IMG/VR virus record: IMGVR_UViG_3300042731_003040 | Location: 1-64,000 of that record | Length of the DNA: 64,000 bases | Source of the DNA: a virus | Reading direction: 5' to 3' (one strand) | Shown: in pieces, positions 1 to 64,000 of the stretch | How the letters are laid out: each line of letters opens with the position of its first letter | Numbering within the stretch: the stretch's first letter is position 1 | Translations under genes and position numbers: made by a program | The notes under the pieces: model-generated | The model's input: the letters and a program-made list of their open reading frames with translations, nothing else | The model's database searches: none | What the model was told of the DNA's origin: nothing

Positions 1-1
1 T

Positions 2-100
2 CCTGGTTGGGCTGGAGAGGCTGTGGAGGTGACAGAGGAACCTGCCTACAAGAACAAGAACTTAGCTCTGCTGAAATCTGTTCCAGTTTGGCCCGAGTGA
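2..100 (+). CDS. C-terminal end of a protein cut by the window edge
   Basis: Frame 2 is open from the window edge to a TGA at 98-100 and encodes about 32 residues ending LLKSVPVWPE. The acidic-then-basic composition (EAVEVTEEP, YKNKN) looks like a genuine protein tail. It is followed within 17 bases by the first tRNA, and a short inverted repeat (gcccga/tcgggc, 91-110) spans the stop codon. No function can be assigned from so short a piece. Frame 1 is also open to 126, so the choice of frame is an inference. Confidence 0.45.
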   Translation, partial: PGWAGEAVEVTEEPAYKNKNLALLKSVPVWPE

Positions 101-116
101 AGTTTCGGGCTTACAC

Positions 117-192
117 GCCCCAGTAGCTCAAAGGATAGAGCACCGGCCTTCGAAGCCGTTGGTTGCAGGTTCGACTCCTGCCTGGGGTACCA
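117..192 (+). tRNA. tRNA-Arg (TCG)
   Basis: A complete cloverleaf is visible. The acceptor stem gccccag pairs with ctggggt, the anticodon loop is cttcgaa (anticodon TCG), and the T-arm is gcagg-ttcgact-cctgc. The discriminator is A and the CCA end is encoded at 190-192. It reads CGA and, by wobble, other CGN Arg codons. It is the first of three Arg tRNAs within 450 bases. Confidence 0.93.
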
Positions 193-197
193 CACTT

Positions 198-270
198 CCC
201 CTCGTCCCGCCGGAATGCGGGCACAGGTCTACGAAATCTGTTGGTCTCGGTTCGACTCCGAGCGGGGGGT
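198..270 (+). tRNA. tRNA-Arg (ACG), short D-loop
   Basis: A seven-pair acceptor stem (cccctcg with cgggggg, one T-G pair) encloses an anticodon arm caggt-ctacgaa-atctg (anticodon ACG) and a standard T-arm ctcgg-ttcgact-ccgag. The D-arm is unusual: ccgc-cggaat-gcgg has a very short loop that still contains GG. CCA is not encoded (cta follows). The same short D-loop occurs in the Arg(CCG) gene at 485, which supports a real variant rather than chance. It could also be a degenerate tRNA. Confidence 0.6.
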
Positions 271-287
271 CTAGTATATTGGCCTGG

Positions 288-506
288 ATGAAATGCGTTA
301 CTTGCGGCGTCATCTACCTGCCTTGGAAAGGGGAGGACTTCGCTGGGTTCGCTGCCAGGTACCAGTGCCGTCCTTGCTTCAATCGGTCGTGGGAGAACTT
401 CCTACGGTTGAGAGAAGAGTATCAGAGGTTGGTGACTTCAGGGATTCACCCTAAGGTTGCTGATCGAATGATGCAAAGAAGAATCTCCTCGTCTCAGCGG
501 AACTGA
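288..506 (+). CDS. small CxxC-type protein between tRNA genes
   Basis: This predicts a 72-residue protein starting MKCVTCGVIYLPWKG. Two Cys pairs (C3-x2-C6 near the start and CRPC near residue 30) suggest a small zinc-binding knuckle, and a basic helical tail follows. The open frame extends upstream into tRNA genes, so I chose the ATG at 288, which begins the cysteine-containing part. No good Shine-Dalgarno site is visible. Its last 22 bases overlap the tRNA-Arg(CCG) gene at 485, which is odd and leaves the 3' end or expression in doubt. Function is unknown. Confidence 0.45.
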   Translation: MKCVTCGVIYLPWKGEDFAGFAARYQCRPCFNRSWENFLRLREEYQRLVTSGIHPKVADRMMQRRISSSQRN

Positions 507-558
507 GCACGGGTTTCCGAAGCCCGTTGACTGGGTTCAACTCCCAGCGGGGAGGCCA
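485..558 (+). tRNA. tRNA-Arg (CCG), short D-loop
   Basis: The acceptor stem ctcctcg pairs with cggggag (one T-G pair). The D-arm tcag-cggaa-ctga has a very short loop. The anticodon arm is cgggt-ttccgaa-gcccg (anticodon CCG) and the T-arm ctggg-ttcaact-cccag. The discriminator is G and CCA is encoded at 556-558. The D-arm style matches the Arg(ACG) gene at 198. It reads the CGG codon. Confidence 0.75.
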
Positions 559-602
559 TTGACAGTCTCTGTGAGGCTGTGTAAGCTTTCTCAAAAGCGC
601 AA

Positions 603-634
603 GGTGGATGGCCGAGCGCTCCTGACTGAAAGGA
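603..634 (+). other. tRNA 5'-half-like hairpin covering a ribosome binding site
   Basis: The bases ggatggccgagcg are followed by ctcct-gactgaa-aggag, a perfect five-pair stem with a seven-base loop, like the D-segment and anticodon arm of a class II tRNA. No T-arm or acceptor partner follows. The 3' arm contains the AGGAG that should serve the ATG at 642. It may be a tRNA remnant, a translational control hairpin, or both. Confidence 0.35.
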
Positions 635-641
635 GTGACTG

Positions 642-839
642 ATGCAAAACATCCACGTTCATCGCTATGATAGCCCCGCTTACTACACCGGATGGATCAT
701 GCCCGAGGATCGTTCCTGGATCGTGTTCATAGATCAGGAAGGTCAAGCCACCTTCTGGAGGCGTGTAGAGAAGTCCCCTTCTGAGGGTAGGGTGGACCAT
801 TCGTACGTAAATGTGGAAGACTCTACTCTTCCCTCCTAG
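642..839 (+). CDS. hypothetical 65-residue protein
   Basis: A strong Shine-Dalgarno sequence (AAGGAGTG) lies seven bases before the ATG, so this is very probably translated. The product starts MQNIHVHRYDSPAYYTGWIM, is rich in aromatic residues, and has no motif I recognise. The ribosome binding site sits in the 3' arm of the hairpin at 603-634. The 3' end overlaps by 17 bases the end of the response regulator gene on the other strand, so the two are convergent. Confidence 0.6.
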   Translation: MQNIHVHRYDSPAYYTGWIMPEDRSWIVFIDQEGQATFWRRVEKSPSEGRVDHSYVNVEDSTLPS

Positions 840-1275
840 GGTCGCTGGGAGGAATAGAGTCTGGTCGGGGAGGCAGCGTTGCTACGTTGCACCAGAAGAG
901 TTGGATGACCTCAACGGTTTTTTGCAGAGCGTCGAATCCGAGAGGTTTTCGGATGTAGGCGTTGCAGCCGGTGGCGTATGCCTTCCTGACATCCTCTTGA
1001 GAGTTTGAGTTCGTGAGGATTATCACGGGCAGAGCTCTGAGTCGGGGGTTTTTCCTGATTTCCTTCAGAACTTCCAAGCCATTGTACTTCGGGATGTTCA
1101 GATCCAAGAGGACCAAATCTGGTCTAGGAGAGTAGTCCTTAAGGTGGCGGAGGGCGGCTTCTCCGTCAGTTTCCACGTGAAGAGTGTGGTCGATAGCTGA
1201 CTCTTCTAGGGCCAGCTGGACCAACTCCACATCACGGGAATTGTCTTCAATCAGGAGAATGCGGAAGTGACTCAT
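823..1275 (-). CDS. single-domain response regulator (CheY/Rcp1-like receiver)
   Basis: The 150-residue protein is a stand-alone receiver domain. The acidic pair is in LLIEDN (E10, D11), the phosphoacceptor is D58 in LVLLDLNIP, the switch Thr is in VIILTNS, and the conserved Lys is in YIRKPLG. There is no output domain, as in CheY or the Rcp1 family that pairs with phytochrome-type kinases. The start MSHFRILLIE was chosen over an upstream in-frame ATG because the receiver fold begins there. It overlaps the 3' end of the kinase gene upstream by 29 bases, so the two are translationally coupled and probably form a phosphorelay. How its output is read is not visible. Confidence 0.9.
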   Translation of the reverse strand: MSHFRILLIEDNSRDVELVQLALEESAIDHTLHVETDGEAALRHLKDYSPRPDLVLLDLNIPKYNGLEVLKEIRKNPRLRALPVIILTNSNSQEDVRKAYATGCNAYIRKPLGFDALQKTVEVIQLFWCNVATLPPRPDSIPPSDPRREE

Positions 1276-2314
1276 TTTGTGCCGGGAGGGTGAAGTGGAA
1301 AACAGTCCCTTGATTGGGCTCTGATTCGGTCCATATCTTACCCCCATGGTGTTCGACGACACGTTTGACTATGGCCAGTCCAATCCCCGTTCCTGGATAC
1401 TGTTCAACAGTGTACAGACGGGTGAATACTCCGAAGATTCGGTTGGCATGCCTCATGTCGAAGCCGATTCCATTGTCCCTCACCGAAATGAGCCATTTGT
1501 GGTCATTGAAAGGCTTTGCGGTAACTTCGATTCTGGGGGGTCCCTTTCGATACTTGATGCTGTTGGAGAACAGATTCTGGAAGACTTGAGCCACCATGCT
1601 ACGGTCGCCTTGGATGATGGGCAGGTCAGGGTCTAACTGGAACACTACGCCTGACTCTTTGACGTACCGTACTAAAGCCTTTTTGGCTTCCTCGATGGCT
1701 TGTCGGAGGGGGAAGGTCTTTTGGAGGTTGACTCGGCTGGCCCTTGAGAAGGAAAGCAAGTCTTCGATCTTCTGCGCCATGTGTTCGGTGCTGGAGATGA
1801 TCTCGTCCAGGAAGTGTTTCTCTTCTTCCCCTAGGCTGTCGTAGACCCGTCGCTTGAGCAGGGTAGCAAATCCGGCTATGGCAGTGACAGGTTCTCGGAG
1901 GTCATGCGAGGTAATGTAGGCGAACTGATCTAGGTCGTCACTCTGTCGTTGCAGGTTGTTCTGCAGCGTTTTCAGGGTGTTTAGATCTTGCAGCTCTATG
2001 AGATAGTACCCTTGGTTGCTGGGGATCTTGGCTACTGTGACCAGAGCATGGAACGTGGATCCATCCCCTTTCACGTACTTTCTCTCCGCTGGCTCTCTCA
2101 AAGGCAGTGTGATGCTGTGCCCTTGTTTGGCGAACTGGTTGAGAGGTTTGCCTACCAGATACTCAGGCTTCTCTTTTAGGAGCACGCACAACCGTCGGTT
2201 GGCAGCAATGATGGTGCCTTTCTGGTCGAGTACAGCTTGGGCTAGGTGAGATCCTTGGAAAGCCGCCCTACAAAGAAACTCGGCCGTGTTGTTCCTGCAG
2301 AAAGGCTCAGTCAT
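1247..2314 (-). CDS. PAS-domain sensor histidine kinase
   Basis: The 355-residue soluble kinase has an N-terminal PAS-like domain (about 20-115), a short coiled linker, and a HisKA domain with the phospho-accepting H137 in YITSHDLREP. The ATPase domain has an N box (LFSNSIKY, N251), G1 (DNGIGFD, 280-286) and G2 (GTGIGLAIV, 308-316). No transmembrane segment is seen, so it senses a cytoplasmic signal or works with the membrane-anchored regulator encoded just upstream. Its start overlaps that gene's end by 8 bases and its end overlaps the next receiver gene. The HisKA style (SHDLREP) is that of phytochrome-like kinases, but the bilin-binding GAF/PHY domains are absent. Confidence 0.93.
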   Translation of the reverse strand: MTEPFCRNNTAEFLCRAAFQGSHLAQAVLDQKGTIIAANRRLCVLLKEKPEYLVGKPLNQFAKQGHSITLPLREPAERKYVKGDGSTFHALVTVAKIPSNQGYYLIELQDLNTLKTLQNNLQRQSDDLDQFAYITSHDLREPVTAIAGFATLLKRRVYDSLGEEEKHFLDEIISSTEHMAQKIEDLLSFSRASRVNLQKTFPLRQAIEEAKKALVRYVKESGVVFQLDPDLPIIQGDRSMVAQVFQNLFSNSIKYRKGPPRIEVTAKPFNDHKWLISVRDNGIGFDMRHANRIFGVFTRLYTVEQYPGTGIGLAIVKRVVEHHGGKIWTESEPNQGTVFHFTLPAQNESLPHSPD

Positions 2315-3239
2315 GGGAGGAAGAGGGGCTCCAAAACTTCAACATGCTGGATTGGACGCTAGCATAATACGTGGCCCCGGCTCCTGCCAGCACCCCCAGC
2401 AAAGTCAGGATTCCCAAGATGACTTTGGTACGGTTGTGCATCTTGGTGGTTTGAATCTGCGTTTGGTGGCCCGTCACGACTTCCTGCAGGTCCAGCATTG
2501 AAGGGCGATCGGCTTCGAGGTTGGTAACCCTTTCCTCTAGATTCTTGTGGTCGTTGACTAGTACATCTACCTGGGTACGCATCGAGGGCCGGTTGGAGTG
2601 TCCTTGAAGGATCTCCTTATCCAGCACTTGAAGCATCTTCATCATGATGTCTTGCTGAGTCTCGATCTTGACGACGGTTTTCCCCTGTTCTTGCATGTGC
2701 GTGTAGATGTTCCTGGACAGGTCGGCTACGGCTGCTGAGGTTTCGACCGTTCTGCTGGAGATGGCTTGATGTTCTCCACTTTGGTGAGCCATTAGCAGAG
2801 CGGCTTTGGTTCGCTCCACCTTCTTGACCAACGTAGCTTCTGCAGGGGGTACCCGAATACTGGTTCGGCATTTTTCTATGGCGAACATGATTCGACGGAA
2901 GATCTCTTCCGCTTCTGTGTAGTTCTTGACGATGTAGTCGGCCGCCCCGTCCTTGACCATGTTCAGGGCCAACTTACGGTCCTGGTTATGGGTCATGATG
3001 ATGATCGGTACATCAGGAAACCTTTGGTGGAGGGTTTGGAAGGTTTCCTTGCCGGCCGAGTCAGGGAGGGAAAGGTCCAAGATCACCACATCTATGGGCA
3101 TCCTGGTCAATTGCTTGACAGCCTCTTCCAGATTGCAGGCTTCCAGGATCTCGGATCGATCGGTGGCGAACCGTTCTTCCAGCAGGTATCGCAGCAGCTC
3201 CCGGTCTGTCCGGGAATCTTCAACCATTAGCAGTCGCAT
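2307..3239 (-). CDS. response regulator with coiled coil and C-terminal membrane anchor
   Basis: Residues 1-125 form a receiver domain: acidic pair E7 and D8 in MVEDS, phosphoacceptor D55 in VVILDLSLPD, T83 and K105. Residues 130-265 are charged and helical, probably a coiled coil. Residues 273-294 (VILGILTLLGVLAGAGA) form a single hydrophobic helix, followed by a short polar tail. This architecture would tether a receiver to the inner membrane. It is the first gene of a minus-strand trio, and its stop overlaps the kinase start. The in-frame upstream extension was rejected because the receiver fold starts at MRLLMVEDS. The domain calls are firm; the membrane role is inferred. Confidence 0.85.
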   Translation of the reverse strand: MRLLMVEDSRTDRELLRYLLEERFATDRSEILEACNLEEAVKQLTRMPIDVVILDLSLPDSAGKETFQTLHQRFPDVPIIIMTHNQDRKLALNMVKDGAADYIVKNYTEAEEIFRRIMFAIEKCRTSIRVPPAEATLVKKVERTKAALLMAHQSGEHQAISSRTVETSAAVADLSRNIYTHMQEQGKTVVKIETQQDIMMKMLQVLDKEILQGHSNRPSMRTQVDVLVNDHKNLEERVTNLEADRPSMLDLQEVVTGHQTQIQTTKMHNRTKVILGILTLLGVLAGAGATYYASVQSSMLKFWSPSSSHD

Positions 3240-3360
3240 GTTCGCTAGTGAGGTTTTACAAGTGTTTTTCTCGGTGTACCAACATGGTACCTGGTCCTGT
3301 GGGTGTCCATATTTGACCACCGTTTGGTCGGATCTGACCGTAATCGGCTGGTCGGGCAAT

Positions 3361-3433
3361 GCGAGGCGAGCGAGCTGGTGAACGCACCTCTCTCACACAG
3401 AGGATCCGCTGGGTTCGATCCCCAGGTCTCGCA
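3361..3433 (+). tRNA. tRNA-Val (CAC)
   Basis: The acceptor stem gcgaggc pairs with gtctcgc. The anticodon arm is cctct-ctcacac-agagg (anticodon CAC) and the T-arm ctggg-ttcgatc-cccag. The discriminator is A. CCA is not encoded; the next bases, cta, are the stop codon of the minus-strand gene at 3434. It closely resembles the Val(GAC) gene at 4461 in its acceptor stem and D-arm, so the two look like paralogs with different anticodons. Confidence 0.88.
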
Positions 3434-3934
3434 CTACTCTTCTAGGAGGCGTTCCCAAGAGGTCTTGGGAGGGTTCCAGGACACGGGGTTCTTTAGTTTG
3501 GGGGGTGGCGGGGTTCCCATTTCAAACTCGCTTCTCACCTCGTTGTCTGCAGTTACGTGGATGCGTACGTCTCTCCCTAAGAAGACCTGTCTTGGGGGTC
3601 CTTGCCGTACCTGGATGATGTCATTCTCTTTGATCTGGAACAGGAAGGTCAGGCGTCCTTCTTCCAACACGTAGTCTTCTCCGGGCATCATTAGCAGTCC
3701 GTTGACGTACACGTACGTTTCTTCGAGGATGGAGGAGGCGTCGATTTGGCAGAGGAACGCAAGATTTCCTTCCCCTCTTCTGGTGTAGTCTCTACCAGGA
3801 ACCAACGGTCGTCCGTTGACGTATACCGACATACTTTGGAGTTCATCAGAACCTGAGGTTGAGGGGAGTCGTCGTCTTCTGCTGAGGGTTGTTCTCCAGA
3901 GGTTGAGAAGCCACATGAAGATGCGTCGGATCAT
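3434..3934 (-). CDS. protein with two YVNG-type repeats
   Basis: The 166-residue protein begins with a basic, hydrophobic helix (MIRRIFMWLLNLW). Two copies of a beta-rich module follow, one starting VYVNGRPLVPGRDY and the other VYVNGLLMMPGEDY. Each is followed by a hydrophobic strand and an acidic turn. Modules of this kind are seen in phage virion appendage proteins, but here the gene sits in a tRNA island far from tail genes. The protein ends in KTSWERLLEE, a tail shared with two neighbouring small proteins. The start was placed at MIRRIF, overlapping the upstream gene's stop (ATGA). Function is unknown. Confidence 0.7.
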   Translation of the reverse strand: MIRRIFMWLLNLWRTTLSRRRRLPSTSGSDELQSMSVYVNGRPLVPGRDYTRRGEGNLAFLCQIDASSILEETYVYVNGLLMMPGEDYVLEEGRLTFLFQIKENDIIQVRQGPPRQVFLGRDVRIHVTADNEVRSEFEMGTPPPPKLKNPVSWNPPKTSWERLLEE

Positions 3935-4128
3935 TTCAGTCCTTCTTCCAGCAGTCTTTCGTGCCAGGTCTTTGGGCCTACGTAGGTGCAACGTACGTAT
4001 CCGTCTTGAGCGGGCCCCTTGATGACCGTGTTCCAGTCTCGGATGGGTTCCTTGACCTCACCCACGATCTTGACAGGCGAGACACGGGTTGAAGTGTCCG
4101 TGGGATCGGATACCATAGTGCTCGACAT
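3931..4128 (-). CDS. small protein with C-terminal WHERLLEE motif
   Basis: The 65-residue protein starts MSSTMVSDPTDTSTRVSPVK. It has no recognisable domain and ends GPKTWHERLLEEGLK. Its stop overlaps the start of the next minus-strand gene by 4 bases, so the pair form a translationally coupled unit. The C-terminal motif recurs at the end of that next gene and of the gene at 6507. The shared tail suggests a common partner or handling signal; this is inference. Confidence 0.6.
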   Translation of the reverse strand: MSSTMVSDPTDTSTRVSPVKIVGEVKEPIRDWNTVIKGPAQDGYVRCTYVGPKTWHERLLEEGLK

Positions 4129-4141
4129 GCGGCGAGTATAC

Positions 4142-4217
4142 GCCGGGCTAGTCTTCTGGTGAAGACGCCACTCTTACAAGGTGGTTCAGCAGGGTTCGAT
4201 CCCCTGGCCCGGTACCA
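4142..4217 (+). tRNA. tRNA-Val (TAC)
   Basis: The acceptor stem gccgggc pairs with gcccggt. The anticodon arm is ccact-cttacaa-ggtgg (anticodon TAC), the T-arm caggg-ttcgatc-ccctg, the discriminator A, and CCA is encoded at 4215-4217. Its acceptor differs from the other two Val tRNAs here, so it is a separate lineage. It reads GTA and other GTN codons. Confidence 0.92.
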
Positions 4218-4219
4218 AT

Positions 4220-4302
4220 GGCCTCTTGGCGGAATGGCAGACGCAGTGGATTTAAAATCCGCCGCTCGAAAGGGCGTCCCGGTTCGAGTCCGGGAGGGGC
4301 TA
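4220..4302 (+). tRNA. tRNA-Leu (TAA)
   Basis: This is a class II tRNA with acceptor ggcctct pairing with aggggct. It has a typical Leu D-arm, an anticodon arm gtgga-tttaaaa-tccgc (anticodon TAA), a long variable arm (cgctcgaaagggcg), and a T-arm cccgg-ttcgagt-ccggg. CCA is not encoded (cta follows the discriminator A). It lies two bases after the Val(TAC) gene, so they are probably co-transcribed. Confidence 0.95.
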
Positions 4303-4306
4303 CTAA

Positions 4307-4390
4307 GGGCCACGGCCTAAGCCGGACGGTATGCCGGCGCCCGGCCTATTACCGGGTGGCGTAGGGGTTCAACTCCTCCGTGGCCTACCA
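4307..4390 (+). tRNA. atypical tRNA-like gene (anticodon loop cctatta)
   Basis: The acceptor gggccac pairs with gtggcct, followed by A and an encoded CCA (4388-4390). The anticodon arm is cccgg-cctatta-ccggg, which would give anticodon TAT (Ile) but with C instead of the near-universal T at position 33. The D-arm gccgg-acggtatg-ccggc is preceded by a seven-base linker instead of two, and the T-stem has one mismatch. It may be a functional but divergent tRNA, a decoy, or a degenerate copy. Confidence 0.5.
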
Positions 4391-4460
4391 AAACACTTGT
4401 GAGATTTCTTGTCTGGAATCTTGTTGGGTGGTGTACGATACTATAGAACAACAGCCTTAA

Positions 4461-4533
4461 GCGAGGCGAGTGAGCTGGAGAACACGCCTGCTCGACACGC
4501 AGGTCCCGGTGGGTTCGATTCCCACGCCTCGCA
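4461..4533 (+). tRNA. tRNA-Val (GAC)
   Basis: The acceptor gcgaggc pairs with gcctcgc. The anticodon arm is cctgc-tcgacac-gcagg (anticodon GAC), the T-arm gtggg-ttcgatt-cccac, the discriminator A, and CCA is not encoded. The acceptor and D-arm are nearly those of Val(CAC) at 3361, which points to duplication followed by an anticodon change. It reads GTC and GTT. Confidence 0.92.
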
Positions 4534-4599
4534 CAACACAGTCTTCACCGAGTTCTCTCGGGAAGTGGTGGAGGGCAAGTCGGGAAACCGCTCGCCCCT

Positions 4600-4631
4600 A
4601 GTGGCTGCTTGAGGAAACTCGGGCAGCCACT
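4600..4631 (+). terminator. bidirectional terminator-like hairpin
   Basis: The arms agtggctgc and gcagccact form a nine-pair perfect stem. It lies between the plus-strand tRNA run and the convergent minus-strand gene ending at 4642. Only a weak pyrimidine run (ttctct) follows on the plus strand, so termination is plausible but not certain. A second imperfect stem (gggcaag/ctcgccc) lies at about 4573-4597. Confidence 0.5.
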
Positions 4632-4641
4632 TCTCTATCGA

Positions 4642-5295
4642 CTATCGGCCGCCCCGAACCATCTCTTCGACGAGGTTTCGACCACTCTGCAGTGGGTACT
4701 TGAGGCTGCTGGCTGCTGACTCGGCTTCTCTGAAGGCTCGAATCAAAGATTCCGCATCGGCGATTGGGTCCTTGGTTTTGCCCACGAGTTGATCGAGCTT
4801 TTTGAGGGCGCCTTCGGCTTTCGAGAGGGAGTCGTGAGCTTCTTTCAGCTCGTCCTTCAACCGGGTGACTTCTCGGTCTGAAGAGCCTGATAGGAAGGCC
4901 GTGATGGCCTTCTTGGCTTGGGTGAATAGGAGCTGCCCAGCGTTTCTCTTGAGCTCGTTGAGGCTCTTGTCCTTGACGCTGTAGACTTCGAGCTGGCGTT
5001 GTCCCCCGTACACCTTGACGATGGCCAGGTAGGTGGAGTCAGGGTCATGGGAGGTGGTGCTGAAGTTCACTTCGCATCTGACGGTCCAGCGTTGCTCTGT
5101 GTTGGGGGCCCCGAAGAAACTGACCGTCGAGCCAATTCCAATGTAGTCGTAGGTGGATCCTGCTGACCAAACCAGGTCGGTGTTGGAGTTCAGCCACTTA
5201 ATGACGTTGGTCTTGATCCCTCGAAGAGCTCGGTTGAGAGCCGTGATTAGGGGGTTCTTGGCAGCAGTGACGGAACGGTCGTAGTCGTAGGTCAT
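4642..5295 (-). CDS. hypothetical protein with C-terminal coiled coil
   Basis: The 217-residue protein starts MTYDYDRSVTAAKNPLITAL. The first 125 residues alternate hydrophobic and polar residues in a beta-rich pattern (GSTYDYIGIGSTVSFFG, YLAIVKVYGG). Residues from about 130 on are strongly helical and charged (TRLKDELKEAHDSLSKAEG), typical of a coiled coil. The open frame continues upstream through the antisense strand of the tmRNA gene, but that part has no protein-like character, so I start at 5295. The gene is divergent from the tmRNA and convergent with the tRNA run. I do not recognise the family. Confidence 0.7.
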   Translation of the reverse strand: MTYDYDRSVTAAKNPLITALNRALRGIKTNVIKWLNSNTDLVWSAGSTYDYIGIGSTVSFFGAPNTEQRWTVRCEVNFSTTSHDPDSTYLAIVKVYGGQRQLEVYSVKDKSLNELKRNAGQLLFTQAKKAITAFLSGSSDREVTRLKDELKEAHDSLSKAEGALKKLDQLVGKTKDPIADAESLIRAFREAESAASSLKYPLQSGRNLVEEMVRGGR

Positions 5296-5325
5296 GTCAT
5301 TTCGAGGGGTACAACAAATAGATTT

Positions 5326-5354
5326 TTGCCCAGGCCCTCCTCGTGGTGTATGGT
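5326..5354 (+). promoter_or_regulatory. candidate sigma-70-type promoter for tmRNA
   Basis: TTGCCC at 5326-5331 and TATGGT at 5349-5354 are separated by 17 bases and match the -35 and -10 consensus at four positions each. The mature tmRNA 5' end lies 15 bases after the -10 box, which fits a short precursor trimmed by RNase P. The match is moderate, so this is a candidate only. Confidence 0.35.
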
Positions 5355-5368
5355 CTGGGATAAGTATC

Positions 5369-5751
5369 GGGGCCGATTTGGTTTCGACAGAGGCATGGAG
5401 GTTGTAGTTGCGAGCAGAGGCGCTCGGCCCTTTCCAAAACCGAGCCGTAAATAGCTGCAAACGATAATGCAATCGCTGATCAGGCCATCGCAGCCTGAAA
5501 GCCGTCCGACCTTGAGATAGCCTTGGTAAAGGAAGGACGTCAGCACTAAGGCCACTGGACCACAAGGATTGCCTAACCACTTGTGATCGACATTGCAGAA
5601 TGGCTTTGACGGGCGAGATTCCCGGAACCTCAGAAAGGCAGCCAGCGGCCTCCTGAGTTTTGAACATCCCCTTGGGGACTAGTTGGCTACGCTCGTGAAT
5701 GAGGCTACAAGCAAAGGTTTCTGGAACCGGGTTCGAGTCCCGGCGGCTCCA
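5369..5751 (+). ncRNA. ssrA: transfer-messenger RNA (tmRNA)
   Basis: The 5' end ggggccgatttggtttcgac and the 3' end ccgggttcgagtcccggcgg are the hallmark tRNA-like ends of one-piece tmRNA. The acceptor ggggccg pairs with cggctcc at 5744-5750. The resume codon GCA is at 5457, preceded by the usual cgtaaatagct context. The tag frame encodes ANDNAIADQAIAA and stops at TGA 5496-5498. tmRNA with host SmpB rescues stalled ribosomes and tags the nascent chain for proteolysis. Its length, 383 bases, is within the normal range. CCA is not encoded (cta follows). The tag begins AND like many bacterial tags but ends AIAA rather than the common ALAA. No smpB is seen in the window. Confidence 0.95.
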
Positions 5752-5814
5752 CTAAGCAATTTCAAGTCCTGTCAAGGTGTCTGAGCGTCTCTGATGCTCA
5801 CTTGTAGGAGTGCT

Positions 5815-5835
5815 ATGAAAAAGCTGAAACGATAG
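5815..5835 (+). CDS. possible minigene MKKLKR
   Basis: A good Shine-Dalgarno site (TAGGAG at 5805-5810) precedes ATG at 5815, which opens six codons (MKKLKR) and stops at TAG 5833. This lies just after the tmRNA gene and seven bases before the HNH gene. Tiny phage minigenes that stall or drop peptidyl-tRNA are known, as in lambda bar, and leader peptides are an alternative. It may also be chance. Confidence 0.3.
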   Translation: MKKLKR

Positions 5836-5842
5836 GTGTACC

Positions 5843-6430
5843 ATGTTCACTCAAACGTTGATCCTCACGAACCACTACCGGGCACACGAAATCATCGGGT
5901 GGCAGGATGCTGTGACTCGTATGTTCTGCGGCAAGATCGAGGTCTTGGCCCAGTACGATGAGATCCTAGCCGTTCTTGGACGGGAGACCCTCAAGTCTTT
6001 CCCAGATCTGAGACGAGCTCTGCGCCAGGTGATCGGGACCGATGCAGAGTCCTTGACCATCAAGGTGCCGGCCGTGGCCGTTCTTCGTCGGTCAATCGGG
6101 ACCACGAAGAGCGGTATCAAGTTCAGCAAGATCAACGTCTGCCAGCGGGACGGGTTCACCTGCCAGTACTGCGGGAACAAGCTCCCGATGAGTCAGCTGA
6201 ACTACGATCACGTCATTCCTCGGTCTCAGGGTGGTAAGACGGTGTGGACCAACATCGTGACCGCTTGCTACACCTGCAACTCGAAGAAGGCGAACCGGAC
6301 GCCTGAGCAGGCCGGAATGGTTCTCTTGAGGGTTCCGGTCAAGCCGAAGACGCTGCCGATGACTCCTCCGATCATCAATCCGGAGCTGGCGCCCACAGAG
6401 TGGTTGCCGTATCTGGAAACGGCGGCATAA
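5843..6430 (+). CDS. HNH endonuclease
   Basis: The 195-residue protein has a C-terminal HNH domain: the first zinc pair CQYC (C107, C110), the catalytic YDHVIPRSQGG (D122, H123), N137 in WTNIVTAC, and the second zinc pair CYTC (C142, C145) followed by N146. The N-terminal 90 residues form a conserved partner domain common to this HNH family in bacteria and phages. It cuts double-stranded DNA. Possible roles are homing of a free-standing mobile gene or a packaging or restriction function, and its position right after an ssrA gene fits a homing element. A clear terminator follows. Confidence 0.88.
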   Translation: MFTQTLILTNHYRAHEIIGWQDAVTRMFCGKIEVLAQYDEILAVLGRETLKSFPDLRRALRQVIGTDAESLTIKVPAVAVLRRSIGTTKSGIKFSKINVCQRDGFTCQYCGNKLPMSQLNYDHVIPRSQGGKTVWTNIVTACYTCNSKKANRTPEQAGMVLLRVPVKPKTLPMTPPIINPELAPTEWLPYLETAA

Positions 6431-6452
6431 TCAGAAGACCGTTAGAGGAATT

Positions 6453-6491
6453 GAGGGCCGAGTGGCGAAAGTTGCTCGGCCCTCTTTTTTT
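6453..6491 (+). terminator. rho-independent terminator after HNH gene
   Basis: gagggccgag and ctcggccctc form a ten-pair stem, followed by seven T residues (6485-6491). This is a textbook intrinsic terminator. It means the start of the next gene must lie downstream, at 6507 rather than inside the hairpin. Confidence 0.93.
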
Positions 6492-6506
6492 GTGTACCTT
6501 GTAGGT

Positions 6507-6854
6507 ATGGTGGCTAGGCTCAGTCAGAAGGCTAAGAAGGCTGAGGCGCTCATCAGCCAGTTGGTCAAGGGAACGGGAGAGTCTTGCCTCAACAAGCTTC
6601 GATCCTTGTACCCCGAGCTCTACTTGTTCTACGACTCGTACTGGGGGTTGAGGCTATACGCCAAACCAACCTGCTCAGGGGCCCTTCCGGCTTACCTGAG
6701 TCACATGGCATCTGAGGTAGAGAGGTTGTTACCAGGCGGGGGAGCTCGGGTAGTCAAAAGCCGAACCCGAGCTCCGGGGACTGTGTTGCCAGCCTCTACA
6801 ATGCCCCCTGTGAAGCTTCCCCTAACGTGTTGGGAGAGGCTTCTCGCAACTTAG
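6507..6854 (+). CDS. hypothetical basic protein with C-terminal WERLL motif
   Basis: The 115-residue protein starts MVARLSQKAKKAEALISQLV. It has a basic helical N-terminus, an aromatic middle (LYPELYLFYDSYWGLRLY) and a disordered Pro/Arg-rich tail ending LTCWERLLAT. The longer in-frame start at 6462 lies inside the terminator stem and is rejected. The tail motif is shared with the two minus-strand genes at 3434 and 3931, although those lie more than 2 kb away on the other strand. No function is recognised. Confidence 0.55.
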   Translation: MVARLSQKAKKAEALISQLVKGTGESCLNKLRSLYPELYLFYDSYWGLRLYAKPTCSGALPAYLSHMASEVERLLPGGGARVVKSRTRAPGTVLPASTMPPVKLPLTCWERLLAT

Positions 6855-6891
6855 GGGTTGCTTCCCGTGTCCAGGGGGTGTATCAGTAAAG

Positions 6892-6914
6892 GGCCGCACC
6901 GATAGGTTTGGGCT
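6892..6914 (+). repeat. direct repeat copy 1 upstream of the VWA gene
   Basis: The core gcaccg-n2-aggtttg-n-gct is shared with the copy at 6978-7000. The two 23-base copies agree at 19 positions and start 86 bases apart, a spacing suited to paired regulator sites or twin RNA elements. Confidence 0.55.
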
Positions 6915-6977
6915 TTTGGGGTGTGCCCACTCGTAAGAGCGCCCCTGCCTTGGGATACCAGGGAGGCACGTACAGTC

Positions 6978-7000
6978 GGCTGCACCGTCAGGTTTGAGCT
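6978..7000 (+). repeat. direct repeat copy 2 upstream of the VWA gene
   Basis: This is the partner of the repeat at 6892-6914, with four mismatches in 23 bases. It ends about 95 bases before the VWA start codon. Confidence 0.55.
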
Positions 7001-7095
7001 GGCTGCGGACATCGAACCCGGAACGCTGCGAATTTGAGGGCCTGTCCAGCCCTACGTGACCAGCAATCCCCTCGACTGTTTTACGGAGGCTCCCA

Positions 7096-8523
7096 ATGGA
7101 GATCCAAGCACGTTTCGCACACACCAAGCTCAACAACTCTCAAGACAACGAGACCTTCCTCGTACTCACGCTCACGGCCCCCAAGATTGACTGGCTGGAG
7201 AAGAGGCCGGACATTTCCGTGCTTCCGGTCATTGACGTCTCTGGATCCATGACCGGTCCCAAGCTGGAATATGCCCAGAAGTCGGCCCTCAAGTTGGTGG
7301 AGCATCTTAAGCCCGGGGATGTTTCTGGGCTAGTAGTGTTCTCCAACGGTGTGAATGTTCTAGTCCCCCCCGGGCCAGTCACGGCTGAACAGAAGGATCG
7401 ACTTCGGAACGCTATTTCCAAGCTGAAGGCTTCTGGAGGCACCAACTTTGCCGAGGCCATGAGTCGATCTTTGGAGTTGGTCCAGAATCTGGACCTGCCT
7501 CCTAAGTACAACCCTCGGGTCATCATGTTCACTGATGGGGAGCCCACGGTTGGAATCACGGACAACAACGCCATCCTCAGGATACTGGCAGAGAGCCGGG
7601 CCCAGGTGACGGTGAGTGCCTTCGGGTATGGGGCCGGCGGAGTATGGGGTGGTTGTGACCAGGACTTCCTGACGGCGTTTGCCAAGCAAGGAGCTGGGAA
7701 CTACGCTTATATCAAGGAGCCTGACGCCGCTCTGAGTGCTTTTGGGAAGGAACTAGGGGGGCTCCTCTCGACCTACGCCACAGACCTTTCGGTAGATGTG
7801 GAGCCCTTGGCTGGGCATCGGGTTGTGGAGGTGGTTTCCGACGTGGATGCACACGAGACTGATGTGACTGGTTTGCTAGAGGTCACGCTGCCGGACATTT
7901 TGGCTGAGGAGGCCCGGCACATCGTTCTCAAGGTTCAGACCAAGGCTGGGAAGGCCGGGCCCCGTGCAGTCAATCTGTTCGATGTCGAAGCTTCTTACCT
8001 GGTCATCACAGAGGAAGGGAAGAAAGTAGAGCAGAAGGTTTCTACCAAGGCCAAGCTTCGGTTCCATTCCGGGGACAACGAGAAGAACCCTGACAAGGTA
8101 CTGTCCGAGGTTATTGGGTTGGCCCAGTTGGTTCAGGCCCAACTCAAGGCTGAGGAGAAAGCCAACGACGGGGATTACACGGGAGCGGCCGGGGTGATGC
8201 AGAATGCTCACCAACTGGAGTACATCAGCGAGAACTCCGGGCTTTCGGCCTTGGCAGGCAACATCCAGGACAGGGTTGCCTCTTCCCAAATGTATGCTTC
8301 AAGTGCAGGTTACCGTCGGAGCACTCACATGGCGGGAACTCGGGCCTATGGAGTGGTTGGGATGGATGCCGGGGCTTCGGCTGATCTGGCGGGGTCTACC
8401 TGCTTCATGAGCTTCGACAATGAGGCGAGGGGAGCTCTGGCGGATTCCTTTCAGGCGGACTCGGGGGTAAAGGTGGAGGGTCTGGGGACCATCCACAAGA
8501 CGTCCAGCGGTAAGCGTTGGTGA
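7096..8523 (+). CDS. von Willebrand factor A domain protein
   Basis: The 475-residue protein has a VWA domain at about 40-220. The metal-ion-dependent adhesion site is DVSGSM (D47, S49, S51), with a Thr in GGTNF and an Asp in FTDGEP completing it. A beta-rich region and a helical C-terminal part follow, resembling bacterial inter-alpha-trypsin-like VWA proteins. The tail is Gly/Ala-rich. There is no signal peptide, so it should act in the cytoplasm, binding a partner through Mg2+. Such proteins often work with MoxR-type AAA ATPases, but none is adjacent. A GGAGG site precedes the ATG, and a terminator closes the gene, so it is a single-gene unit. Confidence 0.9.
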   Translation: MEIQARFAHTKLNNSQDNETFLVLTLTAPKIDWLEKRPDISVLPVIDVSGSMTGPKLEYAQKSALKLVEHLKPGDVSGLVVFSNGVNVLVPPGPVTAEQKDRLRNAISKLKASGGTNFAEAMSRSLELVQNLDLPPKYNPRVIMFTDGEPTVGITDNNAILRILAESRAQVTVSAFGYGAGGVWGGCDQDFLTAFAKQGAGNYAYIKEPDAALSAFGKELGGLLSTYATDLSVDVEPLAGHRVVEVVSDVDAHETDVTGLLEVTLPDILAEEARHIVLKVQTKAGKAGPRAVNLFDVEASYLVITEEGKKVEQKVSTKAKLRFHSGDNEKNPDKVLSEVIGLAQLVQAQLKAEEKANDGDYTGAAGVMQNAHQLEYISENSGLSALAGNIQDRVASSQMYASSAGYRRSTHMAGTRAYGVVGMDAGASADLAGSTCFMSFDNEARGALADSFQADSGVKVEGLGTIHKTSSGKRW

Positions 8524-8527
8524 GTTC

Positions 8528-8567
8528 GTAGGGGGCGTGAGTTTTGGCTCTCGCCCCCTACCCTTTT
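8528..8567 (+). terminator. rho-independent terminator after VWA gene
   Basis: gtagggggcg and cgccccctac form a ten-pair stem, extended inward by tgag/ctct. It is followed by a short T run (ccctttt). It isolates the VWA gene from the zinc-ribbon/rtcB pair. Confidence 0.85.
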
Positions 8568-8585
8568 GGTGTACTATCCTCGGGT

Positions 8586-8765
8586 ATGAAGTGCCCGAAG
8601 TGTGGGAGTACCAACGTCAAGGGATTGATGGTGTTCGATCCTGACTGGCGTGCAGGTCACTCCAAGTGTCGGGATTGTTGCTTCATAGACCATTGGACTT
8701 GTTTTTGCGAACCTCCTTGGAGGCTGACCGTTGTCCCTAAAGTACGCAGCCCAGAAGGTGAGTGA
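8586..8765 (+). CDS. small zinc-ribbon-like protein
   Basis: The 59-residue protein starts MKCPKCGSTNVKGLMVF and has two CxxC-type pairs (C3/C6 and CRDC), the usual layout of a zinc ribbon. It ends with a basic tail. The first in-frame ATG after the terminator was chosen; its Shine-Dalgarno site is weak. It overlaps the rtcB start by 35 bases, and the ribosome binding site of rtcB lies inside it, suggesting coupling. Its role is unknown, possibly RNA or protein binding beside RtcB. Confidence 0.6.
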   Translation: MKCPKCGSTNVKGLMVFDPDWRAGHSKCRDCCFIDHWTCFCEPPWRLTVVPKVRSPEGE

Positions 8766-10137
8766 CGGCCACTACGTGTTGCCCAAAGTGGCAACCATGA
8801 AGGTCGAAGTTCACGCCTTTCTTTCGGAAGCCCTCTATGAGGCTTCTGAGGAGCAGGTGTGGGATCAGGCTCGGAATGCCGCTTCCTATGAGGGAGTGGT
8901 GGGGGCCTATCTGATGCCGGATACCCACACTGGGTTTGGGGTACCCATCGGGGGTGTGGTGGTGACAGAAGACACCCTCATTCAAGCCGGATCGGGATAT
9001 GACATCTCGTGTGGGGTGCTCTACATGAAGGTATCGGGGCTTTCTGCCAAGGGTACTCGTGGTAGGTACAACCGAGAGCGTTGGATCACCGAGGTGGAGA
9101 AACGTGTGGCGTTGGGAGTGGGATCCAAGCGCCCCAAGCTGATGCCCCAGTTCTCCCCAGCGTTGTTGGAGAGTATCTTCCGATATGGGGCCAAACCTCT
9201 TGGGACGAAGCCTGATGTATGCGAAAGGCAGTACATTCCGGTTCCCGAAGGCACAGACTTCACCAAGATCGAGAAAGCCTATGAGAAAGCCCTGCCCCAG
9301 CTCGGATCTCTAGGGGGCGGCAACCATTTCATTGAGATGCAAGTGGACGAGGCCACCGGGGATGTTTGGGTCATGATCCATTGCGGGTCCCGGGGTTATG
9401 GTTGGCAGACAGCCAACCACTACTTCTACGAGGGAGCCCAGCTTCGAGGTCTCAGGAAGAACCAACGGGAATCTTCTTGGCTGAGAATCGACGAGCCCTT
9501 GGGTAGGGAATATTGGGCCTACCACAATTCGGCAGCCAACTATGCCATCGCCAATCGCCACACCATCGTTTCCGGCGTCCAGGAGGCCCTAGGAGAGGTT
9601 TTTGGGGCTGAGGCGGAGGTCTACTACGAAATCAGTCACAACCTCGTACAAGAGGAAACTCTGGTCCTTCCCGACGGAACTACAAAGCGAGGGTTCGTGC
9701 ATCGGAAAGGGGCCACCCGAGCCTTTCCGGCCGGGCATCCTGATTTGGTAGGTACCAAGTGGGAGCCGACGGGGCACCCGTGTTTGATTCCGGGGTCGAT
9801 GTTCTCAGGGGCTGCCATTCTCTTTGCCGAACCTCAGGCCCATCAGTCGGCTTGTTCGGTCAACCATGGGTCTGGCCGGGTGCTCGCTCGGGGGCAGGCC
9901 AAAAGGAAGCTTCATCACAAGCAGCAACGAATCGACGACCAGATGCGGACGGTCAAACGTCGGTTGGGGGGCGTCGAAGTAGAGGGCATCGTAGGCAATA
10001 GCAAGCACACGCCTTTGGACGAATGTGGAGAGGTCTACAAGGATCTGGACGAGGTGCTTGTCGTTTTGCAGCAGACAGGTATTGCAAGAGTCGCTCATCG
10101 TCTTTACCCTGTGGCGAACCTCAAGGGAACGGACTGA
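8731..10137 (+). CDS. rtcB: RNA-splicing ligase RtcB
   Basis: The 468-residue protein carries RtcB metal and guanylate motifs: SGYDISCGV, GGGNHFIE, HCGSRG, EISHNLVQEE and VNHGSGR, the last holding the His that is guanylated in the family. RtcB joins 2',3'-cyclic phosphate or 3'-phosphate RNA ends to 5'-OH ends using GTP and Mn2+. It repairs tRNAs cut by anticodon nucleases or toxins, a sensible job in a phage rich in its own tRNAs. The TTG start at 8731 has GGAGG seven bases upstream. An ATG at 8798 would remove conserved N-terminal sequence. No archease or RtcA gene is nearby. Confidence 0.95.
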   Translation: MSLKYAAQKVSDGHYVLPKVATMKVEVHAFLSEALYEASEEQVWDQARNAASYEGVVGAYLMPDTHTGFGVPIGGVVVTEDTLIQAGSGYDISCGVLYMKVSGLSAKGTRGRYNRERWITEVEKRVALGVGSKRPKLMPQFSPALLESIFRYGAKPLGTKPDVCERQYIPVPEGTDFTKIEKAYEKALPQLGSLGGGNHFIEMQVDEATGDVWVMIHCGSRGYGWQTANHYFYEGAQLRGLRKNQRESSWLRIDEPLGREYWAYHNSAANYAIANRHTIVSGVQEALGEVFGAEAEVYYEISHNLVQEETLVLPDGTTKRGFVHRKGATRAFPAGHPDLVGTKWEPTGHPCLIPGSMFSGAAILFAEPQAHQSACSVNHGSGRVLARGQAKRKLHHKQQRIDDQMRTVKRRLGGVEVEGIVGNSKHTPLDECGEVYKDLDEVLVVLQQTGIARVAHRLYPVANLKGTD

Positions 10138-10149
10138 CTCGACTCAGGC

Positions 10150-12175
<2,026 letters not shown>

Positions 12176-12194
12176 GGCATAGTTGGACAGCTTT

Positions 12195-12230
12195 GAAGGG
12201 CTGGAGGAGACTCCGGCCCTTCTTCTATTT
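12195..12230 (+). terminator. rho-independent terminator after groL
   Basis: gaagggctggag and ctccggcccttc form a 12-pair stem (one T-G pair) closed by a GAGA loop. It is followed by a T-rich stretch (ttctattt). This ends the groL unit and rules out a coding start at 12193 for the next gene. Confidence 0.85.
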
Positions 12231-12246
12231 GTGTTCCAGCATTGGC

Positions 12247-12633
12247 GTGGACAATCGTTTGCGACGGCCTGGAGGTCTCCGAATCACCCATCTCAGAAGA
12301 CGAGACCTTCCGGAGCTTGCTAGAGCTATCGTTTCGGTTGTCTATAAGCAGGGGAAGATCAATTTTGTGGACAACGGGTCCCCTTACGTGAGGCTTCATG
12401 GGAACAGCTTTGATGTGTTCGTTTCGCTAGATGATTGGAAGCTGATCCAACCCTTTATCGATGACGGGACGTTCGATCCGCTTCGGTTCCCTGGTCCTAC
12501 TGTGGTGACTTTGAGCCCCAACGACTTTTTGAGTCAGTCTGTTGTGGACTTGAACGCTGATACGTTCTACAAGAGAGTACTCGGAACTCTGCAGGGGGTC
12601 TTTACTGAAGAGTATCCGACGGCCAGTCTGTGA
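12247..12633 (+). CDS. hypothetical protein
   Basis: The 128-residue protein starts at a GTG (MDNRLRRPGGLRITHLRRRD). The earlier in-frame ATG sits in the groL terminator, and no strong ribosome binding site is visible. It has a basic N-terminus and a beta-rich core (YVRLHGNSFDVFVSLDDWKL), followed by a helical end. No family is recognised. It is the first gene of the plus-strand run that leads into the clamp-loader genes. Confidence 0.55.
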   Translation: MDNRLRRPGGLRITHLRRRDLPELARAIVSVVYKQGKINFVDNGSPYVRLHGNSFDVFVSLDDWKLIQPFIDDGTFDPLRFPGPTVVTLSPNDFLSQSVVDLNADTFYKRVLGTLQGVFTEEYPTASL

Positions 12634-12640
12634 GGTTGCT

Positions 12641-12883
12641 ATGTCCGAAAAGGCAGAAGCTGTCGAGGCTGTTTTGCCTGCTTCAGAAGCTGTAGAGAAG
12701 GCTCCTAAAGACTTCGAACAACCCCCTCGAAAGACGGTGCAGATTCGTTGTCGAATGCCTAAGTGCGATTCGATGTTGCATTACGAACTTTTGGGAGCGG
12801 ACGGAGTCCCACTACGAGCCTATGAGTGCGTGGAGTGTGGCAACGTTTGGAACTTGAACCTGGGTGGAGACCCTGGTTTTTAG
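12641..12883 (+). CDS. zinc-ribbon protein with acidic N-terminal tail
   Basis: The 80-residue protein has an acidic, Ala-rich first 35 residues (MSEKAEAVEAVLPASEAVEK). A zinc ribbon follows: RCRMPKC, then YECVECGNVWNL, four Cys in two pairs. The fold resembles TFIIS-like or Ogr-type ribbons that touch RNA polymerase or nucleic acid. A GAGGTTGC site precedes the ATG. The function is not known. Confidence 0.65.
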   Translation: MSEKAEAVEAVLPASEAVEKAPKDFEQPPRKTVQIRCRMPKCDSMLHYELLGADGVPLRAYECVECGNVWNLNLGGDPGF

Positions 12884-12946
12884 GCTGTTTTCGTTGTCCA
12901 GCCCGCCGGTTAGCTACTTCGTTTATCAGACGTCCTAACTGCCCCT

Positions 12947-13159
12947 ATGCCTTCCTCTACGAAGCCTAATAGCTTGATGTTCTGCACGAGCTGCAGGGGC
13001 AGACTAGAAATGAGTGGGAGGGAGCCTTACCGCTACGTGTGCTCCGATTGTGGGCAGAACTTCATGGCTGTGATGCAGCTTGTGCCTGTGGCTTCGAATC
13101 AGGAGTCACCCCAACTTCCAGGAGAGTCTGTTGCTGGATCGGGTGAAGGAACAAGCTGA
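12947..13159 (+). CDS. small zinc-ribbon protein
   Basis: The 70-residue protein has two Cys pairs (CTSCRGRLEM and CSDCGQNFMA) forming a likely zinc ribbon, then a disordered Ser/Gly-rich tail. Its last 29 bases overlap the start of the delta' gene, so translation of the two is probably coupled. The 63 bases upstream hold no clear promoter or hairpin. A nucleic-acid or replisome-binding role is only a guess from context. Confidence 0.6.
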   Translation: MPSSTKPNSLMFCTSCRGRLEMSGREPYRYVCSDCGQNFMAVMQLVPVASNQESPQLPGESVAGSGEGTS

Positions 13160-14063
13160 AGGCGTTCGCTTCCTGCGTAGGGTAGTTGACGGTAACCTGA
13201 CCACCCCTCTCATGCTAGTGGGGCCGGAGGGTACCGGCCGCAGGTTATCCGTTCTTGAAGCTGCTAGAGAGATGTTTGGAGGAGGCGAGCATCACGATCT
13301 TTTGATCGACGAAGGGAAGCACCCTGATTTGAAGGTGCTGGTTCCAGAATCTGGCAAGGATCTGGGAGTGGATGCTGTTCGAGGGCTGTTGAGGGAGACG
13401 ATCTTCTTTCCCGTTGACGCTCCCAAGAAGTTTTTCGTTATCGATGAGGCTGACCGAATGACTCCAGCAGCGTCCAACGCTTTGCTGAAGACGTTGGAGG
13501 AGCCGCCAAGCACGTGTCGCTTCTTTCTTCTGGTGCAGTCTACTGACCGAGTTTTGCCAACGATTCGGTCTCGTTGCGGCGTTGTTCAGTACCGTCAGTT
13601 GTCTGAGTCGTTGGTGATGAGTCACCTTAGTCGTTTCGAGAAGGACGGCACTAAAGCACTTGTCTACGCTCGCTTAGCAGAAGGCTCTATAGGAAGAGCC
13701 GTTTCCCTATGGGGCTCCGGTCGTCTCACTTTACGAGATCAAGTCTTGGGGCTCTTAAAAACAGGGTTATCAGGCGACACGTCTTCTCTCTTTTCGACTG
13801 TGGATGGGCTACAGTCAGAACTCCCGTTGGGTCTTCGTTTTCTAGAACACGTAGTTCAAGATCTGCTGATGCTTCCCTACTGTTCAGAGCGTTTGACCAA
13901 CCTAGATGTCGTCGATTCTCTGACGGATCTAAGGGCTCAAATGGGGGACGCTCGTTTGAGGAAGCTTCGAGAGGGTTTGAAGTCTTTGTTGGGTAAGACC
14001 TACCTGACGACGTTGCCCTTTCATACCAAGACGTTTTTGGCTGACGTGTTGGAGGGCGGTTGA
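13131..14063 (+). CDS. holB: DNA polymerase III delta' subunit (clamp loader)
   Basis: The 310-residue protein is an AAA+ clamp-loader subunit. It has a degenerate Walker A (GPEGTGRR, 31-38) lacking the catalytic Lys, as expected for delta', a Walker B-like FFVIDEADRM, the LLKTLEEPP helix and the SRC motif in TIRSRC. Delta' is the stator of the bacterial clamp loader, supplying the arginine finger to gamma/tau. The zinc-binding cysteines of bacterial delta' are not present. I prefer the TTG at 13131, with AGGAGAG just upstream, over the TTG at 13080, because the fold begins there. The next gene, delta, overlaps its stop codon. Confidence 0.88.
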   Translation: MLDRVKEQAEGVRFLRRVVDGNLTTPLMLVGPEGTGRRLSVLEAAREMFGGGEHHDLLIDEGKHPDLKVLVPESGKDLGVDAVRGLLRETIFFPVDAPKKFFVIDEADRMTPAASNALLKTLEEPPSTCRFFLLVQSTDRVLPTIRSRCGVVQYRQLSESLVMSHLSRFEKDGTKALVYARLAEGSIGRAVSLWGSGRLTLRDQVLGLLKTGLSGDTSSLFSTVDGLQSELPLGLRFLEHVVQDLLMLPYCSERLTNLDVVDSLTDLRAQMGDARLRKLREGLKSLLGKTYLTTLPFHTKTFLADVLEGG

Positions 14064-15034
14064 TGGCTAAGCCCTTCCCGTTCCACGTGGCCTATGGAGA
14101 AGACACCTTCATGTTGGGGCGTCACCTGGCATTCGGAAGGTCTTTCCGGAACCGAGACATAATTCAGCTGGACGGGGCTGTTGTTGGTGAAGAGGAACTG
14201 GTTTCTGCCTGTGAGTCCTTTTCGCTTGGGGGTCAAGATCGGGTAGTTGTTTTGGACAACGCCCAGAAGGTGAAAGGCAAGGAACTATCTCGGTACATCG
14301 AGGAGAAGGAGCGTAAGGATCTGGCTACGATTCTGGTGGCTGTGGTTCGAGCCAAGTCACTCCCTGATCCGTGGTCTAAGCTTGGCTCCAAAGGTCAAAC
14401 GGTTTGTTTTCAGGAGTTGAAGCCGTGGTCGGAGGAGCCTGCCAAAAAACTGATGGCAGAGGAAGCAGAGCGTTTGGGGATCAAGTTGAGTGTGGAAGTA
14501 CCGGGGATCCTTTGGAGATCCCTAGGGAACAACTCCGGGCGCATCTGCAACGAGCTCGGCAAGCTTTCGGTGTTGGTAGGCCCCCGAGGCACTGTCAAAA
14601 AAGAACACCTGAAGCTGGTGTTGTCTGCGATACCTTCGGTAGACAGTTACCAGGCGACTCAACTAGCTGAAGCAGCCTTTAGTTTCAAGGTCAACACGGC
14701 CATGAAGAAGGCGTCTTCGTTGTACAAACATCAGGGGGAAGGGGTTTCTGTGCCTATCGTCTCTGCTTTGATGAAGCAGGCAGAGCGCTACTATGTTGCT
14801 CGTAGGATGCTTGATTCGGGGGACACCGTAGGGATAGTGGCCCATCGGTTTGGGATGGGGGGTAGTCGAGAGTTTTTCTTCAAGAGAGATGTGCTGCCTA
14901 GTGTGCAGAAGCGAACTGCCGTTTCTCTTTTGAAGCAGATGAAATTTCTATGCGAACTAGATGTGAAGGTAAAGGGACCGGCTCACTCGAAAAGGTCCTT
15001 GGTCGAGCTGGCAGTGTTGTCCATCACCTCATGA
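14063..15034 (+). CDS. holA: DNA polymerase III delta subunit (clamp-opening wrench)
   Basis: The 323-residue protein matches the delta layout. The N-terminal domain starts PFHVAYGEDTFMLGR and has the strand DRVVVLDNAQKVKG. The middle follows with LKPWSEEPAKKLMAEEAERL, and the C-terminal collar has the LCELDVKVKG element near the end. Delta opens the sliding clamp. Its length is close to bacterial HolA (about 340). The ATG overlaps the delta' stop (tgATG) with GGAGGG upstream. Adjacent holB and holA genes strongly suggest the phage brings its own loader. Confidence 0.8.
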   Translation: MAKPFPFHVAYGEDTFMLGRHLAFGRSFRNRDIIQLDGAVVGEEELVSACESFSLGGQDRVVVLDNAQKVKGKELSRYIEEKERKDLATILVAVVRAKSLPDPWSKLGSKGQTVCFQELKPWSEEPAKKLMAEEAERLGIKLSVEVPGILWRSLGNNSGRICNELGKLSVLVGPRGTVKKEHLKLVLSAIPSVDSYQATQLAEAAFSFKVNTAMKKASSLYKHQGEGVSVPIVSALMKQAERYYVARRMLDSGDTVGIVAHRFGMGGSREFFFKRDVLPSVQKRTAVSLLKQMKFLCELDVKVKGPAHSKRSLVELAVLSITS

Positions 15035-15043
15035 GGAACTCCA

Positions 15044-16984
15044 ATGGAGATCGTCACCGTTTCCCAACCCATTGAATTTCGACTTCGTGAAGACTTCTTG
15101 GCTCCTTACCGGCAGAAAGGGGACCCGTTCACTAGTCTCTTGGCTCGCTCTACCTATCTGACAAAGTATTGCCGGGAAGGAGAGACTTGGACGGACACTG
15201 TCCGGCGTGTAGTGGAGGGGAATTTGTCCTTGGTGATGGGAAGCAGCAACACGGAAGCAGAGTTGCTCTTTCATCTGTTTTGGACGGGCCAGTCGCTGCC
15301 CCCTGGCCGTGGTCTTTGGGTCGGGGGCGTTCCGGGCATTCCTTCTGATGCCAGGTACAACTGCTGGTATACAACCCTCTATGGTATCGACGATTGGTGC
15401 TGGATTGCCAATCAGCTCATGTTGGGAGGGGGCGTCGGAGTTGGGTTGCTAGAGATCGATAAGATGCCTGTGGTTCTGAAAAGCAACGCTCGCCTGGTTC
15501 TACGGTGTGCGTCGTCTCACCCGAACCGAGACGAAGTCAAACCTGATGACAACGATCCCCTTAACGGGAGCACGCAGGTGTTCGTGATTCCCGACTCCCG
15601 GGAAGGTTGGGTGGAAGGCATTGGTATGATGCTGGAACACGCTTTCAATGGCGTGGACCTGATCATGGATGTGAGCAAGATCCGTCCCCGGGGGCAGCCT
15701 CTTAAGACCTTTGGCGGAATCGCTTGTGGACCAGGTCCTTTGGCTCACCTTCTTCGGTCGGCTTGGAAGATCATACGAGGGGGCCAGGGCCGGAAGTTGA
15801 CCTCTGTCGAGGTCCTGGATGTGACCAACCACATTGGGCTGTGCATCAAGAGCGGTAACGTTCGGCGTTCGGCCATGATCACTCTGGGAAGTGCCTATGA
15901 CCAAGCCTTCCGGGACGCCAAGAAGGATTGGGAGGCAGTCGCTTCTCATCGGCACACCAGCAACAACTCGATTGCGTTCCAGTCGTGGAAGGAGATCGAG
16001 GATTTCGATTGGCGTTCTTTGGTGGAGGACAACTCAGTCTATGGAGAGCCTGGCATTCTGAACTTGCCTTTAGGATGGCAGACGGATCCCGGGGCTAAGG
16101 GAGTGAACCCTTGTGGTGAGCAGCTTTTGCACGATCGAGAGGCATGCAACTTGGGGGAGGTGTTCCCGGCAAAGTTTGAAAAAGATCTGGATCCTGTAGT
16201 GGCGTTTAGGCTCGTGACCCGTTACTGCCTCAGGCAGAGGATGACCCCTCTTTTGGATTCTCAAAGCCAAGCGGTGGGTACCCAAAACATGCGGATTGGA
16301 GTTGGTCTTGGAGGGATCTGCGATTTCGATTGGACCCCTGAGATGCTGGCCAACTGGTTCATGGTGTGCCGGAAAGAGGCTGACAGCTATGCTGACGAGC
16401 TAGGGGTCAATCGACCTACAACCGTCACCACTGTCAAGCCTTCGGGGACTGTCAGTTTGCTCAATGGATCGAGTCCAGGGATGCATGCTCCCGAGGCTCC
16501 TTACTACCTTCGGAGAACCCGGATCGCTAAGAACGATCCGATGTCTTACGCCATGATGGAGGCGGGTGTCCCCTTCGAGGAGGATGTGTACGACAAGTCA
16601 GGGAACACTTGGGTGTTTTCTTTCCCGATGAAGGCTCCTCATACCACGTTCACTCGAAGCACTGAAACTTTGCTAGAGCAGTTCGAGCGGCAGGCGGCGG
16701 TGCAGGAATGGTGGTCTGACAATGCTGTTTCGGCCACTCTCAATTTCAATGCGGATACGGAGCGGGAAGAACTAGCTTCGTGTCTCAAAGAATTCGTTCC
16801 ACGTCTCAAGAGCACCAGCTGTATGCCCCGGGCCCACGGCTACGAGCAGCCTCCTTACGAGCCGATCGACGAGATCACCTACCGGCGTATGGCTGGCTAC
16901 ATCAACAACGAGCATCCTCTAGTAGGGGGCGGCGAGATCGAGGTAGCCGATTCGTGTTCCAGTGGGGCTTGTCCGATTCGATGA
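15044..16984 (+). CDS. nrdJ: adenosylcobalamin-dependent (class II) ribonucleotide reductase
   Basis: The 646-residue protein matches the monomeric class II enzyme of the Lactobacillus leichmannii type. C107 (in RYNCWY) and C368 form the substrate-reducing pair. C357 and E359 in NPCGEQ are the thiyl radical cysteine and catalytic Glu, with the same 11-residue gap to the second cysteine as in the model enzyme. C638 and C643 in the tail (CSSGACPIR) are the re-reducing pair. It makes deoxynucleotides without oxygen but needs vitamin B12 from the host. No thioredoxin or glutaredoxin gene is adjacent. The TGA overlaps the next ATG. Confidence 0.95.
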   Translation: MEIVTVSQPIEFRLREDFLAPYRQKGDPFTSLLARSTYLTKYCREGETWTDTVRRVVEGNLSLVMGSSNTEAELLFHLFWTGQSLPPGRGLWVGGVPGIPSDARYNCWYTTLYGIDDWCWIANQLMLGGGVGVGLLEIDKMPVVLKSNARLVLRCASSHPNRDEVKPDDNDPLNGSTQVFVIPDSREGWVEGIGMMLEHAFNGVDLIMDVSKIRPRGQPLKTFGGIACGPGPLAHLLRSAWKIIRGGQGRKLTSVEVLDVTNHIGLCIKSGNVRRSAMITLGSAYDQAFRDAKKDWEAVASHRHTSNNSIAFQSWKEIEDFDWRSLVEDNSVYGEPGILNLPLGWQTDPGAKGVNPCGEQLLHDREACNLGEVFPAKFEKDLDPVVAFRLVTRYCLRQRMTPLLDSQSQAVGTQNMRIGVGLGGICDFDWTPEMLANWFMVCRKEADSYADELGVNRPTTVTTVKPSGTVSLLNGSSPGMHAPEAPYYLRRTRIAKNDPMSYAMMEAGVPFEEDVYDKSGNTWVFSFPMKAPHTTFTRSTETLLEQFERQAAVQEWWSDNAVSATLNFNADTEREELASCLKEFVPRLKSTSCMPRAHGYEQPPYEPIDEITYRRMAGYINNEHPLVGGGEIEVADSCSSGACPIR

Positions 16985-17247
16985 CGGACATTCGTGCCTT
17001 AGGCCACCTTCTGGAAGGGGTGGTGGAGCAGGACCCTCTTACGGATCATTATCAAATTCGTACGGTGGACTCGGACGGGCGTCACGTCTCAGTGGATCTG
17101 CATGCGTTGTTGGAGAAGTACCAAGGTAAGCCTGTTCGGCTTACCTTAGCCTCCCTGGAGAACCTGGCCAAACTGGCTGCTCTGGTAGAGAGTCAGGGAG
17201 GAGGGGGCCAGGTGACGGGTGTAGGGTCGGATCTGCTTCGCAAATAG
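16981..17247 (+). CDS. hypothetical protein coupled to nrdJ
   Basis: The 88-residue protein starts MTDIRALGHLLEGVVEQDPL. The ATG overlaps the nrdJ stop (ATGA), so it is translated by coupling. It has a helical start, a beta segment (DHYQIRTVDSDGRHVSVDL), a helix, and a Gly-rich tail (QGGGGQVTG). No family is recognised. The pattern of a short strand pair followed by a helix could bind nucleotides or a partner enzyme, but nothing specific is visible. Confidence 0.65.
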   Translation: MTDIRALGHLLEGVVEQDPLTDHYQIRTVDSDGRHVSVDLHALLEKYQGKPVRLTLASLENLAKLAALVESQGGGGQVTGVGSDLLRK

Positions 17248-17271
17248 GACCATCTAGTGTAGAACGGAGTC

Positions 17272-19197
17272 GTGGACTTCTTCGACCAGATGGATGAGGC
17301 TCGTATTGCCGAGCTGGAAAAGAAAATTTCCGAGGCTCGCAAATCCTACTTCAACGGGGTGGCTACCGTTTCAGACGAGCTGTACGACGCTTGGATGGAC
17401 GAGCTAGAGGAGCTGAAGAAGGACAGCCCTCAGGTCCTGGCTGTAGGAGCCCCGGTTTCTGAAGCGTGGCCTAAGACTCGCCATGTCATTCCCATGGGAT
17501 CCTTGGGGAAGATCAACTCTTTGGAGGAGCTCACTTCTTGGGTTCACGAGGTCAGTCGTCCTCCCACGAAGGAAATCCCCTATGAAGAGCTGATTGTCAC
17601 AGACAAGCTGGATGGGTTGAGCACTTCGATCACTTATGTAGAGGGTGTTCTTACCCAGGGGGTGACTCGTGGGGATGGTCTAGTTGGTTCGGACGTCACT
17701 CCCAACATCGCTCGTATTCCAGACGTTCCCAACAAGCTACCTAAGCCGCTTGACCTGACTTTGAGAGCTGAGATAGTGCTCTACCGAGGTGTGTTTGAAG
17801 AGCGTTTCCAATCAAACTACAAGAACACTCGAAACGCAGCCTCTGGCATCATTCAAAGGCTGGATGGTAGAGGGTGCGAGCATTTGAGCGTGCGATTCTT
17901 CGAGGTGGCCGAGGGGTTTGACTGCGAGAAGCGTTCTGATCAGTTCGAGTTTATGGATCAGTTGGGGCTACCTATCCCCAACTGGTATGTGACGGCTATG
18001 GTGCCTGGGGCCAAGACCCCTCACGATTTGTGGGTTGAGTATCAGCAGACCGTTCGGGAGCAGTTACCTTACGACATTGATGGCCTGGTAGTGGAGGTCA
18101 ACGACCTTGGGTATCTTTTGGAGTTGGGGATAGGAAGCGACAACCGTCCCAAGGGGGCCCGAGCCTTCAAGTTTTCTGCGGTGACTCGGGAAACGGTTGC
18201 CGTTCGGAGGATCGACCAGGTGGGGGGAACGGGGCGTATCACCCCAGTGGCTGAGTTCCGACCCGTTCGCTTGTTGGGGGCAGAGGTCTCCAGAGCCAGT
18301 CTCTACAACCAGGACTACATCAAGCAGATCGGTTTCGATGTGGGGGCCAAGATCTTGGTGGCCCGAGCCAATGATGTGATCCCCAGGGTGGTCTCTGTGT
18401 TGCAGCCCACTGGAACGATCTCTAAACCTCCGACCCATTGTCCGGAATGCGGTACCCCCACAGAATGGGACGGAAAGTTCCTGATCTGTCCAAACATCTA
18501 TGAGTGTCCGGCCCAGACTGAGGGTCGGATCAAACAGTGGATTCGAGAGTTGAACATCCTTGGGTGGGGGGACGTTCTCATTGAGAGACTGGTTTCCGAG
18601 AAATTGGTGACCTCGGTTCCGGACCTCTACAAGCTCTCCAGAGAGCAGATCGCCTCTTTGGACCGGATGGGCACCACTTCGGCAGAAAACGTCTTGAGGA
18701 CGCTCTGGGAGGTCGTACCGATGCCTCTGGAGCAGTTTTTGGGAGCTCTATCCATTCCCTTCTGTGCCACTACCACGGTTCGGATCATCGTGGATGCGGG
18801 ATTTGACTCGTTGGCCAAAATACAGGAGGCTTCCGAGCAGGATCTTCAGCAGATCGCTGGGGTGGGCCCCCGGAGAGCCTCGGCTATCTGTGGGTGGCTC
18901 CGGCGTCATGAAGACCTTCTCTCTGACCTGCAGGAGGCGGGGGTCAAGATCAAGGATCGTCCAGTCGGAGTGTTGACTGGCAAGAGTATCTGCTTCACGG
19001 GCAAGATGGCCTACAAGCGGGCAGAGATGGAAAGAATGGCGCAGGAGCAAGGGGCTTCTGTAAAGAACACGGTGGGAAAGGGTCTTACTCTTTTGGTAGT
19101 GGGGGACAATGTTGGGCAGAAGAAAATCGCTGCTGCTCAGAAACACAAGACGCAAACTCTCACCGTGGAAGAGTTTCTTCAGTTGATTGGCGGCTAA
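17272..19197 (+). CDS. ligA: NAD-dependent DNA ligase LigA
   Basis: The 641-residue protein has the full bacterial LigA order. It begins with an N-terminal NAD-binding Ia domain. The adenylation domain has the catalytic Lys in DKLDGLS (K112) and GVTRGDG. The OB fold has a four-Cys zinc finger (HCPECG, LICPNIYECP), followed by helix-hairpin-helix repeats (IAGVGPRRASAI) and a C-terminal BRCT domain (GKSICFTGKM). It seals nicks during replication using NAD+. The start is GTG at 17272 after a 24-base gap. Phages more often carry ATP-dependent ligases or short NAD ligases, so a complete LigA fits the bacterial style of this replication module. Confidence 0.95.
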   Translation: MDFFDQMDEARIAELEKKISEARKSYFNGVATVSDELYDAWMDELEELKKDSPQVLAVGAPVSEAWPKTRHVIPMGSLGKINSLEELTSWVHEVSRPPTKEIPYEELIVTDKLDGLSTSITYVEGVLTQGVTRGDGLVGSDVTPNIARIPDVPNKLPKPLDLTLRAEIVLYRGVFEERFQSNYKNTRNAASGIIQRLDGRGCEHLSVRFFEVAEGFDCEKRSDQFEFMDQLGLPIPNWYVTAMVPGAKTPHDLWVEYQQTVREQLPYDIDGLVVEVNDLGYLLELGIGSDNRPKGARAFKFSAVTRETVAVRRIDQVGGTGRITPVAEFRPVRLLGAEVSRASLYNQDYIKQIGFDVGAKILVARANDVIPRVVSVLQPTGTISKPPTHCPECGTPTEWDGKFLICPNIYECPAQTEGRIKQWIRELNILGWGDVLIERLVSEKLVTSVPDLYKLSREQIASLDRMGTTSAENVLRTLWEVVPMPLEQFLGALSIPFCATTTVRIIVDAGFDSLAKIQEASEQDLQQIAGVGPRRASAICGWLRRHEDLLSDLQEAGVKIKDRPVGVLTGKSICFTGKMAYKRAEMERMAQEQGASVKNTVGKGLTLLVVGDNVGQKKIAAAQKHKTQTLTVEEFLQLIGG

Positions 19198-21372
19198 ATG
19201 GCTTGGGTTGCGGGACGTGTTACGTCAGTCAAGTTCACTTCGGATAGTTTTTGCGTCTGTGAGCTGAGAGTCGCTGAAGCAGCGCCTTTAGCGTCTTCTT
19301 TGATCACCGTCAAAGGCCATTTCTACGGATTGCTGCAGGTGGCTCATGGCATGCCTATCAAAGTGATTGGTACTTGGAGAACTCATCCAAAGTACGGTCG
19401 TCAGTTTCACGTGAGCTCGTGGGAACCTTGGGCTAGGAATGATAACGAGAGAGTTCACTTTCTGAGTCTCTGCATCCAGGACTTTGGGATAGGGCCAGCC
19501 CAAGCGGTAGTTCAGGAGTATGGGTCCGAAGTTTTCGAGGCTCTGACGCACAAGGCGTCCGAGGTCTTGTCAAAGGTCAAGAAGGACGGGATAGGGCCAG
19601 CCCTTCTCAGTTGGAAGGTAGCCTTGTCCACAAGAGATGTGACTGTCCTTCTTCGTAGCGGGGGTCTGAAGTCAGCTGAAGTAGCTTCGGCTATGGCTCG
19701 TTTTGGTTTGGAGGCGGGGACCGTCATCAAGAAGAATCCTTACCGTCTCATGGAGATCTCGGGGTACGACTTTTCCAAAGTAGACTTGCTGGCCAAATAC
19801 CTAGGGTTTGACCGGAACGCTCCTTGTCGATTGGAGGGACTTGTCTTGTGGGCTCTCCAAGCAGCTGCCTTGGATGGGCATCTGTATCTTCGAAGAGGAG
19901 ACATCTCCCAACATGTGACCGAGCTGTTGGATCGGAATTCGACGGCGGGTCCGGATCTTGATGACTGTGCTTCTGACACCTATGCTCGGGTAGTGGCTGA
20001 ATTGGAGGGGCGTCGAGTAGTAGTGGTGGACTCTGGTACGGGGGTCTACTTGCCTGAGTTCTATGAGTACGAGAGAACGTCAGCTAAGATGTTTGGGGAG
20101 TTGTTGAAGCCCTCCCCTATCGAGGTAGATCTGAAGCCTTTTCTGGAAGAGTATGAGCGCTCAAATCGAATCACGTTGTCAGAGGCTCAGCGGGAGGCTG
20201 TTTCATCTTTGGCAGAGCATCGGGTTCTCGTCCTTACAGGGCTCCCGGGGACTGGTAAAACAACGGCGCTCAGGGCACTAGTTCGATTGTTTGAAGAGGC
20301 TAGAACCTCCTTTGTGTTGATGGCTCCTACCGGGGTGGCGGCCAAACGGTTGGCTGCTGTTACGGGTCATCCTGCTGCGACCGTGCATCGTACTCTCAGG
20401 TATGATGGGAGTTCCTGGGGGCACAACCAGAACAACCGTTTTTTGGTGGACGCTGCCATCGTGGATGAGGTGAGTATGATGGATCAGGAGTTGTTCTATA
20501 GACTTCTGTCCGCTCTTCGTTCTGACACGATGTTGGTCCTGGTAGGGGATGATGCCCAGCTTCCCTCAGTAGGCCCTGGCAATGTGTTGCAGCAGTTGGT
20601 GTCTTGCAGGAGTGTGCCTCACATCAAGCTAACTCAGATCTACCGACAAGACGAGAAAGGGGACATCGTCTCCAACAGTCACAAGATCAATCGGGGGGAG
20701 ATGCTCGACCTTCCTAACCCCAGGCTTCCCTCAGAGTTCAAGCTGGTTCGGATCCGGGATGAGGAGAAGATCGCAGACTTTATCGTGCAGTTGGCTACTA
20801 AGCTCAAGAGCAAGGATGCCAATTTCCAGGTGCTTTCTCCTAAGTACGCTGGTGAGGTAGGTGTAGACTCTCTCAACGAAAGGTTGCGTGATGCTCTCAA
20901 CCCCAAAGGCCCTCCTGAGTGGAACGGACATGGGTTGAACTTTCGGTTAGGGGACCGGTTGATGGTGGTCAAGAATGACTACGAACTGGACGTTTACAAT
21001 GGGGATGTGGGGAAGCTGGTCAAGATTGGATCTGACCATCTCCTGGTGAGAGTCCACGGGGAAGGCGTAGACTCAGAAGTTGAGTTTCCGATTGGGTCGG
21101 TTCCAGATAAGCTTCGTTTGGCCTACTGTGTGACGGCCCACAAGAGCCAAGGCTCTGAGTTCGATACCATTGTGATGCCTGTGGTTCGTAGCCAAGGACG
21201 TATGTTGCAACGCAACTTGCTCTACACAGCTGTCACCCGGGCCCGGGAGCATGTTTGGTTGGTGGGGGAGGAAGCGGCTGTTCAAAGGGCCATCGCCAAT
21301 GATAAGGTGGTCCGCAGGAACACTGTGTTGGCGAAAACCATTTCTTCAGTGGTGGAGAGTCTGTGTCCCTGA
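19198..21372 (+). CDS. recD2: RecD2-type superfamily 1B DNA helicase
   Basis: The 724-residue protein has a RecD2-like N-terminal OB region (VAGRVTSVKFTSDSFCVCEL), then helix-hairpin-helix elements. The ATPase core has Walker A GLPGTGKTTALRAL near residue 350 and Walker B VDEVSMMD. The C-terminal motif VTAHKSQGSEFDTIV belongs to the UvrD-like second RecA domain. It unwinds DNA 5' to 3'. The start codon directly follows the ligA stop. Its role could be recombination, origin opening or protein displacement. The alternative name, a Dda-like helicase, is less likely because of the long RecD2 N-terminal region. Confidence 0.92.
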   Translation: MAWVAGRVTSVKFTSDSFCVCELRVAEAAPLASSLITVKGHFYGLLQVAHGMPIKVIGTWRTHPKYGRQFHVSSWEPWARNDNERVHFLSLCIQDFGIGPAQAVVQEYGSEVFEALTHKASEVLSKVKKDGIGPALLSWKVALSTRDVTVLLRSGGLKSAEVASAMARFGLEAGTVIKKNPYRLMEISGYDFSKVDLLAKYLGFDRNAPCRLEGLVLWALQAAALDGHLYLRRGDISQHVTELLDRNSTAGPDLDDCASDTYARVVAELEGRRVVVVDSGTGVYLPEFYEYERTSAKMFGELLKPSPIEVDLKPFLEEYERSNRITLSEAQREAVSSLAEHRVLVLTGLPGTGKTTALRALVRLFEEARTSFVLMAPTGVAAKRLAAVTGHPAATVHRTLRYDGSSWGHNQNNRFLVDAAIVDEVSMMDQELFYRLLSALRSDTMLVLVGDDAQLPSVGPGNVLQQLVSCRSVPHIKLTQIYRQDEKGDIVSNSHKINRGEMLDLPNPRLPSEFKLVRIRDEEKIADFIVQLATKLKSKDANFQVLSPKYAGEVGVDSLNERLRDALNPKGPPEWNGHGLNFRLGDRLMVVKNDYELDVYNGDVGKLVKIGSDHLLVRVHGEGVDSEVEFPIGSVPDKLRLAYCVTAHKSQGSEFDTIVMPVVRSQGRMLQRNLLYTAVTRAREHVWLVGEEAAVQRAIANDKVVRRNTVLAKTISSVVESLCP

Positions 21373-21755
21373 AAGACCTTCCTGAGCAAGCCAGAGAGCG
21401 GTTGAAAAGGCTTCAGCAGGAGATCCAGGTTGACAAGGTCACGGTCTCCTTCTCGATCGAAAACCGAACTTTTGATGGGCGCAAGGTTTCAGCGTTTTTC
21501 GCTTCTACTGCCTCTCGTGGGCACCTTTCTAACGAGGGGCCTACAGATCAAGGCTGGGGGTTAGACGATTGTCGTTTGGTGACCCACTTGCTGAGCAAAG
21601 AGGTCGTCTTCATCACCTATCAGAACGCCGTGAGACAAAGAGTTATGTCTGCCTCACAGGCCAAGAAAGAACTGGTAGAGATTCTGAAAGCTTACGACGA
21701 GGACATCCGTAAACGGTTGGAAAAAGAAAGGGTCTCGGGTAGTAAAGAGACATGA
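21363..21755 (+). CDS. hypothetical protein
   Basis: The 130-residue protein uses a GTG start that overlaps the recD2 end by 10 bases, with GGAGAG upstream. The first 30 residues are helical and charged (EQARERLKRLQQEIQ). The core has alternating beta strands (VTVSFSIENRTFDGRKVSAFF), and the C-terminal helix is basic and acidic (RKRLEKERVSG). No family is recognised. Its place between a helicase and a long acidic protein suggests an accessory role in DNA metabolism. Confidence 0.65.
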   Translation: MSLKDLPEQARERLKRLQQEIQVDKVTVSFSIENRTFDGRKVSAFFASTASRGHLSNEGPTDQGWGLDDCRLVTHLLSKEVVFITYQNAVRQRVMSASQAKKELVEILKAYDEDIRKRLEKERVSGSKET

Positions 21756-22801
21756 AGGCTAAGCGAGTCCAAGAGATTTACGACGAGATCGGGGGGTACA
21801 TCATCGAGTTGGATCCAGATCCTGTGACCCGTGGCCCCGCCTATCTGCAGGATCTTATTGCCAAGTGTCGAGGCTACCAGAATGCCGTGAGTCTCATCTT
21901 GCATGAGGTTCATCGGGAGAAGCATGCTTTGGAGTCGAAGCTCTGGAGCTTGAAAGCTTCTTTCCAGGTATCTTCGGATGAGCTGTTGTCGGGGGACCGG
22001 CGGGTGAAAAACCTACCTTCCATTGATGATCGGAAGGCATCGATCAACACGATTCTGTGCAAGGAACGTGACCAGATCGACGAGGCAGAGAACGAGCTGC
22101 GGGACCTAGGGTTCGTTGACAAAGCTGTGCGTCACAGGAGTAAGGAGCTCTCGGACACTATGAGCGCCATTAGACTCCAAAGATCTCTCATTCGAGACGA
22201 GCTGGATACAGGGTCCTTCTATGGGGACGAGTCTCGTGAGTCTAGGAACCAGCAACTCTTGAAAGAGGGGTCTTTGGATGGTTTTGGGCAGGAAGAGGAC
22301 TTCAGGGATCTGTTAGAAGACGCCTTTGGGGAGGATGAGTCTGAGGAAGATTCGGAAAAGTCAGAAGACGAGTCCGAGGGGGATCTGGAAGAGGTAGTCG
22401 AAGAAGACGCTTCAGAGGAGGAGCCTGAAGAGGACTTAGAGGAAGAGGGGGAGCCTGTCGAAGAAGAGCCTCTCAAACACTCGGAGGATGAGGAGGAGGA
22501 CTTTGGGGATCTCTTCGAGGATGATTCTGAGGTAGTGCGGTTTTCGGAGTCCAAATCCGAGAGTTCTGATTCTGAGTTTGAAGGGCTATTCGAGGACGAG
22601 GAAGAGTCTGGGTCTGGTGACGGGGAGGCGTCCGAAAAAAGCGTTTTGTCGGAGCCTGAGGTTTCTGATGCAAACGAGTCTGAGGAGACCCCCCAAGATG
22701 TTGGGGGTGAGGACCCGGAAGATACCGACATAGACGAGTTCCTAAAAGAAGGTGGTTACGAAGACCTTTTTGAGGGACTCGAAGACGAAGATACGGTATA
22801 A
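21752..22801 (+). CDS. protein with helical domain and very long acidic tail
   Basis: Residues 1-150 of this 349-residue protein are helical and amphipathic (RVQEIYDEIGGYIIELD, YQNAVSLILHEVHREKHALE), resembling a coiled-coil bundle. Residues 175-349 are an extreme Glu/Asp/Ser-rich tail with hydrophobic patches spaced along it (FRDLLEDAFGEDE, DFGDLFEDD, EGLFEDEEE, YEDLFEGLEDED). The recurrent D-L/F-F-E elements look like repeated short binding motifs. The tail may mimic DNA or bind several replication proteins. It overlaps the previous stop by 4 bases. The family is unknown. Confidence 0.65.
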   Translation: MKAKRVQEIYDEIGGYIIELDPDPVTRGPAYLQDLIAKCRGYQNAVSLILHEVHREKHALESKLWSLKASFQVSSDELLSGDRRVKNLPSIDDRKASINTILCKERDQIDEAENELRDLGFVDKAVRHRSKELSDTMSAIRLQRSLIRDELDTGSFYGDESRESRNQQLLKEGSLDGFGQEEDFRDLLEDAFGEDESEEDSEKSEDESEGDLEEVVEEDASEEEPEEDLEEEGEPVEEEPLKHSEDEEEDFGDLFEDDSEVVRFSESKSESSDSEFEGLFEDEEESGSGDGEASEKSVLSEPEVSDANESEETPQDVGGEDPEDTDIDEFLKEGGYEDLFEGLEDEDTV

Positions 22802-22880
22802 GGGGAGCACCTTTCGTTCATAGCTGCCCCACCTTCTAGTCGCTTTGTGGGGTGGCGTGACCCTACAAGGAGACAATCTA

Positions 22881-23741
22881 GTGCCTGATTACTCGGAATA
22901 CGAGGAGTACGAGGACGATATCGGTCTCGACTCTGACGAGGACAAGAAATTCATCAGGAGTGGTAACCAGGATTGGTTCAAAGGAGACAAAGGACGTACC
23001 TATCGAGTCGCCTTCGTCTACTTCCATCCGTTGGATGTGGTAGCTGTCATGGCTGCCAAGAAGAAGAATCCTGAGATCACTGACGAAGAGATCGAAAAGT
23101 TGGTTCAGAAGGTTCTGTCCAAGCGGGCCGAAGAGGTTGGGAAGCCTGTCGATCAACTGGCGGATCACGAGAAGCTCGACCTGAGGAGAGTTCAGTTCAA
23201 GCGGATCAGAGCTCACTTCAAGGAAGGCTTCGGTTACGTGGTTTCCAGATTGGGCAAGGACGGCAAGGACGCTGACCGCATCTGGGAACAACTGGGAGAG
23301 CCACGTGACTACTTTTCTACCCTCTTGTTGATCTATCCGACTGACCGAGATGGTGACGTGGACAAGGCAGAGCTGTCCAAAGGCAAGGGGTGGATAGTCA
23401 ACCCTTGGAGGTTCTCTGGAAAGGTGGCTGAAAGGGTCATGAGTCTGGGCAAGTCGCTGAGGAACAACGACTTGTCTTTGGCTGCTCAGGACCTGACCAT
23501 GAAGTGTACAAATTCGGAGTACCAGAACTTCGATCTTGACCCGGCTGGGAAGGCCATTTGGCTGCAGAGTCCCAAGTTCAGGTCCAAGGTTCTGGAAGCC
23601 GCTTTGAAGCTGTACTCCAAGATGAATCCTTTCCGGGAGATGAGTACGGCAGACGTACGCATCAAGCTTGGGATCAGTGACGGTGATGTCGGAGAGTCTG
23701 TCGATGAAGAAGACTGGTCCGGCATGCTGGGCAACGTCTAG
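22881..23741 (+). CDS. putative single-stranded DNA-binding protein
   Basis: The 286-residue protein starts at a GTG seven bases after AAGGAGA. It has an acidic N-terminus (YSEYEEYEDDIGLDSDED). A core follows beginning WFKGDKGRTYRVAFVYFHPL, which resembles the start of OB-fold phage ssDNA-binding proteins, with many aromatic and Lys/Arg residues. The tail is acidic (ESVDEEDWSGMLGNV), as in T4 gp32 and bacterial SSB. It lies just before ruvC and recA. The gap upstream (22802-22880) has a small hairpin (ccccac/gtgggg, 22827-22852). The assignment rests on context and composition, not on a clear motif. Confidence 0.45.
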   Translation: MPDYSEYEEYEDDIGLDSDEDKKFIRSGNQDWFKGDKGRTYRVAFVYFHPLDVVAVMAAKKKNPEITDEEIEKLVQKVLSKRAEEVGKPVDQLADHEKLDLRRVQFKRIRAHFKEGFGYVVSRLGKDGKDADRIWEQLGEPRDYFSTLLLIYPTDRDGDVDKAELSKGKGWIVNPWRFSGKVAERVMSLGKSLRNNDLSLAAQDLTMKCTNSEYQNFDLDPAGKAIWLQSPKFRSKVLEAALKLYSKMNPFREMSTADVRIKLGISDGDVGESVDEEDWSGMLGNV

Positions 23742-23751
23742 GTCTTGGTAG

Positions 23752-24459
23752 GTGATTACGCTTGGCATCGACCCTTCGTTGACAGGGTTTGGCTGGTGCG
23801 TGCACAACGGATCGGTCATCGGTGCCAAGCGTGTCATCGGCAAGGGGGTGTTCGAGACCTCTTCCAAGAGACCTTTCATTTGGAGGTACATCTTCTTGCG
23901 TCAGGCCGTGTTTAAGCTGCTCGATGCCTACCCGGAAGTGGAGGCTTTGGGGGTGGAGTCACCTCCTTTTGGGGAGCAGTTCTCCGAGGGGTTGTATGGC
24001 CTGTTTATCATGGTCATCGAGGCTGTTTTCCAGAGACGTAAGAACGTAGTTTTCTTCGATCCTCTGACAGTCAAGTTGTTGGCCAAGATGGATCCGTCCA
24101 TCCGCAAAGGGCAGATGGATAAGGCCGACATGGTGGAGGCATCCAAGGCAGACACGGGGATCAAGAAATGGAACCATAATGAAGCGGATGCTTTCATCAT
24201 TTCCAGATCAGCCGCTAGGTTCTGGGACTTCTACGAAGAACGAGTGGTGGAAGAGGAGTTAACCCCTTCTGAGAAACATGTGTTCGCTAGAAAGCACACC
24301 TACAAGAGAGGTCGTCGAGCTGGGCGGACGGTCAAGAAGGGTACTGTCTATCGTGAGGGGGAACGGTTCTTTCGTTTCTCCGAGCTAACACCTGAATACG
24401 TGGATGTGAGAGTGTTGTTTGAGCGTGGAGATCGTTATGTCCGAGACCGCCAAAACTGA
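23752..24459 (+). CDS. RuvC-like Holliday junction resolvase
   Basis: The 235-residue protein has the RNase H-like RuvC layout: D7 in LGIDPSLTGFG, E69 in GVESPPFGE, and the C-terminal acidic site HNEADAF (D146). The C-terminal 75 residues are an extra basic region (KHTYKRGRRAGRTVKKG) absent from standard RuvC, probably for DNA contact. It resolves or trims branched DNA before packaging. It starts at GTG, and its end overlaps the recA start by 23 bases. RuvA and RuvB are not seen, as is usual in phages. Confidence 0.88.
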   Translation: MITLGIDPSLTGFGWCVHNGSVIGAKRVIGKGVFETSSKRPFIWRYIFLRQAVFKLLDAYPEVEALGVESPPFGEQFSEGLYGLFIMVIEAVFQRRKNVVFFDPLTVKLLAKMDPSIRKGQMDKADMVEASKADTGIKKWNHNEADAFIISRSAARFWDFYEERVVEEELTPSEKHVFARKHTYKRGRRAGRTVKKGTVYREGERFFRFSELTPEYVDVRVLFERGDRYVRDRQN

Positions 24460-25852
24460 AGCCCCGAAACAGCAGGTTAAGAGGGGTCCCGGTCGGCCTC
24501 CTAAGAATCCTGGCGCCAAGCCTGGTCCGAAACCAGGTAAGAAGTCAGTAAAGAACGCCAACGCCAATCGTTCTGCCAAGTCAGCTGCAGCAGCTAGAAA
24601 TGCCATTCACAAGTATCTGAAGCAAGATCCTGTGGCTATGAATGTTTCGCAGCTTCCCCACCTCTCTACGGGGAGCTCTAGCATCGACAACCTGATTGGA
24701 GGCACTCCGTCCAAGGACGGCAGCGGCCCTGTCTGTCCTGGCTTCCCTAGAAAGCATGTCTCGGAAGTGTTTGGTCCTGAGTCAAGTGGAAAGACCACGT
24801 TGGCTTTGGAAACCGTTGTCCGTGTTCAGAAGAATGGCGGGGTAGCCATGTTTCTGGACTTTGAGCACGCTCTTCACCATGGCTATGCAAGCGCCGTTGG
24901 GGTGGATTTTCATAAGGACAGGTTGCTTCTCTATGCCCCTGAGACTCTTGAACAGGGTTTCAAAATGATTTGGACTGCCATCCATACGGGAGTGGATCTT
25001 GTGGTGGTGGATTCCGTATCTAGCATGGTGCCCAAGTCTGAGATGGAGAAGAAGCCCGATGAGGCGGCAAAGGTAGGGGCCCAGGCAGCTTCCTTTTCGA
25101 TCATGCTTCCCAAGCTGATCAACTGGCTCCACAGTGAGGCTGCTCTGAAAATCAACCCTCAAGGAACGGCCATTATTTTCTTGAACCAGGAACGGGCTTT
25201 CATTCAGACGTCGGGGGGTAAGGGAGGTCCGAAGGCCCGGGAGGGAACCGTCAACACCTCAGGAGGGAAGGCGCTCAAGTTCTATGCCTACGTGCGGCTG
25301 ATGATGACGAAAAAGGGGCATGACACCATCAAGCGGAAGGATCGTTTCACTGGCAAAGAACGGACATACCCCTACGGTAACCACGTCACAGTCAAGGTGG
25401 TGAAGTCGAAGATCGATGCTAAGCAGGGCCATTCCTGTGACATCTTCATTCGCTACGGTCAAGGCATCGACGATTACCACAGCATCCTTCAGGGGGCGTT
25501 GTCCAATCGTCTCGTCAAGACAGGAGGGGGAGGTTACTACGAATACGAAGGACAGCGGATTCGGGGTAAAGACAAGTTCCGTCAGTACCTTGTAGACAAT
25601 CCGAAGATCTTCAAGAAGCTTCGGGCAGCTGTGCTGTCGGCCGTAGTAGAAACCGAGCCTCCGGTGGAGCTGGAGGAAGATGACGATCTGATCAGTCAGA
25701 TGGAGTCGGCGTTTGAAGGGGAGGACTTCGATTTGGCAGCTGCTGTGAACGAAGAGTACGAGGGAGAGGTCATCGAGGAAGATTCTTCGGAAGAGGAGGA
25801 TTCCTCTGAAGAGGGGGAGGACTCCTCAGAGGAGGGGTCGGGGGAGGACTAG
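24437..25852 (+). CDS. RecA-family recombinase with AT-hook and acidic tail
   Basis: The 471-residue protein has an N-terminal Lys/Pro-rich region with an AT-hook-like core RGPGRPPK (residues 16-23) and more GPKPGKK repeats. The RecA core has Walker A GPESSGKT (113-120), Walker B (DLVVVDSVSSMVP) and the L2-like GGKGGPKAREG. The last 60 residues are acidic with repeated EDSSEE units. It forms filaments on single-stranded DNA for strand exchange. ATG at 24437 has GGAGA upstream and was preferred over the TTG at 24419. The extra N-terminal hook and long acidic tail are not typical of bacterial RecA and may regulate loading. Confidence 0.93.
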   Translation: MSETAKTEAPKQQVKRGPGRPPKNPGAKPGPKPGKKSVKNANANRSAKSAAAARNAIHKYLKQDPVAMNVSQLPHLSTGSSSIDNLIGGTPSKDGSGPVCPGFPRKHVSEVFGPESSGKTTLALETVVRVQKNGGVAMFLDFEHALHHGYASAVGVDFHKDRLLLYAPETLEQGFKMIWTAIHTGVDLVVVDSVSSMVPKSEMEKKPDEAAKVGAQAASFSIMLPKLINWLHSEAALKINPQGTAIIFLNQERAFIQTSGGKGGPKAREGTVNTSGGKALKFYAYVRLMMTKKGHDTIKRKDRFTGKERTYPYGNHVTVKVVKSKIDAKQGHSCDIFIRYGQGIDDYHSILQGALSNRLVKTGGGGYYEYEGQRIRGKDKFRQYLVDNPKIFKKLRAAVLSAVVETEPPVELEEDDDLISQMESAFEGEDFDLAAAVNEEYEGEVIEEDSSEEEDSSEEGEDSSEEGSGED

Positions 25853-25857
25853 TCTGA

Positions 25858-27213
25858 ATGATTGAAGTCACCATTCAGAACTTCCAGTCGATTCGAAAGG
25901 TATCCCTTCGGATTGATCGGTTCACAGCCCTAGTGGGTCGTTCTAACATTGGCAAGTCAGCTATTGTTAGGGCGATCCGCTGTGCTCTGACAGGAGCTGC
26001 TGGTACCGAGTTCGTTCGACACGATCCAGAGACGTGTGCTCGTCTGCTCAAGGGGAACAAGAAGTGTAAATGCTTCACCTCTGTGCGTCTCAAGATGAAC
26101 GGCATTTCCTTGCTTTGGGAAAAGGGGGATGCCGTCAACAAGTACACGGTTGTCAAAGATGGGGTGGAACAGGTCTACACCAAGGTAGAGCGGGGGACCC
26201 CTGAGTTTCTGAGCCCTGAGTTTTCTTTGGTCAAAGTTGGGGACTCCAAGGATCTGGTTCAGGTTTCTGAGCAGTTTGATCCTATCTTCTTGTTGGACCA
26301 ATCAGGGGCTACCGTAGCGGATGTCCTCAGTGATGTAGCAAAACTGGATAGCATCAACGAGGCCATGCGGTTGGCCGAGAAGGATCGTAGGGAGGCGGTC
26401 TCTACTCGGAAGGTTAGAGAGAAGGATCTGAAGGCCATACGTGACGAACTTTCGGCCTATGACGGTTTGGATTCTACGGTGGCTCGGGCTCGCAGGGTAC
26501 AGGAGGAGTACGAGGGCGTTTTGGCAGCCTCTAAACGGCTTCAGGAGCTCGTTGCCTATCGGCAGTCTCTAAGGGACCAGGTGACAGCCGCAAAGCTTCT
26601 GAAGGCCGCTACGGAGCCAGACTTACCTGATCGTGACGTATTGAGCTCCCAGTACACGAAGGCGAGTCAGCTGGAGAAGTTGGCCCGTCGTTCGGTTCAG
26701 CTTCGAGGACTGGTCAAGTGCATGCGGGAAGCTCTAGCCCCGGATCTACCTGACCACAGTTCGCTGGAGGCGTCTCATAGCAAGGCAAAAGAGTTGGAAG
26801 TCTTTGCGGGACGTCTTGTCGTAGTTCGTAAACAGATCAAGGCTCTTTTGGTGGTGCAAGGCACCTCCCTTATGGACGAGGCACCTGTTCAGAAAGCTTT
26901 GAACCGGACTGTGTTGTTGGGAGAGTGGGCGTCTCGTGTTCGTGGGCTTGTTGGGCTGTTGAAAGGATCCGAAAAGCTTCAGCAGTCGTTGGCAGCTCCT
27001 GATGCTTGCTCGAAGCCTTTGGAGAAGGTTGTTCGTTTGGCGGCCTTTTCCCAAAGGTATGAGACTCTTGTGGGCCAGGTGGGGGATCTGGAAGAGAGTC
27101 TTGAGAGGGCTGTAGAGGATGAAAAAGGGTTGCGACAGGAGTTCAATGAGCTCGGGGCGTGTCCCACTTGTTCTCAGCGTCTTAGTCCTGAACACATGCT
27201 GGGGCACTCCTGA
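25858..27213 (+). CDS. N-terminal half of SbcC/Rad50, ending at a zinc hook
   Basis: The 451-residue protein starts with a Rad50-type ATPase lobe: MIEVTIQNFQSIRKVSL, Walker A GRSNIGKSA near 27-35, and a Q-loop-like stretch at SEQFDPIFLLDQ. From about 175 to 430 it is a helical coiled coil. It ends at ACPTCSQ (C435, C438), the CxxC zinc hook found at the midpoint of SbcC/Rad50, only 13 residues before the stop. The signature motif, Walker B and H-loop are absent here but present in the gene at 30573. The pair therefore look like one SMC-type protein split at the hook. The stop overlaps the SbcD start. Confidence 0.85.
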   Translation: MIEVTIQNFQSIRKVSLRIDRFTALVGRSNIGKSAIVRAIRCALTGAAGTEFVRHDPETCARLLKGNKKCKCFTSVRLKMNGISLLWEKGDAVNKYTVVKDGVEQVYTKVERGTPEFLSPEFSLVKVGDSKDLVQVSEQFDPIFLLDQSGATVADVLSDVAKLDSINEAMRLAEKDRREAVSTRKVREKDLKAIRDELSAYDGLDSTVARARRVQEEYEGVLAASKRLQELVAYRQSLRDQVTAAKLLKAATEPDLPDRDVLSSQYTKASQLEKLARRSVQLRGLVKCMREALAPDLPDHSSLEASHSKAKELEVFAGRLVVVRKQIKALLVVQGTSLMDEAPVQKALNRTVLLGEWASRVRGLVGLLKGSEKLQQSLAAPDACSKPLEKVVRLAAFSQRYETLVGQVGDLEESLERAVEDEKGLRQEFNELGACPTCSQRLSPEHMLGHS

Positions 27214-28190
27214 TGGCTATTCGATTTCTCTACCGGACAGACGTACACATGGCGGATCGATCCCCCGCTTCATGGAAGGGAGACTACCCTGCTGAGCTCT
27301 GGGAGTCCCTTCGGCAGATCGGGGAGCTGGCCAGGAAGTACCAGGTACAAGCGGTGTTGGATGGGGGAGACTACTTCCACGTCAAAGCTGCTACCCGTAA
27401 CTCTCATGCCATCGTGGCCAAGACGGCTTCTTTGCATCTGTCGGAGTACTCTTGTCCGGTGTGGGCTATCGAGGGCAACCATGACATTGCCTATCGCTCT
27501 CTGGACACCTTGGATAGACAACCTCTGGGTGTACTTTTTGCCTCGGGGGTGTTTCATAAGTTGAGGAATGAGGTTTTCCGAGAAGGCTCCCTTAAGGTGA
27601 GGGTGGTGGGGGTTCCATTTGATCCTCTTCTGAAGCTGGAAGATCTTCTGGCCATCAAGAAGGAGCCCGGTGATACCCACCTGATCATGGTGGTGCATGC
27701 TCTAGCGTCGAAAGACCCTCCTCCCAACGTGAACGAGTTTTTCGGAGAGTCTGTTTTCCGGTACAGTGACCTGGTTCACGAAGGGGGCCCTGACGTAGTC
27801 TGCTTTGGACATTGGCATCGGGACCAGGGAGTTGAGGTTATTGATGGTCGCTACTTCGTCAATCCTGGAGCTATCAGCCGGGGAGCTTTGATCAAGGAGA
27901 ACCTCAATCGAATTCCGAAGGTGGTTCTCATCGAGTGTTCGGAGGAGGGGATTTCTATCTCAGCTGCTCCTCTCAAGGTGGCCCCAGCTCGGGAGGTCTT
28001 TGACCTAGAGCGTAAAGCTCGTCAAGAACGGGAGAATGAGTCCATCGAGCAATTCGTGGACAGGATTCGACAAGACGTTCAGTTGGAGGCTTCCTCTTCG
28101 GTAGAGGAAACTGTTCGATCCCTTGACTTTGCTCGTGATGTGAGGGATGCGGCTTTGGAGTATCTTGAACGAGCTAGGGCCCAAAGCTGA
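27213..28190 (+). CDS. SbcD/Mre11-like metallophosphoesterase nuclease
   Basis: The 325-residue protein has the calcineurin-like phosphoesterase motifs in order: TDVHMAD (D and H), DGGDYFH, GNHD, VVHA and GHWH. The last 60 residues are helical and charged, matching the region that binds the SbcC coiled coil. With the SbcC halves it would form a nuclease that trims blocked or hairpin DNA ends, like T4 gp46/47. The ATG overlaps the stop of the SbcC N-half, and its own stop meets the next start, showing tight coupling. Confidence 0.92.
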   Translation: MAIRFLYRTDVHMADRSPASWKGDYPAELWESLRQIGELARKYQVQAVLDGGDYFHVKAATRNSHAIVAKTASLHLSEYSCPVWAIEGNHDIAYRSLDTLDRQPLGVLFASGVFHKLRNEVFREGSLKVRVVGVPFDPLLKLEDLLAIKKEPGDTHLIMVVHALASKDPPPNVNEFFGESVFRYSDLVHEGGPDVVCFGHWHRDQGVEVIDGRYFVNPGAISRGALIKENLNRIPKVVLIECSEEGISISAAPLKVAPAREVFDLERKARQERENESIEQFVDRIRQDVQLEASSSVEETVRSLDFARDVRDAALEYLERARAQS

Positions 28191-29071
28191 TGTATCTGTC
28201 TTACTCTGGCTGGAAGAAACTGAGCGACTGCGAGTTTGCCTATTGGCTGGCTTACGTTGCTCGGTTACCCATCGAGGGTGTGGACAACATGGTCAACTCC
28301 TTGTTTGGGTCGGTGTTGGGGGAACTCTTCGAGGACTTTTACAATGGGGGGTACTGGCGCAAGAATCGACGGAACGGCCTCTCTTCCGAAGAGTTCTTGG
28401 ATAGTCGGACAAAGGATAAGCTGCTGCAGGTAGTTAAGGATAAGAAGCGAAAGGGACAGGTCATCCAGTGGAAGGACGAGGACCCTTTAGCTACCTACAA
28501 GTCCAAGGATGAGTTGTTGAGGGACTTGCGTCAGGGTATTCGGTCTGGGTTGGCCAGCATACGGTTTCACAGGCTAATTGGGAAAGACGCAAGGGCCGAG
28601 GTGAAGCTGGATGGTACCTTCCATAGCCATCGGATTGCTGGCCGAGCAGACTTGCTAATGACTCGGATCCCTCCTGATGAGGATCTAGTCTTGTTAGATG
28701 GCAAAGGGTCCAAACCTCACAATCGGAAGTACGTGGACCCTGACCAGTTGCGTTGGTACGGAATGCTCTACCGGCACAAGTTCAAGAGACTTCCTGACAA
28801 ACTTGGTTTTCTGTTTTGGAGAGCCGGACCGGTAGAGAGCATCGATTGGCTGGCTTTTTGCGAAGACGACCTGTCAGAGCTTTTTGAACGTGTGCTAACC
28901 GTTGCGAATAGTGTAGAATCTCGCCTTGCTCGGTTAGAGAGCAGCCCTTCTCTGTCGTCTGTCAGGAAGATTTTCAGAGACCGTCCGAGCCAGTCGGCTT
29001 GTCGTTTCTGCCCTTACGCCGTCCGCAAGATTTGTCCCGAAGGGTTCTCTTTGACCCATCAATCTGACTAA
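28190..29071 (+). CDS. Cas4/RecB-family PD-(D/E)XK nuclease
   Basis: The 293-residue protein has an N-terminal SDCEFAYWLAY (first Cys), a RecB motif IAGRADLL, the catalytic LLDGKGS, and the QLRWYGMLY (QxxxY) element. A C-terminal cysteine cluster CRFCPYAVRKIC follows. The four Cys fit the iron-sulfur cluster of Cas4 and AddB nucleases. It should be a single-strand DNA exonuclease working with RecA and SbcD in recombination. No cas1 or CRISPR array is present, so a CRISPR role is unlikely. Confidence 0.88.
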   Translation: MYLSYSGWKKLSDCEFAYWLAYVARLPIEGVDNMVNSLFGSVLGELFEDFYNGGYWRKNRRNGLSSEEFLDSRTKDKLLQVVKDKKRKGQVIQWKDEDPLATYKSKDELLRDLRQGIRSGLASIRFHRLIGKDARAEVKLDGTFHSHRIAGRADLLMTRIPPDEDLVLLDGKGSKPHNRKYVDPDQLRWYGMLYRHKFKRLPDKLGFLFWRAGPVESIDWLAFCEDDLSELFERVLTVANSVESRLARLESSPSLSSVRKIFRDRPSQSACRFCPYAVRKICPEGFSLTHQSD

Positions 29072-29080
29072 GGAACAGCA

Positions 29081-29353
29081 ATGTCTCTCGATCGACTACA
29101 GAAGAGATTTGAGGATCTTTCTCAACGGTACCACAAGGCTTCTGGGAACAAAGCCAAGCTGGAAGCCCAGCTGGAGATGAAGAAGAAGGAGTTGACTGAT
29201 CTTGTAGAAGAGATCAAGGCAGCTGGTTTCGACCCTAAGAAGCTGAAGGAGGCTGTGGACGATGCTGAGAAAGAGCTGGTAGCTCTCATGGATGAGTACG
29301 AGTCCAAGCTCAAGAGTGTGGAAGAGGCCCTAGAAGCCTACAAAAACAGATGA
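29081..29353 (+). CDS. small coiled-coil protein
   Basis: The 90-residue protein is almost wholly heptad-patterned and charged (DRLQKRFEDLSQRYHKASG, KLKSVEEALEAYKNR). The only break, near AAGFDPKKLK, could form a turn, giving a helical hairpin. AAGGAACAG precedes the ATG. Its position between the two SbcC halves raises the possibility that it completes or braces the coiled coil, but similar small coiled-coil proteins are common in phage recombination clusters. Confidence 0.7.
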   Translation: MSLDRLQKRFEDLSQRYHKASGNKAKLEAQLEMKKKELTDLVEEIKAAGFDPKKLKEAVDDAEKELVALMDEYESKLKSVEEALEAYKNR

Positions 29354-29361
29354 GGATGGAG

Positions 29362-30609
29362 ATGAAGTTCAACGCATTGGTGAAGGATTTGGTGGCATCC
29401 TTGGATGTCGTTTCTGTGGTGCCTCCCAAGTATCCGGGGGCTGACAAGAGAGATTCTGGCTACTTGTTCGTGCTCAAAGAGGACAGGTGTCTGGTCTACT
29501 CTTCTGATGGGTCTCGGGTAGTTCGGTCAGAGTTTCCTGTGACGGAGGTAGAAGGCACTGGATCCTTCGTGTATCCCGGGGATGTCAAGGCCAGCGCCCC
29601 TTTGCGATTCTTGGACCAAGATTCGGAGATCACGATGGAGGCTGGTCACGAGGAGACCGGAGACCGTTACTTCGTCAAATACCAGGTGGGCCAGGCCAAA
29701 TCGGAGAAGTCCACTTACGACCCGAGGCGGTTCTCTACCTTCGACGATGCTCTACAGAGGGCCGGGGAAGGGTTCGAGGTTGTCACTTCTGTGTTGAGGA
29801 CTTCCTTGCAAATGGCCAAGCCTTACGTAGCTAATAGTTCGGATCCGGACAGTGCTTTTGCTACGGTGTGCTTGTTCGACGATTCGAACGAAGCCTGGGC
29901 CGCCGGCAACGGGGTCGTTTACGCAGCCGACAACAAGGGCAGCACGGCTTTTTTCTTCCAGTGCAGTGAGTTGGAAGGAAAGGGGCTATCGGTTCATGGC
30001 CAACACCTGCCGTTCGTGGGGGCTTTTTTGTCTAGGTGTGGGGTCAAAACCCGGGTTCTTGTAGGGGAGTCGATGACTTACCTTGTCAACGACGATAACC
30101 AGGTCTTTGGTTGGAGTCGTTGCCAGAGTAATCACGATCACTTTCGCTACCCTGCTCTGAAGAAAGACCAGTTCGTTCTGCGCATGTCTTTGGAGAGTCT
30201 CCTGAACGCTCTTCGACACATGCAAGCGGAGATGGGGTCTCAACAGAGCAGGATCAACATGCGGTATTCTCACGAAGAGAAGATCCTGCAGTTCCGTGGT
30301 AGGGGCGGTTCGAACAAGGTGCAGAGTGTCCCGGTGGCAGTCACTCCTGTGAAAGACGAGGATGAGGCTGGAGGGGGTTCTGCTGGAGACTCAGAGGACT
30401 TTAGCCTCAACGCAAACGTCAACCATCTCATTTCGTTGGTGGAGACTTCCAAAGCTCACGAGGTGAACTTGAGAGTGAGTGCCGCTGGCAAGAAAGCGTT
30501 CTTCCGGACCATCGATGAGTTCCGTTTGGACGACAAAGGGAGAGTTGTGGCTGAGGTAGATGGGACCTACTTGTGCAGCGTGACACGATTTGCAACGACC
30601 CAAGCCTAG
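29362..30609 (+). CDS. beta sliding clamp-like protein
   Basis: The 415-residue protein begins MKFNALVKDLVASLDVVS, the way bacterial DnaN begins. It shows the repeated clamp pattern of a helix followed by strands (RCLVYSSDGSRVVRSEF; FVLRMSLESLLNALRHM; FSLNANVNHLISLV) and ends DGTYLCSVTRFATTQA. It is longer than typical DnaN (about 370), with an acidic Gly-rich insert near residue 335-350. It would encircle DNA as a processivity ring loaded by the phage delta/delta'/gamma proteins. ATG at 29362 has GAGG at good spacing; an ATG at 29350 is also possible. The similarity is distant, so confidence is moderate. Confidence 0.65.
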   Translation: MKFNALVKDLVASLDVVSVVPPKYPGADKRDSGYLFVLKEDRCLVYSSDGSRVVRSEFPVTEVEGTGSFVYPGDVKASAPLRFLDQDSEITMEAGHEETGDRYFVKYQVGQAKSEKSTYDPRRFSTFDDALQRAGEGFEVVTSVLRTSLQMAKPYVANSSDPDSAFATVCLFDDSNEAWAAGNGVVYAADNKGSTAFFFQCSELEGKGLSVHGQHLPFVGAFLSRCGVKTRVLVGESMTYLVNDDNQVFGWSRCQSNHDHFRYPALKKDQFVLRMSLESLLNALRHMQAEMGSQQSRINMRYSHEEKILQFRGRGGSNKVQSVPVAVTPVKDEDEAGGGSAGDSEDFSLNANVNHLISLVETSKAHEVNLRVSAAGKKAFFRTIDEFRLDDKGRVVAEVDGTYLCSVTRFATTQA

Positions 30610-31298
30610 TCTCTAGGGTCCAGGCTCTTGGAGAGTCTTCGGCCAGATTGGTTGCTTTGCGTGATCGTCTGGTCGAAGACTTGAAGGCCAAAGAGACAGA
30701 GGTGGAGACCTTGGGGAGCACGATTGACAAGCTCACCAAGGTAGGGGAGTTGTTTCGCAAGTTGATGGATCTGTTGGTTCATGAGCAGGTCCAGGCAGTC
30801 AAGAGTCTCATTTCTAAAGGCTTTCAAGCCATTTTCTACGACCTTGATCTGTCCTTCGAGGCGGACATCCTGTCCAAGCACAACCGGGTTTGGATCGACT
30901 TCTTCATTCGGCACGGGCAACCAGACGACCCTCTCTCACATCGAGGGAAGCCCTTGGACTCGTTTGGAGGAGGCCCCTCTAGTGTGGCCTCTTTGGTGTT
31001 GCGTATCATCACATTGCTGAAGCTCAAGCGCTATCCGTTGCTGGTGTTGGACGAGGCTTTAGGGGCGGTATCTGACGAGTACACGGAACGTACGGGTATG
31101 TTCCTGAACAAGCTGGCTGACGAAACGGGGATCGATATTCTGTTGGTGACGCACAAGGCGGCCTATCTAGATCATGCTAACCAAGCGTACCGCAGCTCCG
31201 AGGGGATAGAGGGGAGTGTACGGTACTTGATGCTCAAGGGCCTTCGACATGAAGACAGCACGAGAGATCGAAAACCGAATTCGTCAGTTGTTGGTTGA
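30573..31298 (+). CDS. C-terminal half of SbcC/Rad50 (signature, Walker B, H-loop)
   Basis: The 241-residue protein starts at GTG 30573, overlapping the clamp gene by 37 bases. Residues 15-75 are coiled coil. The ATPase C-lobe follows with ABC signature SFGGGPSSVASLVLRI, Walker B with D-loop LLVLDEALGAVSDE, and H-loop LLVTHKAAY. There is no Walker A and no CxxC. This is exactly what the gene at 25858 lacks. Together they would form one ABC-type head, assembled from two chains. Its coiled coil is much shorter than that of the N-half (about 60 against 250 residues), so the two arms do not match in length. Confidence 0.87.
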   Translation: MQRDTICNDPSLVSRVQALGESSARLVALRDRLVEDLKAKETEVETLGSTIDKLTKVGELFRKLMDLLVHEQVQAVKSLISKGFQAIFYDLDLSFEADILSKHNRVWIDFFIRHGQPDDPLSHRGKPLDSFGGGPSSVASLVLRIITLLKLKRYPLLVLDEALGAVSDEYTERTGMFLNKLADETGIDILLVTHKAAYLDHANQAYRSSEGIEGSVRYLMLKGLRHEDSTRDRKPNSSVVG

Positions 31299-31794
31299 CG
31301 AGGTCGATCGTCGAGTGGCGGTGGCTCAGGCTCGCATTCCTGTGAACTGCAAATTCAACCACCGTCAGCCGCTTGACCCTAGAAAGTTGGTAGGCGGGGA
31401 ACCCAACCCTCAATACAATCGAATCAGCGACACGGAGCAGACTATTGGTCTGTGTATGGTGGGGGCGGAGGATCCTGAAGATTGGAAGGGTACCATCTGC
31501 GAGGATGCTCTTGATGCTCAACGTTGCCCTCTCTTCCAATCTGTCTTGAGCAAGGAGGCCGTTTGGAAGCAACTGAAACTGGACTTGGTGATGGAAGGCT
31601 GGGCTAAGGAGCGTATGCCCGAGCTCTACGCCTTGCTATGGGTGTTAGACCACGCTCTCTCTCCATTCATTCCGTGGTGGAAGAGAGTATGGTTTTGGTT
31701 TCTTCGGGTAGAGCCCGAGCCCCGTCTGACCTTCATTCCGGACTCACTGCTGCAACTTCCAAGCTCAGGATCTGATGAGACTGCCGGTTCTTGA
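31249..31794 (+). CDS. hypothetical four-cysteine protein
   Basis: The 181-residue protein overlaps the SbcC C-half by 50 bases. It has a helical N-terminus (AREIENRIRQLLVDEVDRRV). Scattered Cys residues (PVNCKFNHRQ, IGLCMVG, GTICEDALDAQRCPLF) could bind zinc or an iron-sulfur cluster. A Trp-rich hydrophobic stretch (PWWKRVWFWFLRV) near 145 may be an interfacial helix. The family is not recognised. Its setting in the recombination operon suggests a DNA repair accessory. Confidence 0.65.
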   Translation: MKTAREIENRIRQLLVDEVDRRVAVAQARIPVNCKFNHRQPLDPRKLVGGEPNPQYNRISDTEQTIGLCMVGAEDPEDWKGTICEDALDAQRCPLFQSVLSKEAVWKQLKLDLVMEGWAKERMPELYALLWVLDHALSPFIPWWKRVWFWFLRVEPEPRLTFIPDSLLQLPSSGSDETAGS

Positions 31795-32392
31795 ACGAAT
31801 CCTGTGTGTGGAGAGACTACGTCGTCAGGCTTCTTTGTCTGGGGGTTTCTCTGTGCCTGTGATGTTGCAGTGGCCTGTTGGGCCGGAAGAGAGCCCCTTT
31901 CTGGTCAGCAACATGAAAGGTAGGTTTTTGTTAGGCCGTAGATCTAGGGAAGGGGATACCCGGCTGGCTTTCTTCAGCTGTGTTACGGAGGAAGAGGAAG
32001 CTGCTTTCCGGCGTTTTCTAGAAGATCTGCACCGAATTTCTGTGGATGGAGGATGGGGGAATCGGTGTACTAGTGTTCGAGGAGCTCAAGCCTTCATGGT
32101 TGGCCAGGGTCTTGAGCCTAAGATGCTGGTGGTGCCTTACTCTATGCTTCGTGCAGTTGGTGTTGACGTCAGTCTGGAAGAGGCAGAGAATCTCATGCTG
32201 GCTCAGGGATGCGTTGCAGAAGTAGAAGGATTGAGAGTGATCACAAGCACGGTTTTGTCTTCGGGGTCTGCTGTCTTGTCCACTGCTCCTGCGTTGGTGG
32301 GGACCTGTGTCCGAGTGGACGACAGGTTGGGGGTCTTGATCAGGCAGGCTAACCGGTCAATTGTACTGGTGGGGGATGTCCTGGGTGAGTGA
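31775..32392 (+). CDS. hypothetical protein
   Basis: The 205-residue protein overlaps the previous gene by 20 bases. The sequence is mixed alpha/beta (FSVPVMLQWPVGPEESPFLV, KMLVVPYSMLRAVGVDVSL) and Val-rich at the C-terminus (VGTCVRVDDRLGVLI). There are no catalytic motifs, Cys pairs or membrane segments. It overlaps the start of the primase-like gene, so it is expressed with the replication operon. The function is unknown. Confidence 0.65.
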   Translation: MRLPVLERILCVERLRRQASLSGGFSVPVMLQWPVGPEESPFLVSNMKGRFLLGRRSREGDTRLAFFSCVTEEEEAAFRRFLEDLHRISVDGGWGNRCTSVRGAQAFMVGQGLEPKMLVVPYSMLRAVGVDVSLEEAENLMLAQGCVAEVEGLRVITSTVLSSGSAVLSTAPALVGTCVRVDDRLGVLIRQANRSIVLVGDVLGE

Positions 32393-33083
32393 TTTGGTGT
32401 CTCTAGCTCATGAGTCGGTAGACGAAGAGCGTCTTACCCTGTGGGGTAGAGGAGTCTCTGACTCTCAGATCGAGCAGTTCCAGGTAGGGTATCTGGAGGA
32501 GATTCCGGATAGCCTGGAGGTCGATCAGGGGTTTTTGGAATGGGCCCGGAAGAAGGGCCTCTACAAGGCTCTGATGTTCCCCTTGACGAATACCTTGGGG
32601 GAGGTTAAGGGATTCCAGTTCCGGGTGGTTAGGCAAGGCAAGTCGGTCTACTCGGACTACTTCCTGACCGAAGAGGAGCCCGTTTACTTCGGGCTAGCTC
32701 AAGCGATCCCCTCGATTTGGGAGACTCGCAAGATCTTCATTGTCGAAGGGTGCTTCGATTTGTTCCCGATTCAGAGGGTGTTGCCGTACACCATCGCCAC
32801 CCTGAAGGCTGGGGTGTCCGAGAGCTTGGTCCCCTTGTTGAGAAGACTGGTGGACCAGGTGTGGATGGGGTACGACAATGACCCCGTGGGCCGAAAGCAC
32901 GCTTACGGTTTTGCCAAGGAACACGGCCGTGAATTTGACGTGCAAGTGGTGCGCTACCCTGAGGTACCGTTAGCCGATGGCAAGAGAGCCAAGGACCCTG
33001 GTAACCTTTGGGAAGCCTGGGGGGATGAAGGTCTGAGAGACTTTCTCAATCGAAAGATGCAACCATACTCACAGGAGATATGA
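32376..33083 (+). CDS. DnaG-like primase catalytic core (Toprim)
   Basis: The 235-residue protein resembles the RNA polymerase core of DnaG. The N-terminal subdomain has FPLTNTLGEVKGFQFRVV. The Toprim Glu is in IFIVEGCFDLF and the acidic DxD-like site in YDNDPVGRKHA. The N-terminal zinc domain and the C-terminal helicase-binding domain of DnaG are absent. It may make primers, or act as another Toprim enzyme. One of the small zinc-ribbon proteins could supply the missing domain, which is speculation. ATG at 32376 was preferred to the TTG at 32361. Confidence 0.75.
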   Translation: MSWVSDLVSLAHESVDEERLTLWGRGVSDSQIEQFQVGYLEEIPDSLEVDQGFLEWARKKGLYKALMFPLTNTLGEVKGFQFRVVRQGKSVYSDYFLTEEEPVYFGLAQAIPSIWETRKIFIVEGCFDLFPIQRVLPYTIATLKAGVSESLVPLLRRLVDQVWMGYDNDPVGRKHAYGFAKEHGREFDVQVVRYPEVPLADGKRAKDPGNLWEAWGDEGLRDFLNRKMQPYSQEI

Positions 33084-33085
33084 AG

Positions 33086-33634
33086 ATGGCGAGGACCTAC
33101 GATTCCGGGGATGCTATTGAGTCGGTGGCCAATGGCTTGATTCCTCAGTACCACCCTGAACTAACCTCTGCTCGAATGGCGTATGTCTTCGTCGATCGAG
33201 CGGGCAAGAAAGCCGGCAAAGAGGTGATGGGAGTCACCAAAAAAATCGGTGGCGTTCACGAGTACCTTCTAGAGAAGGACTTCTTGATCGTCATTGCTCT
33301 GGACAAGTGGAACGAGCTCAACGAAGGCCAGCGGTTGGCTTTGGTTGACCACTTGCTAGAACGGTGCACCGGTGAGGAGGACGAAAGCACGGGTGAGATG
33401 CGCTGGAAGGTGCGTGAACCTGATGTTCAGGAGTTCGCTTCGATTCTGCAGCGTCGGGGCGTGTGGCATTCGGACCTTTCTGGGTTCGTTTCCGTGGCTC
33501 AGTTGATTTCCGTGGACGAGATCGTCGAGGAAGAAGTGGAAGTCCAGGGCGAAGAAGGGGAGAGGGAGAACGTTGTCGTTTCTGAGTCGGCGGACGACGA
33601 CGAAGACGAAGATTTCGATTTCGATGACGACTAG
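33086..33634 (+). CDS. phage metallopeptidase-like protein lacking HExxH, acidic tail
   Basis: The 182-residue protein resembles the putative phage metallopeptidase family: YHPELTSARMAYVFVDRAGK, then GVHEYLLEKDFLIVIALDKWNEL, then QRLALVDHLLERC. In that family the last segment normally carries an HExxH-type zinc site. Here it reads DHLLER, so the catalytic Glu and second His are missing. It is probably not a protease. The final 50 residues are acidic (DDDEDEDFDFDDD). ATG at 33086 has AGGAG eight bases upstream, better than the ATG at 33080. Confidence 0.6.
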   Translation: MARTYDSGDAIESVANGLIPQYHPELTSARMAYVFVDRAGKKAGKEVMGVTKKIGGVHEYLLEKDFLIVIALDKWNELNEGQRLALVDHLLERCTGEEDESTGEMRWKVREPDVQEFASILQRRGVWHSDLSGFVSVAQLISVDEIVEEEVEVQGEEGERENVVVSESADDDEDEDFDFDDD

Positions 33635-33658
33635 ACCAACTTGACGAACCCAGGGGTC

Positions 33659-33680
33659 GGTGGGGACTTCGGTCTCCACC
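33659..33680 (+). other. stable UUCG-loop hairpin upstream of dnaX
   Basis: ggtggggac-ttcg-gtctccacc forms a nine-pair stem with one G-T pair, closed by a C(TTCG)G tetraloop, a very stable RNA fold. No T run follows, so it is more likely an mRNA stability or processing element than a terminator. It sits 30 bases before the dnaX start. Confidence 0.55.
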
Positions 33681-33709
33681 CGGGGCCTCCTGGTAGGTAG
33701 GCTCCTTTC

Positions 33710-35104
33710 ATGTGGGACGTTAAGTATCGTCCAAAGAAGTTCTCTGACGTGCTGGGCCAACCCGGCATCGTACAGGTGTTGAAGGCTAGGCTGAAGAACG
33801 GCACTGCTCTAGACACTTCGTACATTTTTTCCGGGGGTCATGGGATCGGCAAAACCACCCTGTCCAGGATTTTGGCCAGGGCTTTGCTTTGTCATGATCT
33901 TCAGCCTGAGGGAGAGCCCTGCAATCAGTGTGACAACTGTCGAGACATCTTGAGCGAGACCTCTCATGCGTTTCAGGAGCTGGATGCTGCCAGCTCGGGG
34001 ACCATAGACAACGTACGTTCGATGGTCGAGTCTCTGCCCTTTGCTGTGCAAGGGGCTGCCAAGAGGATCATCCTCTTCGATGAGATGCATCGCATGTCTC
34101 GGGATAGCCAAGACGTGTTGCTGAAGCCTATCGAAGACAAGCGTTTGGTGGGCATCTTCTGCACTACTGAACCTACCAAGATCCGAGCTACTATTCAGTC
34201 CAGGTGTGAGGAGTTCACGCTAAGGCCAATCACTCGGGAGGACATCCTGGCTCGAATGAAGAGGGTCTTAGAACAAGAGGGGGTCACCTACGATGAAGAC
34301 GCTGTGAACATCGTCATCGACTATTCAGGGGGACATGTACGGGATGTGCTCAACCGGCTGGAGATGATGGGACAGCTTGGGGAGATCACCCAGGAGTCTG
34401 TTCGAGAGTATCTGAACCTGTCTGTGGTCTCGCTTTACTATGAGATCTTGTTGTCTCTGGGGGACCCTGCTGTCTCTTTGCGGTTAGTAGATCAGGCTGT
34501 GGATCGAGTGGGGGCGGATCAGGTGACCTCTGGTTTGGCCGAAGCTGCTATGAGCTCCTATCGGCTGGCTCACAAGATGCATTCTGACTTCGTGTATGCC
34601 GATCGAAAACTGGCAGTGAAGGTTTACGAGGTCTACGGGGATGCTGTGGTTCAGTTAGCTAGGTATTTCCTGAGGGATCGTAAGGTAACGGCTCCAGGGT
34701 TGTTGTGTGATGTGGTCTTGTGTGCCGGAGGGGTCCCTTCTGCGGTAGCTGAGAGCACTTCTCAGGTGGTCGTGAACGCCCCTCAGAGCGCCCCTGTTTC
34801 GGTTTCTTTACCAGAGGCCCCTACTGCTCCTACTGCCTCCAATCCTGTTTCTGAGCCAACCTCAGCCGTTGCTGCTGTGTCTGGTTCTGAGACCTTGAAA
34901 CCAGAAAAAGTCCCTGCTCCTGCCACTAGAACGTTGACTAGTTTGGATCACAAGGCAATATCTCCTGACATGCCCCGAGGTAGTTGTCCTGAGGAGCCTT
35001 TGGTGATCCCCAAAGGGACCAGTGATCGTGCCAATGACCTTTTGACTCCGGCGGAATGGCGACAGGCTTTTCAGAAGCTCTACTTGAGTCAAAATCGTGG
35101 GTGA
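33710..35104 (+). CDS. dnaX: DNA polymerase III gamma/tau subunit (clamp-loader motor)
   Basis: The 464-residue protein has the DnaX opening WDVKYRPKKFSDVLGQP. Walker A is GGHGIGKT (42-49), and the zinc module is C61, C71, C74, C77 (EPCNQCDNC). Walker B is LFDEMHRMS and the arginine-bearing motif is TIQSRCEEF. The collar domain follows to about 350, then a Pro/Ala/Ser-rich linker and a short helix at the end (PAEWRQAFQKLYLS). This is the ATP-driven part of the loader, partnering the phage delta and delta'. Length fits gamma more than tau, though the end helix may contact polymerase. A ribosome binding site (TAGGTAGG) precedes it. Confidence 0.95.
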   Translation: MWDVKYRPKKFSDVLGQPGIVQVLKARLKNGTALDTSYIFSGGHGIGKTTLSRILARALLCHDLQPEGEPCNQCDNCRDILSETSHAFQELDAASSGTIDNVRSMVESLPFAVQGAAKRIILFDEMHRMSRDSQDVLLKPIEDKRLVGIFCTTEPTKIRATIQSRCEEFTLRPITREDILARMKRVLEQEGVTYDEDAVNIVIDYSGGHVRDVLNRLEMMGQLGEITQESVREYLNLSVVSLYYEILLSLGDPAVSLRLVDQAVDRVGADQVTSGLAEAAMSSYRLAHKMHSDFVYADRKLAVKVYEVYGDAVVQLARYFLRDRKVTAPGLLCDVVLCAGGVPSAVAESTSQVVVNAPQSAPVSVSLPEAPTAPTASNPVSEPTSAVAAVSGSETLKPEKVPAPATRTLTSLDHKAISPDMPRGSCPEEPLVIPKGTSDRANDLLTPAEWRQAFQKLYLSQNRG

Positions 35105-36914
35105 ATGGTTAGTTATAGAGCTGTCCTCTCGGTGTGAGGGGGAGGACCCTAGAGTCCTTCAGGAGGCTTTGACGCGCTTGGTCAAAACCTCTGAGGTGTT
35201 CGTTCCTGCGGCCGTCACAGAGATAGGGGACGATGTTGTCTACTCATATCTCTTGGAGGGGTATGCCTTCGTTCGTCGAGACAGCCCTGATTCCACTTAT
35301 TTGAGATTGGAGAACAGCCGTTACGTAGAGTCTGTTTTGACGGAGCCTCGGGGTTCAGGGGGGAGTCGTCGGTTGTCTACTGTATCAGAAGAGGACATAG
35401 ACAGGTTTCGGCGACAGGTGAAGGCTATTTCAGATCAGGGGATCAGCGTTGGAGACACCGTCACAATCACCTCTGGTCCCTATCGGAATATAGAGGCTAC
35501 GGTAGTCGAGGACATCGCAGAAGAGGGGATGGTCCAGGTGCACGTGAAGCTGCGCTCCAAGCAGTCTCTGGTGACGTTGCCACGAGGCTTCTTGAGGGTA
35601 GTAAAGAGGGCCCCTCTTTCCCCGGTCTACAATCGGATGGCTTCCCTAAGGGCCTGGTCCACGATGGCTACGGCCCTCTTGGAGTGGGAGGAAGGCGATT
35701 GGAGCCAGGTCCAAGCGGCGTATGACCGGTACCATCGACTGCACCAGTGGTCCAACAAAGGGAGGCTTCTCTACTCCTTCCTAGGGTCCAAAGGAATTTT
35801 GGACCATTCTTATCGGGATTTGCAGCGGAGACTGCAACGTTTGTCTCGTGTAAAGGCAGCGGCTAGAAAGGCCAGTAGGATCTGTAATCTCATAGCCTTT
35901 TCTAGGGGGTGGGCGGGACCCCGTGATTTGGAGTCTCTTCAGAACAAACTGATGGATTTGGCGTGGCTGGATGACGTGATGCGTCGAGTTCAGGAGCTCC
36001 ATCGTAGCTACAATGTACTGAATCGTAGGTTAACCCATAGGAACGAGAAGCGTAAGATGGTTCAGAACGTGTTGATTGATGGGCACAACTTGGCTTTTCG
36101 GTGCATGTATGCCCCTGGAATGTCCAGGCTGTCTGATAGTCAGGGACGTCCTACGGGGCTTATTGTGGGGTTCCTTCGTAGCCTGGGGGCTCTTCGCAAG
36201 AAATACCCCACGGCCCGCTTTTGGGTTACTTGGGACGGCTCTTCGCAAAGGCGCAAGTCGTCATTTGCTGACTACAAGGCAAATCGTCCAGTTAGGGAGG
36301 CCGATGAGTCTGGGTTTGACCAAATGGCTTATGTACGCAAAGTTATTGTGTATTTAGGGGTGACTCAAGCCTTCAACCCAGAAGAAGAAGCGGATGACGT
36401 GATTGGGGCTTTGGTGAAGGGGGACTTGGTTTCCCAGAAGAACGTGATCTTTTCCTCCGACAAAGATCTCCTACAGTTGGTTACACACGACACTTTCCTG
36501 TTGATCCCGGCCATCGGAAGTAGAAAGGAAATTTTGTTCGAAGGTCCCGAAATCGTTGAAGAATATATGGGGGTTCCACCTGGAAAAATGGTGGAGTTTA
36601 GGGCTCTGTGTGGGGACCCTAGTGACAACATTCCTGGGGTGCCTAGAGTTCCAAAGAAGGTATTGCGAGCATTGATTCAGGCCCATGGTTCGGTGGATGG
36701 CATATACAAATCTGGATTGGCTGGTTTGACAAGAAATCAATATGATCGCTTGCGTTCCGCCGAACCTCAGGTGAGAATTAACCTAGAACTGATGGCGTTA
36801 GTTGACGTCGAAGTCTCTCTCACGTATCCAGATGTAAACAGCAGTGTTGCTCAGCAGTTGATGGAGGAAGTGGGGATCAAACCCCAACCCATCCTTAAAG
36901 CGTTTGGATTGTAG
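35097..36914 (+). CDS. fusion of NusG-like NGN-KOW module with 5'-3' exonuclease
   Basis: This is one unbroken 605-residue frame. Residues 1-110 fit a NusG NGN domain (GEWLVIELSSRCEG, YLLEGYAFVRR) and 114-170 a KOW domain (GDTVTITSGPYRNIEATVV). Residues 172-320 are basic and helical. Residues 321-605 are a full-length 5'-3' exonuclease/FEN domain: D328 in VLIDGHN, DYKANRP, EEEADDVIG, SSDKDLLQLV and the helix-hairpin-helix stretch CGDPSDNIPGVP. NusG proteins bind the RNA polymerase clamp; FEN enzymes remove RNA primers and flaps. An internal ATG at 36057 could also yield the nuclease alone. The gene overlaps dnaX by 8 bases. The domain calls are strong; the joint function is inferred. Confidence 0.88.
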   Translation: MGEWLVIELSSRCEGEDPRVLQEALTRLVKTSEVFVPAAVTEIGDDVVYSYLLEGYAFVRRDSPDSTYLRLENSRYVESVLTEPRGSGGSRRLSTVSEEDIDRFRRQVKAISDQGISVGDTVTITSGPYRNIEATVVEDIAEEGMVQVHVKLRSKQSLVTLPRGFLRVVKRAPLSPVYNRMASLRAWSTMATALLEWEEGDWSQVQAAYDRYHRLHQWSNKGRLLYSFLGSKGILDHSYRDLQRRLQRLSRVKAAARKASRICNLIAFSRGWAGPRDLESLQNKLMDLAWLDDVMRRVQELHRSYNVLNRRLTHRNEKRKMVQNVLIDGHNLAFRCMYAPGMSRLSDSQGRPTGLIVGFLRSLGALRKKYPTARFWVTWDGSSQRRKSSFADYKANRPVREADESGFDQMAYVRKVIVYLGVTQAFNPEEEADDVIGALVKGDLVSQKNVIFSSDKDLLQLVTHDTFLLIPAIGSRKEILFEGPEIVEEYMGVPPGKMVEFRALCGDPSDNIPGVPRVPKKVLRALIQAHGSVDGIYKSGLAGLTRNQYDRLRSAEPQVRINLELMALVDVEVSLTYPDVNSSVAQQLMEEVGIKPQPILKAFGL

Positions 36915-36923
36915 GAGTGTGAT

Positions 36924-37595
36924 ATGGCTGCTTCTGGGTATGTGATCCCTGTAAATCCTCACGAGCTTGCAAGTAGGGTTCCCACCCACGATCCTTGGTA
37001 CGACGAAGAGAATACGTTCGAAGACGATGACGAAGAGGAGGATGGTTTTTCTGAAGTCGATGAAGAGGAAATGGCTGCTTTGGTAGCCACCATTGACTAC
37101 GAGAGCCAGATAGCCCCTTTTTTGGATCGTATTCCCGAGCGTGAAGCAGACCTGATCTATCTCTACTTCATCCAACACAAACGACAAGCGGATATAGCCA
37201 CCATTTTTGGAGTGACACAGGCGGCTATCTCCTATCGATTGGACCGGGGTATCAAGCGAATCAAGTTCCTCTTGGACATCCCTCAAGTGACGGAAGACGA
37301 CCTTCGGGCTGACCTCCCTGAAGTGTTCCCGGACTCGATGGATATCGATATCTTGGTGGGTATGTGGAAGACAACCTGCCAATCGGAAGTAGCCTCTCAA
37401 CTCCGGTTAACACAGGGCCGGGTGCGCCACCGGTTCTTCAAAGCTGTCCGGGTGTTGCAGGAGGCGGCCGAACAGAACGAGAGGTTAAAGCCTTACAGTC
37501 AGATTTTCTCGAAAATTTCAAGCAAGCGGTTCAACATTCTGAGGGAAGTTAAATTACCACAGTGGTCAAATCGGGGTGGTGACGAGTGCTTGTGA
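36924..37595 (+). CDS. sigma region 4-like transcription regulator with two HTH domains
   Basis: The 223-residue protein has an acidic N-terminal 60 residues (FEDDDEEEDGFSEVDEEE). A first helix-turn-helix at about 70-115 follows (IPEREADLIYLYFIQHKRQ, then ADIATIFGVTQAAISYRL), which looks like sigma region 4. A second HTH lies at about 145-180 (SEVASQLRLTQGRVRHRF). It is the last gene before the terminator that separates replication and virion genes, a fitting place for a middle or late gene regulator. There is no region 2, so it would not act as a full sigma factor alone. A perfect TAGGAGTG site precedes the ATG. Confidence 0.75.
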   Translation: MAASGYVIPVNPHELASRVPTHDPWYDEENTFEDDDEEEDGFSEVDEEEMAALVATIDYESQIAPFLDRIPEREADLIYLYFIQHKRQADIATIFGVTQAAISYRLDRGIKRIKFLLDIPQVTEDDLRADLPEVFPDSMDIDILVGMWKTTCQSEVASQLRLTQGRVRHRFFKAVRVLQEAAEQNERLKPYSQIFSKISSKRFNILREVKLPQWSNRGGDECL

Positions 37596-37615
37596 GTTTC
37601 ACTGGAGTTGCAGTA

Positions 37616-37662
37616 GGCCCGGAGGCTGGGGGGTGAAGGCCCCTAAGGCCGGGTTTTCTTTT
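37616..37662 (+). terminator. rho-independent terminator closing the replication module
   Basis: cccgg at 37618-37622 pairs with ccggg at 37649-37653. Inner G/C pairing (gggg with cccc) strengthens the stem, and a TTTTCTTTT tract follows. It marks the boundary between the replication and virion modules. Confidence 0.88.
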
Positions 37663-37666
37663 ATGT

Positions 37667-37688
37667 AGTCTCTTCCTCGGGAGAGACT
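37667..37688 (+). promoter_or_regulatory. hairpin hiding the ribosome binding site of the first virion gene
   Basis: agtctct (37667-37673) and agagact (37682-37688) form a seven-pair perfect stem. The likely Shine-Dalgarno GGAGAG (37680-37685) lies largely in the 3' arm, four bases before the GTG start at 37692. Translation would need the stem to open, so this may be a translational switch at the module boundary. Confidence 0.45.
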
Positions 37689-37691
37689 ATC

Positions 37692-38597
37692 GTGACTCTA
37701 GCCGCCAATCTCCGAACTCAAAGTTACCAGTATGGGTACCAGGTTGCCGAAGGCCGGTGGGTCTGGACTACCCAGGTAGATGTGACTTTGGCGTCTCCCG
37801 TCTACCGAATCACGAACATCGTCTCTCCCTACGGAATCCTTCGAGACACGATCCCCATTCCGGGAGAGGTCATCACGGCGATGAGTGATTCCATTGCCGA
37901 GATCCAGCAGCAGTTCCCACCGACCATCTTGCTGGGGCCTCCTACGTCTCTCACCTTTACAGTGGACGAGGGCCGGGGTTTCAGCCCGTCCCAGAACGTG
38001 GTGTTGACCAACACTGGGGTTTACGGGTCGTTGCTGGGCACCACTCTTGTAGCTTCGGCTTCTTACATCCTGGTGGACCCCGAGACGGTGGGGAACCTGT
38101 CCTTCAATGAGTCTGGGGCCTTTGATGTGTCTGTGGACTCCACAGACTTGTTGGCGGCGTCCAGTCCTTACGTTGGTAGCGTCACGGTCCAGGATGTTCA
38201 CGCCACCAACAGTCCCCAACTGTTGCCGGTGAATATCATCGTGCGACCCAAGGCTGTCATTGATCTGTCTGTGCCTTCATTGAGTTTCTCGGTAGTGAAG
38301 CCTCTCACGGGTGTGTTCCCGCCGATTCCCTCCCAGGACTTCACGATCGAGAACATTGGGCCTTCTGGTTCTGTGCTGGACTACCAGGTACAGAGGGTTG
38401 GCACAGCTTCACATACTTGGTTGACCAGTTTCTCTCCTGTCAGCGGTACTCTTGGTTCTGCCGAGACTGATATTGTCACTGTCAACGTAGCTCCTGATTC
38501 CAACTTGACGGCGGGGGTCTACACGGAGACTTTGCGTGTGAGTGGGTACAGTTCCAACTCCTATGTGGATTTGGAAGTGACCTTGACCATCACCTGA
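37692..38597 (+). CDS. Ig/BACON-like beta-sandwich virion protein
   Basis: The 301-residue protein starts at GTG. Residues 1-80 form an N-terminal domain. Two tandem beta-sandwich modules follow: one near 85-195 (SLTFTVDEGRGFSPSQNVVL) and one near 200-301 (SLSFSVVKPLTG, FTIENIGPSGSVLDYQV, GVYTETLRVSGYSS). The pattern of stripped-down strands ending in DLEVTLTIT is that of BACON or Ig-like domains, which phages use to decorate capsids or tails and bind surface glycans. It opens the virion operon behind a hairpin-covered start. Confidence 0.7.
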   Translation: MTLAANLRTQSYQYGYQVAEGRWVWTTQVDVTLASPVYRITNIVSPYGILRDTIPIPGEVITAMSDSIAEIQQQFPPTILLGPPTSLTFTVDEGRGFSPSQNVVLTNTGVYGSLLGTTLVASASYILVDPETVGNLSFNESGAFDVSVDSTDLLAASSPYVGSVTVQDVHATNSPQLLPVNIIVRPKAVIDLSVPSLSFSVVKPLTGVFPPIPSQDFTIENIGPSGSVLDYQVQRVGTASHTWLTSFSPVSGTLGSAETDIVTVNVAPDSNLTAGVYTETLRVSGYSSNSYVDLEVTLTIT

Positions 38598-38604
38598 GGC
38601 GATC

Positions 38605-38889
38605 ATGAAAGATTTTGATTTAGGTTCTGTGCAGAGTAGCAATGCTGGTCTCGATGCTTTTTTCGAGAACGAGCCGCAGGTGGTATCTCCTGTAGGAGCC
38701 GTCAAGCCCAAGACCTCTAGCATGATGCGGGTGGGCTCTCTGCAGCAGCTTCAGCCCTTCCAGCGGGTGTCTGCCGAGACCTTGGTGAACAAGTCCACTC
38801 AGGATTTGTGGGCTCTCCGTAAAAGCCAGAATGGGGAGTTCTTCATCGAGCGTCTGTTCGATGAAAAGGGGGCCCCTCTCAAGGGTTAA
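38605..38889 (+). CDS. hypothetical protein
   Basis: The 94-residue protein starts MKDFDLGSVQSSNAGLDAFF. It is polar and Ser/Gln-rich in the middle, with a short ordered end (LWALRKSQNGEFFIERLFDE) that may form a beta hairpin. A GAGGCG site precedes the ATG. No family is recognised. It lies in the virion operon directly before the Gly/Gln-rich gene and is likely co-expressed with it. Confidence 0.7.
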   Translation: MKDFDLGSVQSSNAGLDAFFENEPQVVSPVGAVKPKTSSMMRVGSLQQLQPFQRVSAETLVNKSTQDLWALRKSQNGEFFIERLFDEKGAPLKG

Positions 38890-38893
38890 GGGT

Positions 38894-40684
38894 ATGAGCC
38901 GCAAGACTTCGAATCTGTCCGACATTGCCCAAAGGGTGCGGTGTCGATACTTGTTGGCTGCTCAAGGGCTGGAAGGGGCTGACTTGAGCTCCACAAAAGG
39001 TTCAACCGATTCAGAAGGAACGGTCAGAACGGCATCTTTCCCCTTTCAGAAGCAGGATGGCCCTTCCGGCTCTCCTGCGGGCAACCAGAAGAGGGATATC
39101 CCCAAGGACCACCCCTTCGACCCCCGATCTCTAAAGCCTCTCAGCAAGGCTTTATGGGCCTCTAGTGTGGGTCTTGGGCACGCACTCACGGCCTACCGGT
39201 ATCTGTCACGTCTCAAGAGTGCCACGATCAGTCCGGACGGCCTGTTGGGAGGGCGGGGGTACGTGATGCCCGTGTCCGAGATGCGCCGGAAGCTCTACGA
39301 GGCATGTGAAGCCCTGAGCAACCTCTCGGATACGCTGTATGACGAGATTTCCGCCCCGCACTGGAAGCCCCGTTTGGCTCAACTCGACGAGAATACGGCT
39401 GAGGATGTGGAGCGCTTCGTCGAAGAGTCTCAGCAAGTGCTGGATAACCCTGAAGAGGGTGCTGAGGACAAGATCAAGGAGATCGAGGAGGAAAACGACG
39501 GTAACTCTGAGACTTCTAAGGAAAAGTCTTCTCAGTTGCCGGAAGCGGGGCAGGACTCGTCGCTTTCTGCTGAAATGGCTCCGCAGGAGAAGGAGGCCCG
39601 CCTTCGAGGGGTCCCAAAGCTCGTTGCCTATCTGGATGACCATCAAGGGTTTTCCAAGAAGGGCGCTCTGGTCACCATGGAGCAGCTTTTGGCGTGGAGC
39701 GAGGATGATTCTGTACCTCGTGTAGACAACAGGGATCCTGGTGAGGGACAAGGGCCTTTCGGTTCCTTCAACAAAGACGAGCCTCTTGTTTCTGACGAGT
39801 GGGGGCAGCAACAGGGAGGGCGGTTCGATGATGACTATGACTACCCTTCTGAGTGGGAAAATGACCTGCGGATGGCAGGGATGCTGGTCTATCTCAATGA
39901 CGGCACTCCTGTAGACCCTACGGATCTTCCTTCTGGTGTGCCCTCCAACTCTGTGCCTTTGACTGAAGTTCAGGAGCGTCTTGGTCAATTGGCCGGTGTG
40001 GTAGAGGTGCAAGCTTCTGAAGGACCTAGCACCCTGGCCGAGATCAAAGAACAGTTTGGGGTGGATGTTAGCCCTATCAGGTTTTCTCAGTCGGTGATGC
40101 CGGAAGACTCTACGCCTACTGAAGCTTGGGACTATGGGTTGGGGTATGGTGCCCGCGGACAAGGCGTCTTGGAGATGGAAGTTCCGGGACCTCAATCCGA
40201 GCTCCCTTCGTCTGCAGCGCCTGAATGGGGTTCTGGGGGGGATGCCGTAGATGTGTCTCTGAATGAGCGTCGTGGGCAAGGTCGTGGGCAAGGGGGTTAC
40301 GGTCGTGGACAAGGTCCTGGAAGGGGCCAAGGACCTGGCTGTACAGAGGAAGGGCCAGGTCAAGGTCAAGGTGTTGGTCAGGGACAACGCCAGCGTATGC
40401 GTAAACGGGATCCCTCCAACTGCCCTCGTCTTGAATCCACCTTACCAGGAGACGGTCAGCCTCCTGTTGCCCGATCGGACTACTATTATGGTCCTGGCGG
40501 GGGTCCTACTCTGTCAGAGTCAGGGCTGCCTTCAGAAGCAACTCCGGTAGAGGACTTCGATACCGGGCTTCTCGATACATCGTATAAGTCGGAAGATGTA
40601 GAAACCCCTTACGTGCGTTTCGAAGACTCCTTCAGTGGGTACCGAGACGATCCGTTCCACGACTGGCCGCAAAAGGATGCGTGA
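38894..40684 (+). CDS. large acidic protein with GQG repeats
   Basis: The 596-residue protein starts MSRKTSNLSDIAQRVRCRYL; an upstream in-frame start was rejected because it overlaps the previous gene out of character. A helical domain covers about 90-200 (MRRKLYEACEALSNLSDTLY). Acidic linkers follow, then a GQG-rich low-complexity stretch at about 455-500 (RGQGRGQGGYGRGQGPG). The end is Tyr/Asp-rich. The composition suggests an extended or phase-separating virion or assembly protein. There are no catalytic motifs. It overlaps the next start by one base. Confidence 0.65.
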   Translation: MSRKTSNLSDIAQRVRCRYLLAAQGLEGADLSSTKGSTDSEGTVRTASFPFQKQDGPSGSPAGNQKRDIPKDHPFDPRSLKPLSKALWASSVGLGHALTAYRYLSRLKSATISPDGLLGGRGYVMPVSEMRRKLYEACEALSNLSDTLYDEISAPHWKPRLAQLDENTAEDVERFVEESQQVLDNPEEGAEDKIKEIEEENDGNSETSKEKSSQLPEAGQDSSLSAEMAPQEKEARLRGVPKLVAYLDDHQGFSKKGALVTMEQLLAWSEDDSVPRVDNRDPGEGQGPFGSFNKDEPLVSDEWGQQQGGRFDDDYDYPSEWENDLRMAGMLVYLNDGTPVDPTDLPSGVPSNSVPLTEVQERLGQLAGVVEVQASEGPSTLAEIKEQFGVDVSPIRFSQSVMPEDSTPTEAWDYGLGYGARGQGVLEMEVPGPQSELPSSAAPEWGSGGDAVDVSLNERRGQGRGQGGYGRGQGPGRGQGPGCTEEGPGQGQGVGQGQRQRMRKRDPSNCPRLESTLPGDGQPPVARSDYYYGPGGGPTLSESGLPSEATPVEDFDTGLLDTSYKSEDVETPYVRFEDSFSGYRDDPFHDWPQKDA

Positions 40685-42348
40685 TGTCTGATCTAGGCGA
40701 TATCAGCAAGTTCATCGAAGGTTCGGTGCCCAACCTGGATTGGTTGGAAGTCGATGATAGGGATTACCAAGCCCTGGATCGGTTGCCCAAACAGAACTTG
40801 GACATTCTTCCCGACTTGGAGGAGGCATGGAGCCACGGGGACGCTCCTCTCCATGGCAATTTGGAGCCTAACACTGGAGAATCTTTGACCATGCTCGATG
40901 TTGGTCGAAGGGGCCCCAAAATGGCCACTGTCAAGGAGATTGCCAGGGTTGCTGTGAAGGCTTTGAACGAGTCTTCCAGCGTGCCCGCCATGGTTAAGCT
41001 GCTTGCTAGTGCGTTTGATCAGACCTCCCTGCAGGCAGCTCATCCTGTGCTTAGGCAGGTAGTGGCGTCGTTTCGTCAACACCAGAAGCAGGCGGCCACC
41101 AAAGCCCCGGGGGAGTTCTCAGGGCAGCGTCAGACGGTGGCCAAGAAGGAAGCTTCATCCAAGGAGCAGGTGCAGCAGGGCTTGGAGGCCGTGTCCAAAA
41201 CGGCTGCCGACGAATCCAAGAAGCAGCAGTGGAAGGTTGCGGCTGAGAAGGCTGCTCCAGTTGTGGCTCTGCTCCGTCGGGAAATGCTCAAGGGGCGTTC
41301 GGCCTCGGACATTCTGAAGGCTCTGAAGATGTCTTTTGATGTCCGAGATCTGCAGGCTACTCGGGAGCATTGGGAGCCTCTGTTCCGTAAGGTAGGGCTT
41401 TACGGGGTGGTATACTCTAGTCAGGATTCGTTCCCAACCTGTCCTGAGGGAGCAGACTTCTTGGCCAAGCACGCTTCCTCGGTGAAGGGAATTGTAGCTG
41501 GCGACAAGTGCGGCTCTTGCATCTTCAGCCAGGTCGGTCGCTGCATGATGTATGGCCGCCGACTAGTGGCTAAGGAGGGAGATCTCATCACAGCAGAGAT
41601 GGTTCAGGCTTTGTTGGACGAGCATAAGCTCTCTGGTCGTCTGCCCCACGACTTCCAACCTACCGGGGAGACGTTGGAAGAGAATCTGAAGGCTATTCAT
41701 GAGGCGGCCATGTCTCCCAAGCCTTCTGCTGCACTCAATCTTCGGAGTACCGTCGAGCGGGCTTTCACAGGAGCCACCCGTCAGCACAAGACGAGTTCTA
41801 TGACCGTCAGGGAAGTGGTGAAGACAGCTTGTCAGTACATGAACGAAGGTTTGTATGGCCGAGAACTGTTGGCCGTGCTCAAGTCTCGATTCGAAGAGCG
41901 AGACATTCAGGCATCCGTTCCCGAACTGAAGCAGGTCTTGGCAGAACAAGGGTTGCAGGGCTACAAGTTCGTCGATCCTACGGTCTACGACGACTATGGT
42001 AAAGGCTGCAAAGTTGCTGCTCGAAAGTTCCGTACCAAGACGGCGGTGCAGTATCTCAAGGTGGGTAGCAAGTGCAATTCTTGTGTCCATCAAACTAGTC
42101 CGGGCTTCTGTTCTGTCATCCACAAGCAGCTCGTGGTGGAGCCCCCATACGTAGACAAGGCGGCAGAGCAGAAAGCCATCTTGAGTTCTGGATCTGCTAT
42201 AGATGTTCCCCTTGGCAACCTGGTCAACAGTGGGTTGAGCATGTTGCAAGAGTACCAACTGCAACAGTCCGGAGACGTTGATCTGAACCCCGAAGCTCCT
42301 TCGATGGAGGTGTCCGTAGAGTTGGGTACGTCCGAAGTGAAGCTCTAG
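40684..42348 (+). CDS. protein with three repeated helical modules, two with Cys clusters
   Basis: This 554-residue protein contains a repeated unit. Copies at about 190-298 and 374-488 align: a helix (LKALKMSFDVRDLQATREHW; LAVLKSRFEERDIQASVPEL), a GLYG/GLQG turn, a single Cys, then KCGSC-x7-C or KCNSC-x8-C, and a terminal LV. A shorter copy lies at about 83-131 (LLASAFDQTSLQAAHPVLRQ) without the Cys half. Four Cys per full module suggest zinc or iron-sulfur binding. The gene sits before the terminase genes. I do not know a named family. The start is ATG 40684, not the GTG one codon earlier. Confidence 0.7.
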   Translation: MSDLGDISKFIEGSVPNLDWLEVDDRDYQALDRLPKQNLDILPDLEEAWSHGDAPLHGNLEPNTGESLTMLDVGRRGPKMATVKEIARVAVKALNESSSVPAMVKLLASAFDQTSLQAAHPVLRQVVASFRQHQKQAATKAPGEFSGQRQTVAKKEASSKEQVQQGLEAVSKTAADESKKQQWKVAAEKAAPVVALLRREMLKGRSASDILKALKMSFDVRDLQATREHWEPLFRKVGLYGVVYSSQDSFPTCPEGADFLAKHASSVKGIVAGDKCGSCIFSQVGRCMMYGRRLVAKEGDLITAEMVQALLDEHKLSGRLPHDFQPTGETLEENLKAIHEAAMSPKPSAALNLRSTVERAFTGATRQHKTSSMTVREVVKTACQYMNEGLYGRELLAVLKSRFEERDIQASVPELKQVLAEQGLQGYKFVDPTVYDDYGKGCKVAARKFRTKTAVQYLKVGSKCNSCVHQTSPGFCSVIHKQLVVEPPYVDKAAEQKAILSSGSAIDVPLGNLVNSGLSMLQEYQLQQSGDVDLNPEAPSMEVSVELGTSEVKL

Positions 42349-42361
42349 AAAGAGAGCTAGT

Positions 42362-42931
42362 ATGTCTGACGAGAAAACTGAGAAACCTGGGGCCCAGATT
42401 GTGCCCATCCACTCAGCCACAGCCACTGAGAGGCCAACCGTAAAGCGGGGCAAAGGACGTCCGAAGAAGGTAGTCCTCAAGCCTTCTCGAGAGGACCTAG
42501 AGTACCATGCTGAGATGGCTCAGGAGCGTGAGAGGTTTGTGGATCTCGACGCTGTGGTACAGGACTGTAAGGATGGAAAGGACACTCTAGAGCGTCTTCG
42601 AAGCCTTCAGTTGCAGATGGCCCGGGAAGCGGCGGCTTTGCAGTTCACTCGGCTGGAACAAGAGAAGTACGGCAAAGAAACGGCTCAGATTTCTACTCGA
42701 CGTCTCAACGCCCTCAAGCTCGTTGCGGACATCGAGTTGGAGATCAAGAAGTTGGGGACCAATGTTCTGGACTTGCATAGTGAGAAAGTCCAGAAGCTCT
42801 TCCAGTTGTGGATCGAGTTCATCAAGGAAGCTGCCTCTCCTCTTCCTCCCGAACAGTCCGATCTGTTCTTCAATCGGCTGGAGAATCTGATGAGCGACTG
42901 GGAGGAAAAGGCATCTGAGGTTCTCCGGTAA
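42362..42931 (+). CDS. candidate terminase small subunit
   Basis: The 189-residue protein has a basic AT-hook-like segment (VKRGKGRPKKVVLK) near residue 28. Long helices rich in charged residues follow (TLERLRSLQLQMAREAAALQ, LNALKLVADIELEIKKLG). It is immediately upstream of the large terminase gene, the usual place for the DNA-recognising small subunit. No classical HTH is visible, so the assignment rests on position, the DNA-binding hook and helical oligomer-like content. Its ribosome binding site is weak. Confidence 0.5.
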   Translation: MSDEKTEKPGAQIVPIHSATATERPTVKRGKGRPKKVVLKPSREDLEYHAEMAQERERFVDLDAVVQDCKDGKDTLERLRSLQLQMAREAAALQFTRLEQEKYGKETAQISTRRLNALKLVADIELEIKKLGTNVLDLHSEKVQKLFQLWIEFIKEAASPLPPEQSDLFFNRLENLMSDWEEKASEVLR

Positions 42932-42939
42932 GGAGTACT

Positions 42940-44940
42940 TTGGCTTCTCCCAGCAACAAAGGCGTAGCCTCTATGATTCGCCAGGCGAATCGAGAGGTGA
43001 AACGCAATCAGAAGGATGTTGTTCAGACCGAGAGAGACGGTCGTAGCCGCACCTTCAGTGTTCTGGACTACATCGAACAGCCCTGGGGCCTCAACATGAG
43101 GTTGTTTCCAGCGCAAAGGTTCTTGGTCAAGCTCTACTACAACATCCCTTTGGACACAGCGCTGCCTGAGCGTCCTGAGTCTCGTATTCAGATCCCGGAC
43201 ATGTTTGCTACTCGGATCCTCTACGAGTTCAGCGAGCGTCAGTATTTGAGCTACCTGTTTAATGAGGGGCGCTGCAACGTCGGGAAACAAGACCTAGAGC
43301 ATGATCGTAGGGAGTTGATCCTTGCCATCGGTAGAAGGGCGGGAAAGACAACTTTATCAGGTATTTTCGCTAGTTACGAGGTTTACCGGCTGCTCAATCT
43401 CTACAACCCTCAGGAGTACTACGGGCTTCCCAACGGCAATCGAATCCAGATCATCTCGGTAGCTACGGACAAGGATCAGGCGGGGCTGCTCTACAACGAG
43501 GTGAGCACACACTTGGCCAAGTGCGAGTACTTCAAACCCTACATGAGCAACTTCACTCAGTCTAGGGTGGACTTCCGGACGCCTTATGACATCGAGAAGT
43601 TTGGGGTCAACACCTGGCACGAAAACGGTCGCTTCGTTTCTCAGCAAGGCAAAGCCACGCTTCGGGTGACCTTCAAGAGCTGTATCGCCAAGGGTCTCAG
43701 AGGCTCTGGAAACGTGGTTGTGATCTTGGATGAGATCGCCCACTTCCAGGACAAAGGCAACAGCTCGGCGAAAGAGATCTACGATGCAGTGACTCCTTCG
43801 ACCGCTGCCTTTTCCCGAAAGGATCCGGAGACGGGGCTACCTGCAGTGGACCCTGAATCGGGAGACAAGGCTCCTGTTGAGGCTAGGGTTATCCTCATCT
43901 CCTCTCCGTTGGGTAGGTCAGGGAAGTTCTTTGAGCTGTTCGATCTAGCCATGCACGGGGGTGAAGGCTCTGAGAACCTGTTGGCGATTCAAGCTCCCAC
44001 TTGGGAGATCAACCCAACAATCCCGACCTCCTACTACAAGGAGAAGTATCACGCTGACCCTCAGGTTTTCTCGGTCGAGCACGGAGCTCAGTTCTCGGAT
44101 CAAACCAAGGGTTGGATCGAGCGTGAGGGGGATATCCAAGACTGTATTCGTTCAGAGCTTCGTCCCCAGCAGCAAGCTCGTCCCAAGATGCCTCACCAGA
44201 TGGGCATTGACGTTGGATTGGTAGGGGACGGAACGGGTATCGTCATCACGCACATAGAAGACGACAAAGTCGTGTTGGACTACCACGAGGTTTGGTATGC
44301 GGGGGTGGATTGGCGAGAAAGCAACCCCCATTTAGGCAACCTTTACCCTACCGACTATGCAAAGGTCCTTGGGGATCTTGAGCGTTTGGACTTCGATGAG
44401 ATCGCCAACTGGATAGTGGCTTTGTCCAAACGCTTCCACATTGTGCAGGGGTTGTTTGACCGTTGGAATGGTATCCCTCTTGAGCAGACTCTCCACAAGC
44501 GGGGCTTCAAGCAGTTCAAGGCTGAGTTCTTCACTCGGGACACGACCAGCAAGATCTACCAGACGGCCAAGATGTTGATGTTGGATGAGCGCCTGGTACT
44601 CTATGACTGGCCGATACCAGAGCAGGGGGCTGTAAAGCACTCAGGGCTCATAGCGGAGCTTCTGGCTTTGCAGGCTCGGCAGATTTCCAAGAATTTGGTG
44701 TTGGTGGAGGCCCCTGTGAAACGGGGCGCCCATGACGACCTGAGTGACGCCTTTGTACGCAGTGTTTGGCTATCTGTGGAGCAAATGCTCAATCAGAAGC
44801 ATACGGCCCACGGGGGAGTCTACCGTCCCCATGTGGCCAGTAGCATGACTTCCCAGCGGTATCAGGCTATGCGGATGAGAAAGCATGGAGTTCCAAGCAG
44901 GATGCCTGGCAGGGTTCGGCAGCGCTTTGGGGTTAGGTAG
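42940..44940 (+). CDS. terminase large subunit
   Basis: This 666-residue DNA packaging motor has an ATPase domain with Walker A GRRAGKTT (131-138) and Walker B VVVILDEIAHF (about 262-272). It has an RNase H-like nuclease domain with IDVGLVGDGTG near 424, FDRWNG and the C-terminal acidic site HDDLSDAF near 597. It pumps DNA into the prohead and cuts the concatemer. Start TTG at 42940 has AAGGAG five bases upstream. The N-terminal 120 residues are longer than in many terminases and may contact the portal or small subunit. Confidence 0.95.
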   Translation: MASPSNKGVASMIRQANREVKRNQKDVVQTERDGRSRTFSVLDYIEQPWGLNMRLFPAQRFLVKLYYNIPLDTALPERPESRIQIPDMFATRILYEFSERQYLSYLFNEGRCNVGKQDLEHDRRELILAIGRRAGKTTLSGIFASYEVYRLLNLYNPQEYYGLPNGNRIQIISVATDKDQAGLLYNEVSTHLAKCEYFKPYMSNFTQSRVDFRTPYDIEKFGVNTWHENGRFVSQQGKATLRVTFKSCIAKGLRGSGNVVVILDEIAHFQDKGNSSAKEIYDAVTPSTAAFSRKDPETGLPAVDPESGDKAPVEARVILISSPLGRSGKFFELFDLAMHGGEGSENLLAIQAPTWEINPTIPTSYYKEKYHADPQVFSVEHGAQFSDQTKGWIEREGDIQDCIRSELRPQQQARPKMPHQMGIDVGLVGDGTGIVITHIEDDKVVLDYHEVWYAGVDWRESNPHLGNLYPTDYAKVLGDLERLDFDEIANWIVALSKRFHIVQGLFDRWNGIPLEQTLHKRGFKQFKAEFFTRDTTSKIYQTAKMLMLDERLVLYDWPIPEQGAVKHSGLIAELLALQARQISKNLVLVEAPVKRGAHDDLSDAFVRSVWLSVEQMLNQKHTAHGGVYRPHVASSMTSQRYQAMRMRKHGVPSRMPGRVRQRFGVR

Positions 44941-44942
44941 TT

Positions 44943-45188
44943 ATGGACGACTTTCCCAAAACACCGCTGGTTTTTGCCAATAAGGTGATTCAGCAGCTGA
45001 TTGATCACGTGGTGGGGGACGACTACATAGTGACCAATGGGGACTACCTGACTATCCGAATTGCATTTCGGAATGGTGGAGGCCGGTGGCTTAAGGTAGC
45101 TTTGGGGGATATCATTCACAGTCGATTGTTGACCAATATCGTTGTTGCCTGGGGTAAGATGCCCTGTCGGCAGAAAAAGCCTTTTTGA
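44943..45188 (+). CDS. hypothetical protein
   Basis: The 81-residue protein starts MDDFPKTPLVFANKVIQQLI. It alternates a helix (VIQQLIDHVVGDDY) and strands (YLTIRIAFRNGGGRWLKVAL) and ends basic (PCRQKKPF). It begins three bases after the terminase stop. No motif is recognised. Its position between terminase and portal suggests a packaging or head role. Confidence 0.6.
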   Translation: MDDFPKTPLVFANKVIQQLIDHVVGDDYIVTNGDYLTIRIAFRNGGGRWLKVALGDIIHSRLLTNIVVAWGKMPCRQKKPF

Positions 45189-45217
45189 GAAACAACTTCT
45201 AATCCCCCTAGATTCGA

Positions 45218-45694
45218 ATGCCTGAACTGACTGCTAAACAAGAGGCTTTGCTCCAAGAGGAGTTACAGCGTATTGAGGCTGAACGATCCAGAGCGGCTGA
45301 GGCAGCTCGGCATCAAGGGAAGTCGGTAGAAGACGTGATCTTCCAGATTCAGGCAACTCGGGGAGAGCTGGAAGAGAAGGCCGCTCGTTTGCAAGAGTTG
45401 GCAACTCGGCTTCGTTCGGAAATCCGCAATGCGGCTGACTTGGAAGGCATTCGTCACTACACAACGTTCAACAACGCCCACCTTCGATTGGCTGGGGCTG
45501 TCTTTCAGGCAGTACGCCGAACAGTGTCAACGGACCGGCTTTTGACAGCAGCCAAAGCAGACCAGGAAGACGCTCAACGACGGGATGCTAGGGAGCGTCA
45601 GTATCAGGAGGCCCGGGTTCGTCAAAAGGCTGTAGAGCGTCTTCAGATTCCTCAGGAAGACGACTTTGAATCTATCTACGGAGAGCTAGTCTGA
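45218..45694 (+). CDS. coiled-coil protein upstream of portal
   Basis: The 158-residue protein is largely helical and charged (ALLQEELQRIEAERSRAAEA; ATRGELEEKAARLQELATRL), with a short break near residue 75. The end is acidic (EDDFESIYGELV). The portal ATG overlaps its stop codon (tgATG type), so their translation is coupled. A small chaperone or internal head protein role is possible, but nothing specific is visible. The start has no clear ribosome binding site. Confidence 0.65.
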   Translation: MPELTAKQEALLQEELQRIEAERSRAAEAARHQGKSVEDVIFQIQATRGELEEKAARLQELATRLRSEIRNAADLEGIRHYTTFNNAHLRLAGAVFQAVRRTVSTDRLLTAAKADQEDAQRRDARERQYQEARVRQKAVERLQIPQEDDFESIYGELV

Positions 45695-47520
45695 TGCCTG
45701 ACTACTTTTCCAACACTCCAGAACCTTCCTATATCGCGAGGACGTCGGTACGAACTACTCGTCCGTACGTTTCAGGGGGATACCACACTCAGCTGACGGC
45801 CCGTGAGCGTTTGGCTCGTGAGCAGCAGAAACTGGCTAGTTGTGGTTCTTTTGGGGGAGCTGTTGGAGGGATGGGTTACTCAGGGGGAGCTGCTGGTGGT
45901 TTCGGCAACACCATCATGTCGGGGTCGGACAACTTCTTCTCGGTCCAGCTTTCGACTGACTTTCTAGAGCTCCCACAGACACTTAGAGAGAAGCGGGAGA
46001 TCTACCGCCACTTCTACAACTCTGATGAACTGGTGGGACAGGCCATTGACTTGCATACGGAACTTCCGTTGAGCAAGGTTCGGTTGGCTCCTCCCAAAGC
46101 TCGGACGGCTCCTGAAGGGTTCAAGGATCCTCACGACTACAGTCGCTACATCCTGTCTAGATTCGAAAGGATGTGTAAGAGGACGAAGCTCTTTCAGCGC
46201 CTCGTCACAGTAGTCCACCACTATTGGTTGGATGGGGGCGCCGTGGTGTTTGCGGAGGACAGTGCTGTCCCTATCCCCGATAACGTTGGTTTTGATGAGA
46301 CTGTGGTAAAGCAAGCTGTTCTCACAGAGTCAGGGGAGGCTCTTGAGGTTCCTAAAAAGACTTTGGTAGCCCGAGCAGACAAGGAAGAACAAGAGCTAGC
46401 CTACTACCAGAGACACTACAGTGGTTGGGCTAAGCTCATTGTGATTCCATTGGATCGAGTGAAGGTCACTACGGCAGACTTCACAGAGAAGGTTAGGATT
46501 GAGCTCATTCCTAGCAATCGGACTAGAAAGCTGGTGCAGGATGCTCAGATGGGTAATCCTGAGGCTGAGCAGATGGTCCGGGACATCCCTGAAGAGGTGC
46601 GGAGTCACATCGAGAACGGGAACCTGATTCCTCTTGGTACGAATCCTGACGAGGGTAGTTTTGCGGTCATGGTCACGGCGGACAAGAGCGCCGAGCCCCA
46701 CCTGGGTCGGAGCATTCTTGACCGTTGCTTACGGACTCTCTACTTCCGAGAAAAGCTTCGCCAGGCTCAGACCAGCATTGCTTCTCGGGCGATGACCCCC
46801 AAGCGTATTGTGTGGGCGGAAGGGCTTTCTGACGCTGATACAGACGATCTTCGGGAGCAGGTGGACCTGGCTCTGGTGGATCCTGACTACAGCATCGTTG
46901 CGAACTACGAGATTCGTTGGGAAGAGATGGGGGCTCGGGACCGCCTTCTGGATCTTTCCTCGGAGTATGAGAACACCCAGCGTCTGTTGATCTCTGGCTT
47001 GGGTGTGACCGAGAGTCTGATGAGTGGGGAGTCTCTTTACTCCGGGGATCGCCTCAAGCTAGAAGTCATCAACCAACGCTACCTGTACCTTAGAGAGGTT
47101 CTGCAGGACTTCGTGGAAGAGTCCTTGTTCAAGCCGGTGGCTCGACGTATGGGGTTCGTTGAGACTGATGAGTGGGGCCAAGAGGTAGTTCTCTTCCCCC
47201 GTCTCAGCTTCACCCGACTACCCCTTCGAGACAGCCAGGATACTTTTGATGCCCTCTTCAACCTCTACCAGAAGGGTTCGATCAGTATTGACCTCATTCT
47301 GGAGATGTTGAATATCGATCCTGAAGATACCCGGGCCAAGATTGAAAAAGACTTGTTCACGGTCAACGATGCCCTCTTCAACGAGGTCATGCGTAGCGTC
47401 TACTCTGAGGTGGGCCGTGCTTTGGCCGAGAAGACGGATTTGGTAGAGAAGATCGCTGCTTACCTCAAATTGGACATGACCAAGGGTGGTGAGGACGAAG
47501 GTGGCGGGGGTAGGTATTGA
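45694..47520 (+). CDS. portal protein
   Basis: The 608-residue protein has a Gly-rich N-terminal tail (GGAVGGMGYSGGAAGGFG). The portal core starts at about 100, including YRHFYNSDELVGQAIDLHTE and FQRLVTVVHHYWLDGGAVVF. A central region follows with the long helices around LREKLRQAQTSIASRAMTPK, and the C-terminal clip/crown has a helical end. Portals form the dodecameric ring through which the terminase packs DNA. It directly follows the terminase block, and its size is typical for large phages. The acidic-Gly end (GEDEGGGGRY) is flexible. Confidence 0.85.
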   Translation: MPDYFSNTPEPSYIARTSVRTTRPYVSGGYHTQLTARERLAREQQKLASCGSFGGAVGGMGYSGGAAGGFGNTIMSGSDNFFSVQLSTDFLELPQTLREKREIYRHFYNSDELVGQAIDLHTELPLSKVRLAPPKARTAPEGFKDPHDYSRYILSRFERMCKRTKLFQRLVTVVHHYWLDGGAVVFAEDSAVPIPDNVGFDETVVKQAVLTESGEALEVPKKTLVARADKEEQELAYYQRHYSGWAKLIVIPLDRVKVTTADFTEKVRIELIPSNRTRKLVQDAQMGNPEAEQMVRDIPEEVRSHIENGNLIPLGTNPDEGSFAVMVTADKSAEPHLGRSILDRCLRTLYFREKLRQAQTSIASRAMTPKRIVWAEGLSDADTDDLREQVDLALVDPDYSIVANYEIRWEEMGARDRLLDLSSEYENTQRLLISGLGVTESLMSGESLYSGDRLKLEVINQRYLYLREVLQDFVEESLFKPVARRMGFVETDEWGQEVVLFPRLSFTRLPLRDSQDTFDALFNLYQKGSISIDLILEMLNIDPEDTRAKIEKDLFTVNDALFNEVMRSVYSEVGRALAEKTDLVEKIAAYLKLDMTKGGEDEGGGGRY

Positions 47521-47546
47521 ATTTCTGTCGATGCTTTCCCTAAAGC

Positions 47547-50500
47547 GTGCAGCCGATCTGGGCCACCAAAAACGATTTGGAGTCGGAGAACGAGGAAACT
47601 GAACGTCTCGTTCGAGAAGCTCCTAAGAAAAAACCCCCTCGTCGAGACCGGCGACGGGAACGGGTGAACCCTGATCGAGACCTTGATACGCAAGGGGATC
47701 CGGACCTGAAGAATGATCCGGATCTGAGCCTAAACTACAAGGACGTGGGGGGCTCCGTATCGGAGCGGGTGGCCTTTAGGTTTGTTGCCAAAAAAGACCG
47801 TATCAAGGTCCGGCGTAAAGACACGGGTACCGTTGTCTACGTCACCAAGGAGAAGCTCAGGGAAGAAGGCGGTAAATACGAACTGGTCAAACCAAAGGAG
47901 GATCCTCCTTGGGGGGGCAAGGGAGCCCAGCCGGGGGAGACCGATACAGAGCCTCCTTGGAAGGAAAAAGGGCCTCCTGAGAAGCCTGGTAAGGAGCCCC
48001 AGAAGCCTTCTGAGAAGCCTCCCGTTGAGGAGGGGGCCCAACCCGAGAAAGAGGAGAAGCCTGCTGAAGGGGGCCCTGAGGAGCCTGGAAAAGGGGGAGA
48101 GAAGCCTGCCGAGGGAGAGCATACTGAAGAGAAGCCGTCGGCCGCTGAGGCTGAAATCGACAAGCTGATCGAGCAGGACCCTTCATTCCAAAAAGCCCTC
48201 TTGTCGGTGCAGGAAAAGGCTAATGCCTACGCTCAGAAATCAGAGGGCATTCTCAAGGAGTTGGAGGGCCTGGAGAAGGATAGCAGCCCCGAAGCTGCTG
48301 AGCGAAAGAAGGCTCTAGTTGATGAGCTCAATTCTGGTCAGGATGAGCTGAATTCCTACATGGAGGCTGTCCAGTCTAGAGTGGACAGAGCTCAGGCCAA
48401 ACAAGATTTGGCGCAACAAAAGGCCGATAAGGAGCAGGCAGAGGCCGAGGCTGAGGCAGCCAAATCAGAGGCTGAAAAGGCTGGGATCAAAGATCCTCAA
48501 CGGCCTGAGCCTACTGAAGCGGAACGAATGGAAGCGATGGAGATGGTGGTGGACACCTTCCCTCCAGACATCGCTGCCGACATCATTGCCAAAGGGTACC
48601 ATCCCTCAGATCTTCAGAGCATGGCGGCTTCCTATGAGGCTGCCAAGGTTTCTCCCATTCCCAAGGGAGATTTGAAGGACTTCGCTGCCAAGGTTGGGAA
48701 GATCTACCAAATTGACCCCAGCAAGGTGAAGCCTCCCAAGACCTGGGAGAAGGAAGGGCGTGAGGTCCCCTTTGAGGAGTTGAGTCCCAAAGAGCAGTCG
48801 GAGGCTATGCGTCAGCACCAGATGCAGACGGTGGCCATGAGTCTGGCAGCCAAAGACCAGCTTACGGAGGCCCTGACTCAAAGAACTCGCTCGGGGAAAG
48901 CTCAGATTCCTGAGGAACTGGCCGGTACCCTAGCTGACTTCATGCTGTCTCCAGAGGGAAAGGGTCGGGAGGATCAGGCTAAGAATCTCGCCTCCCAAAC
49001 CTTCAAGATTACTAGGGAAAAGGGCGAAGCAGAGAACATCAAGGATGGCGTAGTCAAGAAGCTTTTGGGGTCCTTGCCGAAGGAAGCTCAGCAAATCGCT
49101 TCAGGCTTCTTGCAGGCCAATGACTATCTGGTAGCTCGGGAGAAATTTCTCGACTCTGGGGAGATTTCTGAGCATCAGAGCCCGGGGGATATTGTTAGTG
49201 GTTTCCGAGACTTGGACAGTTACTTCCAGAAGAGATCCAAGTTGTATCCTGGGGGGAATGACCAGCATGCGGGGAAGCTGCTGCAGAGCCAGATTCGAAC
49301 TCGTCTGAAGGAACTGGACCAGCGCAAGTACGGAGAAGTCCGAAAGCGTTTGGATGCCATTGCTGCAGATGAGTACGACATCGCTGAAGGTAAGTGGAGA
49401 AAGGCGCGTAAAGCCTGGGAAGTAAAGAAGAAAAAGCACCAGCAGAAGGTCAGAGAGTACGACAACGCTCATCTGATCACAGACTGGAAGAACCTTCCTG
49501 AAGGGCATCCTGGAGAGTTTACAGAGGCTCCCCCTGAGCCCCCGAAGAAGCCTCTTCGGTATGATTTGGTTCGAGGGAAGCGTCCTCGGGTTTGGGAGGA
49601 GCAGTTCCGGCGCATGGGCCAGAAGGTAGCTTCTCGATATCTCAAATCCTTTTATCCCTGCTCTGTACCGATGGACTCGAATTCTAGGACAGGTGCCTAC
49701 CATGGGGTAGAGCCTGCGGACAACTCCCCCCCAGAAGGGTATGCCGGCTGGCAGCAAGCTCATCAGAGAGATCTAGGAGAGTCTGATTTCGACATCATCT
49801 TGCAGAGTGCTCGGGAGTGGATGAAAAGTCCTGTTCTTTCCAAGGACATCGACGGTTACCTGCCTGACATGCAGCTTCGGGCGGCCTTGGATTTGGCTAT
49901 TCAGAGCAGCCCCTACAATCGAGCCATCAATCCTCAGACCTACAACATCTTGTTGGCTCGGTTGGCCAACATCCCTCCTGAGGAGTTCCTGGGGCAAACA
50001 CTTCGTTCGGCCACAGTGTTGGTGAGGACTGCTGGAAGCAGCTACGTCGTCGAGAAGATGAGCCTAGTTGTTTATGGAAAGGGTCCTTTCAATATCGATG
50101 TGATTCGAGCCATTGAAGGGCAGTACTTTCAGTACCGGGACGAGGAAGGGAATGTCCGGGATGATGGGTACGCTCATGTCGATGATGTGAAATACGGACG
50201 AGCTCTTCCCCGGATGCAGGAACTGCAAGGCTTCGTGCCTGAAGGCTCTCTCAACATCTCTTATCCCAAAGGAGCCTCTGCTGAAGCCTTCAAGGCTGTG
50301 CAGGCGGCTTGTCGCAAACATAAGCTCCAGGTCGAAAAGGCCAAACCCGGATACAAGCCGAGCTTTCGGAAAATGCCGGGATCAAAAACCCGAAGGGCGC
50401 AATCCAGCAAAGGTGAGGACAGCATGAACAAGCAAGCGGCCAATGGCATTCTGGGTCGTCTCGATCGGCTCGCCGACAACATCCAGAACAATCACGAGAA

Positions 50501-50786
50501 GATGGGCATGAACTTCGACACTGCCAAGGGTCTCGTGAATGAGTTGGATCGAGTAGCGGACGAGATCGAGAAGGAAGCCTTCGGTGAGGAGTCGTTGCAT
50601 CGTCGGCAGGCCGAGGTGCTCCAGCGGGATCAAGACGAGCCCTACATGGACACGTTCAACTCTCCAATGGCGCCCGTTCAGACCGATTCCGACGAACCCT
50701 ACATGGATGCCTTCGTGGACGACCAGAGCGTGGCCGTGGACGATGGCAAGTCCCAGGACGGCAAGGAACTGACTCCCAACAACTGA
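47547..50786 (+). CDS. very large head-associated protein, multi-part
   Basis: The 1079-residue protein starts at a GTG with weak upstream signals. Residues 1-110 are basic and charged, including an RRDRRRERV patch. Residues 110-205 are a Pro/Glu/Lys linker (GGEKPAEGEHTEEKPS type), and 205-320 a coiled coil. A helical middle holds VASRYLKSFYP near 695-705. Then comes a globular domain (about 750-940) with TYNILLARLANIPPEEFLGQ. The end carries a twin DEPYMD(T/A)F element. An internal ATG at 50424 with a good ribosome binding site could give a nested 120-residue product. It lies between portal and prohead protease, so a head scaffold or internal protein is likely. Confidence 0.65.
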   Translation: MQPIWATKNDLESENEETERLVREAPKKKPPRRDRRRERVNPDRDLDTQGDPDLKNDPDLSLNYKDVGGSVSERVAFRFVAKKDRIKVRRKDTGTVVYVTKEKLREEGGKYELVKPKEDPPWGGKGAQPGETDTEPPWKEKGPPEKPGKEPQKPSEKPPVEEGAQPEKEEKPAEGGPEEPGKGGEKPAEGEHTEEKPSAAEAEIDKLIEQDPSFQKALLSVQEKANAYAQKSEGILKELEGLEKDSSPEAAERKKALVDELNSGQDELNSYMEAVQSRVDRAQAKQDLAQQKADKEQAEAEAEAAKSEAEKAGIKDPQRPEPTEAERMEAMEMVVDTFPPDIAADIIAKGYHPSDLQSMAASYEAAKVSPIPKGDLKDFAAKVGKIYQIDPSKVKPPKTWEKEGREVPFEELSPKEQSEAMRQHQMQTVAMSLAAKDQLTEALTQRTRSGKAQIPEELAGTLADFMLSPEGKGREDQAKNLASQTFKITREKGEAENIKDGVVKKLLGSLPKEAQQIASGFLQANDYLVAREKFLDSGEISEHQSPGDIVSGFRDLDSYFQKRSKLYPGGNDQHAGKLLQSQIRTRLKELDQRKYGEVRKRLDAIAADEYDIAEGKWRKARKAWEVKKKKHQQKVREYDNAHLITDWKNLPEGHPGEFTEAPPEPPKKPLRYDLVRGKRPRVWEEQFRRMGQKVASRYLKSFYPCSVPMDSNSRTGAYHGVEPADNSPPEGYAGWQQAHQRDLGESDFDIILQSAREWMKSPVLSKDIDGYLPDMQLRAALDLAIQSSPYNRAINPQTYNILLARLANIPPEEFLGQTLRSATVLVRTAGSSYVVEKMSLVVYGKGPFNIDVIRAIEGQYFQYRDEEGNVRDDGYAHVDDVKYGRALPRMQELQGFVPEGSLNISYPKGASAEAFKAVQAACRKHKLQVEKAKPGYKPSFRKMPGSKTRRAQSSKGEDSMNKQAANGILGRLDRLADNIQNNHEKMGMNFDTAKGLVNELDRVADEIEKEAFGEESLHRRQAEVLQRDQDEPYMDTFNSPMAPVQTDSDEPYMDAFVDDQSVAVDDGKSQDGKELTPNN

Positions 50787-50799
50787 GCCTTGAAGTTCC

Positions 50800-51507
50800 A
50801 TGATTGACTACTGGAAACTCGTGAAGGACTTCTCGGTCGGGGACATCGTCCAGAAGTACATGCCGGGTCGTGGAGGAGCGTTGGCTCCCTTTGCAGGAAG
50901 GGTGACGGCGATTCTCAAAGGCATCGGTTTCCTAGATGTCCAGTGGCCATTCGGGAATGAGAGGGTCTCACCAGAAGAGGTGGTCAGGGTAAATCCTGCC
51001 TTTTCTGCGTACCTGCCTCCAACGTTGGATGCTTCCTACTATCCAGGGTGGGACACACGCCAAGCAGCGAAGAAGGGGATCTGGAGGGACAAGGAAGTCC
51101 CTCCAGGTTTCCACAAAGCTTTGGCCTCCCTCTGGAACAAGAAGTTTGGAGAGGTGGCTGCTTACGATGAGCTCTGGCATCGTTTTGCAGCTGGTTCCAA
51201 CGACGAGGTCCTTCGGGAGGAAGTGGCAAAGTTCTATCGCTTTGCTTACAACTCGGCAGGGTTGCTGTTGGAGCAACATGCTCGGACAGCTACCTACTGG
51301 TCTTCTCAAGGACGGCAGCACCGGGCCACGAGATCTGAAATGGATGCTCGTAAGCCCAATTGTCCGAAGTGTGGAACGCCTTTCCGTAAGACCATCTACA
51401 AGATGGATGAGGGACGAAGAGCACGGCTGTTTGCTTGCCCTAGTTGTCTGTTCCTGATCAAGCAGGACAACATCCTGGGGCCGGGTGGAGAAGCCGTAGC
51501 GTGGTGA
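50800..51507 (+). CDS. hypothetical protein with C-terminal zinc ribbon
   Basis: The 235-residue protein has an N-terminal SH3-like segment (FSVGDIVQKYMPGRGG, LDVQWPFGNERVSPEEVVRV). A helical middle follows (EEVAKFYRFAYNSAGLLLEQ), and then a zinc ribbon with NCPKCGTPFRK and FACPSCLFL. Tandem small-domain proteins like this are frequent between portal and protease genes of large phages, with no settled role. A DNA- or head-vertex-binding part is possible. Confidence 0.65.
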   Translation: MIDYWKLVKDFSVGDIVQKYMPGRGGALAPFAGRVTAILKGIGFLDVQWPFGNERVSPEEVVRVNPAFSAYLPPTLDASYYPGWDTRQAAKKGIWRDKEVPPGFHKALASLWNKKFGEVAAYDELWHRFAAGSNDEVLREEVAKFYRFAYNSAGLLLEQHARTATYWSSQGRQHRATRSEMDARKPNCPKCGTPFRKTIYKMDEGRRARLFACPSCLFLIKQDNILGPGGEAVAW

Positions 51508-51511
51508 ACAG

Positions 51512-53005
51512 ATGGCCTTTCTGAAGTACGCTAATGCCGCCGTAGTCAAGCCAGTCATTAACCTGGCTGGGTGGGATGACGTGCGTCATCAATCGGTGAC
51601 TTCAGGAAACGTCTTCAATGAGCGACAGGCGGCCAAGGCTTTCAATCAGTTCAGTCCCAACAAGTACATGCTTTCGCATTGTACGATAATCGCTTCGGTA
51701 GACACTGAAGAGGGCCCGGGGCCCCTTGGTCGGCAGTTGGTAGATGGTTTCCAGGTTGACCGTCAGTACGGGGATTACTACATCACCCCCGGCACTACCC
51801 AGTACGTCAACAACAACAACGACAGCTGGGAACGTAAACTACTACTTTCGGCTTTCCACACCTTCATTGGTGGAGAGAACTACGTTGAGCATCTTCAAAT
51901 TCCTGAGCTCAGCAAAGGGAAGATTGTAGATGCGGTGGCTCGGGACATTGGGGATTCCATCTACGTGGACATCCTGGTTGCGACGGACAAGAAGCACAAG
52001 CCTCTAGTCGCTGCCATTGAGAGCCAACAGCTTCAAACCCTTTCGATGGGGTGTTCGGTACGTTTCACGATCTGTAGTCGATGTGGAAACATTGCCATCG
52101 ATGAGACTCAACTCTGCCCTCATATTCGATATGGAAAGGGTAACACTTTCCAGGATGCTTTGGGGCAGACTCGCAAGACGGCTGAACTATGTGGGCACTT
52201 CAACGCTGAGCCTGGGAGTGTCAAATTCGTCGAAGCCTCTTGGGTAGGAAACCCGGCTTTCAAGGGAGCCGTACTTCGCAATATCCTCACTCCTCAGGAA
52301 GCGGAAGCCTATTCGAATCGAATTCAAGTGGCTTTCTCTCAACCTGCTCGAACTGCCGATGCCTCTCTGATGCAGAGAGCGGCATTCAACCTCAAGGGGT
52401 TCAACTTCGAAGATGAGGAGTCTTTCGAGGGTGAGGGGGAGAGTACCAATAAGGAAGAGAAGGATCCTCTCGAAACTCTAGTAGATGAGGTGGCCGACAA
52501 GATTCGAGATCTGGCCAAACAAAAGGTCAAGCAAGAACTCAGTGGTGGTGGATTGGCAGATTTGCCCGCTGACAGGGATGAAGATCTCAATAACACCCTA
52601 ATCAAAGAGGCGGCCCTGAAGAATCTGATGCTTCGGCAGCCTGCCTGGTTGAAAGTAGCCAGGATGGTCCTGAAGCGGGTACAAGATCCCGTTTTGGCTA
52701 GGAAAATCCTCCGGGGTCTCGTTCTCTACAAGAAAGCTGGGTGGGAGGCTGTACGACAGTCTAGGGAGTTCTCTGGGAGAGAGATTCTAGCTATCTCCCA
52801 ATTCGCTGATCAACTCAGTCATAGAGTTTCCATGGCTGGGGAAAATCGCATTTACCGCACGGTTTTAGCTGTTGGCGGTATGACCCCCTATCCAGATGTA
52901 AACAGCTATTTGGCCGTTTGTCGGCGCATCATAAACCGTGACCTGACGGGAGCTGAGAAGGAAGCTCTCGTCTTAAAAGGGAAACTTTACGACTTAGGGT
53001 CGTGA
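51512..53005 (+). CDS. putative prohead maturation protease
   Basis: In this 497-residue protein, residues 105-255 resemble phage prohead proteases: a likely catalytic His in LLSAFHTFIGGENYVEHLQ, a strand DSIYVDILVATDKKHKPLV, then IESQQLQTLSMGCSVRF, where the Ser of LSMG is the candidate nucleophile. A zinc-like Cys/His cluster follows (ICSRCGNIA, LCPHI). The C-terminal half is helical and charged and could act as scaffold, ending with a small globular part. It lies just before the scaffold and capsid genes, the usual position. The catalytic residues are inferred, not proven. Confidence 0.65.
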   Translation: MAFLKYANAAVVKPVINLAGWDDVRHQSVTSGNVFNERQAAKAFNQFSPNKYMLSHCTIIASVDTEEGPGPLGRQLVDGFQVDRQYGDYYITPGTTQYVNNNNDSWERKLLLSAFHTFIGGENYVEHLQIPELSKGKIVDAVARDIGDSIYVDILVATDKKHKPLVAAIESQQLQTLSMGCSVRFTICSRCGNIAIDETQLCPHIRYGKGNTFQDALGQTRKTAELCGHFNAEPGSVKFVEASWVGNPAFKGAVLRNILTPQEAEAYSNRIQVAFSQPARTADASLMQRAAFNLKGFNFEDEESFEGEGESTNKEEKDPLETLVDEVADKIRDLAKQKVKQELSGGGLADLPADRDEDLNNTLIKEAALKNLMLRQPAWLKVARMVLKRVQDPVLARKILRGLVLYKKAGWEAVRQSREFSGREILAISQFADQLSHRVSMAGENRIYRTVLAVGGMTPYPDVNSYLAVCRRIINRDLTGAEKEALVLKGKLYDLGS

Positions 53006-53048
53006 ATCTCTTTATAGCCCTCCTGGGGCAAGAAGGAGTCATCCTGCC

Positions 53049-54470
53049 ATGCGTGAGAGAACCACTTGGAGCCTAGAAGCTATTGCCGCCAGGACTGCAG
53101 CGGAGCAGGAGCGTACCGCTGACGATCCTCGGGCAATGAATCAAGACCACCATTCTCAGCAACCGTCGGCAGACCAGTACGAGATCGGTGGGCCCAGCGA
53201 CTTCGCAGAGGATGTGACTCCTCCCAACTGGAAGGACGAGCAGGCTGGTGGCGAGACGAAGAGGGATGAGATCGGACTTCCCCAGTTCGACTCGGACACC
53301 TTCAAGCAAGGCGCCTTGGACGAGGAGCATCTGCTCAAGAAGTCCGAGGTCTGTTCGAAGGTGGCCTCTTTGATCCTTGGCGAGGCCACAGAGGCTGCTG
53401 TCGAAGATCAGGCTGTCGAGTTGATGGACCTCTCCGATGCCACTCTTCTGTCGATGTACGCTCGTGTACTCGAAGCCAAGGGTCAGGTTCCTCCCCAGTT
53501 CTTGAAGAACAAGGGCGACGACAAGGGCGACGACAAGGGCGACGACAAGGGTCAAGAGCAAGACAAGGAAGCTGCCCAGCAGAAGCAGCAGCAGGACCAA
53601 GCCGAAGACCAGGAAGGTCAAGAAGGCAAGGAAGCTGCCCAGCAGAAGCAGCAGCAGGACCAAGCCGAAGACCAGGAAGGTCAAGAAGGCAAGGAAGCCG
53701 CTCAGCAGAAGCAGCAGCAGGACCAAGCCGAAGACCAGGAAGGTCAAGAAGGCAAGGAAGCTGCTCAGCAGAAGCAGCAGCAGCAGGGTGAAGGCGAGGA
53801 AGGCGACCAGGAGCAAGGCAAGGAAGCCGAGGCTCTCAAGCAGGCTTCCGAGGCTCTGACCCTTTTGGCTCAGCAGCAACCGTTCCAGGCTCAGGCTCAG
53901 CAGTTGCTATCGCTGGTTCAGCAACAGTTGGCCCAACAGCAGCAGCAGTCTTGCTCGACTCCGATGTCGCAGCAACAGCAGCAGGCTCAGCAGCAGATGC
54001 AGCAGGCTCAGCAGATGATGGAGCAGGCTCAGCAGATGATGCAGCAAGCCCAGCAGCCGCAGCCGCAACAGTCGATGGAGGACGAGCTCCTCCAGCAGTT
54101 GCAGCAGGAGCCTGGTCAGGATGACCTGATGGAAGAGACCATCGAGATGGAAAGCCCTTCGATGGATGTCGGTGAGATCGCTCTGGACCAGCAGGATGCA
54201 GAGACTCTCGGACAGCTCTTCGCTTCCAATCCGGAAGTTCAGCAGGCCAGGCAGGCTCAGGCTCTGGAGACCGGGGTGCCTCAGGCTCCCTCAGCTCCAA
54301 TGACTCGCACTGCTTCGGTCAATCCGTCCCTGCGAACTGTTGGCACTCAGCCGACAGGTGGGGTCTCCCAATTGGGAGGTGCTGCTGCTGCTGACTCCGG
54401 CTCCCAGGATACGGACAAGCTTTCAGCTCTCTGGAATTCGGCTCCTGACGTCAAGGATGTTTTCCGCTGA
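53049..54470 (+). CDS. Gln-rich repeat protein, probable internal scaffold
   Basis: The 473-residue protein starts MRERTTWSLEAIAARTAAEQ. After about 155 ordered residues it has GDDK repeats, then three full copies and part of a fourth of a 21-residue unit beginning KEAAQQKQQQDQAEDQ. Gln-rich coiled coil follows (QQAQQQMQQAQQMMEQAQQM). The C-terminal 100 residues are mixed and end SALWNSAPDVKDVFR. Position between the prohead protease and the major capsid protein, helical content and protease-sensitive repeats suit a scaffold. AAGGAG precedes the ATG at 10 bases. Confidence 0.65.
   Translation: MRERTTWSLEAIAARTAAEQERTADDPRAMNQDHHSQQPSADQYEIGGPSDFAEDVTPPNWKDEQAGGETKRDEIGLPQFDSDTFKQGALDEEHLLKKSEVCSKVASLILGEATEAAVEDQAVELMDLSDATLLSMYARVLEAKGQVPPQFLKNKGDDKGDDKGDDKGQEQDKEAAQQKQQQDQAEDQEGQEGKEAAQQKQQQDQAEDQEGQEGKEAAQQKQQQDQAEDQEGQEGKEAAQQKQQQQGEGEEGDQEQGKEAEALKQASEALTLLAQQQPFQAQAQQLLSLVQQQLAQQQQQSCSTPMSQQQQQAQQQMQQAQQMMEQAQQMMQQAQQPQPQQSMEDELLQQLQQEPGQDDLMEETIEMESPSMDVGEIALDQQDAETLGQLFASNPEVQQARQAQALETGVPQAPSAPMTRTASVNPSLRTVGTQPTGGVSQLGGAAAADSGSQDTDKLSALWNSAPDVKDVFR
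53565..53786 (+). repeat. 63-base tandem repeat, 3.5 copies, inside the scaffold gene
   Basis: Units start at 53565, 53628 and 53691, with a partial one at 53754. They are nearly identical at the DNA level, differing mainly in a gct/gcc choice, so the expansion is recent. A 12-base repeat (ggcgacgacaag, three copies) lies just upstream at about 53515-53550. The frame is kept, so copy number can vary without breaking the gene. Confidence 0.95.
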
Positions 54471-54552
54471 TCGTCGGGGCCCGAGGCCCATTCAGATGAA
54501 GATGTAGATAGGCCCATCCACCCCAGTCAATGAGAAGATCTAGGAGCAATTA

Positions 54553-55176
54553 ATGCCTCTCAGCATCGGACAAGGCTCGGGTGACTTCCGGGAGACCTCC
54601 GGTAGGGTACAAATCCTCCATGCAGGAGTCCGCAACTCTGTGGGCATTCTGACGGCGGATGCGTTCACGCAGGCGAATCCCCCCATCGTCACCACGGCAG
54701 CCAACGTCAGCACGACATTGTCGGGCATCTCGAAGTTGGGTGTCTTGGGTGCTTCCATCGCCTTCACCAGGCCCGATATCGGCAATGCCCGAATCGGTGG
54801 CCCGGTGCAGGTGGGTGCTGCCTATGTGGCAGCTCAGAAGCCCCTCGGCATCTTCATCAACGATTCGCTCGGCAATGCCTACGAAAACACACCGGGTCCC
54901 GCCTCCGAGCGTGGTCCGTACCTCTCAGGTCAAGGTACCTGTGCCGTATCTCTCTGGGAGACCCAGATCCAGATCGGTGCCAACACGGCCCTGACCTACG
55001 CTGCTGGTGACAAGCTGTACGCCAGTGTGAACGGCCTGCTCACGAACAGGATTGAGGACGCTTATGAGTACAACGTGTCCGGTCAGAACGACCCGGATTT
55101 CGTGACAATCATGGGTGTCGTCAAGATCGCTCCTGATGCAAGCAACACTCTGATGGTCCTCGACCTGCGAGTCTAA
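54553..55176 (+). CDS. candidate capsid decoration/stabilisation protein
   Basis: The 207-residue protein starts MPLSIGQGSGDFRETSGRVQ. The sequence is Gly/Ala/Thr-rich and beta-like throughout (VSTTLSGISKLGVLGASIAF, GGPVQVGAAYVAAQKPLGIF, ALTYAAGDKLYASVNGLL), with no Cys pair or catalytic motif. It is immediately before the major capsid gene, where decoration proteins of the HK97-like lineage are often encoded. TAGGAG is at nine bases. The family is not identified with certainty. Confidence 0.6.
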   Translation: MPLSIGQGSGDFRETSGRVQILHAGVRNSVGILTADAFTQANPPIVTTAANVSTTLSGISKLGVLGASIAFTRPDIGNARIGGPVQVGAAYVAAQKPLGIFINDSLGNAYENTPGPASERGPYLSGQGTCAVSLWETQIQIGANTALTYAAGDKLYASVNGLLTNRIEDAYEYNVSGQNDPDFVTIMGVVKIAPDASNTLMVLDLRV

Positions 55177-55192
55177 GCGGAGGAAAGGTGAC

Positions 55193-56071
55193 ATGAATCA
55201 GGTTTCCAACGCTGTCAAGCAGCAGATCATCAGCGAGTACATCAAGACCGCAGCTGGCCGTGCCAAGCTGGCAGCCTCGATGACCCAACCTCTGCGTCTC
55301 CGCAGAGACTACACCGCCGTCGGCCGCAAGACCTTCTTGGTCGAAGAGCTGCCTGATGGCGCACTCCCCATCTACGACAAGGACCCCGAGGTCACAGCGT
55401 ACGTCGTGGGCGAGGAAGGCGAGAACATCGTCGCCATCCAGAAGCCACGTCGTGTGATCTTCCCGTTGTTCGAGATCGCCTCGAATCCCGAGATCCCCTT
55501 GACCCAGATCAAGGAGCGTCGTTTCGATCTGATCGAACGATCCCAAGACCTGGCCAAGGCTCAGATTCAGGCGGCCGAGGACGAGCGGGTCTTCGCCGTT
55601 CTGGACTCCATCGCCGTATCGGGCTTCGACACGCTTCCGGGTGGAACAAACCCGGATGTGAACGTCGTTGCTCCGATCAGCCCGTCGGTGCTGGCTGACG
55701 CCTTCGCTGAAGTGGAGAGGCACGACCTTCGGGTCGCTCGCATCTACATGAATGCGGTGGACTACGCCGACATCCGCAAGTTCGGTCGGGACATCCTGGA
55801 CATCGAGAGCCAGGCCACCCTGCTGAAGACGGGTCTGCAGGCAACCCTCTGGGGCGCTCAGATCATCACGAGCCGCCTGGTTCCGGCCGGGTACGTGTAT
55901 GTCTGTGCAGAACCGGAGAACTTCGGCCGGTTCCCCGTTCGGACCGAACTTACCGTTCTGTCGGCAGACGATCCGAAGGCTCGAACCATCGGGTTCAGCT
56001 GCTTCCAGAACGTCGGAATCGGTGCCTTCAACCCCCGTGGGTTGGTCCGCATCGTGGTCACTCGACTGTAG
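55193..56071 (+). CDS. major capsid protein (HK97 fold)
   Basis: The 292-residue protein has the strongest ribosome binding site in the window (GGAGGAAAGG). A helical N-arm (NAVKQQIISEYIKTAAGRAK) is followed by an E-loop region and spine helix (EIPLTQIKERRFDLIERSQD, then AKAQIQAAEDERVFAVLDSI). The P-domain/A-domain part has ARIYMNAVDYADIRKFG and GAQIITSRLVPAGYVYV, ending FNPRGLVRIVVTRL. This is the layout of compact HK97-fold capsid proteins. A terminator follows directly, consistent with a highly expressed gene. Confidence 0.85.
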   Translation: MNQVSNAVKQQIISEYIKTAAGRAKLAASMTQPLRLRRDYTAVGRKTFLVEELPDGALPIYDKDPEVTAYVVGEEGENIVAIQKPRRVIFPLFEIASNPEIPLTQIKERRFDLIERSQDLAKAQIQAAEDERVFAVLDSIAVSGFDTLPGGTNPDVNVVAPISPSVLADAFAEVERHDLRVARIYMNAVDYADIRKFGRDILDIESQATLLKTGLQATLWGAQIITSRLVPAGYVYVCAEPENFGRFPVRTELTVLSADDPKARTIGFSCFQNVGIGAFNPRGLVRIVVTRL

Positions 56072-56098
56072 TAGTTTAGGCTACTTAGCGAGTATTGT

Positions 56099-56143
56099 TG
56101 AGCCCCTGGTCGGCAACAGCTGGCCGGGGGCTCAGCATATTTG
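56099..56143 (+). terminator. rho-independent terminator after major capsid gene
   Basis: tgagcccctgg and ccgggggctca form an 11-pair stem with one mismatched pair around a 13-base loop. It is followed by a weak T-rich stretch (gcatatttg). It closes the head operon after the capsid gene. The gap 56072-56319 otherwise holds only the small frame at 56202 and no clear promoter. Confidence 0.75.
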
Positions 56144-56201
56144 TCTGACTGGTTGGCCTGTTTAAGGGTCTAAGGTAACGGGAACCGTCCGAAGTTTATT
56201 T

Positions 56202-56279
56202 GTGATAACCATCCCTACCGAGATCGCTCGTGAGTTGATGATCTTGGCCGACCGGGTGGCCGCTAAACCTAGCGTCTAG
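56202..56279 (+). CDS. possible 25-residue peptide
   Basis: A GTG at 56202 opens a 25-codon frame (MITIPTEIARELMILADRVA then AKPSV) ending at TAG 56277. The sequence is helix-like (EIARELMILADRVA), similar in style to helical ends of virion proteins here. No good ribosome binding site is seen. It may be chance in the gap after the capsid terminator. Confidence 0.25.
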   Translation: MITIPTEIARELMILADRVAAKPSV

Positions 56280-56319
56280 GGAGTTACTTTCGTCCGTCTG
56301 CTGGTGTATCTCTAGAGGG

Positions 56320-56985
56320 ATGCATGCGTCTTGGAAGAAGATCCTCCAAGGGGAGTTCGAGAAGCCCTACTTTCAGTCTTTGATAGAGTTCGTCAATAAG
56401 GAGCGTAGGGAGGGCGTGGTCTTTCCTCCTCCGGGGACGCTTTTCAATGCCTTTCAAGTCCCCTACGAAGAGGTCAAGGTTCTGATCCTAGGGCAAGATC
56501 CTTACCCCAATGCCGGACAGGCTTACGGTTTCTGCTTTTCGGTGCAGCCTGGCGTCAAGCCTCCCCCTAGCCTTGTGAACATCTACAAGGAGCTGGAGGG
56601 GGACCTGGGGATCAAGCCTCCAAAGCACGGATGCCTTCAGCATTGGGTGGACCAGGGGGTCTTCCTTCTCAACGCTGTATTGACGGTCCGAGCTCACCAG
56701 TCGGGTTCTCACCAAGGCAAGGGGTGGGAGCAGTTCACAGACAAGGTCATACGGCTCCTAGACGCCCGTCAGGAGCCTGTTGTCTTCGTTCTATGGGGCA
56801 GGTATGCCCGGAACAAGAAGGACCTCATAGACTGCCAGAGGCACCTTGTATTGGAGGCTGCTCATCCCTCTCCAATGTCGGCTAGGAACGGGTTCTTCGG
56901 AAGCCGCCCCTTCTCTCAGATCAACGCAGCCTTGGAGTATTCGGGGCTGGATCCTATAGACTGGCAACTACCCCCGAAGGTCTGA
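56320..56985 (+). CDS. ung: uracil-DNA glycosylase (family 1)
   Basis: The 221-residue protein is the full family 1 length. It has the water-activating motif LGQDPYPN (D60), FCFSV, LLNAVLTVR (uracil contact Asn) and the C-terminal HPSPMSA with the catalytic His, followed by FFGSRPFSQIN. It removes uracil from DNA. Most family 1 enzymes read GQDPYH, so the His-to-Pro change at residue 63 is notable. Phages with uracil DNA would avoid this enzyme, so this genome uses thymine. It starts a new block after the capsid terminator. Confidence 0.95.
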   Translation: MHASWKKILQGEFEKPYFQSLIEFVNKERREGVVFPPPGTLFNAFQVPYEEVKVLILGQDPYPNAGQAYGFCFSVQPGVKPPPSLVNIYKELEGDLGIKPPKHGCLQHWVDQGVFLLNAVLTVRAHQSGSHQGKGWEQFTDKVIRLLDARQEPVVFVLWGRYARNKKDLIDCQRHLVLEAAHPSPMSARNGFFGSRPFSQINAALEYSGLDPIDWQLPPKV

Positions 56986-57590
56986 TGGAGCAGCTAGCTT
57001 TTCCGTTCTTTGAGTGGGAGGTAGCAGTACCTTTGGAGCCTCAACCCTACTATGGGAGCAGTTTTTTTGGGGGTAATGACTGGCACTTCTGGACAGGCGG
57101 GGGGTGTACTTCTGTCGCTACTTTCCCAACCAAATCCTACGAGAACAAGGGGACCTACTATCATGCTTGCCCTTTCAAGGTAGGAAGACAGGCTGGGGGT
57201 GGGGTGATAAGGAAAATCCGGCTCTTCCAAGGGTACTCAGAGACCTGGTACTGGATTCTGAGTCTGGATCCGGTGGGAGATTGTGTAGACTTGCTGAGCG
57301 ATTGGGAGTCTCTCGGGGTTTCTAACAGGGAATGGTACCACTACGACGACAGATACTGGCACAACGAAGAAATCCATGTGAGGTCTCGGGATGCTATTGT
57401 TGCTCGGAAGAAGACTCCTTCCAAGATTCCATACTTGACCTTAGAGTACAACGTGGAAGGGGATGTGGTGGGCGCTAAACTAGAACTTTTTAGGGCTTAT
57501 TCAGGTGAAGAGCTTGAAGAGCTCAAGAACTTGGTTCCCTCAAAGGCTTTCGATCTAATTAAGTCTGCCTATCAGGAATGCATGTGTTAG
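56985..57590 (+). CDS. hypothetical aromatic-rich protein
   Basis: The 201-residue protein overlaps the ung stop by one base. It is very rich in Trp, Tyr and Phe (FFGGNDWHFWTGGG, YSETWYWILSLD, REWYHYDDRYWHNEE), with a beta-like core and a helical C-terminus (AFDLIKSAYQECMC). No catalytic motif is seen. High aromatic content suggests a compact globular domain, possibly carbohydrate or nucleotide binding, but this is a guess. Confidence 0.6.
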   Translation: MEQLAFPFFEWEVAVPLEPQPYYGSSFFGGNDWHFWTGGGCTSVATFPTKSYENKGTYYHACPFKVGRQAGGGVIRKIRLFQGYSETWYWILSLDPVGDCVDLLSDWESLGVSNREWYHYDDRYWHNEEIHVRSRDAIVARKKTPSKIPYLTLEYNVEGDVVGAKLELFRAYSGEELEELKNLVPSKAFDLIKSAYQECMC

Positions 57591-57599
57591 GGCTTGTGG

Positions 57600-57869
57600 A
57601 TGACTAGCATGGACCAAATTGTAGAAGAGATGGACTTTCAGGTTCTGCAAGAGGGAATCGAGAGTATTCAAGGTGGGGTCTCTACTCTGAAGGTTTGGGT
57701 AATAGGGCTGGTTCGCAAGAACTCTGGGGAGAGTGTACCCCTTTTGGTCTACCTGGAGCGCGAAGAGGCTATGAAAAGCTACGGATCCATGACTCAAGTG
57801 ATGCTGAAGCGAGGGTTGGATTCCGAGTGGGAGTTGACTCTCAAGAGCAGGTATCTGGAGAATTTGTGA
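57600..57869 (+). CDS. hypothetical small protein
   Basis: The 89-residue protein has an acidic helical start (MTSMDQIVEEMDFQVLQEGI). A beta-rich middle follows (STLKVWVIGLVRKNSGESVP) and a helical end. ATG at 57600 was preferred to the TTG at 57594 for conventional initiation; an ATG at 57609 is also possible. It is followed by a short G/C stem (gaggg/ccctc). No function is recognised. Confidence 0.5.
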   Translation: MTSMDQIVEEMDFQVLQEGIESIQGGVSTLKVWVIGLVRKNSGESVPLLVYLEREEAMKSYGSMTQVMLKRGLDSEWELTLKSRYLENL

Positions 57870-57951
57870 GAGGGGAGGCCCTCTGCTTTCGGTAAAGTAT
57901 TTGTCTGATTGTCTTAGGGGGAGCCTATTTGCTCTTCAGGAGATGATCAAG

Positions 57952-59061
57952 ATGAGTAACCAGATCCGATACAAGTTGGGGGACTACTTGACCTACACGG
58001 CCACCCGGAGCTTCGATCTTGGCGCCCACCCGGGCCTGAAGATTTCGGCGGGAGATGAGGTACTGTTCGACGGTACCATCATGAAGTTTGCCGGAATGGA
58101 GGTATCCATTCCCAAGCTTCGGGGAGCTATCAAGCTGGGGTGGTTGGTACCGGCTCAGCAGTACGATCCTGAGGCCCCGGTATTTCCTGTTTCGGCAGGC
58201 ATTCAGGTTCGGGCGGCTGATGGCGGCAACCCGATGAACCCCAACCCCCCAAAAACACTTTCCTCTACGGTAGCTGCCGAAGAACAGGAAGTGATGGCTG
58301 TCAGCAGCCACGCCGCTCAGACGAGAGACCGAAACGTGACCAACTACCGGCGTACCCCTGCTTCTGAGAGCAGCCAGGGACAGAGGTATGAGGGCACCAC
58401 TGTCGAAGCTCAGGATGGTACGGTGGTCCGGAGCATTCGTACCCCGGCTCGTCAGGACACCAATCTTGGCAAGAAAACGCCTGGACAGGCCATCTCCGAG
58501 GCTGAGAAGGCTTCCAAGATTCAGCCTGGTCAAGGCATGACCCAGGAGGATTTGCTGGCTAGGATGAGTCCTGAGGACCGTGAGCAATACCTCTCAGAGA
58601 TCCGTGCCCGCAAGAGCCAGTACGTAGACGAGCCTCAGGTGGTAGGCCGTGTGTCTGCTACTCAGGTTTCGGAGAGCATGGGTATCAAGACGGCTATGAC
58701 GGTTGGTGGGGGCACGGCCATTGCAGATCCCAGCTCTGGGGAGAGGGCTCCTCAGAACGTGGTAACCGAGGTAGAGGGGATCAAGTTCACCAACACCTCT
58801 TCGGTCAAGAAGCCAGTTCAGCCTCAGTCTCAGCCTGTGGCCCCTGCTGACGAGGGTAGTTCGAGGAAGATTGCCAAGGCGATTTGCTCGGATTTCCCGG
58901 ATAACTACGTGTTCACGGACCCCATTCGCAAGAAAATTGCCAGGCTTCAGGCAGACTACGATGATCGGCCGGACATCATTCGGGCCGTAGCAGCAGCGGA
59001 TACCGATCCCGAGGTTCGAGGACGTCTGTTGGAGGAATTTCCCCAGGCATTCTCGGGGTGA
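57952..59061 (+). CDS. virion-associated protein with disordered middle
   Basis: The 369-residue protein starts at ATG 57952 behind AGGAG. The N-terminal 80 residues are a small beta domain (IRYKLGDYLTYTATRSFDLG; ISAGDEVLFDGTIMKFAGME). Residues 90-300 are Ser/Thr/Gln/Pro-rich and likely disordered. A helical C-terminal domain (about 310-369) carries AKAICSDFPDNYVFTD and RPDIIRAVAAADTDPEVRGRL. Similar proteins follow capsid genes in large phages; the exact role is unknown. The upstream TTG frame was rejected. Confidence 0.65.
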   Translation: MSNQIRYKLGDYLTYTATRSFDLGAHPGLKISAGDEVLFDGTIMKFAGMEVSIPKLRGAIKLGWLVPAQQYDPEAPVFPVSAGIQVRAADGGNPMNPNPPKTLSSTVAAEEQEVMAVSSHAAQTRDRNVTNYRRTPASESSQGQRYEGTTVEAQDGTVVRSIRTPARQDTNLGKKTPGQAISEAEKASKIQPGQGMTQEDLLARMSPEDREQYLSEIRARKSQYVDEPQVVGRVSATQVSESMGIKTAMTVGGGTAIADPSSGERAPQNVVTEVEGIKFTNTSSVKKPVQPQSQPVAPADEGSSRKIAKAICSDFPDNYVFTDPIRKKIARLQADYDDRPDIIRAVAAADTDPEVRGRLLEEFPQAFSG

Positions 59062-59104
59062 GCGGTTTCTATTTGTGGGCGGCCTAATCTGAATAGGTTG
59101 CCTC

Positions 59105-61237
59105 ATGAGCAAAACCGGTGACAGTGCTGGGCGTCCGAAAGATGCCTCCGCCACAGTTTATCTGATGGAGGAGCTGGGGGACGCTCGCCTCCGTTGCGAC
59201 CAACTCATTCGGTATCTGGATGAGGCGGTCAAACTCGTGGAACAGTCCAAGTACAGGGACCACTTCTTCGAGGTAGCGGGGCATCTCATCACAGGTCTGC
59301 CCGAGGCAGCCTTCAAGCTGCAGAAAGCTCTCCAGGCGGTGGCACTGGCGGCCGACCGTTTGGACTATGAAGAGGTCAAACAAGAACTTCGGCCCGAGAA
59401 GGTCGAGGAGCTTGAGCGAGTTCTTCAGGATGTTCGTATCCGCCAAATCAGACGTCGTTCGGAGCCTCCCATGAATTACAAGGATACCGCTGAAAGACTC
59501 AGACTTCTCGCTGCCAAGATCAAGGAGAGCCAAGCGTTCCCTGTGGTGGAGACGTTGCTTCTGGCGAGTGAGTTGGAAGGGCAACAGAAGGTGGCTAGTA
59601 ACCGAGAGGTCTTGGCGGATTTCTTCGAGGGCCTGGCGACTTCTCTGGATGAGGCCCAGCCGGGAGAGATGAGTCGAGCCTATTTGGCCAAGCTGCTTCG
59701 GCGCGTGACCGGGGAGAACCTTCAGGTCAAGCCTCCTGTCAAGCAGGCGGAGTCAGAGGTGACTGCTCTTTCTACCGAGGTAGATGTCAATCGTCTGGAG
59801 CGGGCGCTTGTTAATGCCGAGGCCCAGGTCAAGGAGATGCGACATTCTCTGAATCTGTACAAGAGAGACCCTGGTCGGAACCAGCCTCAGCTGAGTAATC
59901 TGGTGATAGCTGCCAGCTCTGCTGCCAAGGTTTTAGACCGGCTCATTATCAAGCCCTTGTGGGGGAAGCTGGGAGCCAAGGAAGAGGATCGAGAGTCTCG
60001 TTTCGAGGAGGGGAAGCCAGCGGACCCCACGAAGGACATGAGTCCCGAGGATGCCAAGAAGTGGCGAGAGCAGAATCGTAAGCACCGAGACGAGTTCAAG
60101 GGCGCTGCTGGAGGAGACCCTGCTGACTTGGCTCACGAGATCCTAGAGCAAGGACTTCGGCATCCTGCTCTGAAGGAGATCACCAGATCTTGGTCGAAGG
60201 TGGAGGCCGATCTGAAGAAGGCGGAGACAGAGCACAAGAACCTGCATCGGTTTGGTGTTGGAAGCACCGAGGATGTGACTCTTGTCAATGCTCACATCGT
60301 TCCGGCTCTCAAGTCCTATCGTGATATGGTGGACATCATCATCGAGCAGATAAGCAAGCGTCTGAAGCGACGTACGGCTTCGGAAGAGGATCGAGAGTCT
60401 CGTTTCGAGGAAGGGAAACCGGCCGATCCGACCAAGAACATGAGTCCTGAGGACGCCAAGAAGTGGAAAGAGCAGAACGATAGGCACAAGGACAAGTTCA
60501 AGAGTGCTGATGCCCAAAAGGAGTCTGCCAAGTGGATCCAGAAGGCCATCAAGGACAAGGGAGCTCTTCATCGTCACTTCGGGATCCCTGAAGACGAGAC
60601 GATCCCCACCGAGAAGATCAAGAGTGAGCTAGCCAAGCTGAAGAAGAAGGAAGACAAGAGCGACGCTGACAAGAAGCTCCAGCATCAGCTCAACATGGCT
60701 CTCACCCTGCGTGGTCCCAAGGTTCCCCCTCCAGGTGGGAAGAAGGCTGGCGACGAGTGGAAGGTGGAGGCTGTAGAGGTCACGGCTGCTCTCAAGCCTA
60801 AGGACAAGAAAGTCGTCGATGCTTTTGCCGACAAGAAGCCGATGGATGGTGACTTGCTCGACACGGACGGTAAGAAGCTGGAGAAGTCTGGCCTGGGTGG
60901 CGGTACATTCGCCGAGTGGAAGGGTGGCAAGATCCACATTCTGAGCCCGGGTGGGAACCGGAGCCATGACGCAATCCTCCGCTACATGAAGAAGTCGATC
61001 CCCAAGAACGACCTTGCCGACCATCCCCAGCTGAGGGCCGCGTCAGACCCTTGGAAGGCCGCAGCCCTCAAGTTCAAGCCTGGTGACAAGGTGAGGGTCA
61101 AGGACTCTCATGGTTCTGCCAAGTTCCGGGGCGACACTGGAGAGATCGAAAAGAACGTTCCGATGGGCAAGTACTACGTCCAGCTCAAGAAGAACGGACG
61201 GTCTTTGGTGGACGAGGGAGACCTGGAAAAGGCGTGA
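59105..61237 (+). CDS. large virion-associated protein with repeated RFEEGKPADPT motif
   Basis: In this 710-residue protein, helical segments (MEELGDARLRCDQLIRYLDE; LRLLAAKIKESQ) fill the first 290 residues. A 40-residue element starting EEDRESRFEEGKPADPT and running through MSPEDAKKW occurs twice, near 294 and 427. Residues 660-710 form a KOW/SH3-like barrel (LKFKPGDKVRVKDSHG, KYYVQLKKNGRSLVDEGDLE). An internal ATG at 59471 could give a shorter form. The gene lies in the post-capsid block; a head completion or injected internal protein is possible. Confidence 0.7.
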   Translation: MSKTGDSAGRPKDASATVYLMEELGDARLRCDQLIRYLDEAVKLVEQSKYRDHFFEVAGHLITGLPEAAFKLQKALQAVALAADRLDYEEVKQELRPEKVEELERVLQDVRIRQIRRRSEPPMNYKDTAERLRLLAAKIKESQAFPVVETLLLASELEGQQKVASNREVLADFFEGLATSLDEAQPGEMSRAYLAKLLRRVTGENLQVKPPVKQAESEVTALSTEVDVNRLERALVNAEAQVKEMRHSLNLYKRDPGRNQPQLSNLVIAASSAAKVLDRLIIKPLWGKLGAKEEDRESRFEEGKPADPTKDMSPEDAKKWREQNRKHRDEFKGAAGGDPADLAHEILEQGLRHPALKEITRSWSKVEADLKKAETEHKNLHRFGVGSTEDVTLVNAHIVPALKSYRDMVDIIIEQISKRLKRRTASEEDRESRFEEGKPADPTKNMSPEDAKKWKEQNDRHKDKFKSADAQKESAKWIQKAIKDKGALHRHFGIPEDETIPTEKIKSELAKLKKKEDKSDADKKLQHQLNMALTLRGPKVPPPGGKKAGDEWKVEAVEVTAALKPKDKKVVDAFADKKPMDGDLLDTDGKKLEKSGLGGGTFAEWKGGKIHILSPGGNRSHDAILRYMKKSIPKNDLADHPQLRAASDPWKAAALKFKPGDKVRVKDSHGSAKFRGDTGEIEKNVPMGKYYVQLKKNGRSLVDEGDLEKA

Positions 61238-62112
61238 AGCAGCCGCTCGTTCCTCGACCGCCCTATGGAGAGGGCCAGTCTCGGGAGCCACAAGCGGAAG
61301 CTAGGCTCCCGCAGGGGGAACCTGCCGACAAAGGGCTGCCTCTGGACCCTGACTACTCGGGATACCAGACGTTTGCCAAGCCAGTGGAGGACATTCGGGA
61401 GCCGGACAACGATGACGAGTCCATTTGGAGGGTGGATGGCCCCAACGACCTGACCAAGGACCAGAGCCATCCTGATGTGAACGAGGAGAACTCTGACCAG
61501 AGCACCAGCTACCCTGGCCGAGGGTTCGATCAGGACAACTCCAAGACCAAATACCCGTATCGGGACGACCGGCCGAACACACACAACTCGGCTCAACCCA
61601 ACCCTTGGCACGTAACCCTCCTTCATTTGCTCCAGAAGGCCCCCTCAAGGCTTTTCAGGGCTGGGGGAAGGGTCAAGGTCGCTGCTACCTCAGAGGAGAT
61701 TCTGGCGGGTCTAGACCCTGATTTCCAGGAGCGAGCCCAGGCGTGTACGGTGACCCTCAAGAGGGCGGATATCCGAAACCTGAGGTGGATATTCGTGGTC
61801 AACTGTGGGCACAAGGATTGGGCTTCCAAGATCAAGGCCGTTCGGGGCAAGGGCAACATCACCGACTTCAACAAGCTGGACTTGCAAATCACCTGTTCCT
61901 GTCCGGCTTGGCGGTGGTTGGGTCCGGAATTTCACGCCAAAGGGGATCACTACATTGATGGGAAGCCTCGGGGCACGGCTTCACCTCCCAACATACGAGA
62001 TCCTGAGCGGGACAACTTCGTCTGCAAGCATGTTGCCGCTGTTTTAGCTTTTACCCGGGGATGGAAGGTGCCTGTGAAAGTCATCCGGAAGCCCCGGCCC
62101 AAAAAGAAATGA
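61234..62112 (+). CDS. SWIM zinc-finger protein
   Basis: The 292-residue protein starts at GTG, overlapping the previous stop. The first 130 residues are Pro/Asp-rich and disordered. The C-terminal half has a SWIM-type motif: CSCPAWRWLG, a spacer, then FVCKHVAAVLAF, giving CxC-xn-CxH zinc ligands. It is preceded by a strand-rich part (ADIRNLRWIFVVNCGHKDWA). SWIM domains bind DNA or proteins. The tail is basic (VIRKPRPKKK). Similar proteins occur among virion genes of large phages, but their role is not established. Confidence 0.8.
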   Translation: MKQPLVPRPPYGEGQSREPQAEARLPQGEPADKGLPLDPDYSGYQTFAKPVEDIREPDNDDESIWRVDGPNDLTKDQSHPDVNEENSDQSTSYPGRGFDQDNSKTKYPYRDDRPNTHNSAQPNPWHVTLLHLLQKAPSRLFRAGGRVKVAATSEEILAGLDPDFQERAQACTVTLKRADIRNLRWIFVVNCGHKDWASKIKAVRGKGNITDFNKLDLQITCSCPAWRWLGPEFHAKGDHYIDGKPRGTASPPNIRDPERDNFVCKHVAAVLAFTRGWKVPVKVIRKPRPKKK

Positions 62113-62119
62113 AGATCAG

Positions 62120-62530
62120 ATGCCTACCTACACAGTTCGCCGCAAAACCGATGGGGTATTTCTCCGACGACGTCTCTCTTTTGTGGAGTACGATGCCGTC
62201 AAGGCCGGAGAACAAACACTGACTGACGAGGATGGGGTGGCTTTGGAGTTGGTGTTTGATCCGGGAGAGGTGGGCTTCGTTCTCAAAGACGGTCAGAGTG
62301 GTGGGTGGGCCACGAAGGCGGGTAAGGAGAACCAGTATCGGAAGGCTCGTCGTAAAGAGATGTCTCGTCGAGAACGAGACCATGTTTTCAAGAATCGGCT
62401 CGTTCCAAATGTGGGAGGACTGGAAGCTCCCACGTGGAAGGACGCTCAGGAAGAGGTTCGTCGGGTGAAGGGTTCAGAAGCAGCCAGCACCTATGACAAA
62501 CACGTAGCTAAGGAGCAAGCGAATGGCTGA
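62120..62530 (+). CDS. hypothetical basic protein
   Basis: The 136-residue protein starts MPTYTVRRKTDGVFLRRRLS. The opening resembles FmdB-like zinc ribbons, but the Cys residues are missing. A beta-rich part (VALELVFDPGEVGFVLKDGQ) follows, then a Gly-Gly linker and a basic helical end (YRKARRKEMSRRERDHVFKN). The next gene overlaps its end by 8 bases. It is probably a small virion or assembly factor. Confidence 0.65.
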   Translation: MPTYTVRRKTDGVFLRRRLSFVEYDAVKAGEQTLTDEDGVALELVFDPGEVGFVLKDGQSGGWATKAGKENQYRKARRKEMSRRERDHVFKNRLVPNVGGLEAPTWKDAQEEVRRVKGSEAASTYDKHVAKEQANG

Positions 62531-63167
62531 CCGACTGTTTTCTGTTGTCCGCAGACGCCCGAACATGGTGGACATCATCGTTCCCAAAATTCAAGGTGTA
62601 GAGGGCTACAGGTTTCTGTCGTCTCTCAACTTTGATGGGACTTTCAATGCCTTGTTCACAGCGCCTATCGCTTCAGGCTATTTGGATCAGAACATCAATC
62701 CGGCAGTCTTGAGTTCTGTTCCAGGGAGCAGCTTAGTTCGCTGCGTGTTCGATCCTGCAACCTTTTCTGGAGTTCCTTGGAACCTGGTGGACACCCAGCC
62801 TTTCTGGCTCAAATTCCAGCCAGTCCCTGGAACAGCCGGAGCTCCCTCCCTGCTTCTGCCCGATAGTGCCCATCATGGGATAGGGAGGGTGACCATTTCT
62901 GGGACAGCTCCGAATGAATCTTCGGTGGCTGATTCTTTGGAGATACATCTGCCCATGAGCATGAAGGATGTCATCATCCTCAATGAGGAGCCTGGAGCAG
63001 GCAACGGTCTGTATGTGGCGTTTGAGACAGGAGGCCCGGAAGTTCTACTCCCTCAAGGTAGCCCGAAGTACGACCCTCGTGAGGGGAACATCAGTAAGCT
63101 TCTGGTTCGAGGATCTGGTGGGACGGCTGCTTTCTCGGCTTCGTTCACCAATGTGTTTCCCGCATAG
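62523..63167 (+). CDS. putative virion protein, beta-rich
   Basis: The 214-residue protein starts MADRLFSVVRRRPNMVDIIV. The sequence is almost wholly beta-type, with turns (GYRFLSSLNFDGTFNALFTA; GIGRVTISGTAPNESSVADS; LEIHLPMSMKDVIILNE), Gly/Pro/Ser-rich and without Cys pairs or enzyme motifs. It ends GTAAFSASFTNVFPA. Such proteins are typical head-tail connector, neck or tail-decorating parts. It overlaps the end of the gene before it. Confidence 0.7.
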   Translation: MADRLFSVVRRRPNMVDIIVPKIQGVEGYRFLSSLNFDGTFNALFTAPIASGYLDQNINPAVLSSVPGSSLVRCVFDPATFSGVPWNLVDTQPFWLKFQPVPGTAGAPSLLLPDSAHHGIGRVTISGTAPNESSVADSLEIHLPMSMKDVIILNEEPGAGNGLYVAFETGGPEVLLPQGSPKYDPREGNISKLLVRGSGGTAAFSASFTNVFPA

Positions 63168-63188
63168 TTCGAGCTTGGTTGAGTAAGT

Positions 63189-63515
63189 GTGTACCTTGTC
63201 AACTATCTCGATGCCCAGACGATTGCCCAGCAGTATATCGCTACTGCCAGGTTCCGTACTGGGCAGGTCCTGCTAGGGACCAAGGATGGGGTGAACGTAA
63301 TCTTCACCATCCCATTCGGAGACAAGTTCACGCACAATCTGCCCTTTCTGACGATACAGGTCTACTACAACGGGCAGAGAATCCTTTTGATCGACGACTA
63401 TACCATTGCTGAAAGTGGGGGTTTTGGCACGGGATACGACACCGTGATCATGGAGATTGCTCCTTTGCCCACCGACAAGCTTTGGGCGGACTACATTGCT
63501 ATTGGATCTCCTTGA
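63189..63515 (+). CDS. putative virion protein, small beta domain
   Basis: The 108-residue protein starts at GTG (MYLVNYLDAQTIAQQYIATA). The second part has NVIFTIPFGDKFTHNLPFLT and VYYNGQRILLIDDYTIAES. This YYNG...L..DDYT module is the same type as the YVNG repeats of the protein at 3434 and is common in phage tail and appendage proteins. It is likely a structural component. Confidence 0.7.
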   Translation: MYLVNYLDAQTIAQQYIATARFRTGQVLLGTKDGVNVIFTIPFGDKFTHNLPFLTIQVYYNGQRILLIDDYTIAESGGFGTGYDTVIMEIAPLPTDKLWADYIAIGSP

Positions 63516-63539
63516 TAGCTCTCTTATACCCTTGCTTTG

Positions 63540-63579
63540 CTAGGAACTCACCACCTCTCTGATCCTAGGAACTCACCAC
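63540..63579 (+). repeat. 15-base direct repeat before the last gene
   Basis: ctaggaactcaccac occurs at 63540-63554 and again at 63565-63579, ending one base before the ATG at 63581. The copies are identical. They may be a regulator site or a slippage duplication in the leader; no ribosome binding site other than AGGA in the second copy is visible. Confidence 0.8.
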
Positions 63580-63580
63580 T

Positions 63581-64000
63581 ATGGCTCGTACATTCATTCG
63601 ACAGGTAACTCAGATTTGGAACTCCGATACCTACGATGACACCATTGCAGCGGGTTCTACGATGGAGTCAGGTGTCACTACCATCGAGGGAGATCTGAAT
63701 ACGCTTCGGTCCCAAGCCAAACGGGCAATGTGGGCGGATTCGGCGGGCAACTGGTACGACGATCTGACGACCACGAACTCCAAGAAGCGTGGCATCAATA
63801 CCCTGAACAGCGACCTGGATGACATCGAGGAGAAGCGCTTTCTGTTCCGGGCGGATATCCTGACAGACGTCACGGTCACGGCGGCTCAGAACTATGAGAT
63901 CTTGGTTGTAGCCAGTAGCGAGGCACCTACCCAAACCGCTGCCGTTGGTGCTGTTACCACGGTGGGTGCTGTGGTCGCCTTCCACTCAGGTACTTTCGGA
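63581..64000 (+). CDS. virion protein, cut by the window edge
   Basis: ATG at 63581 opens a frame of 140 codons that runs off the window (MARTFIRQVTQIWNSDTYDD). The first part is helical and acidic (SGVTTIEGDLNTLRSQAKRA). The second part has a repeated D-L/I-x-x-I pattern and then an Ala/Val/Thr-rich stretch (VTVTAAQNYEILVVASSEA). The style is that of a tail or neck structural protein. The C-terminus is not seen, so no further call is made. Confidence 0.7.
   Translation, partial: MARTFIRQVTQIWNSDTYDDTIAAGSTMESGVTTIEGDLNTLRSQAKRAMWADSAGNWYDDLTTTNSKKRGINTLNSDLDDIEEKRFLFRADILTDVTVTAAQNYEILVVASSEAPTQTAAVGAVTTVGAVVAFHSGTFG

Follow-up and report, generated by a model that had tools for sequence, protein, structure and literature searches.

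The roles of NusG-type transcription factors and of flap endonucleases (FENs) are well established, and what we infer here is how the two are combined in a single phage protein. Elongating RNA polymerase carries NusG-type proteins along (PMC7819879). Discrete bacterial FENs cleave RNA-DNA hybrids and share in Okazaki processing (PMC10191290), while T4 RNase H, also a FEN, removes Okazaki primers, RNase H or E. coli Pol I being needed (PMC3012046). A connection between a phage replisome and host RNA polymerase is found in T4 late transcription, which involves the gp45 clamp, gp55, and gp33 (PMC2988020, PMC7892883).

We analyzed a 64,000-nt stretch (the window) of a 108-kb virus record, in which one gene encodes an NGN-KOW module, a linker, and a FEN (Table 1). 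As in NusG, RfaH, and LoaP (PHROG 6386 phage antiterminators), an NGN domain precedes a KOW domain, with the conserved W, the GYxF motif, the KOW signature, and NusG folds; unlike these proteins, the fusion adds a helical linker of about 145 aa and a C-terminal nuclease and lies in a huge-phage replication cluster. The full fold and the metal-binding acidic residues are held in common with discrete FENs (B. subtilis FenA, M. smegmatis FEN, T5 D15, T4 RNase H, and the PolA N-terminal domain), but these are known alone or joined to PolA, whereas here NusG is N-terminal to the FEN. The fusion lies between clamp-loader and sigma-like genes, which is comparable to the parts of T4 late transcription, although the T4 activation complex contains neither NusG nor a nuclease, and the huge phages studied here gave no beta-clamp Pfam match (PF02767 was absent in nine records).

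Table 1 Features of the fusion locus in the window
Feature	Coordinates	Strand	Basis or details
dnaX-like clamp-loader subunit	33710..35104	+	Pfam/PHROG
NusG-linker-FEN fusion gene	35097..36914	+	GTG start, 605 aa; 39 non-identical fused relatives in IMG/VR
NGN-KOW module, residues 1-171; KOW motif from near residue 118	35097..35609	+	PHROG, TIGR00922, family profile, Foldseek, AlphaFold2
Helical linker, residues 172-320; helices 175-195, 199-230, 238-271, 275-316	35610..36056	+	AlphaFold2
In-frame internal ATG, 7 codons before first catalytic Asp D328; candidate free-FEN start	36057..36059	+	Conserved start-type codon
FEN / 5'-3' exonuclease domain, residues 321-605	36057..36914	+	Pfam, Foldseek, invariant acidic residues
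Sigma-70 region 4 protein	36924..37595	+	Pfam Sigma70_r4, 7.4e-13

The similarity of the N-terminal part to NusG was weak with the single sequence (PHROG 6386 antiterminator, 7e-9; TIGR00922 nusG, 2.5e-6) and firm with a family profile (T. maritima NusG 2lq8, 2.5e-8; 2xhc, 1.1e-5). Foldseek retrieved the NusG/RfaH chains 9a56, 6gov, 2lq8, and 8phk with E values of about 1e-9 to 1e-8, and AlphaFold2, run with 35 relatives, modeled this part with a pLDDT of mostly 85-90. The 2lq8 profile match, Foldseek, and AlphaFold2 all gave the domain order of the NusG/Spt5 family, NGN and then KOW. The original prediction of an NGN-KOW module at residues 1-170 was therefore borne out, the predicted structure being NusG-type rather than some other fold. 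Residues of the NGN core and KOW (W4, E8, F35, P37, GYxF, and R153-S154) are kept from the stand-alone through the fused relatives.

The C-terminal part matched both Pfam domains of the nuclease above cut-off, 5_3_exonuc_N (PF02739, 2.3e-30, residues 325-489) and 5_3_exonuc (PF01367, 7e-14, residues 493-579), corresponding to the N-terminal resolvase-like and C-terminal SAM-fold domains of FENs. In Foldseek it matched the fold of the M. smegmatis FEN (2e-17), and its pLDDT was about 95 in the same AlphaFold2 run with 35 relatives. Nine acidic residues (D328, D380, E431, D433, D434, D455, D457, D507, and D510) were invariant in 35/35 aligned fused proteins and follow the metal-binding T5/T4 pattern; the nine of T5 are those that we take to be expected of a FEN active site. 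The Pfam, Foldseek, and residue data thus agree with the complete FEN with catalytic acidic sites that had been proposed for residues 321-605, and cleavage of flaps and RNA-DNA hybrids is predicted for this half. The acidic residues of the T4 FEN are given in PMC3012046.

No polymerase domain was found in the fusion ORF, which distinguishes it from DNA polymerase I, in which a FEN and a family A polymerase domain are joined. Throughout the fused clade, a PF02739 search detected one FEN per record. A PolA polymerase was present in 9/9 records tested, and those also searched for PF02739 gave no second match; in G001, a 437-kb contig discussed below, PF00476 lies at 29891-31174, apart from the fusion at 332606-334420. 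Judging from this gene content, the fusion is the phage's only FEN and the partner of a PolA-type DNA polymerase that has no FEN domain. In some records, the PolA domains were spread by in-frame insertions, possibly inteins (W01 (LR745208.1), 285077-288784, 1763 codons; G012, 296443-298908, 1422 codons).

The two halves are read in one frame of 605 codons, without internal stops in the standard code. An artificial joining of two genes by a missed stop, a frameshift, or mis-assembly has a negligible probability and was rejected: separate genes do occur in some relatives, but 39 non-identical fused genes from many metagenomes share the frame, the linker is conserved, and the independent IMG/VR contig G001 of the window phage is 99.99% identical to the window region over 17.8 kb. 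ORF calling, domain searches, and the predicted fold likewise support the single unbroken frame through NGN-KOW, linker, and FEN that had been read from the sequence.

AlphaFold2 modeled the linker as four long helices (pLDDT 50-86). The original description of a basic helical linker at residues 172-320 holds for its helicity and, in the window, for its charge (net +14), but basicity is not a family trait, as net charges across the family run from -13 to +12; linker length ranges from 91 to 184 aa. Among close pairs whose dS could be measured, dN/dS was 0.09-0.31 for the linker, 0.03-0.08 for NusG, and 0.03-0.11 for the FEN. From its dN/dS values, the linker is under purifying selection, that is, translated and constrained. 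The AlphaFold2 model of the whole fusion (35 relatives in the input) had a pTM of 0.52 and no fixed arrangement of the domains, which suggests that the NusG and FEN halves move freely relative to each other.

Relatives were gathered by searches with NusG and FEN alignments. The same architecture was found in 39 non-identical genes, all on IMG/VR huge-phage contigs, and these represent 22 lineages when a lineage is defined by less than 70% FEN identity. The fusion has been kept over long evolutionary time in a large and diverse group of huge phages. Other relatives, represented by LR745208.1 and IMG/VR records, encode in the same dnaX/sigma-like slot a stand-alone NusG of about 200 aa, without the linker, that is 27-32% identical to the NusG part of the window; here the order is dnaX, NusG, sigma, and PF02739 was absent from six records of this clade, one of 485 kb, these records being possibly incomplete. 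In L075, L076/77, L087, and L147, the order is dnaX, NusG, FEN, sigma, all as separate genes, and in L014, a 320-aa NusG-linker protein, which retains the linker as a 138-aa tail, and a 309-aa FEN are encoded by genes overlapping by 4 nt (ATGA). The 39 fused genes have the order dnaX, NusG-linker-FEN, sigma. Few state changes are required on a tree of these arrangements, and the relatives, as compared by sequence, show a path from NusG alone through neighboring NusG and FEN genes to the fused gene. Trees grouped L014 with the fused L039, but the root was unsure and an AU test (p 0.57) did not reject a tree in which L014 falls outside all fused genes; the interpretation of L014 as a proven fission was thus dropped, and it may represent the ancestral split or else a later break. 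Since NusG and FEN are separate in L014, L075, L076, L087, and L147, covalent joining is dispensable in some relatives.

No fused relative was detected in 50,697 phage records, a GTDB scan for cellular fusions gave matches to the FEN part only, and a fold search of BFVD and the PDB retrieved FEN or NusG separately, with none spanning both among the best 50 matches listed. The open-access literature searched named no NusG-FEN fusion, and the huge-phage survey PMC7162821 makes no mention of NusG. Within these collections and papers, the claim that no system with this domain pair had been described holds.

The internal ATG originally pointed out at 36057 is present in the window, and a start-type codon occupies this junction position in 29/39 fused genes (ATG 22, GTG 5, TTG 2), or 18/22 lineages compared with a background of 7%. 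The split FEN of L014 begins at the same position. All five lineages with a non-Met residue there use GTG or TTG, the chance of which, as the product of their own codon-usage frequencies, is about 0.008. Among the exceptions, one subgroup has an ATG at -11 to -13, in L039 a GTG at -8 follows GAGGAG, and L074 has no start codon near the junction. Shine-Dalgarno-like energies before the internal start averaged -5.4 kcal/mol, compared with -2.7 for the background and -6.8 for neighboring gene starts; the site in the window is a weak one, at -3.8 kcal/mol. As the synonymous-codon control (-4.9) came near the observed value (-5.5) and was not exceeded, the signal may stem from amino-acid content, and these energies, although above background, were dropped as proof of internal initiation, which they support weakly. 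Because the start codon is conserved before the FEN in 18/22 lineages, a free FEN may also be made as a second product. This conserved codon, together with the separate adjacent genes of relatives, indicates that the covalent NusG-FEN link is probably not the sole working form.

The placement among replication genes, with an overlap of dnaX, was likewise confirmed: the overlap is 8 nt, and the window also encodes delta', delta, an NAD ligase, RecD2, RecA, an SbcCD-like pair, a primase, and a B12-type ribonucleotide reductase. In relatives with enough flanking sequence, dnaX adjoins NusG, and the sigma-70 region 4 gene is the conserved downstream neighbor with or without the fusion, in both clades. 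The product of this gene is possibly a phage-specific sigma or a T4 gp55-like factor. Upstream of the replication genes, a conserved 419-aa protein (29350-30609) gave a weak Hus1 match (E 0.24) and, with a profile searched against the PDB, no meaningful relative; it could be a divergent sliding clamp. Genes for an RtcB-type RNA ligase (8731-10137) and a GroEL-like chaperonin (10454-12175) lie close together in the window. The dnaX of LR745208.1 (L003, 6161-8047, the same as L026, 4161-6047) has an intein-looking, in-frame insertion of ~145 aa in the ATPase domain, between residues ~136 and 282. In L036, dnaX (1231-3945) encodes 904 aa with a large insertion, perhaps an intein, and in its close relative L037 (1253-3945), which has a stop or frameshift, the gene is broken into two frames.

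We consider the best explanation, with a probability of about 0.5, to be that the full-length protein tethers its FEN to host RNA polymerase and that the short form serves Okazaki maturation. The tested records, which are possibly incomplete, gave no match to RNA polymerase beta or beta' domains; because no phage multisubunit polymerase was found, an active NusG module would have to work on the host enzyme, on which it should dock. The long, flexible helical arm would then hold the phage's only FEN near the transcription bubble, and the full-length nuclease at transcribing polymerases would cut 5' RNA/DNA flaps and RNA-DNA hybrids, its targets being R-loops and transcripts met by forks. Initiation at 36057 would yield the free FEN for removing Okazaki primers on the lagging strand. 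The originally suggested factor that would couple transcription to the removal of flaps or primers is still the leading reading, and we propose more tentatively that such a transcription-coupled flap endonuclease on elongating host RNA polymerase, together with the free form, clears R-loops and transcription-replication conflicts in huge phages.

The main rival is that the join serves co-expression only, with NusG (as an antiterminator) and FEN (in primer removal) working independently and the fusion fixing their ratio and timing in a dnaX-NusG-FEN-sigma operon. The separate or overlapping genes of the relatives, the conserved junction start codon, and the occurrence of the dnaX-NusG-sigma order without any FEN are consistent with this; yet if the internal start is usable, the gene could be split near the junction by a stop or frameshift without harm, and still 22 lineages keep an intact frame; moreover, the linker is constrained and even kept as a tail in the split L014. 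We therefore regard co-expression as the sole role as rather doubtful. It is distinctly improbable that the NGN-KOW module has lost the targeting of RNA polymerase and is instead a replisome, RNA, or ribosome adaptor bringing the FEN to, for example, the clamp loader. The weak single-sequence similarity to NusG, the adjacent dnaX, and the assistance that gp32 and the gp45 clamp give to T4 RNase H (PMC3012046) would fit such an adaptor, but the NGN core and KOW residues conserved from stand-alone to fused relatives and the sigma-type transcription gene downstream in both clades argue against it.

Both halves of the protein are textbook families, and their union suggests that transcription and DNA replication are directly and physically linked in these huge phages. 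If the NGN domain binds RNA polymerase, the fusion would physically connect transcription with Okazaki and R-loop processing, and the natural fused, split, and nuclease-free versions would be a ready test case for the effect of this coupling.
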